Part shown: piece by piece, positions 1 through 64,000 of the stretch
How positions within the stretch are numbered: position 1 is the stretch's first letter
How the letters are laid out: every line of letters begins with the position of its first letter
Source of the DNA: Topomyia yanbarensis
Lineage: Eukaryota > Arthropoda > Insecta > Diptera > Culicidae
Direction of reading: 5' to 3'
Length of the DNA: 64,000 nt
Assembly (NCBI RefSeq): GCF_030247195.1
Contig: NC_080671.1
Coordinates: 14,644,843-14,708,842 of the forward strand
Made by a program: the position numbers and the translations under genes
Notes under the pieces: generated by a model
What the model was told of the DNA's origin: nothing
Databases searched by the model: none
What the model saw: the letters and a program-made list of their open reading frames with translations, nothing else

Positions 1-2847
1 TGCGACTACCAAAAAAAGTAAATTATAATCGAACACGTGACGAAAACACTTTGCCTGCTTTATGTTTACACTTAGAGGGTAGTAAGATTTACAATGTGAC
101 CATAACTGAAAGTTGCTAAATAATATAGTGCAAAGTGTACTCCAGAAAGCGCCCGATAAATGTTTCAATTACTATTCCAACGAGGTGCCCATACACACTA
201 CGCTCGTTATTGTTAAGCCCTGCCAACTGTGGGAAACTCTTTTCCTGAGTGGTCAACAACAGATGGCACTTACCGAACTTCTCCCATCTCACAGCTCCCA
301 TACGTCGAGAAGGGGGAGGCTGATGAACATTTAATATTAAATTATGTTGATCAACCCGAAAGTCGTGAATAGAAAGACGAAGTATGTATGTGCAAAAAGC
401 ACATTTATGGTTGCCATCCAATTTTAATTAAAAGCAAACAAACTACATGCTACATACGTTCCGACTCACTTGGCAGAGTGTTTGTCGTTCGGCGTACAGT
501 TTTTGTGTTCCAGCTCAGCATCGACATAGTGCTTAGCGCAGCAGCCGACGACAACAGTCACTTTTACGATGGTCCAACTTGGATGTGCTGGCAAGATTGA
601 ACATGTGTGTGTGCCGGTCGGTTGTGGTGTAGCAATATAAACTTGAACCAATTACAAACGTGCTGGGTGGAGTTCATCAGCCCCCCACCATCCCCGATCG
701 GAACAGAGAGGAGCTGTAGGACACTTTGAATGAACAGCTGTCTGAAGCAGCTCTCAATATGTTTCCCTTTCGGAAAACTTGAGAGTTAATTTAATTTCAT
801 CTTTTCTATAGTACTTAGGCGTAAGCCAACTATCTACCTGGTACCTGCCAATTTAGTTTGCAAGCTCAGTTTGAGGACAGTGGAAATTGCTATTCATAAA
901 TATTCTTTTGTGTTGATAAAGTTCATATCAAATCAAGTAATACCTATCTCCTGGTTGTTAGTGTTCCTATATGCGAAGAAAATTTGGTTTGGGGCAATTT
1001 GCAATTTAAGTGTTTTGGGTTTTCTTTTGGATATATGGTCATTGAGTTTTGTTTCGGGAGAGGCTTTAAAATATTATTGCATAAAGCTTTTAATTCTGAT
1101 GCGTTGATATAGTCACTAGAAATTAAATGAAATTTTAAAAAGCTCTTAATGAAAACAATTCATAATCTCAGACAATCCTAAAAACATGTTCTTTGTCACA
1201 AGAAAGTTACAATTTATTTTCGTTACAACAATTGATATTCTAGAGTTCACAGTATTTATACCCTTCGGAATATGACAATCCTTGTCGGTGCTGGAAAACG
1301 CACGGTGTTCTAAGCTACACGTTCAAAAGTTGTAGAAGACGTTGAATCGGAATGAGTAGAAAAATATCCATAACATTTTCGAGCGAAGAGAATGTCGAAA
1401 TTTACATAAAATCTTTTGATTTAGCAAGCGATTTGTAGATGCGCAGAAACGGTTCAACTTTTATTTTCTTGATCTGGCTACTATTACCAGTTGCTCACAC
1501 ATTTTTTTGTATATTCTATTTAAATGAAACCATTTTCAAGACTGGCTTTGGCCTGGAAGATCAGAGCCCCAGTTAGGAATGATTTTTGGTGATCAACAGG
1601 GTCAAAATATATATTTCAATGATTTAATCAACTAAAGGAAATTGATCAGAATTTAATCTATTAAAGAAAATTGTCCACACATCGATTGAAGAACACTTAA
1701 CACTGATTACTAATGTATTCTAATTTACGTAGAATTGTTTAAATGTATCAATAACCACCAAAATAACTAGAAATCAATATGAACAAGCTAAAAAACTTCA
1801 GCATCTCTTGATTCCGACGCATGGAATGGAATACATTGCACTTACTTCCCCTTTGCCAAAGAATAACGTAGATGTAAAGGCAACTTTCTATGATGATTTC
1901 GGTTTCACTTTCTAGGTCAATTCGTCACTTCGTTAAACAAATATATTGACGCGAATTTGTTCAACAATTGGTTTGTTTTTTTAATAAAAATAATTCGCTC
2001 AATTTTTTTTCCGCAATTACCACAAAAATTGGAAGATGTTGAACTACTGGAACAAAGCTGTAATGTCTATTTTATCACAAGGTCATTTTACCACAATTTA
2101 AGAAATAGTTTCAATTGAATCTGTTACACCTAACGTATCGAAGTCTTACGGATAACGAAGACGTAAGGGTCTTTCGAAGATGATAAGATCAGAGCGCAAT
2201 TCCGAAAGCACTCGAGTTGAGTGTATGGAAAATATAGAAGAGAACATTTCAATTTATTGATTCATTTTTCGCTCTGTTTCTCTGTGTTCTCTGATCATCT
2301 CTCTCATTTTATTCCATAACGAACAGAAATGAAACGAATGATTATCACATACTGAAAACATGAAATCGAAACAATAATCCCAACTTATTGAATTATAGAC
2401 TCAACTTGTTACAACATTTTAATCGCTCTCCTTTATAACCTACTGATATCTGTCGACTTCTTCAATGGTGGTGCTGACTGCTGGTTTTGAGATACTAGAC
2501 GCAGCTTTTACCGTCAATATTATCTGAACAGCAGCCACAAATTTGGCAATTGTTTGTTTTTCAGGTAATGGTATTGGAGAATATGGACGTGCGAAAATGT
2601 ACTGTGTCTAATTGCTTATCTAATCATTATGCTTTGTATGTAAAGGATCAGCTAGGGTGGGTCGGTCCACTTAGATTCTCGCCGCAAATACACCATTTAA
2701 TATATGTGGAATTACTTCCTAGATGTGTCTTTTATAATAACTTCCATTTCTTGCAAATGTGACAGGAACCTTTTAATGGCCACAGTGGTAAGTAGTATCA
2801 GATCCTGTAGCCGAACATTGATTTTCTCATCGTGCATATATATGAGG
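1..2847. other. Non-coding stretch, no feature recognised
   Basis: I see no gene, long inverted repeat, microsatellite or transposon end here. The short reading frames are AT-biased and match no family I know. Old decayed repeats cannot be excluded by eye. Confidence 0.5.
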
Positions 2848-3213
2848 ATCTACCACGTTAACAAAAGCACTGTTTTGAGCGTCTTAGTGGTATGTTATAT
2901 TAAACACTTTCACCGTTGTCTTCCGTTTTAATTCCACTATGATGAACAAAATGCAAAATGGCACTTTTCTGTTATAGATACGTATTTCGGCTACGACTTC
3001 CTGCCTTCTTCAGTGTATTGTATCAGAATGTTCTGATATTCTGATAGAATAGAATATTCTGATAGATCAGAATATTCTGATACAATACACTGAAGAAGGC
3101 TACAAGTCGTAGCCGAAATACGTATCTGTAACAGAAAAGTGCCATTTTGCATTTCGTTCATCATAGTGGAATTAAAACGGAAGACAACGGTAAAAGTGTT
3201 TAATCTACCACGT
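2848..3213. mobile_element. Foldback element with 11-bp flanking direct repeat
   Basis: A long inverted repeat has arms of about 145-150 bp at roughly 2899-3050 and 3060-3204. Both arms begin ATTAAACAC at the outer edge. The sequence ATCTACCACGT occurs at 2848-2858 and 3203-3213, so an 11-bp direct repeat encloses a 40-nt leader plus the hairpin. That arrangement suggests a target-site duplication around a leader-plus-hairpin insertion. Each arm carries a hammerhead-ribozyme-like core, antisense on the left and sense on the right. No protein is encoded. The leader resembles the one of the foldback at 60950-61229, so the two are probably one family. A link to Penelope-like elements, which carry hammerhead motifs and short tails, is inference. 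Confidence 0.65.
3090..3126 (+). ncRNA. Hammerhead-ribozyme-like core
   Basis: The core reads CTGAAGA (CUGANGA consensus) at 3090-3096. A stem II follows with GGCTAC pairing to GTAGCC over a five-base loop, then GAAA at 3115-3118, then TAC-GTA-TC. The short self-complementary TACGTA followed by UC matches the minimal stem III and cleavage triplet of dimer-type hammerheads known from Penelope-like retroelements. The same core lies antisense at about 2977-3013 in the left arm, where stem II is partly broken. I see no complete stem I plus stem III combination within one copy, so self-cleavage would need a tandem or dimeric transcript. Confidence 0.4.
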
Positions 3214-3760
3214 GTTACAAGTTGTTATGCAAAATAACAAGTTTCTCCTGGGCTAATTTGTTGAATGTTGAATGACATCAGCCTGACATGATAGAGCTCG
3301 TTGAAGTCGAAGTTCGTAAGCATGACCTCCATTTTCACCTTCAGCAAATATTTCACATCTCGAGCATTCGGTGTTATGTGAAAAGACTGGAAGTCAATAG
3401 CCTCCAAATTTGACTGTGCTTCAGCGATTCAATCATCCGATAGATCACCACAGCAAGAATTAAAGTAAGTTTTTTTGTTCTTCCGCGAGTCACAAAAAAT
3501 AAAAGGAACTGTTTTATCACACTCAGCATACTTAGTAGATATGGTGACCGCTGTCTTCAGTGTGTCGAAATAGCAACCTTCCTCACCATTCTCGTATTAA
3601 TTTGTTGAAATTAATCAAGTTACAAATTTTTTAAGAGCCACCGAAAAACCCGTTGTTTCTTACATTTATTTTTGAAAAATTTCGGTGAGGCTGTAGCTCC
3701 ATAGCACTCCTCTGGCTACGTGCCTACACAGTTCCCTTATTCAATTTCGCTTCGTTCGTT
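3214..3760. other. Non-coding stretch, no feature recognised
   Basis: I see no gene or element ends. The short frames have no recognisable domain. Confidence 0.4.
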
Positions 3761-5065
3761 CAGATTCCATTAAAAAAGATTACAATTTCGTGAACTGAAC
3801 GATTTATGAAAACCGTGATCAAGTTTCTGAAATTATGAATAATAAACCTCGTATTCATGAAACTATTTGTGTTCACCCCGAATATAAACGTGACGTTATA
3901 TCCAAATGTTTGGTTGGGTTACTGTTGTTGTTCACTGGACATGTTTAGGTTTTGTTATGATTCCGGCTCATAATTTTATTCGCGATTTTTGGGATTTCTC
4001 ATCACGTCACCGTGCTATTTTATTCGTGAGTTTTCTATCGGATTTTTCTGTCAGACTACCGGTATTTGTGTTCATGGTTTCAGGATCATAGTCGCAATTT
4101 TTGTAATTTCAATCCCCGTCATTGTGACATTTTAGTCATAAGTAGAGTGAGTCATGTTCGTGATTTGTGTAATGTGATTTATATTCATGATTTCTGGAAC
4201 TTCGTCATGATGTTCATAATTTTTATTCACGTTGTCGTGATATTTTAGTCAGGAGTTGAGATTGTCGCTTATTTATTTTCATGATTTCAGAATGGTAGTC
4301 ACGATTTTTGATATTTTTTCACGAGTTGTATGAATTAAGTTCATGATTTCAGGATCTCAGTTACGATTTTCGTAATTTCTGGTCATATTTTCGTGATGTT
4401 TTAATCTAGAGTTTTACTTTCGAATTTGACACGTGGAGGAATGTGACTCATATTCATGATATCAGCAGTTTTATCATGGTATTCATAATTTCACTCCGTC
4501 TTACCGCGACCAGTATTTTTGGGTTAAAATCGGTTTTTTTACTCGGAGTAACGTGGAAAAATGAACTTAATCAAAAAAATGTGACTGATTCGCGGTATCT
4601 TGTTCTGTGAACTATATCACGAGCACGATTTGTGGTGCTCACCGTAGTTTTCGTTTTCTGTTCAGACATCACACTGAACCTTATCAAATTAATAACGATG
4701 GAGGTCCCAAATAGTTTTGTTATACGTGCCCGTACCTATTACTGGTCGCTAATAGCTGAACATTTCACGAAAACAAGCATGGAACAAAAATGATGTCACG
4801 AATACTACCACTTTACGAATCCATAAATAATTATAATATTTCATGATTTTGTGAACTATTTCACGACCACGGATATTGAATTATGACTAATACATTAGAT
4901 CACGAGGATTGAATGGATTCATACATAAAATCCGAGTTTCGTGAAATAGTTTTGATTATGTGCACTAATGTTCCTAAATCTATGAATAACATCATGAGTC
5001 AACCTTTGGTTTTATGAATAAAGTTCATAAAGTTATGAACTAGTTCACGTAGAGAAAATCGATTT
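3760..5065. repeat. AT-rich dispersed repeat with recurring motifs
   Basis: Variants of CATGATTTCAG followed by CACGATTTTTG recur at irregular spacings of roughly 60-115 bp between about 4070 and 4500. The flanks carry inverted-looking pieces about reflected or clamped hydroxyl-free motifs such as GTGAACTATTTCACGA. The left part (about 3795-3870, with AATAATAAACCTCGTATTC) recurs in inverted orientation at about 63545-63620, which shows a dispersed family. The copy is too diverged to define termini or a target duplication. No coding capacity is visible. Confidence 0.45.
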
Positions 5066-5297
5066 GATAATAACATAGCGGAAACCATTTATAAAAGCGT
5101 TATGCGGGCACTACTGAAGGGAAACTGAATTGTTTTCGTAATTGCGCCTTTTTCATTTATCCAAACTATGATTCATTAGCTGGTTCTGTTCAATAGAATT
5201 GTGGAAATGTCTATTAAATTCTTATTTCACTTAGCACCTATCCTACGACTACCATGAAAGTAAACGCAGACTCACTTTAAACAAAAACGTATAGGGA

Positions 5298-5821
5298 AGA
5301 CCGGGGAGAGTTTGCGATGTTTTCAGTTTCCCTTTTTTACCGCTTTGTTGTAGGTAGATCTTGCAAAATAGAATATGTCGCTGTTGCCAACATCTGTTGC
5401 ATTATCTTTGTTTTTGTAGACAAAAATGTGTGACGCGGTAAACCCGCCAATGTACCCCTGCCCCGGGGTATATTGGCGGTATGTATGAATACGCCAGAAA
5501 ATGGAGATTAAATTACATCAAATCAAATCAATCAAGGTTCGTGCTGAAAGCCTTTTCAATAAAATTGTATATTAACTGACAATTGCCAATATATTTCAAT
5601 CTCAATACCCCGGCATTTTACGTTTTACGCGTATACCATATTCAAAAGTATATTTTCGAAATTCTTCAGGCGATTGGCCGAAGTAAATATCCCCTGCATT
5701 GACGAGATACACAAAGTTTTACTTTGGAGTGAATTACAAAAATAAAAATATTTGATGACTACATTTGCACTGTAAATAGTAGCCCCAACTTGCCTTGCGT
5801 GCGTCACCGCCAACTTACCCC
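5298..5821. mobile_element. Probable MITE with GGGG-type ends
   Basis: The left edge reads GGGGAGAGTTTGCGATG and the reverse complement of the right edge reads GGGGTAAGTTGGCGGTG, so the two ends look like diverged terminal inverted repeats. A near-perfect 36-bp palindrome lies inside at 5444-5479 (CCGCCAATGTACCCC and its complement). No clear target-site duplication was found and there is no coding capacity. The superfamily is not assignable by eye. Confidence 0.35.
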
Positions 5822-6600
5822 AACAGCAATTTTACAAAAAACTATTTAAAACATTACTTTAATTTATGGATAGATTTAATACCTATATGGATACTGAAAG
5901 CTCGTTAAATAGATTTTAAATAGCCCTAAATAACACAGTGTTTAAAATTTAAAAAAAATACTTGGTATGCTCGAAAACACAATATAGGCCACAACTTCAA
6001 CAAAAAAAATGTTTTTTAACAAAAACACATTGGATAATGGGTTTTACTTAACTTGAGGTACATAATGATAGGCAGCGCCATATGTCTAATAGAAACGAAG
6101 ACAAAGGGATTCCGCTAACTAGCCCCGGGCTCCCCTAATATTTAATTAACTTAATCAGCATGAACTCGATGCTATTTTCATTATATTTTGTTTTGAAAAT
6201 GTTGGTGGAATGGGTTTGGAAGTGGAGGGGGGAGGGGGTGGGTTAGTAGAGTGGAAGTGGAGGATGCGCCAGAAATCCTTCATCTTTTTTCGGTATACGG
6301 GGTGGATGAAGGAAATGCGGATGTGAGGGTGGCCCAAGGGGAGAGGAGTGACGAAGGAGGGAGGGGTGAGAGCAAGGGTTGGGGGGAGGTGTTGAGTTGC
6401 GACGCAATACTCAACCGCAAATGTTGCCTTTCATTTGAGACTTGGTTTGAGAACATGGGTTCGGTCATCACAGAAGAACCGATTTGACTTAAATTGTGGG
6501 ACTTCCGGAATCGTCGATAGTGGATAATATATCCAAAGAATGTTTGATTGGCAATTAGTGATCTAGATGTGCGAATCGAAGTAATTTGGTGACCATTTCA
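5822..6600. other. Non-coding stretch with a purine-rich patch
   Basis: A strongly G-rich plus strand at about 6205-6400 (runs such as GGAGGGGGGAGGGGG) is the only notable composition feature. The reading frames over it are low-complexity and are probably not genes. Confidence 0.4.
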
Positions 6601-7310
6601 ATTATTACGATTGTACCCATTTATATGGTAAAGTCCAGTGCAACCTTACTAACCAACCTGTAACTCCGGAACCAAGAGTTTGAACCGAATGAAATTTAGC
6701 AGCAGTCAATAGCATTGCTGCTTCTTTCATTTGAAATCAAGTTTTGAATTTGAAATTTGTAAAAATCGGAAGAGAATTCGCTGGGAAATGGGTGTGATAT
6801 TACTTAGGAACTAGGCGAGTTCTACGGAGGCATCATGAACCGTCATAGGTGGCCAATGTGGCCAAAGCTGCTTTGATTGATCATTAGTGATCCAGACCCG
6901 CAGACTAGAGTAAAGCTGAATCCATTTTAATATGTTTTACGTCATTTGGGAATTATGGTTGTACCAGTTTATATTGGAATTTGCTGTGTGACCGAACTCT
7001 TCAACCAGTAACTCCGGAACCGGAAGTCGGATCAACTAAAAATTCAATAGTAGCTTATGGGAGCGTTATACCTGTCAGATGAAACTAAGTTTGTGAAAAT
7101 CGGTTCAGCCATCTCTGAGAAAATTGTGTGAGTTTAAATGACACGCGCACACATACACACACGCACATACACACATACATACACACAGACATTTTTCGAT
7201 CTCGACGAACTGAATCGAATGTTATATGACACTCGGGTCTCCGGGCTTAAGTTGAAAAGTCGATTTTTTTCAGTGATTACATAGCCTTTCTTTATATAAG
7301 AAAGGCAAAA
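6600..7310 (+). repeat. CA-microsatellite-bearing dispersed repeat, two partial units
   Basis: Two diverged units are arranged head to tail, both containing GTAACTCCGGAACC. The second ends with an AC/TAC microsatellite at about 7141-7192, then CGATCTCGACGAACTGAATCG and a terminal AAGAAAGGCAAAACG. Related pieces occur at 25330-25535 and around 43730-43865 and 48063-48930, where they host two younger insertions. The family has no ORF. I associate it with mosquito genomes, but the class (SINE-like or MITE-like) is uncertain. The stretch at about 6940-6975 is the best uninterrupted homologue of the RAG1-like transposon's target site. Confidence 0.6.
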
Positions 7311-9436
7311 CGAGATTGTTCCAGAATTCATGGAACTTTGTTTGCGATTTTGGGAACATTTTTTTCCGTGAAATGTTCGTTCATCACGGGCTAGAAAACC
7401 TTTCTCGTTTCGTTCTCGCAATAGCGAGAACACTCTCACCAGTCCATGCTAGTCATACAAAACAATAAGAGTTTAAATGCGAACAATGAATACATTTAGT
7501 TTTGTAGGCTAGATCTCATCACATGAAGTGTTCCGCAAAACTTGATTATTATCAAAAAATGAGATAATGATGGCACTGGATAAAGAATTTCGTCAACTAC
7601 ATTCGACTTTTGCCAGATTTGATATATTTAACAATAAACAAGAATTATGGCAAAAATAAATTTCCAATCATAATGTAAAGGATGCGGCGATTCAAACTTT
7701 AAACTCGTTTTTCTCGAAATCAATATTTTGTCACTTAGTCCGGTCTGACTTAACACCGACCATTTAAACTAAAACTTGCCTCAAAATGACCTTCGGTGAA
7801 ATGCCATTCAGCGATATACGGAAGCTTCTCGATCTGAAAAACACTCCGTAACATATCCTCTCGTCGCTCAAGTGGATGAAAGCACCACAGCGTATCACGG
7901 ATGAAATGTCATAAAACAAACATTATCCATCGAACTCTCCATAGAGCAAACGTTCCCTGCTCAGCCCAAAACCGACACCCACGCAGAAATCCAACCCCAT
8001 TCGGAACTAGTCAAAGTTTCGACATTCCAGCTGCATCCCCCGTCATGTGTGACAATGTTATCCACACTTGAATCAACAATAAAACGGACGGATTCCATGG
8101 GAAACACAAAAACAAATAAACTCTTCTGTCCGGCAGTGTCCCGTGATACAGAACCGTGAACAAAATGGACAGACACGCTGTGTCCAGCTGCAACAGCTTC
8201 AAGTTCAAAACAAAACCAAACATCGAATATTGCCATCAGCTGCAATCCACTTTCACAGTTTTGCACCTCCTTCCCCTTACCATCGGTCATCGCTCGAATG
8301 AATGCAAATTTGAAAATTCCTGCACATGTTTCACAATTCGAAAATGCAATATCAATCATGTAGGTATTCGTTGAAAGATCGTTTGAGTGAAATCATCGTT
8401 TCACTCTTGATTGACTCATATACCGAAAACAGAGCGACTCAGTAACCAATCCCAAATTCAAACATGTGCCAAAAAAACTGATCCCGTGTAGAGCCACAGC
8501 CACCCGAGATGACTCTCGCACTAAACTAGCATAGCATAGCGTTCCTTTCAACTTTTTCAAAGGCCAGTTTCACTACTCATCGATATAATCGATACCCTTC
8601 CCCCAACCGTAGGCGCTTTCCCGTTTCCACGGAAAACGATGGTAAACGTTTCGCCCCATTCGTTTCCACCCATCGGCACATGCATGGATGGATGGCTTTG
8701 GAAAATCACTCGAACCGGTTATAATCATGTATGGTTTTCCCATCAAACCGCCACAAACACCCCTTTTCCGTTATAGCCCCGCCCCCCTCAGCCCGATTCC
8801 ATCTTTCCATGGCAGTCGCGATGAATGGTGCCAGCCAGTGACAGTTTCCTACTTCCGGGAGGATGCTTCCGATGTATGCTTTGTATGTAAATATATGAGA
8901 GGATAAGGACGGAATTTAATACATCCTTGGGGTATAGCATTGAGCTGCGCGCTGGTTATAGAATCCATCTATTTATAAGTGCACCAGCAGAGACCACTGG
9001 CTCTTCAAGATGCTATTTTCCTCTCGTGTGCCGACGGAAAGAAGGGAGGGGAGGGGACGAGGTAATGGTGTTGCTTTCCAATTTAATAGTTTCAATGAAG
9101 AAGACGAAGATAGGTGAGATGTTGTAACGAGTAGTGAAAGAATTGTTTTGTGCAATAGTTAGCTGTTAGCATCTCAAAATAGATGGAAATGGGTTATGTG
9201 CTGGTTGCACATTTAGATCCAGCGGAGAATGTGTTTTTAGAAAGGAAGCTTTCGAACGTATGACAAATCGATTTCTTACGATTGTAAAGAGATACTTTTA
9301 TGATCTGTGCTATATACCGCCCAGGAAAAAAAATTGGGTGAAAACCAATTTTTCTCCATTAAGGAGAAAATGGGTTAAACCATATTTGTGCATAAAGATA
9401 ATTAAATCAGTTATGGAATTTGTGTTTCAACTTCCT
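7311..9436. other. Non-coding stretch, no feature recognised
   Basis: The overlapping frames at 7961-8374 and 8688-9155 have no recognisable domains. Nothing here looks like an exon with credible splice sites. Composition is less AT-rich than the surroundings around 8500-8900, so a unique or regulatory sequence is possible but unsupported. Confidence 0.4.
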
Positions 9437-9643
9437 CTCATCAGAATCCAACACTAACTTGGTGACAGGACTAAGCTAGCGCCGAATTGACGCTAGCTGC
9501 CAAAAAAGGAGACACGACTTGTGTTCCTGAGAAACCGCCTAGTCAAGCGTGATGTCCCACAGTTGTGTCTCCATTTTTGGGAGCTAGCGTCAATCCGGCG
9601 CTAGCTTGTCCTGTTATTAAGTTACTGTCGGATTGTGATGAGA
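9437..9643. repeat. Short inverted-repeat element (about 207 bp)
   Basis: Arms at about 9437-9515 and 9562-9643 are reverse complements. The outer part reads CTCATCAGAATCC against GGATTGTGATGAG, and the inner part contains GCTAGCGCCGAATTGACGCTAGC against its complement. The spacer is about 45 bp. There is no coding capacity and no target duplication was identified. It may be a foldback MITE. Confidence 0.5.
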
Positions 9644-11497
9644 CCAAGTCGAAACGAAAATTGTGGTGTTTCACACCTAATTGTATAGGTGTATAGGTGG
9701 AAAATGATGCATTTTTAAATTGGATTTGACAGTACAATTCAATTATTTTCCATGATTGGATTGTGCGTTTTATGTATTTGAAAAGGTGCGTTTGTAAATT
9801 TTTACTTTGAAGTATAAATTAAAAAATGTGTCCATAATATGTCGAAAAAAAAGGTAACAAATTATATTGGACACAGCTTATAGATTTTACTTCTTAGTAA
9901 CAGTATGTTTTATCATATTAGAATAACCAAAATGTAAAAAATCAAGTAGCGATAGGTCTAATACAGATAATATTCGGATTTCTTTTTAAATCATTGTCAA
10001 GTCTATGGAAATTAGATAAATTAAATGTTTGTTGTGTTTCTCTATTTCGGGGGAATATGTAAAACTCGAACGTTCTGACAGAGGGATTTTGCTAATAATG
10101 TCATTGCTAAGCATTCGTTAAGAAATTAAATCTAGTTGCGTCCTTTTCAAATGGTAATAGTCATAGTTTTAATTCACTTTTCGATGCAGACTGTAGACTT
10201 ATCAATTATTTTTTGAAGTGCGGTTGTGGTAATACCGCGCGGTAAAAGCTTATTTCCCGAGCCGCATCTGCGGGAAAAAGCATCTCACCGCACCGTTGCT
10301 TTTGCGGTAGGATTACGGTAAATACCGCGCGACGAACCCTAATTTCAACAAATTGAAATTTTACCCAAAATCAGACCATTTTTCAAAAAATCTAAATTCG
10401 TCACCAGTAGCGTTATAGAAAATTCACTCCGAAGAAGAAAGTGGACCTAATACCCTAAACTTTCATTTAAGAAGTGAACCCGATGACTTTTTTTTAACAT
10501 GATGTCATTTTGAGACACCCTAGTGAAGATCTTTCATTCAGCGCAATTAAAAAATGGCCTTTCTCCAATCTTACTTGCACTCGATAGGTATTGAGACTCG
10601 AAGACTCTATACAATGACAATTTCTCGCTAGAGTTCTTCTGCGATTGTGCTTTTTTTCTTTGATTTTTATCAAAAATTTTACCCATTTTTAAACGATTAG
10701 AAGAAGAACGCTTGCGCAACTGCCAAGACTGCATATCAAGAACACTAGCCACTCTGTCCACAATCTGGAGACAGTAACAGCAACGCCACTTGTGGGTAAA
10801 GGTAGTACTTCCCATAGTGATGCACACACACATATACAATTTTACATTAAGCTTCCTACCTTCCTCCAACAGAGGCGCTGTAACCTCTGTCTCTTTTCGT
10901 TTGTATGGAGGAAGCAAAGAGATATCCGTCTTCTTAATATGTAGTCACCTGATGCTGTGGGCAGAGGCTCAATTTTTGATTTTCCGAAAATCCGAAAAGG
11001 ATTTTGATCAACAAGAATGGGATTTCTAGCAAAATTCACATTATTAAATCCAATTTTGTACTAACACTTATTCAAAATTATTAAAATACAGTACAATCGC
11101 AAGAGGCTGCTACATCTAGAAGTTTAAATAATCAAAAATGATGTACTTATGATCAGATAACGGCAGTTAGAGTTCGTTGGATACGAGCCAGTTCGCCAAC
11201 TCATGCGTAATACCGTCAAAGGAAAGAGTTACATCTAACACCTCTTCTTTGCCAAATCGTGTACATGTTAGGCGATTTTCTACAGTATATGCAGATTTGG
11301 GCTACTTAAGTGCTTCCTACACAGGGCAGTTCCAAGATGTATTGTCGACTATACGCACCTTCCAGCTGCAATTAACAACCACCAAACCATCACTTTCAGT
11401 AGATTTTCAGCTGTTCTTAGAGTGCCGGTCACAACGAAAAATTTCGTGGCCATAACCTGACGACTAATTGGATAGTGCTTCATCATTCAACCATTCT
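9644..11497. other. Non-coding stretch, no feature recognised
   Basis: Only small unrecognisable frames occur. A CG-rich patch at about 10230-10335 with repeated ACCGCGCGG-type sequence is the only compositional oddity. I cannot assign it. Confidence 0.4.
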
Positions 11498-11806
11498 TTA
11501 ACCGGGACACTTATGCCAAAGCTCTAATCGGATATTGAACTCGAAATTTTTCTTCTGTTGAATTAATACCCTCAACATTTTGGTAACACGACAGAAACCC
11601 TTCGTTGATTGAGGCTGAAAATCGAAGAGCTGACGAGCGGTGAAGACTTCACTAACACTCAGCGTACTTGCCTGCAGAAGTTTTGTGGAAGACCCCCTTT
11701 CCCAACTCAAGCACATGACAGGATCGATTGCTGGTCGTTGACTGGAAGGGCTCGACTGTAATCTGTTTATTTGTTGTACCGTCACCAACAGACTCCTTGG
11801 TCCCAA
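11498..11806 (-). mobile_element. Fragment of a second CR1-type element
   Basis: At about 11660-11765 the minus strand matches the ORF1/ORF2 junction (linker) region of the larger CR1 copy at 14700-15060. The shared parts are the CAGTCGAGCCCTTCCAGTC and GTCTTCCACAAAA sequences and the GGCAAGTA end. The fragment lies directly downstream of that copy's ORF2 stop, in the same orientation. It is therefore either a separate truncated insertion or a rearranged junction of the same family. No intact ORF remains, and the boundaries are approximate. Confidence 0.5.
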
Positions 11807-11820
11807 TGGTGTTATTTAAA

Positions 11821-14800
11821 CTAATTACATTTCAGAATACGCATTATTTTAGTTTTTATCGAATTCCTTGTCAGGTTGAAGTCAAACGCCGTCGCCACAC
11901 TGTTAAACACACGCTGGAGTCCGGTAACAGCGCTCTGGCGCCCATAGTTAGTTCTCCTGAACGGGATTAGCAGAAGCGAGTTATTGCGCAGAGCTCGAAC
12001 GTGAGCTTGAAGATCGAGGCGTCCGAGGATTGTAGGGCAATCCACCCGGGCAGACAGTAAGTCCAAACAGGGCTCGAGAGCAGTCCCTCCGGATGCTTAG
12101 AGTATCGAGCTGTATTAACTGACAACGGTTTTCGTAGCTTGGCAGCTGAAATCTGTTTTGCCAAGGAAGATGTCGAAGTGCAAACAGTGTTCTGGTAGGT
12201 AAGGGTTCCAAACAGCAGAACAATATTCCAGTGTTGAGCGAACCAGAGATTTAGAGAGATTTTAAAAAGTATACGTCCTTAAAGTTTTTCGCTATTCAGA
12301 AGATGAACCCAAGCTGTCTTGAAGCCTTATCCACAATGGATGATGTATGTGGTTTGAACATTAGTGCCGAATCCATGATGACTCCGAGATCCTTGACGTT
12401 AGAGTGTCTTGGAATACTCGAGTCGAAGAGGTGGTAGTTAAACTGAATCGTTTTCGCGTGAACGTAACGATTGAGCATTTGCTCGGGTTTAAAACCATTC
12501 TGTCGAAACATTTTCATGTCATCGGCAAAAGAATGGCGGGGTCCTTGTAATTTGATGTTGACGTCATTAAAGTAGAGGAGGAATATCACTGGACCGAGAT
12601 GGCTTCCTTGTGGGATGCCGGATGTAGCGAAGAATGGTGCAGATAGACAATCCTTAATGCTGATTTGGAGTTGCCTTCCATCGAAGTAGGAACGAAACCA
12701 GCGCAGTAGTTGTCCATGAATACCGAGTTTGTCCAGCTTCGCTATTGCGATATCATGATTGATTTTGTCGAAGGCCGCAGATAAATCCATGTAAATAGCA
12801 TCGGTTTGCAATCCGTCAGCGAATCCATCCATTACATATGTTGTGAATGAGAGCAGGTTTGTCGTTGTCGATCGTTTAGGTATGAAACCGTGTTGGTCAT
12901 CTGCAATGTAGTGTTTGCAGTGAAAGAAAATAGGATCTAACACAACGAGCTCGAACAGTTTTGATACAGTACTTACACACGAGATTCCCCGATAATTGTC
13001 AATGTTCGATTTGTTTCCTTTTTTGTGAACTGGAAACATGTGCGCTGCTTTCCAGCAGGAAGGGAATGTTCCAGTATTGAGTGATAGCACAAAGACTCGC
13101 CGAAGTGGTTCAAGAAGCCCGCTGATGCACTTTATGACAAAAATCGAGGGAACGCCATCTGGGTCCGGGGAACTAGATGCTTTCAGCTTGGAATTTGCTG
13201 CAAGAATGGCATCATTATCGACACAAATTCGATTGATGGTTCGTCCTAGAGAAGGAGTTAGATTTGAAGCGGCAGTGACTTGTTGTGGGGAAAGTTTCTC
13301 GTCGGAAAAAACGCTTGAAAATTTGTCGGAAAACAATTGGCAAATTTCCTTAGGGTCGGTCCATTTAATGACATACAAGATGGTAACCCGGATTCTTTTC
13401 GCTGCTCGTTCACATATTTGGATTTCAGTTGACGTTCGACGTTTTGCTGGTATCTAAAAAAGGCTGCTTTGCTGTTTGTATTCGTGGTTGAGTTGAAAGT
13501 AGTGGTTTCGTAATGCAAGTGTCTTATGCTTCGAGAACTTTTTAAATGCGGCTCGTTTGGCAGTTTTTAATCGTCTAAGCACTGTTGATTGCCAGGGTTG
13601 TTGATTAGTGCTGACTGTTCGTTTTGGCACATGAAGGTCGATTAGGTAGTTAAGAATATTAGAAAACGTCATCGCTGTTTCGTTCGCATCATCATTGTTA
13701 AGATTTTCGTCCCAGTTTATATCCAACAGCGTGCTAACGATGCTGTCGTAGTCAGCGTTTTTAAAATCGTAGACGATAGAGCTTGAGACGTCTTCGAAAT
13801 TCACTCCTAGGTTACCAGCGAGTACAAGATGTAGTGGGGGATGATGGCGCACAGGTTGGACTAAAGGTGTCGGAGTGGCGCAGCAGTACGGAGCGTAGTC
13901 CCGGGCACTTACAAAGCAGAGGTCCAATGTACGTCCATTCTCGTTGATAATATTATTAATTTGCCGAAGAGTTGCGCTACTGTAGTTGTCCAAGATACAA
14001 CTGGCATTGTTGATAAGCGCAGACTTTTCGATATCCAATCGTAGAAATCCATTACTTGCCGGGCACCAGGTCAAGCCAGGTAAGTTGAAGTCGCCCAGTA
14101 TAACAATATCATCAGACGGGGCAGCGATCGAGGTGATGAAAGAAACGGAGGAAAGATGTACATCGATCAGGCTGTAATCACGAATTCGGTCAGGTGGAAA
14201 ATACACGACACACAGGAAGAGATTGCGATCGGCAAGTTTCACTGATATCCACACTTGCTCGGAGCTCGCCCACCGCTCATCGTTGATCACTCTGACTTTT
14301 ATACCATGGCGAACGTCGATGAGTACACCATCTCCTGATGTCTTGTGGCTGTTGAGGGCATTGCGATCACAGCGGAAAACATCAAATGTTGAGCCAAACA
14401 CCTGGCGAGGCAGAGTACGGTTGTCGAGCCACGTCTCGGTTAAGCGAGCAAATAGCTGTGCGTTGATGAATTTAAGCCACCAACATTCTGGTAGTAAATC
14501 TCGATGTTATTGGATGACGGATCAGGTTCTGCAGAGAGCGAATCAACTGCATCGCGTCCCAGAATGTGGCGATCATCATCGGCGAGAGAAATGGTTGACA
14601 TCTGGTCACAAGATGTTAGAACAAAAGGCAAATTACTGGAAGCGAAGAATACATCAGCGCTTGAAGTGTTCGGATCAGATGTATACTTGCCATTTGTGGC
14701 GGGCTGGAAGACCCTTTCACCCATCCCACACACAGGACCGGGACGACTGATGATCGCTGGCTGCAATTGCTCGACTGTGGCGGGGGGATTGAGGGCTTCC

Positions 14801-15069
14801 ATAGTGCCAACTGGGATGCGTCCCAGTATGCGTTGAACCCCGATGGTGCGATGCGGAGAGCAGGAACGGGACGGTAGTAGCTTACGGCGAGAGTTGGTTG
14901 ATGAACTGGAAGCGTGAATCGGTTCAACCGTTGTATCGTTACAATTTGTATAATACTTGCCGAGAAAGGCGGCTTGGAAGACCTCTTCTCCACCCACACA
15001 GGACCGGGACGACTGCTGAACGCTGGCTGCAAGGGCTCGACTGTAGCGGGGGGGATCGAGGGCTTCCAT
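11821..15069 (-). pseudogene. CR1 ORF2, endonuclease plus reverse transcriptase, broken
   Basis: ORF2 would nick the target and copy the element's RNA. The frame from 15069 carries the linker and then IEIYYQNVGGLNSST, the start of the APE endonuclease. A small deletion and frameshift near 14430 follow, with the TETWLDN catalytic glutamate motif just past it. The block at 13454-14401 holds ILGDFNLPGLTW. The usual SDHxPL motif is changed to RHHPPL, so a catalytic aspartate is lost. After another frameshift the reverse transcriptase at 12296-13378 shows NYRGISCVSTVSKLFE, HGFIPKRST, YMDLSAAFDKINHDI, SGIPQGSHLGP and FADD. The C-terminal region (LPWQNRFQLPSYENRCQL) runs to a stop at 11821 in two further frames. 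Confidence 0.85.
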
Positions 15070-15110
15070 TGTACCAACTGCGTTGCGTCCCAGTATGCGA
15101 TCAGCGTCGA
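14760..15110 (-). repeat. Tandem duplication in the CR1 ORF1/ORF2 linker
   Basis: Two copies of a roughly 270-bp unit lie at about 15105-14840 and 14835-14640. Each carries CCCAGTATGCG near its start, then CTTCCATTG or CTTCCATAG, GCTCGACTGTAGCGGGGGG or a close variant, and GACCGGGACGACTG. In translation both read AYWDA(T/S)QL-x2-WKPSIPP. A third decayed copy is seen at about 16320-16420, and one lies in the neighbouring fragment at 11660-11765. Confidence 0.7.
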
Positions 15111-15949
15111 CACTCCTTCACAATGGCGGTGTAGCTTGATATAGTGGCATTGCCAATCGTTGCGGAGTCCTCTATAGGGTTGTATTAGCGGAATACATAC
15201 GGCTTCCGAGGGCAGAGGAAAATCAGTCGGTGGGCACCAAATGTTCTGGGTACGGCTATCCTCAAATTCCCTGAACAATATGCCTTGAGGCCATGTGCCA
15301 GTGTAAAGAGCTGCTTCACGGTACTTTGGGTGAACTCCAACTTTGAAGGATATGAAGTTCAGAGTACTGACGTCTATGCCTTTTTTAACAAGCGGAATAA
15401 CCTTTATTTCCTCGTTGCAGTTTAATCCTTATTTGGACATTTTTTCGACTGTCTCCTTGCTAATGCTGGGATGAAAGCGGGAAAGATACATCCAGAGTAA
15501 CGGAGTGGGAGGTGGAACCGTCAGAATGTTGCTTTTATCGACTAGCTTTCGACCGCCGTCAAGAATACTGCTCGGATCAGGGCCATCCTCGCGACGACGT
15601 TTCTGAGGTGGTCGAGAGGTACCGGAATTTGGCCGGACTGGAGTGGTTGTTGAAACCTTTCTGGCGAGGTGCGAAATTTGCTGGTTATTTTTTGATAACT
15701 CTGTCTTTAGTTCAGCACAGACGTCATCCGTTTTCCCAGCGATAGCAGAGATAAAACGTCCATTAACACATTGACACATTCATTGCACATCCAAAATAAA
15801 TTTGGGTTTTCGGCAAGTTTTTTCAAGAACGGCTTGTTGAGTTGTTTACCGCACTGCATATGCACCACATTTTTGCAAAATCCCATGCATTCGATAAAGT
15901 CATCGTCCGATTTGACGGTTTTCGCGCAGTGATCGCATGCACTTGTCAT
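14960..15949 (-). pseudogene. CR1 ORF1, PHD-finger protein, frameshifted
   Basis: ORF1 proteins of CR1-like elements bind nucleic acid and assist target-primed reverse transcription. The start at 15949 opens a zinc-finger pattern CDHC, CMGFC, HMQC, CNEC, which fits a C4HC3 PHD finger within the first 60 residues. The frame then shifts near 15770 into the segment at 15429-15779, which has a coiled-coil-like stretch, a basic KRRRE patch and the block LWMYLSRFHPSISKE. A further piece near 15420-15260 contains VKVIPLVKKGIDVSTLNFIS and KVGVHPKYREAAL, typical of the C-terminal part of CR1 ORF1. The 3' limit is approximate because the frame runs on into the linker repeats. Confidence 0.75.
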
Positions 15950-16440
15950 AATGCCGATTTTCTACCCGCCCTAGATCCGACTTTTCGTTTTCGTCTCACT
16001 GTGCGCCAAGTTGTGATGTGGGAAATACTTTCCTCTACCCGCGTGCAGGTGGCGAAGTGAGCGCGTGAATTTTTTGTGGGTAATTACACACAGGTCCGGT
16101 GATGTAAACAATCTCGATTTTCACTGGATTTTTCACGACACAAAAACAAAATTTGTAGAAAACACTTTAAAACTTCACAATATCAAGGGCGCAAACAAAA
16201 TTTAGAATCGACTGATACGATAAACGATGATTAAACGGCACAAATCACGTCAAATATTAAGTTTGTGTCCCGGTGTCTGGAAAGGGTAGAATCGGTTGGC
16301 TTGTGGATTTCAGAAGGTTGACTCACTGACCTGAAACACAGGATCGGGACGGCTACAGGATGACTGGAGGAGTTTGGCTATGGTGGGTGGATCAGCAGGC
16401 TCTGAGAAGATGAAGGTAGCCATTTAACCTCGTGACCCGG

Positions 16441-19400
16441 AAGAAGAGCGGATAGCGATTCGTTCGATGCAGGCGGGAAACGTCATACATTTCCGGGTAC
16501 GAATAATTCGAGATGACGGAGCCTGCGGTTGGATTTTGGAGCACCTCTATGTCGACCCCAGGTACAGAACCGGACCGGACTGCACGTCGCTGTTAGGATG
16601 GGCGGCTCAGACGCTTCCATAATGTTGAAGGCAAGCGTGTGCCCGGTTTCCAGCGATAGCTAATTGTTATCCGTGTGAACTGCACGGTGCGATAACTTTG
16701 TCACCAAAGCCGCTCTTTTTTGGAATGGTTTTCAAACTCCTGAAAGTAAACATTCACCGCTCAAATAACCTTAGATAACTCCACGTTCTTAACCGTTTTG
16801 TTCACCCCGACTTCGAATATGACAAAGCTCAAGGTAACCTTGCGGCTTTGAGTTCTACGTCGTTAGAAAGAGCCATGCCGTTTTTCACAAATGTTACGAT
16901 TTTGTTATCGGTTATGCTCCGATCGAATGCGGCTTTTTGCGGTTATATTTACGACTTCATGTAGAATAGTCACAAAAATGGCCTGAAAAAGGTGATTCAA
17001 ACTAATAGGTTCGTTGTGTAATAATGAAAACCGTGATTGTTATTGTTAACTTCTTTCAATTGCAATAAAAATGAGGTTCAGGACCCTCGTCCCGCTTACA
17101 AATCCACGACCTTCGTTTGCTAAGCAAACACTGTCTAAAAGCGAGCTCAAAATGATTATCCCCCGCTGACATCGCTACCGATGGTACATAAAACCCACAT
17201 TGATCCTACATATGAACACGTTTACGCATTTTACAAAGCACAAAGAACACACACACACACACCAAACGTACATTTTAGATAAGCACGACCTCGAAGCTAA
17301 CAAGCTCCTGTCACCCGCCGAGCGTGCTTTTTCGATTGAATGCCGTCAAAGCCCCTTCGGGGACAGTTAGGGCATGGGTTTCGGAATGGGACCGACACGT
17401 GCACATGCGAGGCAGATGGGACGACGTACAATATCTTCATGAATAATGGAAAATCCGGAGAAAATGAGTGACAATTACTTTGTGTGTCCTTATTGTTTGC
17501 AGGAATGGCTATGTACTGAGAGCTTCCACAGCTGAGCAATGCGGACGAAGTATTTATGCTCTAAAACATTTGTGTGGCTGAAGCGACACACATCAGAAAA
17601 ATTTGTTTAGAATCAATTAGTCCGGTAATGTTCGAATTACATGAGTAATGGATTGTTAAGGAGCCATACCCGGCCCAATGACGCCGGAGGAACCGTGCCT
17701 ATAAAGAAGGTCGAAACGACCACAAAACGTTTTACGTGTAGTTTGATTCATTGCTATGAGTTAAGTTCTCGTTTCATAATATGACCTTAATTATGCATAA
17801 GCAGTAACTCTTCTACTGTAACAAGCACAACGAGCGAAACATAGCAGTAAAACAATCCAGCTGATCCCGCATTCAAAGTTTAAAAAATATTTCCACGAAA
17901 GTTTATCGCCATTAGGCTTATCTGTGAGTTTATTTCGATGTCACCAATGTCGAAGAGTGGGTGGCAAAGGCTCCCACGGTAACAGCTATCTGACATTATT
18001 TTTTTGTGTAGTAGTGCCTCTCGTTTTTGTGTCAACCGCCAACAAGATCGAAACCTGGGGGACCATTAAAACATAATGTACTTTTTTGCCGGGAGGAGCA
18101 GTATATTTTTTCTTTCCCCACCACAACGACTAGCGTGCTATTTTCGCTGGATCTTTATCTCAATAAATCACACTCAGACCGGAACCCTTTGCCGGTGTGG
18201 CTGGGTCGGTGGGAAAGGCTCGATCCTGCCAGAGCTCGTCGTGTTACACGGTGTGCGGTGATACTACAGGCAGGCTTGCTTTCGTCGCGGTGAGCAAATA
18301 TTGGACACAGAAAAAATAGAGCAATTAGGATTGTTGTTTAAAAACTCTTGAAGGAGAGGTAAGATACGTGAGCACTGGAGAGACCAGAGTAAGTTTGTAA
18401 TTGCTAACATAAATCATTATCGTTTTTTTTTTAAAGAGACAGATTGACTGCATGATAGTGAGCAACAGTCGGTGTTCAGGTGTGCGGTTAAATGCTAGCA
18501 GATGTGACAGAACATGTTTACTTCCAATGGGACTACTATTTTTTTAAATTTTTTTGATTATAGAGGTTTGAACCTTTGGGTGATTCGCCTCTGTTCAATG
18601 AAACTGTCGATCTTACATTGACTAATTGAAAATATTTTAGCTAGAGGCCATAACTAATTTTTATATTGTGTACGGTGGAAAGTTTCGGAATTTCTTTACA
18701 CTCTGATCGTTTTTTGAGCATCATTACATCCACAGTATAACGTTTCGAACGAATCAAAATATTACCTAAAAATCTACACTTTCGTTCACCGCTATCCGAC
18801 ACAGTCTTTTTTGTATAGTCAACTGAAATTCAATCCGAGCTCAATGTAAAAAAAAACCTCTCTCCTGCACAGCGAGAGCCCAACGAGTGACAGGAAAATA
18901 GCTTTCAGCGTATAGTAAAATTTACGACTGATGAATCTCAATCAAGCATAAAATCAGATTGAACTTATTGAGGCGGTATCCTCTTCGCACTTCTCGAACA
19001 CGGTGCACTCGGCGTACATACTGGCGTACTGCGTGCTATCGAACCACAGTAAAGCACGGTTAGGCTAGGCAAGCACAAATGCTGAAATTATCTGTGAGTA
19101 CACCAACAAGCAGGCAGGCGCCTCGGTTCCGGAAATTGCGCTCCACTGGATCAGGAGAAGAGGTGTCGTAAATTGGAAATGTGTTTCAGGACCGGAGTTT
19201 TCCAACGATTGAAGACATTGTCATAATGATGATCAAACGTCGCACTAGACGTTTGCATGAATCGAGTTTATTATATCTATAGTGATTGAGATTTTGTTGA
19301 GCGAGGGCGATAGTTGGATTCAGAACGCGGAAAAGTTCAATGAATTTTTCCCCGGAAATTACGAACTGCCAAAAGGTTTCCACTCTATTATATTACAGCG

Positions 19401-19740
19401 AAGATGTAAAAAATCGTGAATAATAGCTTATACTTAAAAATAAGAGTTACAATTGTAGTCAACAGTTGAATAAAATGTATCAGAATTTCACTGGTAGTGA
19501 GAACAAGAAAACTACCTACTTATATTATAATGAGACGAACACGTAATGTTATGGGTTTTGCGCCCTTCACGTACAAAAGTGGGTTTGTTCAATGCACTCC
19601 TTAGGGTTGCTTACTTAATTTTCTCTTAGCCCTCTTTCAGAAGCGTCAATACCTACATTCTGGAAACCGCCTGGAGCTTTCGCTTTTGCTAGAATGTCAC
19701 AACGATGTGCACTCTATTCACTACGCGATTCCCGGAGTAT
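16441..19740. other. Non-coding stretch with a short CA microsatellite
   Basis: A short (AC)n run at about 17251-17262 is the only clear feature. The reading frames at 17297-17539 and 18027-18293 have no recognisable domain. No transposon ends were found by eye. Confidence 0.4.
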
Positions 19741-19750
19741 TAAAGAGGAA

Positions 19751-19940
<190 letters not shown>

Positions 19941-20262
19941 ATTTTTCATCTGACCTACATGGTCTACATGAAATATAGAATGAGGAAAAGCCCATTTGGA
20001 GTCCATCAAACAACCTCCAAATGCGCGTAAAAACCTCATTATCTTTTCACATATACATATTAAACAATATTACACATTACATTACATAATATTACATTAC
20101 AATGTGTTACTAATAATACATCTAACAAATTAACATCACTATCTAAATCACATCTTATGACTAAGTTAGCCGTTTGAGCCTATTTTTAAAAACGTCACTT
20201 GATACAGAGAAGTCAAAACATTCATAAACATTATTAAATACGCTACACATCGCCCTTATGGG

Positions 20263-21579
20263 TTAATTCTGTCCATAATCAGTACTTTGATAGTCAAGTC
20301 TTAAAAAATTCCACGATCTTATACTTCTAGCGGGCACATTTACATTAATCTGAGAAAGTATATTTGGGGCATCTATTTCACCAGTTAGAACTTTCCCTAC
20401 AAACACGGCTCTGAATATATTTCGCCTTTTTGAAAGAGGGTCCATGTCGAGCAGACGACAGCGTTCAATGTAAGGTGGCAACTCTATCGGGTTGCGCCAT
20501 GGCAGGGTTTTAAGGGCATATCGGAGAAACCTAGCTTGTATAGATTCAATTCTGGTAATCCAGACATTTGTGTACGGGCACCAAATGATAGCTGAAGCTT
20601 CCAGGATGCCCAAGTAGCACGCTTTGTTACTGTATAGTATTTGTAACTCTCTTGGTAACAACTATGTTATGGAAAAAGCGCACTTTGTTTGTATGTTGTG
20701 CAACATGTTCCTAATTGCAGCAAAATAATGAAAACAACAGCTGTGCCATTTGTCGAGCACTGGGTAGTCGGACAGTTCTGTTTTAGGGTGGAATGGCAAA
20801 GAAAGAGGCATTTGCAACTTGATAGACTGTTTGTGCAAGTTAGCAAAGTTTCTGATTAGTTTCACAACTGTTATTGATGTTTGCATACTTAACACTATTG
20901 GTCAGCTCTATAGTTACATGGTTGCACAATCTGTTTAAAAACCCGTGGAAATTCTTTTCAAATATATCCAACAATAAAAGATATTGTGTAGCAGTTGTGT
21001 AACATTTAAAACTTTCAACAAGTTGCAATTGCTACTTGGGTGGAGCGTACAAGAGAGAAGTACAGTGCTCTCAGACAGTATGGGTCAGTAAACTCTTTGG
21101 CTATTCTAATGATAAAACCAAGGTTCCGGTTGGCTTTCGCAATGATGTGGGAATAGTGATCTCTAAACGTCAATTTAGAATCCAGCTGTACACCAACGTC
21201 CCTGACAACTGACACTCTATCCAGTAGTTTCCCTGCGATAGTATAACACCACAAAATTGGATTTTTTCTGCGCGTGAAAGAAATTACTGAGCATTTGGAT
21301 ACACTGATAGTCAACCGATTTCGAGTGCACCAGTTACAAAATTCATCTAGTTGTCGCTGTAGTTCAATGCAGTCCAATTCAGATCGTACAATAAAAAACA
21401 GTTTAAGGTCATCTGCATAGATAAGTTTGCATCCTGGTGGAAGGACATTACAAACGTCATTGAAGAACAAGGAGAACAGCAAGGGTCCAAGATTACTGCC
21501 CTGGGGCACACCTGATAAGTTTATAAAGTTATGTGATTCAACATTTCCTAGTTTGACAGATAAGGTACGGCCTACATAT
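20263..21579 (-). pseudogene. CR1 reverse transcriptase, C-terminal part, interrupted
   Basis: The upstream piece (21041-21579) shows SGVPQGSNLGPLLFS, the catalytic IYADDLKLF and VRDVGVQLDSKLTF, which are palm and thumb blocks of a CR1 reverse transcriptase. The downstream piece (20263-20608) begins ILEASAIIWCPY and holds LPWRNPIELPPYIERCRLL and the ordinary C-terminal region. The MITE sits between LVRS and ILEAS. The N-terminal half, including the endonuclease, is absent. The frame is otherwise open, so this copy is less decayed than the one at 11.8-16.4 kb, although it is not functional. Confidence 0.85.
20609..21040. mobile_element. MITE inserted in CR1 reverse transcriptase
   Basis: The left end reads CCCAAGTAGCACGC and the reverse complement of the right end reads CCCAAGTAGCAATTGC. 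The element is 432 bp with no coding capacity. The host reading frame, with a reverse transcriptase motif across the gap, gives the empty site. After removing one TG copy the frame restores LVRSILEAS, so the duplication is probably 2 bp (TG). Confidence 0.7.
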
Positions 21580-21850
21580 GACGAATTTCGCGCCAACTCG
21601 AACAAATGTTGGCAGCATTCTCTCCGATTTTAATGAAACTTTTTGTGCGTGAGAACTTTGTCACAAAAAGCCACTTTGCATACTTTGTTTTTCCAAAAAT
21701 GATCTAGACTGGCTTTTGAAAAGGGTCAAAAATGACAAATCCGAAAAAAAGGTTGTAGGAATGATTTTCACAAAATTAGTCAATTTTTTGAATGAAAATA
21801 TTGGATAAATTCTTCAACGATTTACAAAAAAACCCTAGCTTTGATATGGA
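21580..21850 (+). repeat. Dispersed repeat E, partial copy
   Basis: It begins ACGAATTTCGCGCCAACTCG and continues with GGCAGCATTCTCTCCGA and CTTTGTCACAAAAAGCCAC. The same sequence appears at 60106 (plus) and 30508 (minus), which defines a shared terminus. The copy is truncated on its right side. The longer copies contain a decayed coding stretch, so it is probably a fragment of a once autonomous element. Confidence 0.6.
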
Positions 21851-23171
21851 TGAAATTTTGTTCCATGATAGGTAATTATGTTCCCTATCTACCGTCAAAA
21901 ATTTAAGAGAACTAAGAACTGAAATTGCAGCTCTTGATATCACGCTACCTCTGAAGTGCGTGCGTGTATAGTTCAAACTTTACTTCGATATCGATCTAAA
22001 AGTGACTTCCATAAGTATCTTTGATTTGAATTATTATCGCTCATCCTAATGCCAAAGAACAAATAAAAAACTCTCGAAACCCGTTAAAGAAAATCATTAT
22101 CACTGAAATTTTCGTTTCTACGAAACTTTTCGATAACCTTCCGTTACTTGTGTTAGTGCACTGGGTGGATGCTGCTCTGAAAGTCTAACGAAATCATCTT
22201 AGGACTGTGGGTCTCATTCCGAGCCATTTGCGCGATTTTCGGCGGGTTGAATCTGTAAAGAATTCTAAAAACTAACGTCTATTCCATAATTCTCAGTTCA
22301 GCAATTCGAGAAATCGTGCTCACCGCAAGTCATGAAAAATAAACTGCGTTGTGAAGCGACGGTCACTTCCCCGTTTACTAAAGCTATTAATAATTCTCAA
22401 ATATTTTTTAATTTTTACAACCTTAGTAGGAAAAGTTGTTTAATATGCTTTTGTAATATTGTGTAGGAAAAAAGCTGAAAATTTCTGTATTTTCTCAATC
22501 CACAACATATAAGCCCTTAAGTATACCAATTAATTTAGGAAGCCTTTTTAACACAAACTATCGCACGAATGGGAATAGCTTCACCAAAATTTTGGAAGAA
22601 CTCGATAAAAAACCCTTTGAAAACTACCAAAGAATTGGTATAGTTCGATGTAATTGAAAAAAAAAATCCTCTAAAATGGGTTGTACCTATTAATGTGGGA
22701 CACAGTGAATAATAAATACAGTAAAGACCCATTTTTATTAGTTTCATGGTGTATTTTAAGCTGACATTGACAAAATCGGGACATATTTCATATTCCTTCT
22801 TTATAATAAATTGAAGCTGTTAAAATATTCTTTCCTTCCCTTGATCTAGTCTGACAGCTATTTCTGATTATATAATATAATTTTCTCTTAAAAGGGCCTT
22901 CTAGCGCAAATTTAAAATTAATGATTTTTTTTTATTTTCGCGTATTTGCATCTTTAAGATAAAAAAATATACTCAAGAAAGGATTTAATCGAATCAGCCT
23001 TGTTCGTCTGTTAGAGCCCATCAAACATATTTTATTGACAAATCGGGAGTAGATTAAATTGGGGACTAATTAAATGGGGTCTAATACAGTTATAATAAAT
23101 AGGCGGCAGTATTCGAATAAGTTTCTTGTGGACGAGTGTAGAACTCCTTACGACTACTACTTACTTAGGGT
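21851..23171. other. Non-coding AT-rich stretch, no feature recognised
   Basis: I see only short frames without domains and no transposon ends. Confidence 0.4.
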
Positions 23172-24517
23172 CAGCGGCGTAGCTAGAAATACGGTATTGT
23201 AGGGGTTTGGTGAAAATCGAACTTAATCTCCAAATGGCATAGTTCCGAAACCGTCATATTTGAAGTTTTAAAATCATGGAGAAATATTTTTTCAAAAAAT
23301 AGTAACAGAGTTCGTTTCTTTAGCGAATTTGTTGAGACTATCATTTAAAACAACTTTATTGCAGGAATGAATACTACGCGTAGGGAGTATATCAAGTTTT
23401 AAAATAATATATACGAAATGTTCCTTAATCTATTTTTTATCTTGAACAACTTTTTATTGCGAGTTTCGTAAACTCAAGCTTTAGATAAAATGTAAAATTT
23501 ATTGTTTATAAATAGTAGAAGATCATAAACAGTAAAATCATTATAATTTATTTTAAAGGTACAAATAGCCTAAAATATGTTGATACCCTGAACACACGGA
23601 GCCTTCATGTCTTCAACAAAGTGGTTTGTAATGGCACTCCCCAAAATTTTGCTGAAGACATTAAGTCTCGAACTAGATTTGTTTGAAGAGTAAATACTCC
23701 ATAAATACTTCTTAGAGGATATAACGCCAAAATTATTTGATCAGATGACGTGCTGTTTAACGTTTGTAAAATTCATCGAAGATACCAAACCTCCGAAATT
23801 GTCGGTTACAAAATTAAGTAATCTTGACCTTAAATTACTGTTTGCGAACATTTATTTTAGCTATTCATATAATTGGTAATACAACAAAAATTAAAAGCTC
23901 ATCAAAGCTGATCAGAACCTGCTAGAGTCGAACGGAAAACGCCATTTTTCATAAGTTTTACTCTACTGGAAAGTGTTACCCTCGCTATTAATCATATTAA
24001 GTTTTCGTCTCCACTCTACGCATTTTTAAAATAAAGACATGTTGAGCAAATATTGAAAGCTGTGCAATTTTTCGGTGAGCAGTTCTATGTTTCATATTTC
24101 TGTGTTTCCAACTTCGCTTCCTATTAAAAAAGACCCTAATGCATATTACAGTACATCCATTCCAAAGTGAGCTCAATATGATAGGAAATCTGAGGATTAT
24201 GATTGATTTCAGAACTCTGGAATGAGTGTCTATTAAAATGTTTTCAGGCAGGTATTTGATATTGATGTTATTAGACAACTGTTAGATCAAGACCAATAGA
24301 TCAGTTACAGGTTAGGATTCCATTCCCACAACTTTTCAAAAGTTCTCATGATGTTTAAAACTACAGGTTATCAATGTACTGATTTGATAATTATTATTGT
24401 AATATTGAATGAAGTCAGTGAGCATCAATGAATTATTCTCATCAACACAATTATTTTTTTGGGTGGGCGGCAAGGGGTGGGGTTGAATTCTAAAGCCTTG
24501 GCTACGCCGTTGCTTGG
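23172..24517. mobile_element. Possible hAT-like DNA element, decayed
   Basis: The left edge reads CAGCGGCGTAGCTAGAAAT. The reverse complement of the right edge reads CAAGCAACGGCGTAGCC, so both ends contain the (C/A)GGCGTAGC core typical of several hAT families. A single related end, CAGTGGCGTAACCAG, stands alone at 54356. No 8-bp duplication was recognised and no transposase is visible. The interior is AT-rich and non-coding. Confidence 0.35.
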
Positions 24518-25329
24518 AGTTATTTATATAGCTTTTCATTTTCTATGATATGTTTCAGCTCGATCCGATGTTTGTAACTTAGAAATTTTGCAGTCATCAG
24601 GTTCGCGCAAATGAAAATTTTTACATCGATAAGTGATCAAGTTCCATGTAGACAACTTGGAATTGTTCGGCGGTTATTTCTAGCGATTGCAGATAGAAAA
24701 AGGAAATACGATATTCGTTTTATCGAAATAATATTTGGCTAATTTAAATACTTTACTATTATATTGAACAATAAATAGGCGACAAAGGGTAATCTACAAA
24801 CAACAAGCTGTAACTTTTGAAGTATTCAAAATAGATATTTGATGTCTCCAGTAAAGTTATTTGCAAAAGTAAGAGCTATAAATTTGCTGAAGGCATCATC
24901 TCAATACAATCACTTCCAAGAAAATTTATGAAAATATCTCACTCGTAGGTGGATTAATCAGCAAAACAATAATACCAAAAGAAAGGCCATATTGCATCCA
25001 TTAAATTCTCCGAATATACTATTGACCTAAAATTAGCCGTTTTGGCGTTAACAATAGATTGCATGTATTTTGTCTTATTTGTGGATATGGGAAATGATAA
25101 AAATCTTATATCCATATTTAATGATAAATATCTCTTTTGGTAATAGCCAGATTTCAACAATCTATAATTCGTTCGAAAGGTATTCGTATAGGCTGTCCAA
25201 AGATATATAAAGTGTTAATCTATGTTGTCGATTTCGGCAGATAATTTAAAAAAAAACTGCTAAAACGCCATTTTTACATATTCAAACATTCATATCGTGG
25301 AAACTAAACATCAGAATCAAAAACAAATT
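24518..25329. other. Non-coding AT-rich stretch, no feature recognised
   Basis: No recognisable gene or element ends. Confidence 0.4.
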
Positions 25330-25535
25330 AATAACGTTCTGTGTGGCTAATAGGTCTTTCATTTAAAATTGTTTTGGATAAGATCGGTTCAGCCATTGCT
25401 GAGAAACACGAATGAGAGTTTGTCCGTTACATACACACACAGACATTGTCCCAAATCGTCGAGCTGAGTGGATTGGTATATAAGACTGAAAGTTTGAGCG
25501 AATTCTATACATTTCTTTTATAAGAAATGTAAAAA
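25330..25535 (+). repeat. CA-microsatellite repeat, 3' fragment
   Basis: It contains ATCGGTTCAGCCATTGCTGAG, a short ACACACAC tract, GTCGAGCTGAGTGGATTGG and a terminal TTTTATAAGAAATGTAAA, matching the 3' half of the repeat at 6900-7310. The copy is diverged. Confidence 0.6.
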
Positions 25536-25539
25536 GATA

Positions 25540-25705
25540 TTTGAAAAAAAAAACTTTTCCTTGTTCAAACTGATTTTTTTTCAGCGTTTTTTTTTATCGA
25601 AAACTGAACCAATGAAAGTCATAATCATCTCAGAATCCAATTTTCCAACTGCTAGTTGCGTGATACATGCAAAAAGTATAAGTAACGAATTTGGTATAGC
25701 ATCTT
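25540..25705 (+). repeat. Dispersed repeat E, internal fragment
   Basis: The block AACCAATGAAAGTCATAATC through AAAAGTATAAGTAACGAATT matches 60580-60670 and, inverted, 30100-30200. It is a fragment without termini. Confidence 0.55.
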
Positions 25706-27014
25706 AGACTGAACTGAAACGAAGCCGAAGGGATTAGTTTAACGAAGGTACTAGAATGCTTAGCGCACGACCAGACAACATGTTTATTATCGCGATAACG
25801 AGACCGCTCTTCACAACTTCACAACCTCAATACGCCGGAGATGGGCCTTCTACGTATAATGATTGTACATGACCCGAGATATCACCCGAATGAAGTCAAG
25901 ACCCTCATCCATTCTCTTAGATCAAAGTTTTTGATACCTTTGGGATTCCTAAACTTCCTTCGCTCCACGAAATTTGCCAATTTTCAAGTGTCCTCTGAGA
26001 AGAAATATTTAAAAACTTCTAATGCCAAAATGTCAACCTTCTCATTATCATTCTAATCCAAGTGTCCGCCTTCCCATTACCCGTAATGGAGCACTGCTAA
26101 AAAATTCAAACTAAGGTAATCTGCTATGATTTTTCAGATAAAGTACTCAAAAACTCCCATGTTTTTCCCAGGAAATACAAAGAGTGCTTTCCATGCTCTG
26201 TCAAACGAAGAGCCTCCTGTAACTGTTACGATGTGGGCATGGTCGTTGATAGGTAAATATAAAACCATCAATTTTGTGGGGAGAATGTTGGTAGCACAAC
26301 CTCTTTTATAATTATACTCACCACTACTGTCATAATAATTAGTATAAAAGCAACGCATAGCTGTCATCATATGACGAACGTTACGTGTATTCCAATCACA
26401 GGATGAATCGAATACCCAATGTACGCCCTAACCACCAGACGAAACATTGTTTCTCTGATGATCTGTCCGTTAATCCGTCGACGTACCGGTGCCAATAATC
26501 GCGTTTTCAGCTTTCAACAAGTTTTTCATTTGCATTTGTAGCGTCGCGTATATTGGGAAAAATTCGGGCGATCCGACGTTCAAAGTCCCTTTCGCGTACA
26601 ATTCTAAGGAGTCTCTGCCCACCACGAAGTAGGAGACTGTACACGCTTGTTCGCGTCGCGTATTCGTTTCGTCTGACCTTTAATCGTAGTGTAAATGCAT
26701 TGTGTAAAACCTGGGGGAAAATGTAGGGACTGAAATATAGGGACGCTTGGGGAGTCTCATGTCCCATTTGGAAATTCCTGCTAGTTTCCAAGATTACCGA
26801 GACCAGGAACCACTTACTTCGGTTTTGTAACAGCACCCTTCAACGGATACCCTCAGGCCTTCACGAGGAAGCTTAGGAGAGAAAACAGATTTTCTTCTTT
26901 CGGAAATTTATAGGCCCATTAGAAGATGGGATGGGATGGTCGGAGTGTCGTCTTTAGTGTACAAGGAAACATAAAAATTAGTCGTTGTCGGTGGCGTAGC
27001 GCTCTTTTGCATTT
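25706..27014. other. Non-coding stretch, one 109-codon frame of unknown status
   Basis: A minus-strand frame at 26507-26836 gives 109 residues rich in arginine (LLRIVRERDFERRIARIFP). I recognise no family and see no splice context. It is probably a chance or decayed frame. Confidence 0.3.
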
Positions 27015-29246
27015 GAGGGATATAATGAGAAATCGGCCGACCGCAAAATATGACCATCGTCGATTCGAACGAAACTTTGCAGCTGTGTTCGCTGTATGAA
27101 TCTCCATGATATTATCTGGCAATTGGAATATTTTGATACAAGAGTAATTTTTTAAAAGGGCGTAAACGTTTCTACGTGTATGAATTTCAAAATTTTTTTG
27201 TTCGATTATTGTATTTTATACAGCAAAACTATCTGAGAACAAGTTACAGGGAATGAATACTCCTGTCCGAAAAAATATACACTGAACAAAGTGTTGTGTC
27301 ATTTTTCAAAAAAACAAAAATTTGTGATAAAAATTTAAATTGCGAAAAAATCCATTTTTTTAAATTTTTTATATTTTGTTACCAAAAACCTAAAAAGAAA
27401 AGAAACATTTTTATTGTGATTGCATGATGGAGAAAAAATCGGTAAAAAAGTTTTCCTAACAATAACTTCGTACATGTTTTTAAATTTCATATTAATTGAC
27501 ATACAAAATTGTAATTTTATTACAGAATATAATTCTAAGCACCATTTAAAATCAAAATGAATTTAACAAAAATCTTCCAAAATGCGATAGTTTTCGAGAT
27601 ATTTGAAATTTTGCTACTTCAAAAACAATTAATTCGTGTAATTATGCTCTTTTTAAAAGTTATTCGCGTTACCCCATCAAAAAATGTCAAAAATTTAATG
27701 TTTATCGTTTTAAAGATGTAAAAGCAACCTTTTTAGTGTATTTGGATCATGGAGAAGCTTTCAATAAAAAAGTTTTCCTAACAACAACTTTTGACATTTT
27801 TTTATAATTCTTACTATTTGCAGTCAAAAATACAATTTTCTTTTTGAATATGATTTTAAACGCCATTTTAAATCGAAATGCTCTTAACAAAAATTTTCTA
27901 AAATGTAGTAGTTCTCGAGATATTTTAACTTTTGTTTTAACAACACAATTATTTTGTTTTATTACGACCTTTTCATACGTTAGTCGCGTTTCTCCATTAA
28001 CAATAATAGGTTTTTCAAAAGGCCCGTAAACTTTCGTGCAACTTTTTCTTTGTCATCAAGGCGATATTGTAAACCATTTGAAAGTTACATGAAAGCAACC
28101 AAAATATATTTCAACCATAGGGTCTGTTGATTAAACTATATAGCTGAATCATATATTGGTTGTTTTCATGTAACTTTCAAATGGTTTACAATATCGCCTT
28201 GATGTCAAAGAGAAAGTTTACGGGCCTTTTGAAAAATCTATAATTGTTAATAAAGAAACGCGACTAACTTATGAAAAGGTCGTAATAAAACAAAATAATT
28301 GTGTTGTTAAAACAAAAGTTAAAATATCTCGAGAACTACTACATTTTAGAAATTTTTTGTTAAGAGCATTTCGATTTAAAATGGCGTTTAGAATCATATT
28401 CAAAAAGAAAATTGTATTTTTGACTGCAAATAGTAAGAATTATAAAAAAATGTCAAAAATTGTTGTTAGGAAAACTTTTTTATTGAAAGCTTCTCCAGGA
28501 TCCAAATACACTAAAAAAGTTGCGTTTACGTCTTTAAAACGATAAACATTAAATTTTTGACATTTTTTGATGGGGTAACGCGAATAACTTTTAAAAAGAG
28601 CATGATTACATGAATTAATTGTTTTTGAAGTAGCAAAATTTCAAATATCTCGAAAACTATCGCATTTTAGAAAATTTTTGTTAAATGCATTTTGATTTTA
28701 AATGGTGCTTAGAATTATATTCTGTCATAGAATTACAATTTTGTATGTCTATTAGTATGAAATTTAAAAACATGTACGAAGTTATTGTTAGGAAAACTTT
28801 TTTACCGATTTTTTCTCCATCATGCAATCACATTCAAAATGTTTCTTTTCTCTTTAGATTTTTGGTAACAAAATATAAAAAATTTAAAAGAATGGGTTTT
28901 TTCGCAATTTAAATTTTTATCATAAATTTTTGTTTTTTTTTTTTTTTAAAATGACAACATTTTTTTCAGTGTATATTTTTTTCAGACAGAAGTATTCATT
29001 CCCTGTAACTCGTTCTCAGATAGTTTTGCTGTATAAAATACAGCAATCGAACAAAAAAAAATTGAAATTCATCCACGTAGAAACGTTTACGCCCTTTTGA
29101 AAAGTTGCTCTTGAGTCAAAATAATCTTATTACCTGTGGAAAATATTTAGTCTTGCATGACGGTGAAACGTGTAAAGTTTCATTGGAATCTAAGATGGTC
29201 GGTCACGATTTTAAAGATTTTCGGACGGATCTTCGTGGAATTCCTC
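27015..29246. mobile_element. Foldback family A, 2.2 kb copy with about 1.1-kb arms
   Basis: The left arm (27015-28106) and right arm (28152-29246) are inverted copies around a 45-bp centre. The left edge reads GAGGGATATAATGAG and the right edge reads GGAATTCCTC. Arms are close in the inner kilobase and more diverged in the outer 230 bp, where CGGTCGGCCGA has become CGGTCACGATT. No transposase is present. The frames in the arms come from AT-rich sequence. A half copy lies at 38858-39225 and a third, internally deleted copy at 59085-59730. Confidence 0.75.
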
Positions 29247-29539
29247 TACTGGAGCGTTCCTTAAAAGAATGTTTCATTTTGTCCCCACATAATTTATATG
29301 CGGGATATGTCGAGAGATCATGCGGAGTCTCTCCATAGTAGGTAAACTTTTCATGATTCTCTTCGCATTTTCCATAGCGTGCCTTGTTTATAAATAAGTC
29401 ACTGTAGGCCCAATTGTTTGGAACGACGGCTGTTCAGGCCTCGCGGCACAAAAAGGCGAACAAGTAGATCAAAGTTTGGAAGAGCGGATTCGACGAAAGG
29501 TTCGAAATGAGGTTGATGGAAAATAAGTTGTTTTTATAT

Positions 29540-30508
29540 ACTTCTTGATTTTTCCTGAACGCAATTGCTTGCGAACTAGAATAATCACTGGCCGAAGCAA
29601 AAGGTTCTTGTAGGAGCGAACACCATAGGGATCATCCATAAATGACGTAGCATTATATGAGGGAGGGGGGACTTTGGTATTTTGTGATAATGTGTGACGA
29701 CAAGGGGTAGGGGGTCATGTCATGCTACGTGGCTTTTTTAAACGGGAATAACCAACATCGTTTTTTATATTTTTTAAAAAAATTGCAGGGACAATGGGGG
29801 GGGGTAGAATAACCGTGAAGCTACGTAATTAGCAGGGGGTATTTAGAGGTTTGTGAAGAAATGCTACGATGGGGGAGGGGGTGTTAAAAATCACTCAAAA
29901 AATGCTACGTCATTTATGGATCCTCCCATACTTCGCAATTAAGGCCCTTGTTGGAGACTACACCATCAATCTCTACTTCCCGGGCGAGTACATAGACAAG
30001 ATACTTCTTCGTACACGGCCAAGTGGTATTTAGGTAAATCTCGCATATATCGATGATATTAAATGGCTCATCTTTGCTCTTATTCAAGTTTGTTATGAAT
30101 ATATACCAAATTCGTTACTGAAACTTTTTGCATGTATCAGGCAACTAGCAGTTGGGAAATTGGATTCTGAGATGATTATGACTTTCATTGGTTTAGTTTT
30201 CGACAAAAATACACTGAAAAAATAAATTTAGTTTACACAGGAAAAGTTGTTTTTAAAATAATTTTTTTTCTTTAAAAGTGCCCAACTTGAAAATCACTCC
30301 TACAACATTTTTTGTAGGATTTGTCATTTTTGGACTATAGCCATTTTGAAAAAAATGGTTAAAAAACTTTGACCCTCTTCAAATGACAGTCTAGATCATT
30401 AAAAAAAAGAAGTGGCTTTTTGTGACAAAGTTATCACGTAAAAAGAGTTTCATTAAAATCTGAGAGGGTGCTGCCAACTCTGAATACGATGTAGCGCGAA
30501 ATTCGTCT
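29540..30508 (-). repeat. Dispersed repeat E, long copy hosting a MITE
   Basis: Read on the minus strand it begins with the GACGAATTTCGCGC terminus at about 30508 and ends in a decayed coding stretch near 29560. The stretch on the complementary strand (29940-30040) resembles the one at 60721-60924, which reads GRSKGFLKERTSYFAIK and NPYFLVHRQDTSSY. A 300-bp MITE interrupts it at 29628-29927. I cannot name the protein family. Confidence 0.6.
29628..29927. mobile_element. 300-bp MITE with 3-bp duplication ATA
   Basis: The left end reads GGGATCATCCATAAATGACG and the reverse complement of the right end reads GGGAGGATCCATAAATGACG, so the terminal inverted repeats span about 29 bp. ATA flanks both sides (29625-29627, 29928-29930). 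The empty site is seen at about 60850, where the paralogous repeat E carries one uninterrupted copy of the same sequence. A 3-bp duplication and G-rich ends fit PIF/Harbinger-type MITEs, though the usual TWA target is not met, so the superfamily is tentative. Confidence 0.8.
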
Positions 30509-31141
30509 TAATCCTTCCATCCTGGGCACCTGGCACTGGGCTCCTGAATGTCGCATTTTTACAAATAAAATGTGAATAACGATAAAGATAAATTAGCACT
30601 GCATTGTGGCGTAATTAACTCTTCGTCAATTAACATTTGATGCAAACTTCTGAAAAAAAAAGAATCTTGTTTCAAACAATATTTTTTCTCGTTCAGGCGG
30701 TTTAAATCAAGATATAGAAAAAACTGCGAAGAAAATGAGCCAAATTTTAGGACAAATGACCCATAGAGGTTAAATCCCCGATAAACAATAATAAAAATAA
30801 TGAACAAAATTTGACTTTTCAAAAATGTGTCCAAAGTGGTTGAAATTTTTTTATGAGAATTACACATAGTTTTTCATACGTTCTATATGAAAATGTATAA
30901 CTTTTTTCAAAATGCATAAAATATTTAGAAAGTTGCTATAGTTTGAACACATAATGCAAAGTCTGAATCATATTGTTTTCGGATTTAAAAAGACAATCGT
31001 TTTGTTCGAAAATTCACAGAGTAGCAGGTCAATTTTTTAATTCTATTTATTTTTTAACTTTCCAGCATATGGTCGGACTTAATCTAGTTTCAAACCGTTC
31101 CAAGCCTGTTGGAATAAAAAATAAAGATGTTGAAATAACAT
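30509..31141. other. Non-coding AT-rich stretch, no feature recognised
   Basis: Small frames at 30559-30867 and 30973-31203 have no recognisable domain. Confidence 0.4.
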
Positions 31142-33165
31142 GGTATGATTTCGTTCATATTTCTTTTTCTTTTTTTTCGAGATTTGTCCTACTAGAGCTG
31201 TAGAGCTAGGTTCTCGGAAGGGCTCCCCGTCAGAATCACATACTACAATTTGCAGACGAGACAGATCATCGCGAAGAGCTCGAGCATTTGTACGTTAACG
31301 TGTTCGATAGCGTGTGCCTTTGTATGTCGCGTGTGCTAACGTGTATGTAACTTCGCGTGCATAAATTCTATATAAATGCCGTTTGCTTTCGCATATTCGC
31401 GTGTATTCTAGAATGATCGCGCGAGGACCGTGAATCTGATACTTAATTTTTCGTGTGCGGTGCAGATTCTAGTAAATAGTGGGTTCTTACATATCACTAG
31501 AGTTCTCAGTCATGTCGCCAAGGAACGTGTTACCTTGTGGATATGAGCTTTATTTTTCGATTGGTATAACTGAATGTTTGGACCTAAGTTACTAGAATTG
31601 AGGATAAAGATTTCCGGACGTAACCGATTCATGATCGCGCGCGTTTGCTGGTTCGCTTTTGAGACAGCGTTTGTAACTTCGTAAGTACTAAAACGTTCAC
31701 GTTTTTACCGGATTGTTGCGATCGCGAATGTAGGTGTGCGTAGATGATCGCGAAGGGCTGAAGTATCGTTTGTTGACGTGTTTGTCGCGTGTGCTCGTGT
31801 GTATGTACCACGCGGACCGTCATTCTGATATTTAGTTTTTGGTGTACGGATCACATTCTGATAGGGAGTGAGTTACTCCATATCACTAGATTTCCCGGTC
31901 ATGTCGCCATGGATCGTGTTGTCCAGTGTATATGAGAGCTTTCTTTTTAATTGATTCAATTGAAGGCACGGACCTAGACTTCTGGAATCGAGGATAGAGA
32001 CTTTCGGACGTGAACGATTCATGATCGCGCGAGTGCGGGGGAGTGCAGGTTCACGCTTGAGACTGCGTTTGAGAGATTGCAAGTGCTGAGACGTTCATAT
32101 TATCACCGGGATGTTATAATGTCTGGAAGAGCGCGGGTATAGGTTGCGTGGATGGTCGCGAAGGGCTCGCGCATGTTTATATTTGTTTGTCGCGTGTATG
32201 TGACTTTGTGTGTATACATTCGATTTTTAAGTAGTTCAGTGGATATGAGCATTATATTTTTGATTGGTTCACCTGAAGCCATTGGATTTATGCTACTAGG
32301 GCCGTGAATAGGGGATTCGAGTCGAAACCGATTCATGATCTCGCGAACACGGGCATTTGGAGGTTCACTCTCGTGGACGGGATTGTTAATTTATAAGTGC
32401 TAAACCATTCACTTAGTCACCGGGGTGTTATGCTTTTTACGAGATCGTGGGTGTGGTCGTGCGTGGATGATCGCCAAGGACTCGAGCGTTTGTATGTGAA
32501 CGTTTTTGTCGCGTGTGCTAGTATGTATGTAACTTCGCGTGGACACATTATTTTTATAAGCGTGTGGCCATTCGCATGTTCGCGTATTCTTCAATGATCA
32601 CGCGTGGACGTCTTGTCTAGTTTTTATTTCTATTGGTCCAACTAAAGGCATGAATTGGGCTGCTAAGATCAAGGGCGGAGACTTCCGGACGTGACCGATT
32701 CATGATTGCGCGAGCTTAGGTTCTTAGGTTCCAACGTTCACCTAATCAATCGGGGTGTTTGAATATTGGCGAGATAGCGGGCGGTCGTATTTGTGACCAG
32801 GTTTGTGTTATCGCGTAGGCCACGTTTGTACGTTTGGAATGAGTGATTGTTAGTGTATATGAGAGAATAAGCAATTTGTGTTAGTGAGTGTCAGCATGGA
32901 TCTAATTGAAAATATAGCAAAAAAAGAAGGGTGCCTGCAGAGAGAATTGGGCCCTAAATTGTATATTATTTGACCATGGCAGTGGATAATAAAGGTCGCC
33001 AAGTTAAGTACTAAAATTGATCACAATGTAGCTTAACTAAAAAGAAAATAATCGTATCCCAAGTTTCTGTGATATAATCACTGTAATACTGCTTTGGTGG
33101 AAAAGCCCCCGGACCACATCAAGGTACAGTATCATGCCGAGGGGGTATGATTTCGTTCATATTTC
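31142..33165 (-). mobile_element. Retroposed CpG-rich tandem array, copy 1
   Basis: An exact 22-bp direct repeat (beginning GGTATGATTTCG) lies at 31142-31163 and 33144-33165. Between them is a 1980-bp body. Read on the minus strand, the body ends in CGAAAAAAAAGAAAAA directly against the repeat, which is the layout of an A-tailed target-primed retrotransposition. Most of the body is four or five tandem units of about 310-480 bp, much richer in CpG than the flanks, each with CATATCACTAGA, GATTCATGATCGCGCG and GATCGCGAAGGGCT-type landmarks. No reverse transcriptase or other protein was recognised. It may be a satellite-containing non-coding RNA or a defective non-LTR element with promoter monomers. 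Confidence 0.8.
31200..32870. repeat. CpG-rich tandem repeat units, array 1
   Basis: The landmark GATTCATGATCGCGCG recurs near 31626, 32017, 32331 and 32697, giving steps of about 390, 314 and 366 bp. CATATCACTAGA occurs near 31491 and 31878. Units differ by internal deletions and substitutions, so the array is not freshly amplified. Confidence 0.8.
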
Positions 33166-34536
33166 GCACATTTTGTTATGCCTTGATAGCTTTCATGATG
33201 GGCGATGAACAATTGAATTGTAAAATTTAATTTATTTTTCCGAGCTGATTGAATAGGCTGATCATGAGAGAAATCTATTACATCTCTGTTGTTCTATTGT
33301 TCCAGCCATCTAATTTAATATTTCCAGTAAAATCCAATTTCAATTATAAGCAAATCTTAAATTGAAAATCCTGGCACTAGCTTTGAAGTTTGGCGAAGAG
33401 CTTTTTACAGTTAATAAGAATAACTCGTGCGTACTCACCATGCATTTGCGATTAAGATACTAGCATGACCCCGAGCGAAGCGAAAAGTTTTCTTCCGAAA
33501 CAAGTCATGCCAAGCCTCGTGCTCTCTGCTGTAAGCAGCAATTCTACGTTCAACATGTTGGCTCGATGGAAATGCTGATAAGCAAATCTGGTTTCGTAAT
33601 TTTTCCATCTGTTGAAAAGCCTCTCCCAGACTGGCTGACGAGTGTTTTTTTTTACTTTTCAACAGAAAAACGAACTGCCGACGTGCTTATTAAATGGGTG
33701 AAATAAGGCAGTAAGCTCGTGTTTTGCCGCAGGAGTCTACTTTCGGCACCAGCAAAGATAAAACAAAGAGTGGCTTTGACTGAGTGTATACATGTGGAAA
33801 ATCATTTACTAAAGTCCCTGAAGTGGAAGTGTATTCTGGAACGCTCCAATTTTCACCTTTTGATGAGGTGAAACTTTTCGTGTCAGATGAAAATCATGCC
33901 GCGGTTGATGTATGGTTTCGCAGGTCGCTCGTTTAGCGTATTCTGTAATGAACAGAACAATAGCGCACATAATTTAACACTGGAAGCAATGTTGGTGCTG
34001 GTTGAAAGACAACTGGGATCGGTTGTTTAACATTTGAACGCATTGCTATTTGGCGGGTCTAATTAAATTCCATCCAGCAAAGCTTCACACACACACACAG
34101 CTGGATTTATCAGAGTTCGTATTATTGGTTTGCATGCTGACGTCAGAATTTGCAACCAAAAATTCGATTGGATTCTGGAGCCATTGACGAATGAATTTAG
34201 GCTGATTGACAATTAATAATACCTTTGTGAGTTCTAGCACCAATTTATGAAAACTGATAATCACTTTAATTTAATTTCTAAAAAAAGTTATGGATGTATT
34301 TTGGACAGCTCGGCACTTTATCCATTAAAAATTTCCGCTTTTCTCTTTTCATTCACAGTTTCGGTTCTTATTGGACATTTTTCGAACAATTAAAATGTTG
34401 TGTTCGTTATCTGATGGATTCTGCCCATAAATGTTAAACCTGTTCTAATGATATAATATATGTTAATAAAAGTGTAGAATTAGACCAATCGTGATAATTT
34501 TTTTGTTTATTTTATTTTGTTTGCAGCTCTGACAAT
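33166..34536. other. Non-coding stretch, no feature recognised
   Basis: A short (AC)n run near 34086-34099 is present. The 75-codon minus frame at 33435-33662 has no recognised domain. Confidence 0.4.
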
Positions 34537-34636
34537 AGTACTACAAGATACCGCTATCTATACACAGTGGTCCCGAATGTCAATAGGTTAAAGGGACCAC
34601 TTCAAATAAATAAAATCTAATCTAAGTACTACAAGA
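34537..34636 (+). mobile_element. 76-bp 5'-truncated retroelement fragment with 12-bp duplication
   Basis: AGTACTACAAGA occurs exactly at 34537-34548 and 34625-34636. The 76-bp insert between them ends AAATAAATAAAATCTAATCT on the plus strand. An A-rich 3' tail next to a 12-bp direct repeat is the signature of a severely 5'-truncated non-LTR insertion. The insert is too short to name the family. Confidence 0.7.
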
Positions 34637-35767
34637 ATTTTGACAGCTATGTATTCATTTTTTTATGAATTAACAGGCAACAGTATGGCGAAATTCAACT
34701 TCTTGAAAAAATCCGCTAAGCACCCATATCTAGTAAGAAGAGAAGAAAAATCCTATTTAATGAAGACGGAAACGGCAACCTCTAATCAAGAAAATATTAA
34801 AACAGTGGTTTAATTACAAAAGTTACACTTATCTGAGACACTCATGAGCCCGCTGAAATTTTATTTAGTTGTTCCTTAGCAGCAACCACGAACAAAATTC
34901 AAATCTTGCATTCTATATGTCTAACCGGTATTAAAACACCGTCAGTATTCATATTTCCACGGAACAGAGGATCGTCGTACTTTCATGGGCCCGAGATTGC
35001 TATTCTAATGCCCAACCAAACCAAATGGAGCGGTGAAAAAATGCGTATACATTAATTTCCACCATCTAGCTTATTGCGTTATTGCGAATTGATAGCCCCA
35101 AACCATCAAGACGGCGGTTTTCCTGGCATGGCAACAGGGGAAAATTCCCTCCAACCAGTCACATAATCCAGCTAGAGGGGACGTCTCCTGTAGCAAACAG
35201 AGCACATTCTTTCGGGTGTTGCCCAGGTTGCCACCGTTGCTACACGGTGCCATTAAATCGGTAAATTTATTACTTTGACCCCTAAAATGCACTAAGTACT
35301 TTGCCACGACAACAACGACAAAAGCTCTACTGAAGCAGGTTCCGTTGCCGGCGGCGGCTTGGAAAGGTTTGCGTGCAATCTAGTACCTACTCACGGTGGA
35401 AGGCCACATTCGAGTGAATCTGTTAAATAGTGAGGCAAAAATCGAAAGATGTTAATAGCGGTACACAATAAATTACTGCGTTCAAGATGGCAGAAGTGGG
35501 TCAGAGAGAAGCCAATTTAGGAAGAGAGTAGATTACTTTCAACTGATCTAGTCGACCGAATCCTTTAAAGTCAAAACGGAAATCGCCGTTTCTAACGTAG
35601 TTTTTGGTCCTAGTTAACAATATCGGAACAAAATTCCATCGTTATCAAACGAAAACTTTAATCTTTTTAACCGCTGTTGGAAGCCATGTCAGTGATTTGG
35701 GTTCTTGAATGATACAAGAATATGATTTCAGAACAGTAAAAAGTTTACGCTATTTTGTATTCAACAG
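34637..35767. other. Non-coding stretch, no feature recognised
   Basis: The overlapping frames at 35071-35307 have no recognised domain. Confidence 0.4.
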
Positions 35768-35775
35768 ATATTGAT

Positions 35776-37234
35776 TAGGGCATTGCAAAAAAAATTTTTT
35801 TTTGAATTCTCAAAGGCCCCCCTCTCATATTGTGACAAATGTCAAAGTAAGCTCAGATGCCAAATTTCACATCATTTGGACAATTTTAGATCCCCGCCCA
35901 CCCCGCTTGAAATTTTTTGAAATTGGTACTATGGGAAAATATGGAGGAAAAATACATTAAATGCAATAACTTTTGAAGTAGCAATCAGAAAATTAAAATT
36001 TATACCTCTTTTGGAAGGAAATAATCTTAGTATTTGAATGGAGATATATTTGTTTATAGAAAAATACGGGAAAGTGGGGTACTTGTTCATTTTGGCCCCA
36101 AAATCCCCTATTTTTAATGATTTTTCTGCTCCGTGATGCAATTCATACATATTTTGTAGTTTTTCTAATGTGAAAAAATCTCAGAAATCGAACGGAACCC
36201 TTTTGACCTTAGTCCGAATACGAGAAGTTGGGGTTAAATGGCCTTTTGTCATTCATATTAAACTTCATCATTTTCTCGTGAATATATCTCTATTATTCTT
36301 CGCTCAATTTTCATAAACTATACCTTGTTGAACGTGGAAAATCCTTAGAATTATAACAAAAATAGATTCGTTACCGGTAAAATTCAGGAACATCAAATTA
36401 TCTGACATATAGTGTCAATTTCACATTTTTATCATAAAATCGCACATGTTAACTCCATTTAACAACAAAATTCTTATTTAATTTACTACTTTTAGTGTAA
36501 AATAAGCTTAGGGATCACATGAGAAAAATTTCACACCTGGAAAATAGGGGTAGTTGAGGTATTAGGACAAATAATGAAAAAAATGAGATTTGTAGAGTTA
36601 ATATCAAAAAGTTTAATGTTTCTGAATTTTACCTTTAACGTTTTTATTTTTGTTTTATTCCACAGAATTTTACACGTTCAATAAGATACATTTTATGAAA
36701 ATTGATTGAAGAATAATAGAGATATATGCATGAGAAAATGATAAAATTTAATATGACTGACAAAAAGCCCTATAACCCCAACTTCTCGTATTCGGACTAA
36801 GGTCAAAAGGATTCCGTTCGATTTCTGAGATTTTTTCACATTAGAAAAACTACAAAATATGTATGAATTGCATCACGGAGCAGAAAAATCATTAAAAATA
36901 GAGGATTTTGGGGCCAAAATGACCCAGTACCCCACTTTCCCGTATTTTTCTAGAAACAAATATATCTCCATTCAAATACTAAGATTATTTCCTTCCAAAA
37001 GAGGTATAAATTTTAATTTTCTGATTGCTACTTCAAAAGTTATTGCATTTAATGTATTTTTCCTCCATATTTTCCCATAGTACCAATTTCAAAAAATTTC
37101 AAGCGAGGTGGGCGGGGGTCTAAAATTGTCCAAATGATGTGAAATTTGGCATCTGAGCTTACTTTGACATTTGTCACAATATGAGAGGGGGGGCCTTTGA
37201 GAATTCAAAAAAAAAATTTTTTTGCAATGCCCTA
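35776..37234. mobile_element. hAT-type foldback element, 1459 bp, about 670-bp arms
   Basis: The ends read TAGGGCATTGC and its complement GCAATGCCCTA. The exact 8-bp duplication ATATTGAT (35768-35775, 37235-37242) fits the hAT preference nTnnnnAn. Arms of roughly 670 bp run inward from both ends and are nearly identical. A 73-codon frame appears in each arm, inverted, which only reflects that symmetry. No transposase is present. A fragment of one arm lies at about 61340-61475. Confidence 0.85.
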
Positions 37235-37242
37235 ATATTGAT

Positions 37243-38857
37243 CCACAGTCCTACTCCCTTTGAATTACTCTTCTTTTTAATCCAATCACACTTGCCTAAT
37301 GACAAAACAACCTGCACTATACGGTCCAACAAAGTATGTGTAATACATTGTCTAAACCCTCTCCCTAATCCTAATAGCATTCAAGCTCCAAAATTGTGCC
37401 TGGTTCGACCCAACGTCAATGAAAAATTTACCACCAGTTCCTGGTGAGACCCTCCAATTAATTAGATTTCCCTGTATTAAATTTCCACAGCAGATTTTTA
37501 TTACTACACAAACATACCTTTACCCAGTTGGAATCCGCTCCGTTATCCACTGTTGGTTGCCCCGTTTTGGTATGCTCAACCAGGTCCCGATTTGCTATGC
37601 AAAACGGTTCGCCACATCGTATCGTGTTGCTTTTGTTTTTTTTTGTTCGTTGGCTAAACTCGATTATTCATGGAACCTTTTATTTCGCAACTTTTCCCTG
37701 TTGCTACTAGTTTACCTAGTGTAAAGATCACATTTCAACGGCGACGGCGAGTGGTGGGATACGTTGAAGTTGAGAGAGAGAGAGAGAAAGGTACCCTTTG
37801 AAGCGTGGCCAATCTTCAATCCAGATTGTTAAAATGGATAGTTCGTTTTGTCTCTTTTCGAGTAGAGAAATGTAAAACGTGCTTTAAACTGGAAGTAAGA
37901 CAAACAAATAGTTTCGCGTGTATAGTTTTCCAGTCTTAAGGACCGAACATAACTAAAGCGGTTGTGGTACGGTACGGCTCAACGCGGCATTTTACTAAAC
38001 CTAATCGACTACTTGAGTGTATCAACAATGATTGTGCTGCGTCTGATTGTGGCAACTACGGCATGAAAAGAACTTTTTAAGTAAATAACTTTGAATTCAA
38101 AGAGATGTCATAGTTACCAATCAGAATTCAGAATATATTGCCATGCCGTCTCATCATGTTCCTGAAAAATATTGAAGGAAAAATGAAATCTACTGATGAA
38201 GCCTAATACTCTTTACCATACTGGGTTTCGAACAGTAACATATCCACGAGTTGTCTATGTATCGTCTATGTCTATGTATCGAGAGCTAAAAGTCTGGATG
38301 CGCGATTTAAGTACTACAGGGCACTTATTATAATATGAAGTTCAATAATCGGATTTACAAAGATCTTACGAATAATACTCAGCACGCTGTATAGCATCCA
38401 TGTGATAATTTATTTTGCAATGATTGGTCAGTGCCTTGAGTAGAAGTCTGCTATTGTGCTGAGAAAATAAAAACAAAATTATAGACATTTTCGGAATCAC
38501 ATTGGGCGGAAAATATTTTGTTTGGGCGCAAGCTGGCAAGCTACGCCAATGGTTTGTATGTTCGGATGCAGCCCAAGAGTGAATCTTGTGCTTTATTCAA
38601 CTAGACGACGGTAATAAGAATGGTTCTGGACCAACCAAGTCAGTCGCAGTACCTGCTCTAGTCATTTTGTCCGACAATTCATTTCTAGTAATATTGGAAT
38701 GATCGGGTACGAATAAGAGTAGGTTTGCCACCTCTGGTGAGGTTTTCACCCGGAGCTTTTTAAGCATACGCTGAAAGCAGACAGAAATTTGAATCAAATC
38801 GATTGCTCGATATTTTAAAGCACTGTAGAGTTTTTTATTACCTAATGACAAGAATAT
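37243..38857. other. Non-coding stretch with a (GA)n tract
   Basis: A (GA)n tract lies at about 37771-37787. The frames at 37174-37724 have no recognised domain. The 84-codon minus frame at 38597-38851 has no recognised domain either. Confidence 0.4.
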
Positions 38858-39225
38858 TTTATTGGGTTTTTTGCAACTTAAATTTTTAACCTAATTTTTT
38901 GTTTTTGTGAAAAATGACATTTTTTTCAGTGTATATTTTTTCGTAAAGAAGTATTCGTTTCCTGTAACTCATTCTCAGATAGTTTTGCTATATAAAGTAC
39001 GGTAATGGACCAACAATTTTTGGAAATTAATGCACGTGGAAACGTCTACGCCCTTTTAAAAAATTATTTTTGTATCAAAATATTGCAATTGCTATAGAAA
39101 ATCATGGAGATTCATAAGCTGCCAAGTTTCGTTAGAATCTACGATGGTCATATTTTGCGGTCGGCCGGTTTTATATGGAATCCCTTCATTACGGCTTTCT
39201 TCAAGAAGCCGAACATCTCTTCTAT
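38858..39225. mobile_element. Foldback family A, half copy
   Basis: It matches the right arm of the 27.0-29.2 kb copy: TTTTTTCAGTGTATATTTTT, then AGTATTCGTTTCCTGTAACTC, then GAAACGTCTACGCCCTTTT, then GATGGTCATATTTTGCGG. The left arm is missing. The retroposed array begins immediately after, so that insertion probably removed or abutted the rest. Confidence 0.7.
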
Positions 39226-39419
39226 GCTTGATGATTTTTTTTCCGAGAGTTATTCTACTGGAGAAGTAGAGCTAGGTTCTCGAAGGGCTCCCGGTCAGAA
39301 TCACATACTACAATTTGCAGACGAGACAGGCAATGTCGCCCACTAAAACACTGCATTAGGCCAATTGTAGCGGGCCGTGATTCTGAATGTGATATTCATT
39401 GTACGGTTCAGGTATGTGC

Positions 39420-40830
39420 GGGCGTAAGGACTCGCGATCGCGTGTATCATCGCGAAGAGCTCGAGCATTTGTACGTTAACGTGTTCGATCGCGTGTGCGT
39501 TTGTACGTCGCGTGTGCTAACGTGTATGTAACTTCGCGTGTATAAATTCTATTTTATAACCGTGTGCCTTTCGCACATTCGCGTGTGTTCCTGGATAATC
39601 GCGCGCGGACCGTGAGTCTAATACTTTATTTTTTGGTGTACTGCTAAGATGCTAAAAGAGTGTTAGATCTTTCATATCACTAGAGTGCCCGGTGATGTCG
39701 CTATGGAACGTATTGTCTGGTGGATATGCGCTTTATTTTTTGATTGGTCCTACTGAATGTGTGGACTTAAGTTATTAGGACGGAGAGTAATGGTTTCCGG
39801 ACGTGACCGATTCATAAGCGCGCCAAAAAGAACGTTTGTAGGTTCGTGTTTGAGACAGCGTTTGAAACTTCGTGAGTGCTAAAACGTTCTCCTTACTACC
39901 GGGGTGTTATTAAGTTTGCGCGATCGCGAACGTAGGTGTGCGTTGTTAATCGCGAAGGGCTTAAGCGTTCGTACGTTAACGTGTTTGTCACGTGTGCTCG
40001 CGTTCATGTGACTTCGCGTGTACAAGACTGGATTTTGTAACCGTGGCATTTCCTATATACGCGTGCGTTCTTGGATGGTCACGCGGTCCTTCATTCTGAT
40101 AGTTAGTTTTTGGTGTACGATTCACATTCTGACAGGGAGTAAGTTACCCCATATCACTAGAGTCCTCGGTCATGTTGCTATGTAATGTGGTTTCCAGTGG
40201 ATATGAGAGCTTTTTTTAATTGATCAAATTGAAGGCAAGGACCTAGTGTGCTGATATCAAGGATAGAAACATCCGGAAGTGACCGATTCATGATCGTGCG
40301 AGTGCGGGAGTTTTAAGGTTCACGCTTGAGACTGCGTTTGAAAATTTATAGGAGCTGAGACATTCATTTTATTACCGGGATGTTACCATGTTTACGAGAT
40401 CGCGGGTGTGGGTGCTGGGGATGGTCGCGAAGGGTTCAAGCATTTGTATATTAACGTGTTTGTCACGTGTATGTGGCTTCGCGTGTATAATTTTGATTTT
40501 ATAATGATGTAGCGTGTATTCTTGTTTGATCACGCGCGGACCGTGAATCTGATACTTAATTTTTAGTGTATGGTACAGATGGTAGTCCGTTTTCCTATGG
40601 AGAAACTTGAGTTCCAGGTCATGTCACCATGGAACGTGTTGTTTAGTGAATATAAGCGTCACTTTTTTGATTGGTTCAACTGAAAGCATTAGTCCAGACT
40701 GGTAAAACTTTTGCACGTGACCGTTTTATGATCGCGCGAGTAGTGGGTTAATGTTTGAGACCGCGTTTGGAAGTTTAAAGATGCCACGTTTACTTAACTA
40801 CTGGGGAGTTTTCATGTAGGCGAAATCGCG
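39420..40830. repeat. CpG-rich tandem repeat units, array 2
   Basis: Landmarks recur at steps of about 435-480 bp: CATATCACTAGAGT near 39678 and 40150, and GATTCAT plus a GCGC-rich core near 39808, 40285 and 40720. Units are longer than in array 1, so indels differ between the arrays. Confidence 0.75.
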
Positions 40831-40844
40831 TGCGTAAGTATAGG

Positions 40845-42359
40845 CCTGAATTGGTTGAACATGCCGCAAAGAAATTAAAAAGCTCTTTTTCACCCGGACC
40901 AGATGGCTTGCCCGCTGTTGTTCTTCGCCGCTGCATCACTACTTTGGCAGGTCCATTGAGTAGGATTTTCAATCGATTTGAGCAAGCTAAATTCCCTCGC
41001 ATATGGAAGCTGTCATACATGTGTCCTATTTTTAAGGATGGCGATCAGCGGAACGCTGCAAATTATCGTGGAATAACCAGTCTTTCTGCATCCTCGAAAC
41101 TTTTTGAGATAATTGTGAGTGCTGCCATGTTAGATTGTGCAAAGAGTTACATCTCGTTCGATCAGCATGGATTTATTCCAGGAAGATCAGCGCAACAAAC
41201 TTGCTGAGTTTCACGTCCAAGTGCATCACGGGCATGGAGGCCAAAGCACAGATGGATGTCATATATACAGATCTAAAAGCAGCATTCGACAAAATTGATT
41301 ACAGGATACTTCTTTGCAAGTTATCTCGACTGGGAATGTCTTCTCAACTCGTGGCCTGGTTGGAATCGTATCTTTCTGGAAGAGTTTTACAAGTAAAATT
41401 GAATGATAGCATATCATCGCAGTTCACAAATAAATCAGGTGTTCCGCAAGGCAGTAACTTAGGACCCTTGCTATTCGCAATATTTTTAACGCTGTCACAT
41501 TGCTTTTGGGAGCTGGTTGTAAATTAGTTTATGCAGATAATTTGAAACTGTATCTCCTAGTTCACACGGTAGAGGATTGTCGGCGCTTACAAGGTCTGCT
41601 GCAACTGTTTGTTGATTGGTGCTGCAAGAATAAGCTTGTCATTAACGTGGCCAAATGCCAAGTGATAACGTTTCATCGAATTCCACGTCCCGTTATGTTC
41701 GATTACAGCATTAGTGGCATCCTTTTGACGAGAGTCAATCAGGTGTGCGATTTGGGAGTGCAGTTGGATGCAAAGCTGGTGTTCGATTCACAACGCTCGT
41801 TGATCATCTCAAAAGCTTCGCGTCAACTGGGTTTTATCTTCAAAATTGCTAAAGAATTCAAAGATCCGCTTTGCATGAAAGCTCTGTACTGTTCACTCGT
41901 TCGTCCGATTCTTGAAAACGCCTCAGTGATCTGGTTTCCACATCAAGTTTCGTGGTGCATTAGAATCGAGCGAGTGCAGAAACGCTCGTTCGCATGGCAC
42001 TAAGAAGCCTGCCATGGCGAGACCCAGTTAATCTGCCACCATAGCCGGATAGGTGTCAATTGCTGGGACTTGAAATATTACAAAGTCGCCAAAAAATACA
42101 ACAGGCGATATTTATCGCAAAACTAATCAACGGCGAGATTGACGCTCCAGAGATACTTGCGGAAGTAGATTTTCGTATACCAAATCGATCACTGCGAAAC
42201 GGAACTCTACTTCAACACAGATTCCATAGAACCGTATTTGGATACAACGAACCGATTGCTGCATGTATTCGCGCATTTACCACCGTGGAGGAGCTCTTCG
42301 GAATTGTTGAGCCGTCCAGCCGCTTTGCCGACAAAATTAGACGATCTGCTGTGCTTTGA
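40845..42359 (+). pseudogene. CR1 reverse transcriptase, frameshifted, YADN box
   Basis: The pieces are in order: SPGPDGLPAVVLRRC, NYRGITSLSASSKLFE and QHGFIPGRSA (to about 41207). Then YTDLKAAFDKIDY and KSGVPQGSNLGPLLFA (to about 41490), LVYADNLKLYLL and VCDLGVQLDAKLVF (41500-42003), and the C-terminal GEIDAPEIL region ending at 42359. Frame changes occur near 41205, 41490 and 42003. The second aspartate of the YADD catalytic box is asparagine. The endonuclease domain is absent by truncation. Confidence 0.9.
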
Positions 42360-42552
42360 TATTGCTTTTAATGTGAAGATTTGTGTGTACTAGGACTTAA
42401 GATGAATTGTAGTTATAATTATGGTATGTGTTTCTGATTTTAAAAGATGGTGGTTTTTGCACCCGTCTGAGAATGGTATGAAAGGTATCCAACTCAGTTG
42501 GGCTTTTTCCTATCCTGACTGTCCATGTAGACTCTAAAGTCCGATGGACATA

Positions 42553-42679
<127 letters not shown>

Positions 42680-42847
42680 TGTGGATTATTGCAATTGCAT
42701 GGTCGCGTTTGTGGCCAGGTTTGTGTTATCGCGAAGGCCACGAGCGGTTGTACCTATATGAGTATAGATAGCGTATAGTAGAGATATACTAATAAAAGGA
42801 ATCAAAACATGCCGAATAAATAAAAAAAGATGCAAAGAGCTTGATTA

Positions 42848-43729
42848 GAAGTGTATGAATTGAACAATACTATTTTTGGTATATATAAATAATAAAAAAG
42901 CAAACTAATAGATGTACAAAAGAAACAGACTAATGAAGTAGAATAGAACAACGCATGTAACATGTAATCAAACTCGTCTAAATGCAGCAAATGTTGTATA
43001 TTTATCATTAACGACAATTGCATGCTGCTAGACTTTCATCATGCTATGCTGGCCGGGAATGGATGACTCACGTCAGTCGGTAAATTTGTTTTACCCTAAT
43101 TTATCCAACCCGACTTTCCCGAATGAATAGAACCAAATGCTCAGATTGATCACCAGAAGCATTAGTCACTATTCCATCATATACGTCAGTTCTGCATCCA
43201 TTCCCTGACCCAACTGTCACAAATACTCAGACGAATACATACATAGATAGACATACGACTAGCACATAACAGTTGTACACTAGTACGAAAAACTACGATT
43301 ATCACAAAGCTACAACTAATGGGTTTCTACTTATTCTATTTTATTAAATTAATTTAATTAGTATATGCATGATGACGAAGTCAACCGATAAATGGACACA
43401 CAATGACTCCCTCCGTGAGCCCCGTCCACGAATACCACCAATAGAACAATATTTGCAAACATGGCACACAGCAAAAGTCGATCCGCCAGTCGGCCACGAC
43501 ACCGCGCATCGACCAGTGGTTTAGCGTTGGTATGCGCAGGTGCAGAGTATGAAAAAACATATAACATAAAAAAGGCGCATAAGCCCTCTCGGTCTCCTCG
43601 ATGCACCACTATCGAGGCGTAATGCAATACCCATCATAAAGCAATTGATGCTTGATGATGTTTGCAATTCCACGCTTGATGGTGATTGTAAAAAATGTTA
43701 AAATCCTTTACTCCACCATTTGAATCCAG
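42848..43729. other. Non-coding stretch, no feature recognised
   Basis: Small frames without recognised domains. Confidence 0.4.
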
Positions 43730-43865
43730 CTCGTGCTTGTATGGACTAACAGACCGTCGCAGGTGGCCAATTTAGTCAAAACGGCTTTGGTTAGTTAGTG
43801 TTGATCTAGACTGATGCAATTTTGCACTCATTTTTATAAGTTTTGCATAAATTTGATATAACAGT

Positions 43866-44764
43866 CACAGTGGTCCAGATCGCTAATTTAGGAGGAATTT
43901 TTACTTTCTGACAAACCTGTATAATTTAGCCGTATCATGTCTTAGGATGAATTTGTGTACTTTAGAAGATGCTTCTTTTTATTGGAATAGTTATTAGGGT
44001 GGTTCTAATTTATCTAAAATACGAAAATAAACTTTTTACTGATGAAAGATAGAGCTCCACAGTCTTCCACAAAGTTGTAAAGTAACTTATTTTGAATAAA
44101 TTTGTTGAACATATTAAAGCTCTATCTCTTTTAGTTTTTGTTATACAAGAAATTTAAAAAAAAGATTAGGGTGTTCCTGAAAAAACGTTTTTTTAGTATA
44201 ACTTTCGTATCTTTTACTTTTTGTTAACACAACCTTTGAACAGCTTATTGAAAACTTCAAGCCGAGTATTTTTCTCCAAGACACCGAAGGTCTAACTTTT
44301 TTCTTTAAAAAGTTATGGACACTTTTCGTTAAAAAAATAGCCTATTTCAAGGCTCAATATCGCTGATGCGGGCACCTAAAATTGAATTCTGTTTCCACCA
44401 CATGAAAGACCATACTTATTAGTATATTTGAGCAAAAATTGGCGAATACGATATTTTTTTAAAATTTGCAATTTAGATTTAAAGTTTGTAGTTTTGCAGG
44501 TTCAACGCATTAAAGCATTTACACACATATCGTTGTATTATGAAAAAAGCCACTTTCAAATATCATTCTCTCATCGCAGCAAGCTTTGCATAAGTGAAAC
44601 GACTGTCAAAAAAGGTTTCTGATTTTATTCGTTTTAAATAAAACTAGTAAATATGGATATTAGTCGAAGAGAGTTGGCGAATTTGCTTATTGCTGGTAAA
44701 AAGACAGATGAACTGCTTAAGTTCATTACAAGTAGTAATCCAAATGTAAAATTGAGACTTGTTA
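43866..44764 (+). repeat. Left terminal inverted repeat
   Basis: About 899 bp, matching 47162-48062 in inverse orientation with almost no differences in the parts I compared. It contains the CACAGTG end, the whole 5' flank of the gene and the first 37 codons of the transposase. An RSS-like spacing is present: heptamer, 23 bp, then AATTTTTAC, an AT-rich stretch rather than a true nonamer. Confidence 0.9.
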
Positions 44765-46709
44765 GTGCTCGGAAGAAAATAAAAATCTTCATGTTGGAAT
44801 TTAGAAGGTTGTGGATTCGGAGTAAGCGCACGCAAATTCGGTTTGAGCTGGAAAATTTTGTGTGGCTTGAAGGAAAGCTAAGATTCGAAGTCGAAGGTAA
44901 AGGTAAAGGCCGAAAGAGGAAACCATTTTCCGAAATATGTCGCAGAGCCAAAATAAAAAGATTAGGAAAGTTGCGCGATAAGTATTCCACGGAAGAACTT
45001 GGTTTAGCGTCAGCCGTCAACGCTAATTCTACTGGTTTCCGTTTAGTTGGCAGACAAATCGAACGATTGTCGAAAAGTCCCGTCAGATCTACCGTAGAGA
45101 ATTTAGGATCTATGGCTGTCCCGATTGCAGAAGCGTTTACTGCGGAGGAGGCACTTAGATTTATTTGTGAAAATGATTTTTCTAAGGCGCAGTACCAAAA
45201 CATACGCAGCTCAGTTATGCAGAAGGGTTTGGACATTTATCCCGCGTATAATAAAATAGTAGAAGAAAAGAAACTATGCTATCCGATCGGTATGTACTAT
45301 TCTCAAAGATTCGTCCCTGAATCAACAATTTTTTTCAGGAATTTCTGTTCAGCCTTCTTGTGCGTATGTTCCCCTTCAAGCTCTTGTTAACCATACCGTG
45401 GAACGACTCATCTCGTTTCTGAATATTGGAGTTCTACCACTGCATCCTGAGGATAATACGTTTGTTATCTTTAAGTGGGGCTGCGATGGAAGCAGCAACC
45501 ATTCCCGGTAGGCAACATTATTTTTCTTCTAAACTTTGACTGACAGTCTCTTTTCCACTTGAACATAGATACAAGCAAATGTGCGTTGACGAAGATGAAA
45601 ATGGAGAACTATTCGAGTATAACGATTCGCATATATTTGCTCTATCTATAGTACCTTTACGTGTAGTTAGTCGCCGGAAAGATGAGTCAAGAGATTGCAT
45701 TCTTTGGAATAATGATTTTCCATCTTCAGTATCCCTGTGCCGACCAGTAAAATTAATTTTCAAGAAGGAAAATCCTGAACTAACAAAGGATGAAGTTGCC
45801 GCGATGAACAAGCAAATCGATGAATTAGTCCCGACTATAGTAAATGTTAATATGCGCAAGATTCCGATTAGTTCAAGCTTCATATTTTCCATGGTTGATA
45901 CGAAGGTAGTGAATGACGTAACAGGCACACCGTCTCAAGCGTGTTATATATGCAAACGCTCCGGAAAGCGATTGAATGATCCTTTACTGGAAGCCAGCGA
46001 TCCACCGGATAGTTTATATGTTTTTTCACCTTTACATGCATTAATACGAGCAATGGAGTTACTATTGAATATTGCTTACCGTTTAGCTCTAGCAAAACCG
46101 CGTTGGCGCGTAGGCAAAAACACCAGCGAGCTTAAGGAACGACAAATAAAAATTCGACAAGCGTTACGTGACCGTTTAGGTCTTCGTATTAGCGAACCTT
46201 TGCCAGGTGGCGGAAATTCTAACGATGGTAACACAGCTCGAAAAATTTTCAGAAACCGAGATGTCGTTGCAGAAGAAACCGGGTTGGACGAAATGTTGCT
46301 AGAACGCATGTATGTGCTATTAACAATCATCAACAGCAAATTGGGAATTAACGCGGATGCTTACCGGAGTTACGCCGAAGATACACGATTGCTTTATGTA
46401 CGCCTGTATGGTTGGTACGCTCTCTCACCAACCGTGCATAAACTCCTGGTCCATGGAGGAAGCATTATTCAACATAACATGCTGCCAGTAGGTATGTGCA
46501 GTGAAGAAGTTCAAGAAACCAGGAATAAAAGTATTCGCAGATTCCGAGAATTCCACGCACGCAAACTCGATCGACTCGTCAATCTTGATGACGTTTTCAA
46601 GAGACTTCTTGTTTCATCAGATCCTATAATTTCTCTTAAATGTAAACGTCGAATTCAACGAGCACCGCTGGATATACCTGAAAATGCAATGCATCTACTT
46701 TTTAATTAA
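44653..46709 (+). CDS. RAG1-core-like DDE transposase, 648 residues, two introns
   Basis: The gene should cut and join the element's ends. Coding exons are 44653-45289, 45339-45507 and 45569-46709, with introns GTATGT...TTTCAG (49 bp) and GTAGGC...CATAG (61 bp). The three exons total 1947 bp with no stop. In the alignable core, GCDGSS holds D262, MVDTKVVNDVTG holds D379 (RAG1: YDEKLVREVEG), and SEEVQETRNKSIRRFRE holds E581 (RAG1: SEGNESGNKLFRRFRK). CYIC (C394, C397) and HKLLVH (H559, H564) match the zinc-binding CxxC and HxxxxH of RAG1. NDGNTARKIF resembles NGNFARKLM. Residues 1-200 are basic and without a recognised domain. The start lies inside the left inverted repeat. No partner gene such as RAG2 is seen. 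It is apparently intact, and activity is not shown. Confidence 0.9.
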
Positions 46710-46719
46710 TTGGCATTGA

Positions 46720-46725
46720 ATAAAT
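46720..46725 (+). promoter_or_regulatory. Polyadenylation signal of the transposase gene
   Basis: AATAAA begins 11 bases after the stop codon. It is the canonical hexamer at a typical close distance in a compact element. Confidence 0.6.
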
Positions 46726-46854
46726 TCTCCTTATATAAATCATAAATTGTTGTCATAGCCAAATTATTTTTAATGAACACATTCTGTATTGTTGATATGT
46801 AAGCAAAACAGAAAAGGAAATACAAAGGCTTTAGGCAATTTCTTTTATGTCGCT

Positions 46855-47161
46855 ATGCGATAAAATTTAAAACTTTGGTTAGTAAATTTAAAATTACATG
46901 CTTAAAAAAAATAATATTTTCCAATTTTTGCTCAAATATACTTAAAAGTATGTTCTTTTCTATGGTTCAATCCGAACTTACTTTTATTTGCCCCAATCAG
47001 AGATAATGACATTTGAAAAAGGGCTATTTATGAGCGAAAAGTTTCCATAACTTTTGAAAGTATAAAGTTAGACTTTCAGAGTTATGAAAAAACGTGGATT
47101 GAAGTTTTCTAAAAGCTGTTCAAAGGTTGTTTTAACAAAATATAAAATTTCTTTCGAACAT
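46855..47161 (-). repeat. Decayed inner inverted arm
   Basis: The reverse complement of this stretch contains GTTAAAACAACCTTTGAACA, AAAGTTATGGAAACTTTTCG and GTATATTTGAGCAAAAATTGG. It is a diverged copy of the left arm's interior (about 44215-44500). It lies between the stop codon and the fresh right arm, so the right side carries two arm copies, one old and one new. Confidence 0.75.
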
Positions 47162-48062
47162 TAACAAGTCTCAATTTTACATTTGGATTACTACTTGTAA
47201 TGAACTTAAGCAGTTCATCTGTCTTTTTACCAGCAATAAGCAAATTCGCCAACTCTCTTCGACTAATATCCATATTTACTAGTTTTATTTAAAACGAATA
47301 AAATCAGAAACCTTTTTTGACAGTCGTTTCACTTATGCAAAGCTTGCTGCGATGAGAGAATGATATTTGAAAGTGGCTTTTTTCATAATACAACGATATG
47401 TGTGTAAATGCTTTAATGCGTTGAACCTGCAAAACTACAAACTTTAAATCTAAATTGCAAATTTTAAAAAAATATCGTATTCGCCAATTTTTGCTCAAAT
47501 ATACTAATAAGTATGGTCTTTCATGTGGTGGAAACAGAATTCAATTTTAGGTGCCCGCATCAGCGATATTGAGCCTTGAAATAGGCTATTTTTTTAACGA
47601 AAAGTGTCCATAACTTTTTAAAGAAAAAAGTTAGACCTTCGGTGTCTTGGAGAAAAATACTCGGCTTGAAGTTTTCAATAAGCTGTTCAAAGGTTGTGTT
47701 AACAAAAAGTAAAAGATACGAAAGTTATACTAAAAAAACGTTTTTTTCAGGAACACCCTAATCTTTTTTTTTAAATTTCTTGTATAACAAAAACTAAAAG
47801 AGATAGAGCTTTAATATGTTCAACAAATTTATTCAAAATAAGTTACTTTACAACTTTGTGGAAGACTGTGGAGCTCTATCTTTCATCAGTAAAAAGTTTA
47901 TTTTCGTATTTTAGATAAATTAGAACCACCCTAATAACTATTCCAATAAAAAGAAGCATCTTCTAAAGTACACAAATTCATCCTAAGACATGATACGGCT
48001 AAATTATACAGGTTTGTCAGAAAGTAAAAATTCCTCCTAAATTAGCGATCTGGACCACTGTG
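47162..48062 (-). repeat. Right terminal inverted repeat
   Basis: About 901 bp, the inverse of the left repeat and ending CACTGTG. It carries an antisense copy of the transposase 5' flank and start codons. Confidence 0.9.
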
Positions 48063-48165
48063 CAGTGGTATCAATTTATATGGAAAATGGCTGTGCTGTG
48101 GCACTCTTCAAATCGTAACTCCGAAACCAGAACTCCAATTATCAAAAAAATCAAAAGTGGCGAAG

Positions 48166-48736
48166 CACAGTGTTCTAAAACGTCATTTTCGTGCTCAAAA
48201 TTAATAGCGTCTACCCCGTTAACTTTAGGAGTATAGTTTGTTCGGAGATGTTAATTACGAGAGAAACTTGGTGTCTTCGGCAAAGTTGTAGAAAATTTCA
48301 CTACAAAAGAAATTGCTGAAGACACCATATTTCTAACTTTAATAGTTTTCGAGTTATGAAACATGTTATATGGAAGACCCCATATTAGTTTTTCAAGATA
48401 ACTTCTTTAGTAATTCGCCTACGTTCTTGGAACCATCCACAAAGTTGTTTACAATATCCAATCACATATTTTTGCGGATCAAAGTAACTTCCTATCTGTT
48501 ATATTGAAAAAGATACTCCAAATTTTGCAATATTTTAGGGTAACTTCTACCTTAAATAACCCGTTAAGGAGCAAACAATGATAAGATACTGAAAGTACTA
48601 GCTTTTTACGTTCATATAGTGGTTGATTTGTTTGCGACTCGTTCTCCCCGAGTGTTATGTTCAAAACAAAATCCCATCGCAGTGGTATAGACGCTATTAA
48701 TTTTGAGCACGAAAACAACGTTTTAAAACACTGTGT
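48166..48736. mobile_element. 571-bp MITE with CACAGTG ends
   Basis: The left end reads CACAGTGTTCTAAAACGTC and the reverse complement of the right reads CACAGTGTTTTAAAACGTTG. The inverted repeats continue for about 50 bp, through CTCAAAATTAATAGCGTC. It lies inside the CA-microsatellite repeat. No clean duplication was found. It shares only the heptamer with the RAG1-like transposon 103 bp upstream, so a mobilising relationship is a possibility, not a finding. The short frame at 48479-48805 is not credible coding. Confidence 0.75.
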
Positions 48737-48930
48737 GATGGGGAGGTTGTAGCTTTTATTCGAAGAGAAGTTTGTGCAATCATCTCTGGGAAATAGAGCT
48801 GACATTTATGCCACATACACACACACTCCCAAGGAACTGAGTCGAATAATATATGACTTTTGGCCTTCCGCGCTTGGGTTTAGGTTGACGGTTTTGAGAG
48901 AGAAAGCATAAACTTTCTATATGAGATGGT

Positions 48931-50295
48931 CAAAATTCTCCAGAAATATACATTCAATGTTTATGAGCTTATTTCGCTGTTTGTGCGTTACTGAATATTT
49001 GAATGCTAACTTGTAACTTAAAGCATTAGCCAGGAAACTCGAAGCCTGTTCAGAGCTATTCCAGGCTTTTCTAAACTTTCTTCCTTAACCGTGTCGCTTT
49101 TGCATGAGTGCTATGGCTCTTAATATTAAAAATACTTTATGTCTGCCATCCCTTGATAATTGAATGTCATTACAACTTGAAGGATTATATAAATTAGCAG
49201 TTGCTCTCGCAAGGCTAAGTAAGTATACAGAAGTCTAGAATGTAGTTTCAATTAAATTTAAAATATCGTATACGTAAAATAAAATTTACCGGATACCACA
49301 AAACAGCTAATATTGGGTAAGGCATCTGAAAAAAAAAATTAGAGCCGAACCGATTCTTCACATCTACAAATCGTCTACCAGATCAATTTTTTTAGGAAAA
49401 TTTTGACATTCCCTTGTCTCGAACATTCTCTGAAACGTAAGCATCATCATTTATTTCGGCGGAACACGATTTGATACCGAGTTTCTATTCTATTTCTATT
49501 CTAACTCTTACACAGCCAGTATTGAAAAGCATCCTGGAAAACACTGAAGTTATTCTTTAGTGTCTTTCTTGTCAACATTAATATTTGAAGCATATTAAAA
49601 TATGTCGCAAATATTAAAACGGCCAGGCCTACTGTGCAGAATTGGGCTTTGAAAATGTTTCAATATTATACGGCAATTGAATTATGCATTTAATGAACAA
49701 TTCAACCAACGAATCGTTTTGAAACTTGAATGAGGAAGAAACGAGGACAACCGTACCGACCGTTTCAGTTTATAGGGGGTTCGAATAAACGTTGGGAGTG
49801 ACTTTGCTAAGAAGATTAATGTCACTCCTTTGGTCCTTTGGGATGGGACAGAGGTATTTGAACCTTACCCTGACTCATTAAGTCTAGGTTAAAGCGCCTT
49901 TACTCGCTCTCCTCCAAACTAATGCTGACTTCAGTTCTTGATCCGAGTCTCTCGAGGTTCGCTCTAATATTTATTAAAGCCATAAAAAATGACAATTCAG
50001 AGCGAACATAGAGCTACTCCGATCCAAAAATTAAATCAGCGTTGGTATGGACCTGTGCTTTAAACTGTTATTGCGGATATTATTTCGAGAAAAAACATGT
50101 TATTTCCTAGTTTTAGTATTTAAGTATAAAGTTATTTTCGTTCAATTGATGGCTAACAGAAGCGAAACAAGCGATACAGAAAGATGACTATACATTATAG
50201 AAGTTATGAGCGTAAAATGAAACTCTTGGATGGAACCTTAGACTACTGACCGCAGGTTTATTGCTAAGCCTAGTTCCATGGTCATGACCATTTTA
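48931..50295. other. Non-coding stretch, no feature recognised
   Basis: No recognised gene or element ends. Confidence 0.4.
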
Positions 50296-50303
50296 CTCTA
50301 GAA

Positions 50304-50520
50304 CAATGTTCTCCAACCGAGAGCGAATCCACCCCCAGGGGTTCGTCATTTCAAGTAAACCCCAACCTGCTACCCCAACGTCTCCATCGAATTATTGACT
50401 CTATAATATAGAAACAATAATTCGACGGGAACATCAGGATAACAAGTTGAAATTTATCCGAAATAATTCATAATCCGACGCACCCCTGGGGGTGAACTCA
50501 CCCCCGGTTGAAAAATACTG
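50304..50520. mobile_element. hAT MITE with exact 8-bp duplication
   Basis: The left end reads CAATGTTCTCCAACCG. The reverse complement of the right end reads CAGTATTTTTCAACCGG, a familiar hAT-type end, and both continue into CACCCCCAGGGG. The exact duplication CTCTAGAA lies at 50296-50303 and 50521-50528 and fits nTnnnnAn. It is 217 bp and non-coding. Confidence 0.85.
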
Positions 50521-50528
50521 CTCTAGAA

Positions 50529-53500
50529 CATCAGCTGTCAAACCATTGTAGCAAATATAAATCGTTGGATACCCCTCTAATAAAAAATACTTCACACGTC
50601 CTAGAGCATGGCGCAGAATAGACGCACAAAGCATAGAAAGTCGACTGAAGGAGATAGCATAGCAGGGTGGCTGATACAGTGAAATCTTTTTATACAATAG
50701 TATAGTTCAATGCACATCTGACCATTCTCTTACGATCGTTTGATGGAAGTAAATATTAGTTGAATACCTACTTAAGAAGATACGGGGAAACCACACAATC
50801 TCCATAGGCACATATTACGGATGTTAGAATTTGTTAGTAGGGAAGGAAATGAGATGAGAGTGGGTTGATAAAATTCATAGGTCATAAATTAAATAAAATG
50901 GAAATTTCTCACCAGGAACTCCTCCATCCATCACCTTATTTGCTACATCCTTGTACATTGATATTCGACCTAAACCACATTGTCGATGTTTTCATGTGCC
51001 AGGAAGTCCGCTTCAGTTTCTTTGCTTGAGGAACTCGTTTATCTATCCTCCTAGTCAGGTCCTACGTTCTGCGAGTGTGATTTTCCTTCGGGAGCCTTAT
51101 TAGGTATCCACTTTCTTCATACGAGAAAACAGCAGCTCTCCGAAATTTGTCCTATGATCTATGCTGACAACGAGATGCTTCCTGGAAAGCGCAGACATCC
51201 ATACGCCACACTGAATGACTCGTAGCAAAACTATTGGGCAATCCCTCGCGGCCAACTGACGATCATAGGTAGTCGTTTGAAAATCGCCGAAAATGGCTTC
51301 AGAACCCATTGAGTAACTTTCCATGCCGACATTTTACTGGTCTTTACAAACTAGCACATTTAATTTCGGAAAAAGGTTGACGGGAGCGAAAAAAGTCCCC
51401 CTCCATCGTCTAAGGTTGCTGCGATTCCAAGTATCTTCTGCGGTGACTAGAATCAATCAGAACACGATTTGATACCGAATTAAGTAGAAAACTGTTTTCG
51501 GATGATATTTTTCTGCTGATTACGTTGTGGTGTTTTGTATATCCTGTAAACGCGTAGTCTAGAATACCTCGTGTTTTCTAGCACCATAAAGAATTGTCAT
51601 ATTCGGTTATCCCTTGGATACTTTGAACAGTCGAATTTTTGTAACTTTATTACAAGTTACAATTTACAAATTGTAACATGTAAATAAATAATAATCAAAT
51701 TCAAAATCAATAGTTTGGCATTCAAAATCAATAGACTCACTGTTAACATATTTTTAAGATTTTTAGATTCTATTGTCTTAGTGATGGAGCCTGAGAACCT
51801 GTCCAAATTTTTTAACTATCTCAACCTATCATAATTAATAAATTTATTCATTAGTTTTCAAGTCCTTTCTGAAACAATATTCTAGATACGGTCCTAGACA
51901 CACATTACATTTCTTAAAGAGATTCCAGAATTTGCGTTATTAGATAAAAGTGCAGTTATAAATTTACCCATACCTAGCTGGTCGATGTGAAGTAAATTCT
52001 ATTGACCTATTTTTAACGCTCCCTTTAATATAGATTGATGGATATTTGATGGAAACGTATTAACCATTCACGGTACAATGTCGGAACCGGGCAGTCAATT
52101 GAAACGTAAAACGTACACCATTACCTTGATTCATTGGTATAGATATCGGTTACTAACCACACAGTTTTCTTGTGAGTGATATACATACATACATATGAGG
52201 GATCCTGCTACGGTACCTTTGATGATGATGATGATGATGATGATGACTATGATTTTCATACCAAACACATTTGATCAGTTGATAAGGATAATCTTTTCAA
52301 ATTGAAGGCAAACCAAGAATGAATGCCAGTAACAACACCACGGATGGAAAGGTTAAAAAATAGGTTTTCTCGGTTGAAACTGATACTATGGCTGCGCTAC
52401 ACCATTCAAAGAGCCGAGGATAATGAGCTAACGAAGGTCTTTGGTTTCAGATTTCCTTTTTTATATGCTTTGATATAGGAAGGTACGTGTATATGGATGG
52501 ATTCATCGGCAGACTGGTGATACCTTCGTGCAGAGCAACATTATTCCCACATTATCAAAGAAGATTGTATAATCATTATCGCAAAGAAATCATTCGCTCG
52601 ATGCAATCCCATACAATTCGGCTTTCCAGAACCGTGTTCAGCAGCATTGAAATGGGTCTAGAACCGTAATCCGAACCGGTCACGAGAAAAACACCTAGCC
52701 CAACAGTGCTTATTTTGGTCGGAGCAGCCCATTTGCGGGGTTATCGAATCCGAGAAAGGTCAGCGTCTATTCAAAACGAGTTCGGCTTGAGCCGGTGAGG
52801 TGGTGCAGGCAAGTGGATTGAACATCAGGGGATTAGGATATTTTCCTTGCTGCTCGGGAACAATTTCGTTTCCTGTCGCAAAACTAATAAATATGTAAAC
52901 CGTGCGAGTGAATAGATTTTCCCGGCAAGGATCCGGTACCTTTATGTTCGATATGAAAAGCGTTCTGGTATGTGCAATAAAAGTTAGAGTTACAATACTA
53001 CTCAATATTAAATAACGGTGATGAGATATGTTGATTTGAGCTGACTGAATTTCGGTCGGGATTGGTTTCGAAATTGCGCAACATCGATATCACTTTGATA
53101 GGCTATTCAGGCATGATTTGATGGCAGCTTTGAGCTTTGAAATGAATTGATCTCTTGCACCTTTTCGCATCATTGAAAATCAACTAGCCGCGTTAACATT
53201 CTAACCTGGCTCCATCTTGTAGAGGTGGTGTGATTACGGCTAATGCATCGAAAAACACTTTCGCCGTAAGGTATGTTCTAATCTTACCACAATACATCTT
53301 CGTTAGAGCCATTACTGCTATCCGACAGTAACATCACTTAAGGAGATTAAATACCGTATCCAGTGAATTTAGATTTTAGATACGATTGTGAATCTATCTC
53401 ATTACCTGAGCTGGTATCTAATGTGCGCTCAATGCCAATAAAAGTTTATTATCCCGGTAGCTACAGAAACGGTAACCACGAACTACCGTGCCGCAGAGTC

Positions 53501-56500
53501 CAGATCCAGACCGCAGTTCTGCGACATGCGTATGTATCGTTCACTACATTTTCGACATTCCGGTCATGCCCTAGCTGGATAATGGTAACGAATGTACAAC
53601 ACGTTGCAGCGCTTGCTGGTCGTCTTACATCTCCCGTCCGAATGCCTTAGGATGCTGATGGCATGGCACGTGATTTTCGCCGTTCCATCTCAGGCATCGT
53701 AGCACTAATGAAGCAAATGGTTCTGGTGCTATGGATTCCTTGTTCCATCTTGGCGCGTCGTGGTGCAACTACAGGTTCATAGCGAACAGAGTAATCAACG
53801 TTTTATCGTGGAATGTCAATTTGTATCGTCTGTTCTCATGCGGGTATATCGTCGATGTGTGCTTGGGTCTGGAACAAGCAAATAGGGGAAGATGAGACAC
53901 CGGATGCGTCCGGCGGAAGGAAACGACAAAGTGCTTCCAAGTCAACTTGTCACGATTACGTGATGTGCGAGCAGGGATTCGGTCCGGGCTGGGGATGAAA
54001 TTTTACTTTACAAACTTTCACAGCCTTCTCACATTTCGCTTATCAGTTCGTTTGCAGGACCGACAGAGGCGGCAATGCTTTGAATGATGATCGCCATCCT
54101 TGGCGTCATCGTCGTCGTTGTCGTTGCCGTCTCCTTCTAAGTTGGTGTGAGCACATGTAGGCACCGTTGAAAGTGTTGACTGGGAAGTTGTTTGGAGTCG
54201 GGCGAACTTCGTGTTTTTCTTGCGTATTTTCGCCTGAGAATTTTATTCAAAGCACGTAGAGTATAGATGGAAAAAAGTTAGAGGAAAGCTAGTTCTGTAC
54301 CTTCCTTAAGACATTAAGGAATATTGAAAAATAAAATCCAATATATGTCTCACAGTGGCGTAACCAGAAAGCGATAGTTTCGTGTTACTGCTCGCGTTTG
54401 TTTCTAACAGTTTACCTGTACAACAGATTGAACGATTCAGTGATTAAATATGAGGATTGGACCCAGTATGAACTGATGGAGTGGCTCACGAATCAAAATA
54501 ATAATGTCTCATTCTGATTTTCTCACATTATTTCCCAAAAAGCATTGGCTTATCGATTTAGAATGAAATGAATCAATATACTTACAATGTATATTATATA
54601 TTGTATATTGTACATAGCACAATATCTGCAATCACGAATGAGCTTAGCGAAAAGCTCAGTTCATACTTCTGGCTTTTACATCGTGAATCAAATTGGAAGG
54701 GTGAGATCTATAACAAGATGAATGCAATGGAGCGCCAACTTTAATGGTGCGATAAACTCTTGATCTCATATGACATGCCGTATCATGAGAATTGAAGTCT
54801 TCTCTATGCCAAATGAGCTCCGCCATATCACCATATCACAGAGTGGTCAAATTTCTAAGACCAGCGGTTATTTCTATCGGCTTTGTGTCAGAGATTCCTC
54901 GAGCGGATATATTTGACGGCCTCTCAAAACATGTAAGCTTTTAAAAACAATCTCATCTAGCTACAGTTTTTAAGAGCAGTATATAGGGATCATCAAACTC
55001 ACACTCTTCCTGAAGCAAGTAAGTATAATGATTTGTCGTGGTGAATGGCGTTTTTTGTGTTTCAACAAAAGAGTGCTTAGATCGTCGTTTAATGGAACGC
55101 TTTCGATTATTCGGTAGCTGTTCGCGGAGAATGGTAATAGATCATGTGCACAATAGGCAGACATTTCTGCATTCATAATGCAAAAGTCATCCTCTTGATT
55201 CTCTGCGCAATTGTCATACTGAGACTTATTGCTACAACAGCCCATTTATGCAAACAGCCGCATAGATACACGATCCTTTTCGAGGTCGTAATCATACACA
55301 AAGCAGTCCCACCAAAGTTCATCCGACACAAGCATCATATTTTACCGTTCAGTGCGGTTGCCATTCAAGTACACGGTTGATCTCAACTTTGTGAGCGGGT
55401 GTGTAGACGTGGTAGCCCTTAACAAAAGGGTTTGTCGCAGTAACGTAATTTGCATGATTTATATGGACAGAATATTTTTGATCCGAAACAAGAATAAATT
55501 CTGCCCGACCGAGTTCAACGTTTATGGTTTTAAATGGAAGTCTTTGATTACGGCTGTTGCTCTACGTTCATTTTCAGAAGAGTTTATTTATGCACAGACA
55601 TGGAGACCGGTGCAAAATGACGACACTTGAACTGTTAACTCAAATCTAATAATATGCTCCATAACCAACAATCCACCAAGCTGGTCACAGCTCCCAAAAC
55701 TTGTCTCCTCAGTAAACTAATCTTACTATACGGTAGAGTATCAATACTTGTAGTCCCCATGCAAAATTTGAACTCAATCGTCGAAATTGGCTTGTAAATG
55801 TCACGAAACGATTAGGAATTACCTTTCTTGGACCTTGAATATATTTGAGTTGAGATGACCCTGGAATTTACTTGAGAACGCAGCTTTTAATGTCTAGATT
55901 TAGTGCCAATTCTAAAAAAAAAAAGATTTTTTTTTATTTTTTGTCGTGACTAACGACTTACCTCTCAATATAGGGGCCCCTTTTCAAAATTTCGGAAGAA
56001 AAATGATGTAAGATTTTGAACGCTTATATCTTTTGTTGTACGAAATGGATTTAATCAAATTCTTCAGCATTTTGCCGAAAATATTTGTTTCAATGATGAA
56101 TTAAATTTTGGAATATGTAGGACATTCATTATCAACGGAAAAATAGTGTTTTGAAAAATCTTTCGAAAACGAATCGGAAAAGTGAAAATTTTCGGCCTAT
56201 CCCGCACAGAGCCGTCAATATGGTGCACCAACCGAACAATAAAATAATGAAAAGTTTATATATAGGTCCACTACATGTTTGTTCCTATGATTATTCGTAT
56301 TGGGTTGCTTGACGAGAGCAGTTGGTGGGGGGAAAGCCGGCATATTAGTTTTGGTTATGCCATTAGAAGACGGACGGAAAGGAAAGGCACATGCATGGCA
56401 CGAGAACGAGCGAGAAAGCGATAGTAGTGCAAATTAGCGAAAGCGTTACGTACATTTTGAACCTTAATAACTTTCCTTTTACTAAATGGATTGCTAATCT

Positions 56501-56695
56501 TGTTTCATAAATCGGAAGAAAAACCGTTCAACGCTTGCTACCGATACGTTGTTTGCTATATAAAATTTGTTTAAATAGTTCAAAAACTACTTTAAATGAG
56601 AATCAACATTAAAGATAAAACCTATAAATAGGGGTGTCGCAGCTTTTCTCAAAGCCAGACGTATGTAAGACGCAGTGCATAACGGACGAGCGTGG
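50529..56695. other. Long non-coding stretch, (GAT)n and a lone hAT-like end
   Basis: A (GAT)n tract lies at about 52221-52245. A solitary CAGTGGCGTAACCAG at 54356 resembles the end of the element at 23172. The frames at 52760-53005, 53363-53650 and 54970-55630 have no recognised domain or splice context. I see no host gene. Confidence 0.45.
52221..52245 (+). repeat. (GAT)n microsatellite
   Basis: Eight uninterrupted GAT units. Nothing further is visible. Confidence 0.9.
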
Positions 56696-56942
56696 TCGTG
56701 AGAAGCTGCATCGGACGACCAATCAAATCGGCTACCACCGGAGAGAAGAAGGAAAACGTTGGTGGAGGTGGTGGCGGAGAGAAGGCCACAAAGCCAAAGG
56801 CTAAGAAACGCAGTCACTGAAAAGGCGGTAGTAACTGCCACTAAAAATGCCACCAAAACAGAAGACTGCAGCGAACAAGCCGAAGACCCCAAAGCCAAAG
56901 AAGGCCGCCAAACCTGCCAAGAAAGCTGCCCGAAGAAGATAA
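56696..56942 (+). pseudogene. Histone H1 C-terminal pseudogene
   Basis: Linker histone H1 binds the nucleosome entry and exit, and its C-terminal tail is lysine-, alanine- and proline-rich. Here the frame at 56847-56942 reads KQKTAANKPKTPKPKKAA and then KPAKKAARRR before TAA, a typical H1 tail. Upstream, pieces such as EKATKPKAKK and KAVVTATKNATK lie in other frames with a stop between them (TGA near 56818), so the gene is frameshifted. The globular domain is missing. A stem-loop 31 bases after the stop matches the histone type. Whether a coding part still works elsewhere cannot be told from here. Confidence 0.8.
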
Positions 56943-56972
56943 GTAAATTCACGCATCTCTAATGTTACCAAC

Positions 56973-56988
56973 AGTGCTTTTCAGGACT
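56973..56988 (+). promoter_or_regulatory. Degenerate histone 3' stem-loop
   Basis: AGTGCT TTTC AGGACT forms a 6-bp stem with one mismatch and the loop expected of replication-dependent histone mRNAs, preceded by CAAC and followed by AACAAAA. It lies 31 bases after the H1 stop codon. Confidence 0.7.
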
Positions 56989-57968
56989 AACAAAATACTT
57001 GTAAAGAATTAGTGGCGCTTATTTTCCGATAGCGCTGTACATTGTAGATGGATTTGTGTCATAGTTATATGCAAACCGTTCTTAGGATGAATATATAATG
57101 GAAAAAGAATTTTATTAGGAAGTTCCTTTTGTTAATTTGTATAATTAAAAATCATTATATAAGAAAAAAATTTCAAATTAATCTACAAACCCGAAGATTT
57201 TTGCAATTCCTTCCAAGAAAGTCAGTGAATGTGGCAACTCTGCCACTAAGCGAAAGCTACACCAAAACGAATGATGAAAATATTTTCATTTATCACACAA
57301 AAGGAGGGCCTTCCATCTGCAACGAAAAGTTAATAAATAGGAACGCCTTGATGCAAAGCGTACTCATTCGGTGTGAGCTGCGAAAGGGAATGATCATATG
57401 TATGGACGCAGTAGAAACAAATCGTCGACAAGGTTTGAGTCGTTTCAAAAGATTCTCGTCTTGCATCACCATAGTCTGCTTGTCGAAATCATTATATGAA
57501 ATTATTGACCTGTATTCAATGCGGAGAACTCATTAATAAAATTGTTTTACTGAATAGATTAACGAACGGGATCCCCAGGAAAATTTCGCTGAGCCCGGTG
57601 AATCGAACTTAATGTGTAAAATTTAGCCATTTGAAAGAGATACAAGCAGAATTGTAAGAATATGACCATCGCGGTTATGTCCCGGACATTACCCGCCCCT
57701 AGTTTTCCCCTAGTCTCCTATGCCAACTGTCTGGTGGCGACTGAGTTAGGAAATGGGGCAAACAGTGATAATAAATATCTCATGCCTTGAGCGCAGTCCA
57801 CTGGACCTAAAAATAGATAACGAGAGAGATTTGGCCCGATCGGTGAGAGGGAGAGGTGACGATCTGCTTATAAGAGACATTGGGGGTCGATGGGTCAATT
57901 AGGAGGTATTGGAGGCTGCAGCGGTGATCACAAAAACTGTTGGGAACATGTGATGGCATCATCACAGT
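56989..57968. other. Non-coding stretch, one 135-codon frame of unknown status
   Basis: The plus frame 57129-57536 has 135 codons but no recognised domain or upstream context. The rest has no definable feature. Confidence 0.35.
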
Positions 57969-58040
57969 TCCTCGATGGCGGAGTGGTTAACGCACCCAAC
58001 TAGAGACTGGGAGATCGCAGGTTCGATTCCTGATTGAGGA
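57969..58040 (+). tRNA. tRNA-like sequence, anticodon AGA, possible pseudogene
   Basis: The 72 bases fold as a cloverleaf. The acceptor TCCTCGA pairs with TTGAGGA (one G-U). The D-arm is GCG/CGC with a GG-containing loop. The anticodon stem CCCAA/CTGGG has an A-C mismatch and loop CTAGAGA. The T-arm GCAGG/CCTGA has one mismatch and loop TTCGATT. The B box GGTTCGATTCC is canonical. Anticodon AGA would be serine, but tRNA-Ser needs a long variable arm and this one has five bases. It is therefore more likely a pseudogene or a tRNA-derived SINE head than a working tRNA. Confidence 0.5.
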
Positions 58041-59084
58041 CATATCTTTTCCCAGTGTTTCCAATAAAGGTGAGTTTTTACCGTTTCTTCATTCTCACTG
58101 TTCCGGTCATTGTTTCTCTGTCTGTTTTCCAGTGGACACGTTCATAAATATATAATAGATATTACGATTCAAATTATACCAAATAGTTGGAAAAATAAAA
58201 GTTGCATATTTACAGGCGTTTTGCTCTACTGCCAAAAGACAGGTGTTCGGTTCCCTATACTTGTCAGTGATCCAGAGCCTCTGTGCTTGACTAACCGAGA
58301 CACCACTCGGTACCAGCCAGTTGCTTTTGGCGTTCACACATGTTGTGTGAACTGTTTAAATTTAATGTCTAACTGATGCCAATTAGTTTTGATATATCGT
58401 CTAACTGATAGCAAGTTGGTGTCAGTTACTGATGAGTGGAACACGAAACATTCAAATTCAGTTAGGTTTTGTGCCATTAAGCGCAACCTGGTAATCCTTT
58501 TTTCCTTTGGGAAGAATAAAGGTTGCTTATTGCAAAAATGTCGAAAATCAAATGAAATAGTTATAGCAAAAAAAATGTTTAAGGGGGTAACGCGATATAT
58601 TTATTCACTTTATAACTCACTCTGATGTGTGTTGCTTCCATGTGTGCATTCTACTCCATGGCTGCACACCTAAAAGAGTAGAAATAAAGAGGCTCTTTAA
58701 TGTGCATCTCGGTCTCACGCGCACGGAAGCAAAAGAGGTAACCAAAAAACATTAAACGTTCTTACGATCAATCTTTATCTGAATTTTAGTTTGATTCGCT
58801 TTTCTCCCTGTTTGTCAAAGAGGGGAGGCACAAAAAAATGGCTCTTCAAGGTGATTCTTTGTGCGAAATTTTGCAGCTCTTGGCGCATAGATATATCTCT
58901 TTTTCGTTTTCAAGTTTCTCTTGGTGCAGATGTTCTGCACATCGTAGTGTTTTTGTGCTGCTCTTTTTTTCATCAGTGTATTTCGTTCTTTGTGCACATT
59001 GTGTGAGAAAATAGCAAGCCTGATGTGCGTCTGCACTATCTATCTCCGACTACTAGCAATCTAGCTAGCTAGCTCATTACAACT
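58041..59084. other. Non-coding stretch, no feature recognised
   Basis: Only short frames; no transposon ends seen. A SINE body after the tRNA-like sequence is possible, but no tail was found. Confidence 0.4.
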
Positions 59085-59730
59085 GAGGTATTCCATGAGA
59101 AACCGGCCGACCACAAAATATGACCATCGTCGATTCGAACGAAACTTTGAAGTTGTGTTCAGTTTATGAATCTCCATGATTTTCTCTGGCAATTGCAATA
59201 TTTTGATACAAGAGCAATTTTTTAAAAGGACGTAGACATTTCTACGTGCAACAATTTCAAAAAAAAAATTGATCGATTACTGTATTTTATACAGCAAAAC
59301 TTTCTGAGAACCAGTTACAGGGAATGAATATTTATGTTCGAAAAAAATATAAAAAAATAGAAAAAATGTTTTTTTTTGCAATTTAAATTCGTTTTGCTTT
59401 TCTTATCGGAGCGTTCCTTTTGTTTTTGTGAAAAATCACACAACATTTTTTTCAGCGTATATTTTTTCGAATAGAAATGTTTATTTCTTGTAACTCGTTC
59501 TCACAAAGTTTTGCTGTATAAAATACAGCAATCGGTCAATTTCTTTTTAAATTAATGTACGTAGAAATGTGTACGCCTTTTTAAAAAAAATGCTCTTGAT
59601 TCAAAATAATCTTACCGATTGTGTAAAATATTTAGTCTTCCATGCCGGTGAAACGTGTTAATTTTCATAGGAATCTTAAATGGTCGGTCACGATTTTAAA
59701 GATTTTTGGACGATCTTCTTGGAATTCCTC
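59085..59730. mobile_element. Foldback family A, 646-bp internally deleted copy
   Basis: The left edge reads GAGGTATTCCATGAGAAACC and the right edge reads GGAATTCCTC. The arms at about 59085-59360 and 59430-59730 match both arms of the 27.0-29.2 kb copy but lack most of its interior. ACT flanks both ends (59082-59084, 59731-59733), which would be a 3-bp duplication, though chance is not excluded. Confidence 0.65.
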
Positions 59731-59733
59731 ACT

Positions 59734-60105
59734 ATCATGTCAGAATACGGAGAGATGGAATCCTTTAATTTGAAAAACTGGAGAAAACTTTTCACATGCA
59801 ATTGCAATGGCGTTCAAGTCGAAAGGAAGCGATGGACGAAGCCTATTCCTTCTTATCTCAACTTTTAGTGCGAAATAGAAGCGGTTACAAAATCTCAAAT
59901 CACGCTGTGCACATATGAGGGACAGATTCCTACGTGTCAGTTCTGTAACAAGAAAACACAGTACGGAAAACTATGTACAAAAACCTGTAACGAAACAACA
60001 TCAACTGTAAGAAAACCCAACATACATCCCACAAAATCAACATCAACCGTACACCCATAACTCGTCCGTAATACTTTTACGGTAATAAGAAAAGAATGCT
60101 GTAAT
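59734..60105. other. Non-coding stretch, no feature recognised
   Basis: No recognised features. Confidence 0.4.
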
Positions 60106-60930
60106 AGACGAATTTCGCGCTAAATCGTATTCCGAGTTGGCAGCACCCTCCCAGATTTCAATAAAACTTTCTTGACATGAGAACTTTGTAACAAAAAGCC
60201 ACTTTGCATACTTTGTTTTTCCAAAAATGGTCTAGACTGTCTTTTCAAAAGGGTCAAACTTTTTTTTAACAAATCCTACAAAAAAATGTTGTAGGAGTGA
60301 TTTTCCCAAAATTTGTTAAATCTTTGAATAAAAATATTGAAAAAATTCCTCATCGACTCCTATAGAGAAAAAATCGATTTTAAAAATTTAAAGTCGATTT
60401 ACAAAAAAAAACTATCTTTGATTTGGATAAAATTTTGGTTCATATAGGACAGATAGGTAATTATGATACCTACCTACCGTCAAAAATTCAAGTTGGGCAT
60501 TTTTAAGGAAAAAAAGTTATTTGAAAAAAACTTTTCCTTGTCCAAGCTGAGTTTTTTTCTCAGTGTATTTTTATCGAAAACTAAACCAATGAAAGTCATA
60601 GTCTTCTCAGAATCCAATTTCCCAACCGCTGGTTGCCTGAAACATGCAAAAAGTATCAGTAATGAATTTGGTATATATTCACAACAAATTTAAATGAGGA
60701 CAAAGATAAGCCATTTAACATCATCGATATATGCGAGATTTAACTAAACACCAATTGGTCGTGTACGAAGAAGTATCTTGTCTATGTACCAGGAAGTAGG
60801 GATTGATGGTGTAGTCACCAACAGGGACCTTAATTGCGAAGTATGAGGTTCGCTCCTTCAAGAACCCTTTGCTTCGGCCAGTGAAAATTTTGGTTCGCAA
60901 GCAATTACGTTCAGGAAAAATCAAGCCTCA
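60106..60930 (+). repeat. Dispersed repeat E, longest uninterrupted copy
   Basis: It begins AGACGAATTTCGCGC and continues through GGTTGCCTGAAACATGC to a minus-strand frame at 60721-60924. The frame contains GRSKGFLKERTSYFAIK and VGDYTINPYFLVHRQD, a protein I cannot name. It provides the empty site for the MITE at 29628. Confidence 0.6.
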
Positions 60931-60949
60931 GCTATCCGCCAAAACACAC

Positions 60950-61229
60950 GATCTAATAGATAGAACGATGAACGACCACTTTGTTTTCAGTAGTGAGAGA
61001 TGGCGTTTGGTCACGGATTTCTTATAATAATATTTATTGCGTAATAGACCAACGTTTCGAAGGTCTATGCCTTCATCTTCTGGGCAAAAAACACGAACAA
61101 GATAATATTGTTCGTGTTTTTTGCCCAAAAGATGAAGGCATAGACCGTCGAAACGTTGGTAATAGACGCAATAAAATATTATTGTAAGAAATCAGTGACC
61201 AAACGCCATCTCTCATTACATGATCTAAT
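60950..61229. mobile_element. Foldback element with leader, hammerhead-like core degenerate
   Basis: Arms of about 100 bp run from 60995 and up to 61214. The 8-bp direct repeat GATCTAAT lies at 60950-60957 and 61222-61229. A 37-nt leader sits between the left repeat and the hairpin, much as in the element at 2848-3213. Leaders share CACTTTGTTTTCAG-type sequence. The inner region holds GATGAAGGCATAGACC...GAAACGTTGG. Confidence 0.6.
61129..61158 (+). ncRNA. Degenerate hammerhead-like core
   Basis: AAGATGA replaces CUGANGA, then AGGCATAGACCGTC as a weak stem II and GAAACGTTGG. Two core positions differ from the consensus, so this copy is unlikely to cleave. It is reported because GATGAAGGC...GAAACGT is a familiar hammerhead-containing layout of Penelope-like elements. 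Confidence 0.2.
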
Positions 61230-61339
61230 GATTATTAATCATGAGATTCAGAGATCAAAGAACCAGCACTCGCTCGGATCTCCACTCTTATCCACTGCCT
61301 AAGAGTATGCGCCTTTAAGTTCATCACCGAAGCCCAGGG

Positions 61340-61475
61340 CAGTGGGTGGGGGTCAAATATTGTTCAAATAATGTGAAATTTGGAATCTGAGCTTACATTG
61401 ACATTTTCGCGATATGAAATAGTGGAGGAAAACTTTGAGAACTGCAAAACTAGTGTTATTTGCAATGCCCTACTG
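61340..61475. repeat. Fragment of the hAT foldback arm
   Basis: It contains GTGGGTGGGGGTC, AATGTGAAATTTGGAATCTG and TTGCAATGCCCTA, matching the outer arm of the element at 35776-37234. Confidence 0.65.
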
Positions 61476-64000
61476 TTTTACATTTTTAAAACTATGTCAA
61501 AACAATTAACAACATGATTGTTGAATAACAAGTCAAAGCTGTTTAAATTGTTCCAACATACACAATGGTTCCCACACTCGTGGAAGAAAAATTTTACACT
61601 GATATTCCGCTATGCACACTCACCTGGTATACGAAAGCAATTTTCTTCAATCCAAGCACAGCCTTTGAATAATAGCGAAGTCTTTCAGTTGTCTACTTTA
61701 TATTAATGACACTGGAGATCCCATTTCATGCAGTCTATAGAATAGTTTCAGTCCACTGGTAATGATCGAAACCACGGCACGATACAACGTTAGCAGCAAA
61801 ACTATGTGAAAAAATCCCTGTCGCTCACGGTCGTTCAGCCCGGCACAAGAACTCGAACCGTTCGCGATGACGACGACGACGACGATAATGATTTTTATGT
61901 AAATTTCCCCAATAGTTTAATTACGGAGAAAAAGATCAACGTCGGGCGGTTCGCCCGGGGGCGATGTCACAGCTGTATGTCACGACCGCTTCTGGCAGCA
62001 AATCAAGCAAGGACAAAAGCGCCCCCATGCAATAACTTCCGTTGGCAATTTAATACCCTCAAGCCGAATACTATTTGTTGCTGGAATTTATTAGTTCTGG
62101 CGAGACCTGGGACACCACGCAGACCGATCCGGCCTGGCAAGATGATTTGGGAAAAATTCAAACTGGTCGGAAAGGGGGTTTCAGTTTGATTGAGAAAGGT
62201 CGCTTTCAGGATGAACGAATTAAAAGCCATTTCATGCAACATGACCTCTTTGCAGGAGGAACTAGCCGGGGCTGCGTGAACCATTCACATTCCGAACAAG
62301 AAACGACCATAAAATATCAAACGACCGATTTGGGAGCAGATTCCTTCAGCCATGGAGAAAAAAAATGGCCGGCAATTTTGTATGGGTCCTCTGGCTAACT
62401 AATAACGGTCGTAAATTTTCTGATCGAAGTGAATTTATGTGCGATGTAGTATTGATTAAACAGTAACGCCCTGTTGAGTTCTGTAACAGCCGAAAATGTC
62501 AATGTTTTTGTGTTGTTGAGCATCTATAGAGCGTTGGGTGATGTTCGACCGTTTTATATTTTGATGTTTCAAAGATTCCCACCATAGATTAATTATAGTC
62601 AACCAGCTGGTGAGGATTTTGATATCGCAACTAATTAATCTTCGATCGAATTCACTATTCAGAAATCCATTCAACAGATGGTTATAAAACGTTCAAATTT
62701 CATCAACATTGTCATTCAAAATTGAAATCCCATACTTCTGCTATCTAAATCTTTCCGGCTTTAGCGAAGCTTGAATCGCTCTAGAAACACAAAAGAGGGT
62801 CTCCGACAACAATCGAAAGAGTGCGATGCAACAAAAACAAAACACAAAAAATGTTTGCTCCTTCCGAGGGTGGAAGCAATGTGCTTCAAACCCACTCTCG
62901 AACAAAAGCAAAAAGCTTCGCCTCCACCGAAAGCAGCCGTAAATACAACAGGCTCCTAGCTCAGGTTCCGGTGAAGCAACCAGCAAGTAAGAAAGAGACT
63001 CGCTCAAGACATATTTACACAAAACATCCCTTGAAGCGGTGCCAAGATATGATGAAAGGCAGCACAGCAGCAGCAGCAGAAGCATCGAAGAAATTTCGCT
63101 GCTTTCATGCTGATAAATGGAGGATCAGATATGAAAAAATAACCAACGGCACACTTTTATGGACCGAGAATAGCGAGACGCGAGAAGTGAGTGCTTGGAA
63201 TTTTTCAACAAGTTTCCCGGTTTCAGACGACACACAACGAAAAAGAAGTTAGCTCTCTATACTGCTGCAGCTGCTGGTGTCGATGGTGGTCCATCTGGTT
63301 TATGACTGCTGAAACGAAATTAGGATGCACCTTGAAGGTTAAGGTTTAATTCCATCCTGGAGTGTTAATTTCACTCGATATCCTGATCGTCACTACATTA
63401 AATTAGCGTATTCGAAAATTATGAACTTTAATCACTTAAAAACTACACATATTCAGGACACAACAACAGTAACACTACCAAACATTCGAGTGTAATGAGC
63501 CATTTAATTTTTGGAGTGAACAAGCTTTATGGAAACATTAATAATTTTATGAATACGAGGTTTATTATTTATAATTTCGGGAGCTTGATATTTTTCATAA
63601 ATTTATGAACAGATTATTTTTCCATGAGGTTTAAGCGTCGAAGGAACACACCACAATAAATCGAAATTCTCGTTGCAGTGGCTCATTTCCTACCAAAACA
63701 CAATAAACTTTTTGTGAGCAAAATATAAATAATAAAATAAAATATACCTTTTTACTACACATGTATGCAATGATCGGAATGCACTAAACCGGAGTGACAA
63801 TCAATGTGTAGAATATGGAATAGCTTTTTTTATTTCAAGAGATGGAGACTGTGTTCTTCGGAACAACATTTTTACTAAAGCGAACCACTTCCAACAAAAT
63901 ACAAAAACTGTTAAATAATGTATAAAGCAATGGCGAAATGGTCTCTCTCAGGGAAGGAATTGATTCCCAGATGAAACCAACGAGGCTCGTGTAGCGAAAA
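61476..64000. other. Non-coding stretch, with a diverged repeat near 63545
   Basis: The frame at 62821-63252 is 143 codons and low-complexity around a poly-alanine patch. I do not recognise it. The piece at 63545-63620 matches the repeat at 3795-3870 in inverse orientation. No host gene is recognised. Confidence 0.4.

Follow-up and report, generated by a model that had tools for sequence, protein, structure and literature searches.

The core of RAG1 has an apparent counterpart in a mosquito genome, and the locus that holds it raises the question of whether this gene belongs to a mobile element, of which family, and in what state. The gene lies in a stretch of 64,000 nucleotides of Topomyia yanbarensis DNA (NC_080671.1, positions 14,644,843 to 14,708,842 of the forward strand), which we call the window and in whose coordinates all features are given. 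A sequence-only reading had described the gene as an apparently intact RAG1-core-like transposase of Transib or Chapaev type. Our analysis indicates that it very probably sits in a complete Transib cut-and-paste transposon, probably autonomous or autonomous until very recently, the right arm of which was replaced in the master copy.

Gene model, residues and relatives of the transposase

The features of the gene are as follows.

44653..45289, + strand: transposase exon 1, N-terminal extension, with a GRPxK-type, nonamer-binding-like region near residues 88-105 (suggestive)
45290..45338, + strand: intron 1, 49 bp, GT-AG
45339..45507, + strand: transposase exon 2, holding catalytic D262
45508..45568, + strand: intron 2, 61 bp, GT-AG
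45569..46709, + strand: transposase exon 3 and stop, with D379, CxxC 394/397, HxxxxH 559/564 and predicted catalytic E585
46719..46724, + strand: AATAAA just 3' of the stop, a likely polyadenylation signal judged by position and motif

Removal of the two canonical introns yielded 648 residues followed by the terminal stop, the only combination of the tested GT/AG pairs that kept the frame open throughout, which confirmed the exons and GT-AG introns of the earlier model. The splice dinucleotides of both introns were conserved in 24 of 24 full-size copies of the element. In an alignment of 42 rows that includes the window protein (A1), the column of D262 held D in 38 rows and a gap in the other 4, that of D379 held D in 41, C394 and C397 were invariant (42/42), and H559 and H564 were found in 37 and 38 rows, respectively. 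All six of these residues had been named from the sequence, and all were present; the glutamate of the proposed triad (D262, D379, E581) was misplaced. D262, D379 and E585 aligned at a constant offset of 17 with D126, D225 and E436, the catalytic residues of HzTransib as numbered in the available text of PMC6941560, and E581 as the partner of E436 would need an offset of 21. Since E581 is conserved too (38/42 rows of A1), a slip of four residues is understandable. In the RAG1 alignment, E585 (QETRNK) stood opposite the E of NESGNK, which we take to be E962 of RAG1. The predicted third catalytic acid is E585, not E581.

The likeness of the N-terminal region to a nonamer-binding domain is only suggestive. 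A RAG1 piece aligned with this region at 9.3 bits, a score exceeded by one of 2000 shuffles (12.0). Its composition calls for further caution, since designed helical proteins (Syn-F4, E=3.3e-4) were among the profile matches of the N-terminal part. Transibs with a GRP-type NBD have already been reported (PMC9435367).

Residues 161-626 of the transposase matched the solved HzTransib chain at E=4.8e-81 (276 bits). The direct match to RAG1 was weak, with 21.3 bits at best (E=8.8e-4), and that to amphioxus RAG1L reached about 11 bits. Profile matches to RAG1 and Transib, which the sequence-only reading had left to database searches, were obtained: the Pfam RAG1 family PF12940 matched the window protein at E=4.5e-6 (25.5 bits, just above the cut-off of 25) and 20 of the 42 rows of A1 (E up to 0.001), and a profile built from A1 scored 634 bits against HzTransib over positions 160-648, 62 bits against amphioxus RAG1L and 36-45 bits against RAG1 chains. 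The description as a RAG1-core-like transposase thus stood, as did its setting in an insect-type genome.

Among 7996 candidates scored, 41 were database homologs of the transposase, the closest named ones being from mosquitoes: AAEL003578 of Aedes aegypti (55% identity over 64% of the query) and A0A1S4KHE3 of Culex quinquefasciatus (58% identity over 41% of the query), which covers only part of the transposase. AAEL003578 carries Out-at-first domains and therefore looks like a fused gene model. In a tree of the 34 of 43 rows that were at least 470 aa long, AAEL003578 grouped with the window protein (support 97/86) on a long branch, and the rows nearest to the window protein by path length were P0001 and P0002. 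Many relatives (P0008, P0013, P0014 and others) are labelled PF26100 in precomputed Pfam annotation, a family that our own Pfam scan of the same relatives did not return. By homology, the predicted product of the window gene is a Transib transposase, and the element to which we assign it is a new family of the known Transib superfamily, which may already be catalogued in Repbase.

Ends, arms and target sites

Beyond the gene, we mapped the following features.

43861..43865, no strand: left target-site duplication, reading ACAGT, apparently CAGTG minus its last G
43866..44778, + strand: left terminal inverted repeat, about 913 bp, starting CACAGTGGTCCAGATC; upstream region and first 42 codons
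46883..47147, - strand: older right-arm remnant, sharing about 77% identity with 44212-44481 in the left-arm interior
47109..47273, - strand: putative 54-codon open frame, an inverted transposase start running into older arm sequence
47148..48062, - strand: right terminal inverted repeat, a near-identical left-end copy in place of the outer portion of the older right arm
48063..48067, no strand: right target-site duplication CAGTG, in the right flank

The complete element occupies 43866-48062 (4,197 bp) and reads CACAGTGGTCC at both tips; the span 44653..46709 proposed from the sequence covers its coding part. The left and right arms were 99.45% identical over 915 columns, with 3 mismatches and 2 one-base gaps. 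The start codon lies at left-arm position 788, so that the upstream region and codons 1-42 of the gene are present in each arm. The inverted left-end copy on the right adjoins the roughly 77% identical remnant of an older arm, which indicates that the outer right arm was replaced. The same right-arm structure was found in 20 of 20 first-batch copies, interrupted by inserted DNA in L019 and L028. We regard the long, gene-overlapping and apparently homogenised arms as the unusual part of the element. In the accessible portions of the open-licence literature we found no report of a Transib with "long terminal inverted repeats", yet HzTransib is described with "long TIRs" in PMC1852546.

CACAGTG stood at both ends of all 20 copies shown. 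This tip is not new as such, since heptamers identical to those of RAG are reported for some Transib ends in the available text of PMC6941560. An RSS-like nonamer was absent at 12 or 23 bp from the heptamer; the best forward match was 6/9 at a spacing of 36, and a score of at least 6 was reached by 668 of 2000 shuffles, so that it was not above chance.

Equal 5-bp duplications flanked 18 of 20 first-batch copies, the window copy being one of the 20, and read CANTG in 14 of the 18; L025, whose left end lies beyond its stretch, was left out of this count. The two exceptions were L009 and the window copy itself, which has aaCAGT on the left and CAGTG on the right, a match of 4 bp, and whose duplication has likely lost one base. 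All nine further full-size copies and both shorter ones had 5-bp duplications, L031, L034 and L038 being uncounted because their stretches contain no right end. We also searched for ends with a non-T base ten bases out, of which there were 633; among the first 100 listed, all on one contig, 5 bp were shared by each of the 37 end pairs and 6 bp by none, and the target was CANTG in 50 of 63 elements, two of which look like a segmental duplicate. Chapaev (CMC) elements duplicate 4 bp of target. A Chapaev assignment was hinted at by the window copy alone and was overturned by the 5 bp of the other copies, so that of the two types offered by the sequence-only reading, Transib was retained and Chapaev dropped.

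A palindromic insertion target was considered for the window copy and rejected, as the inverted likeness of its flanks over about 25 bp scored 12 against a control maximum of 14. When 20 copies were tested in this way, L009 (60 against 9) and L022 (16 against 11) exceeded their control maxima, so the family may still have some preference for palindromic targets. L009 (G000:C3:303306935-303314435, element at 2804-7001) lacks a target duplication, and its flanks are inverted repeats of each other over 170 bp at 97.6% identity; possible explanations are insertion into a palindrome that was already there, a product of repair, or an error of assembly.

The 5-bp duplication and CAC heptamer also occur in RAGL elements (available text of PMC7204232) and would suit an element of RAGL/ProtoRAG type with a RAG1-like and a RAG2-like gene. 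The HzTransib score, however, is far above those for RAG1 and amphioxus RAG1L, and the element has no forward ORF of at least 160 aa besides the transposase, a search that a gene split into small exons would escape. We give a RAGL-type element virtually no weight, and the lack of a RAG2-like partner claimed from the sequence held within the limit of that ORF search.

Other repeats lie in the window. An inverted repeat pair (48166-48213 and 48688-48735, 94% complementary) directly beside the element is possibly a small non-autonomous repeat, and a long AATA tandem repeat (42552-42680) is located upstream of the element. Window positions 12296-14506 and 21015-21629 (- strand) contain pieces of non-LTR retrotransposons with a reverse transcriptase (PF00078), the endonuclease-like region of which scores below its Pfam cut-off.

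Copies, age and probable exchange between the arms

We searched the assembly (1.168 Gb in 1044 contigs) for further copies. The exact 30-bp end occurred 757 times (376 forward, 381 reverse) and its reversed-pattern control not at all, which corresponds to roughly 375 copies. With a left-end query of 924 bp we obtained 1275 candidates; 40 of these were scored, and every one of the 40 was full length at 99-100% identity. We fetched 34 of the 39 scored places besides the window; these copies lie on three contigs of 218, 470 and 429 Mb. Twenty-four copies were of full size, namely 15 from the first batch (4100-4300 bp, including the window copy) and 9 from the second (>3900 bp). Their mean pairwise difference was 0.41%, and 19 of them, the window copy included, kept the frame, splice sites and key residues. 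Together, this low divergence and the proportion of intact frames point to a recent burst. Changes among the 19 intact copies comprised 45 nonsynonymous and 14 synonymous ones (p=0.77), and fit neutral decay, as expected after a burst. The first 100 ends listed gave 45 paired elements, with 10 ends left unpaired; 16 of the 45 measured 4150-4250 bp and the rest were shorter or longer. Shorter copies recurred at about 2752-2754, 3168-3169 and 3445-3446 bp, which suggests mobilised non-autonomous deletion derivatives.

A RAG1-like gene domesticated by the host would also show an intact frame with conserved catalytic residues. It would not account for the terminal repeats, the 5-bp duplications, the hundreds of exact ends or the neutral pattern of changes between copies, and we consider domestication to have a negligible chance of being correct.

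The state of the window copy is a separate matter. The description "intact" was right for the frame and key residues, but the window copy has I495 where F is found in 37 of 42 rows of A1 and in 19 of 19 other readable copies, and L602 is likewise private to it. These two private residues make its own activity uncertain. Three of the 19 intact copies encode exactly the majority protein of that set; the window copy does not. That the window copy is a dead member whose frame survives only by its youth is a serious possibility, if the less probable one, given that all seven catalytic and zinc residues and both ends are intact.

Left and right arms were compared in 29 copies, L019, L025, L028, L031, L034 and L038 having been dropped because one of their arms was interrupted or lay beyond the stretch. 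Fixed differences between the arms occurred only at positions 900, 903 and 907 (29/29 copies). At arm positions 1-899 we counted 122 copy-instances of minority bases, 8 of them in both arms of one copy. When right arms were shuffled among copies in 20,000 trials, which allow only partly for subfamily descent, both-arm instances averaged 1.3 and numbered 7 at most; two of the 8 observed (position 289) adjoin a poly-A indel, where misalignment may have produced them, and the shuffles included both. Four of the clearest both-arm bases (positions 73, 94, 176 and 240) are each restricted to one copy; the fifth, at position 245 of L036, is confined to the left arm in eight other copies. Such shared minority bases suggest arm-to-arm gene conversion.

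Alternatively, the long arms of the same Transib element might stem from one duplication with little later exchange, their identity reflecting youth alone; at a mean difference of 0.41%, near-identical arms are expected after a single recent duplication. Against this, all three fixed differences fall within the final 14 of the 913 arm positions and none within the first 899, and the both-arm bases just described occur in single copies. We therefore hold a single duplication without much exchange to be unlikely, and favour replacement of the right arm followed by continued exchange.

Proposed mechanism and known parallels

In the transposition cycle that we propose, the 648-aa transposase would bind the CACAGTG-tipped ends and nick at the 5' edge of the heptamer, giving hairpins on the flanks and blunt transposon ends, and insertion would follow with a 5-bp stagger at CANTG-like sites. 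The hairpin chemistry is carried over from HzTransib and RAG; hairpin-forming cut-and-paste activity is reported for HzTransib in the available text of PMC6941560. The family would have multiplied recently from a master copy in which an inverted left end, with codons 1-42, had already taken the place of the right arm from an internal junction outward. This replacement may have originated in the repair of a broken right end for which the left end, from the same copy or a sister copy, served as template, and the same kind of arm-to-arm repair would still keep the arms alike. The repair route and any present activity of the element are proposals. A more speculative reading is that the second, inward-facing transposase start in the right arm, with its upstream region, gives antisense RNA or a 54-aa N-terminal peptide directed against the element's own transposase, so that the chimeric end would be a built-in brake or a trigger of small-RNA silencing and not a passive repair scar; we think this very unlikely.

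With many near-identical full-size copies, hundreds of exact ends, clear termini and a sharp target motif, the family lends itself well to biochemical work alongside HzTransib and could be used to compare how RAG-like enzymes choose ends and targets. Its gene-overlapping, apparently homogenised arms may offer a natural example of how repair between arms shapes the ends of a transposon.

HzTransib of Helicoverpa zea (PDB 6PQN and related entries) is homologous to the window protein, with 186 of 463 aligned residues identical and the same D, D, E and zinc residues; the window protein extends about 150 residues further at its N terminus than the chain that it matched. As far as the accessible part of PMC1852546 describes it, HzTransib shares the 5-bp target duplication and the long TIRs, whereas its duplication is GCTCG and that of the window family mostly CANTG. 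Vertebrate RAG1 and RAGL (ProtoRAG) have in common with the window element a DDE core, zinc-binding C2/H2 residues, a CAC-type heptamer and a 5-bp duplication (available text of PMC7204232); they differ from it in that no RAG2-like gene was seen here among ORFs of at least 160 aa and that the similarity to RAG1 is weak (21 bits).

For long TIRs that exchange sequence, a known parallel is Galileo of Drosophila, an element of the P-element superfamily and thus of a different superfamily from Transib. In the portion of PMC3573991 available, its TIRs are about 300 bp to 1.2 kb long, recruit internal sequence and exchange between copies. The longest TIRs of D. mojavensis Galileo are described there from copies without a transposase ORF, whereas in the window family the gene-overlapping arm is present in full-length copies.
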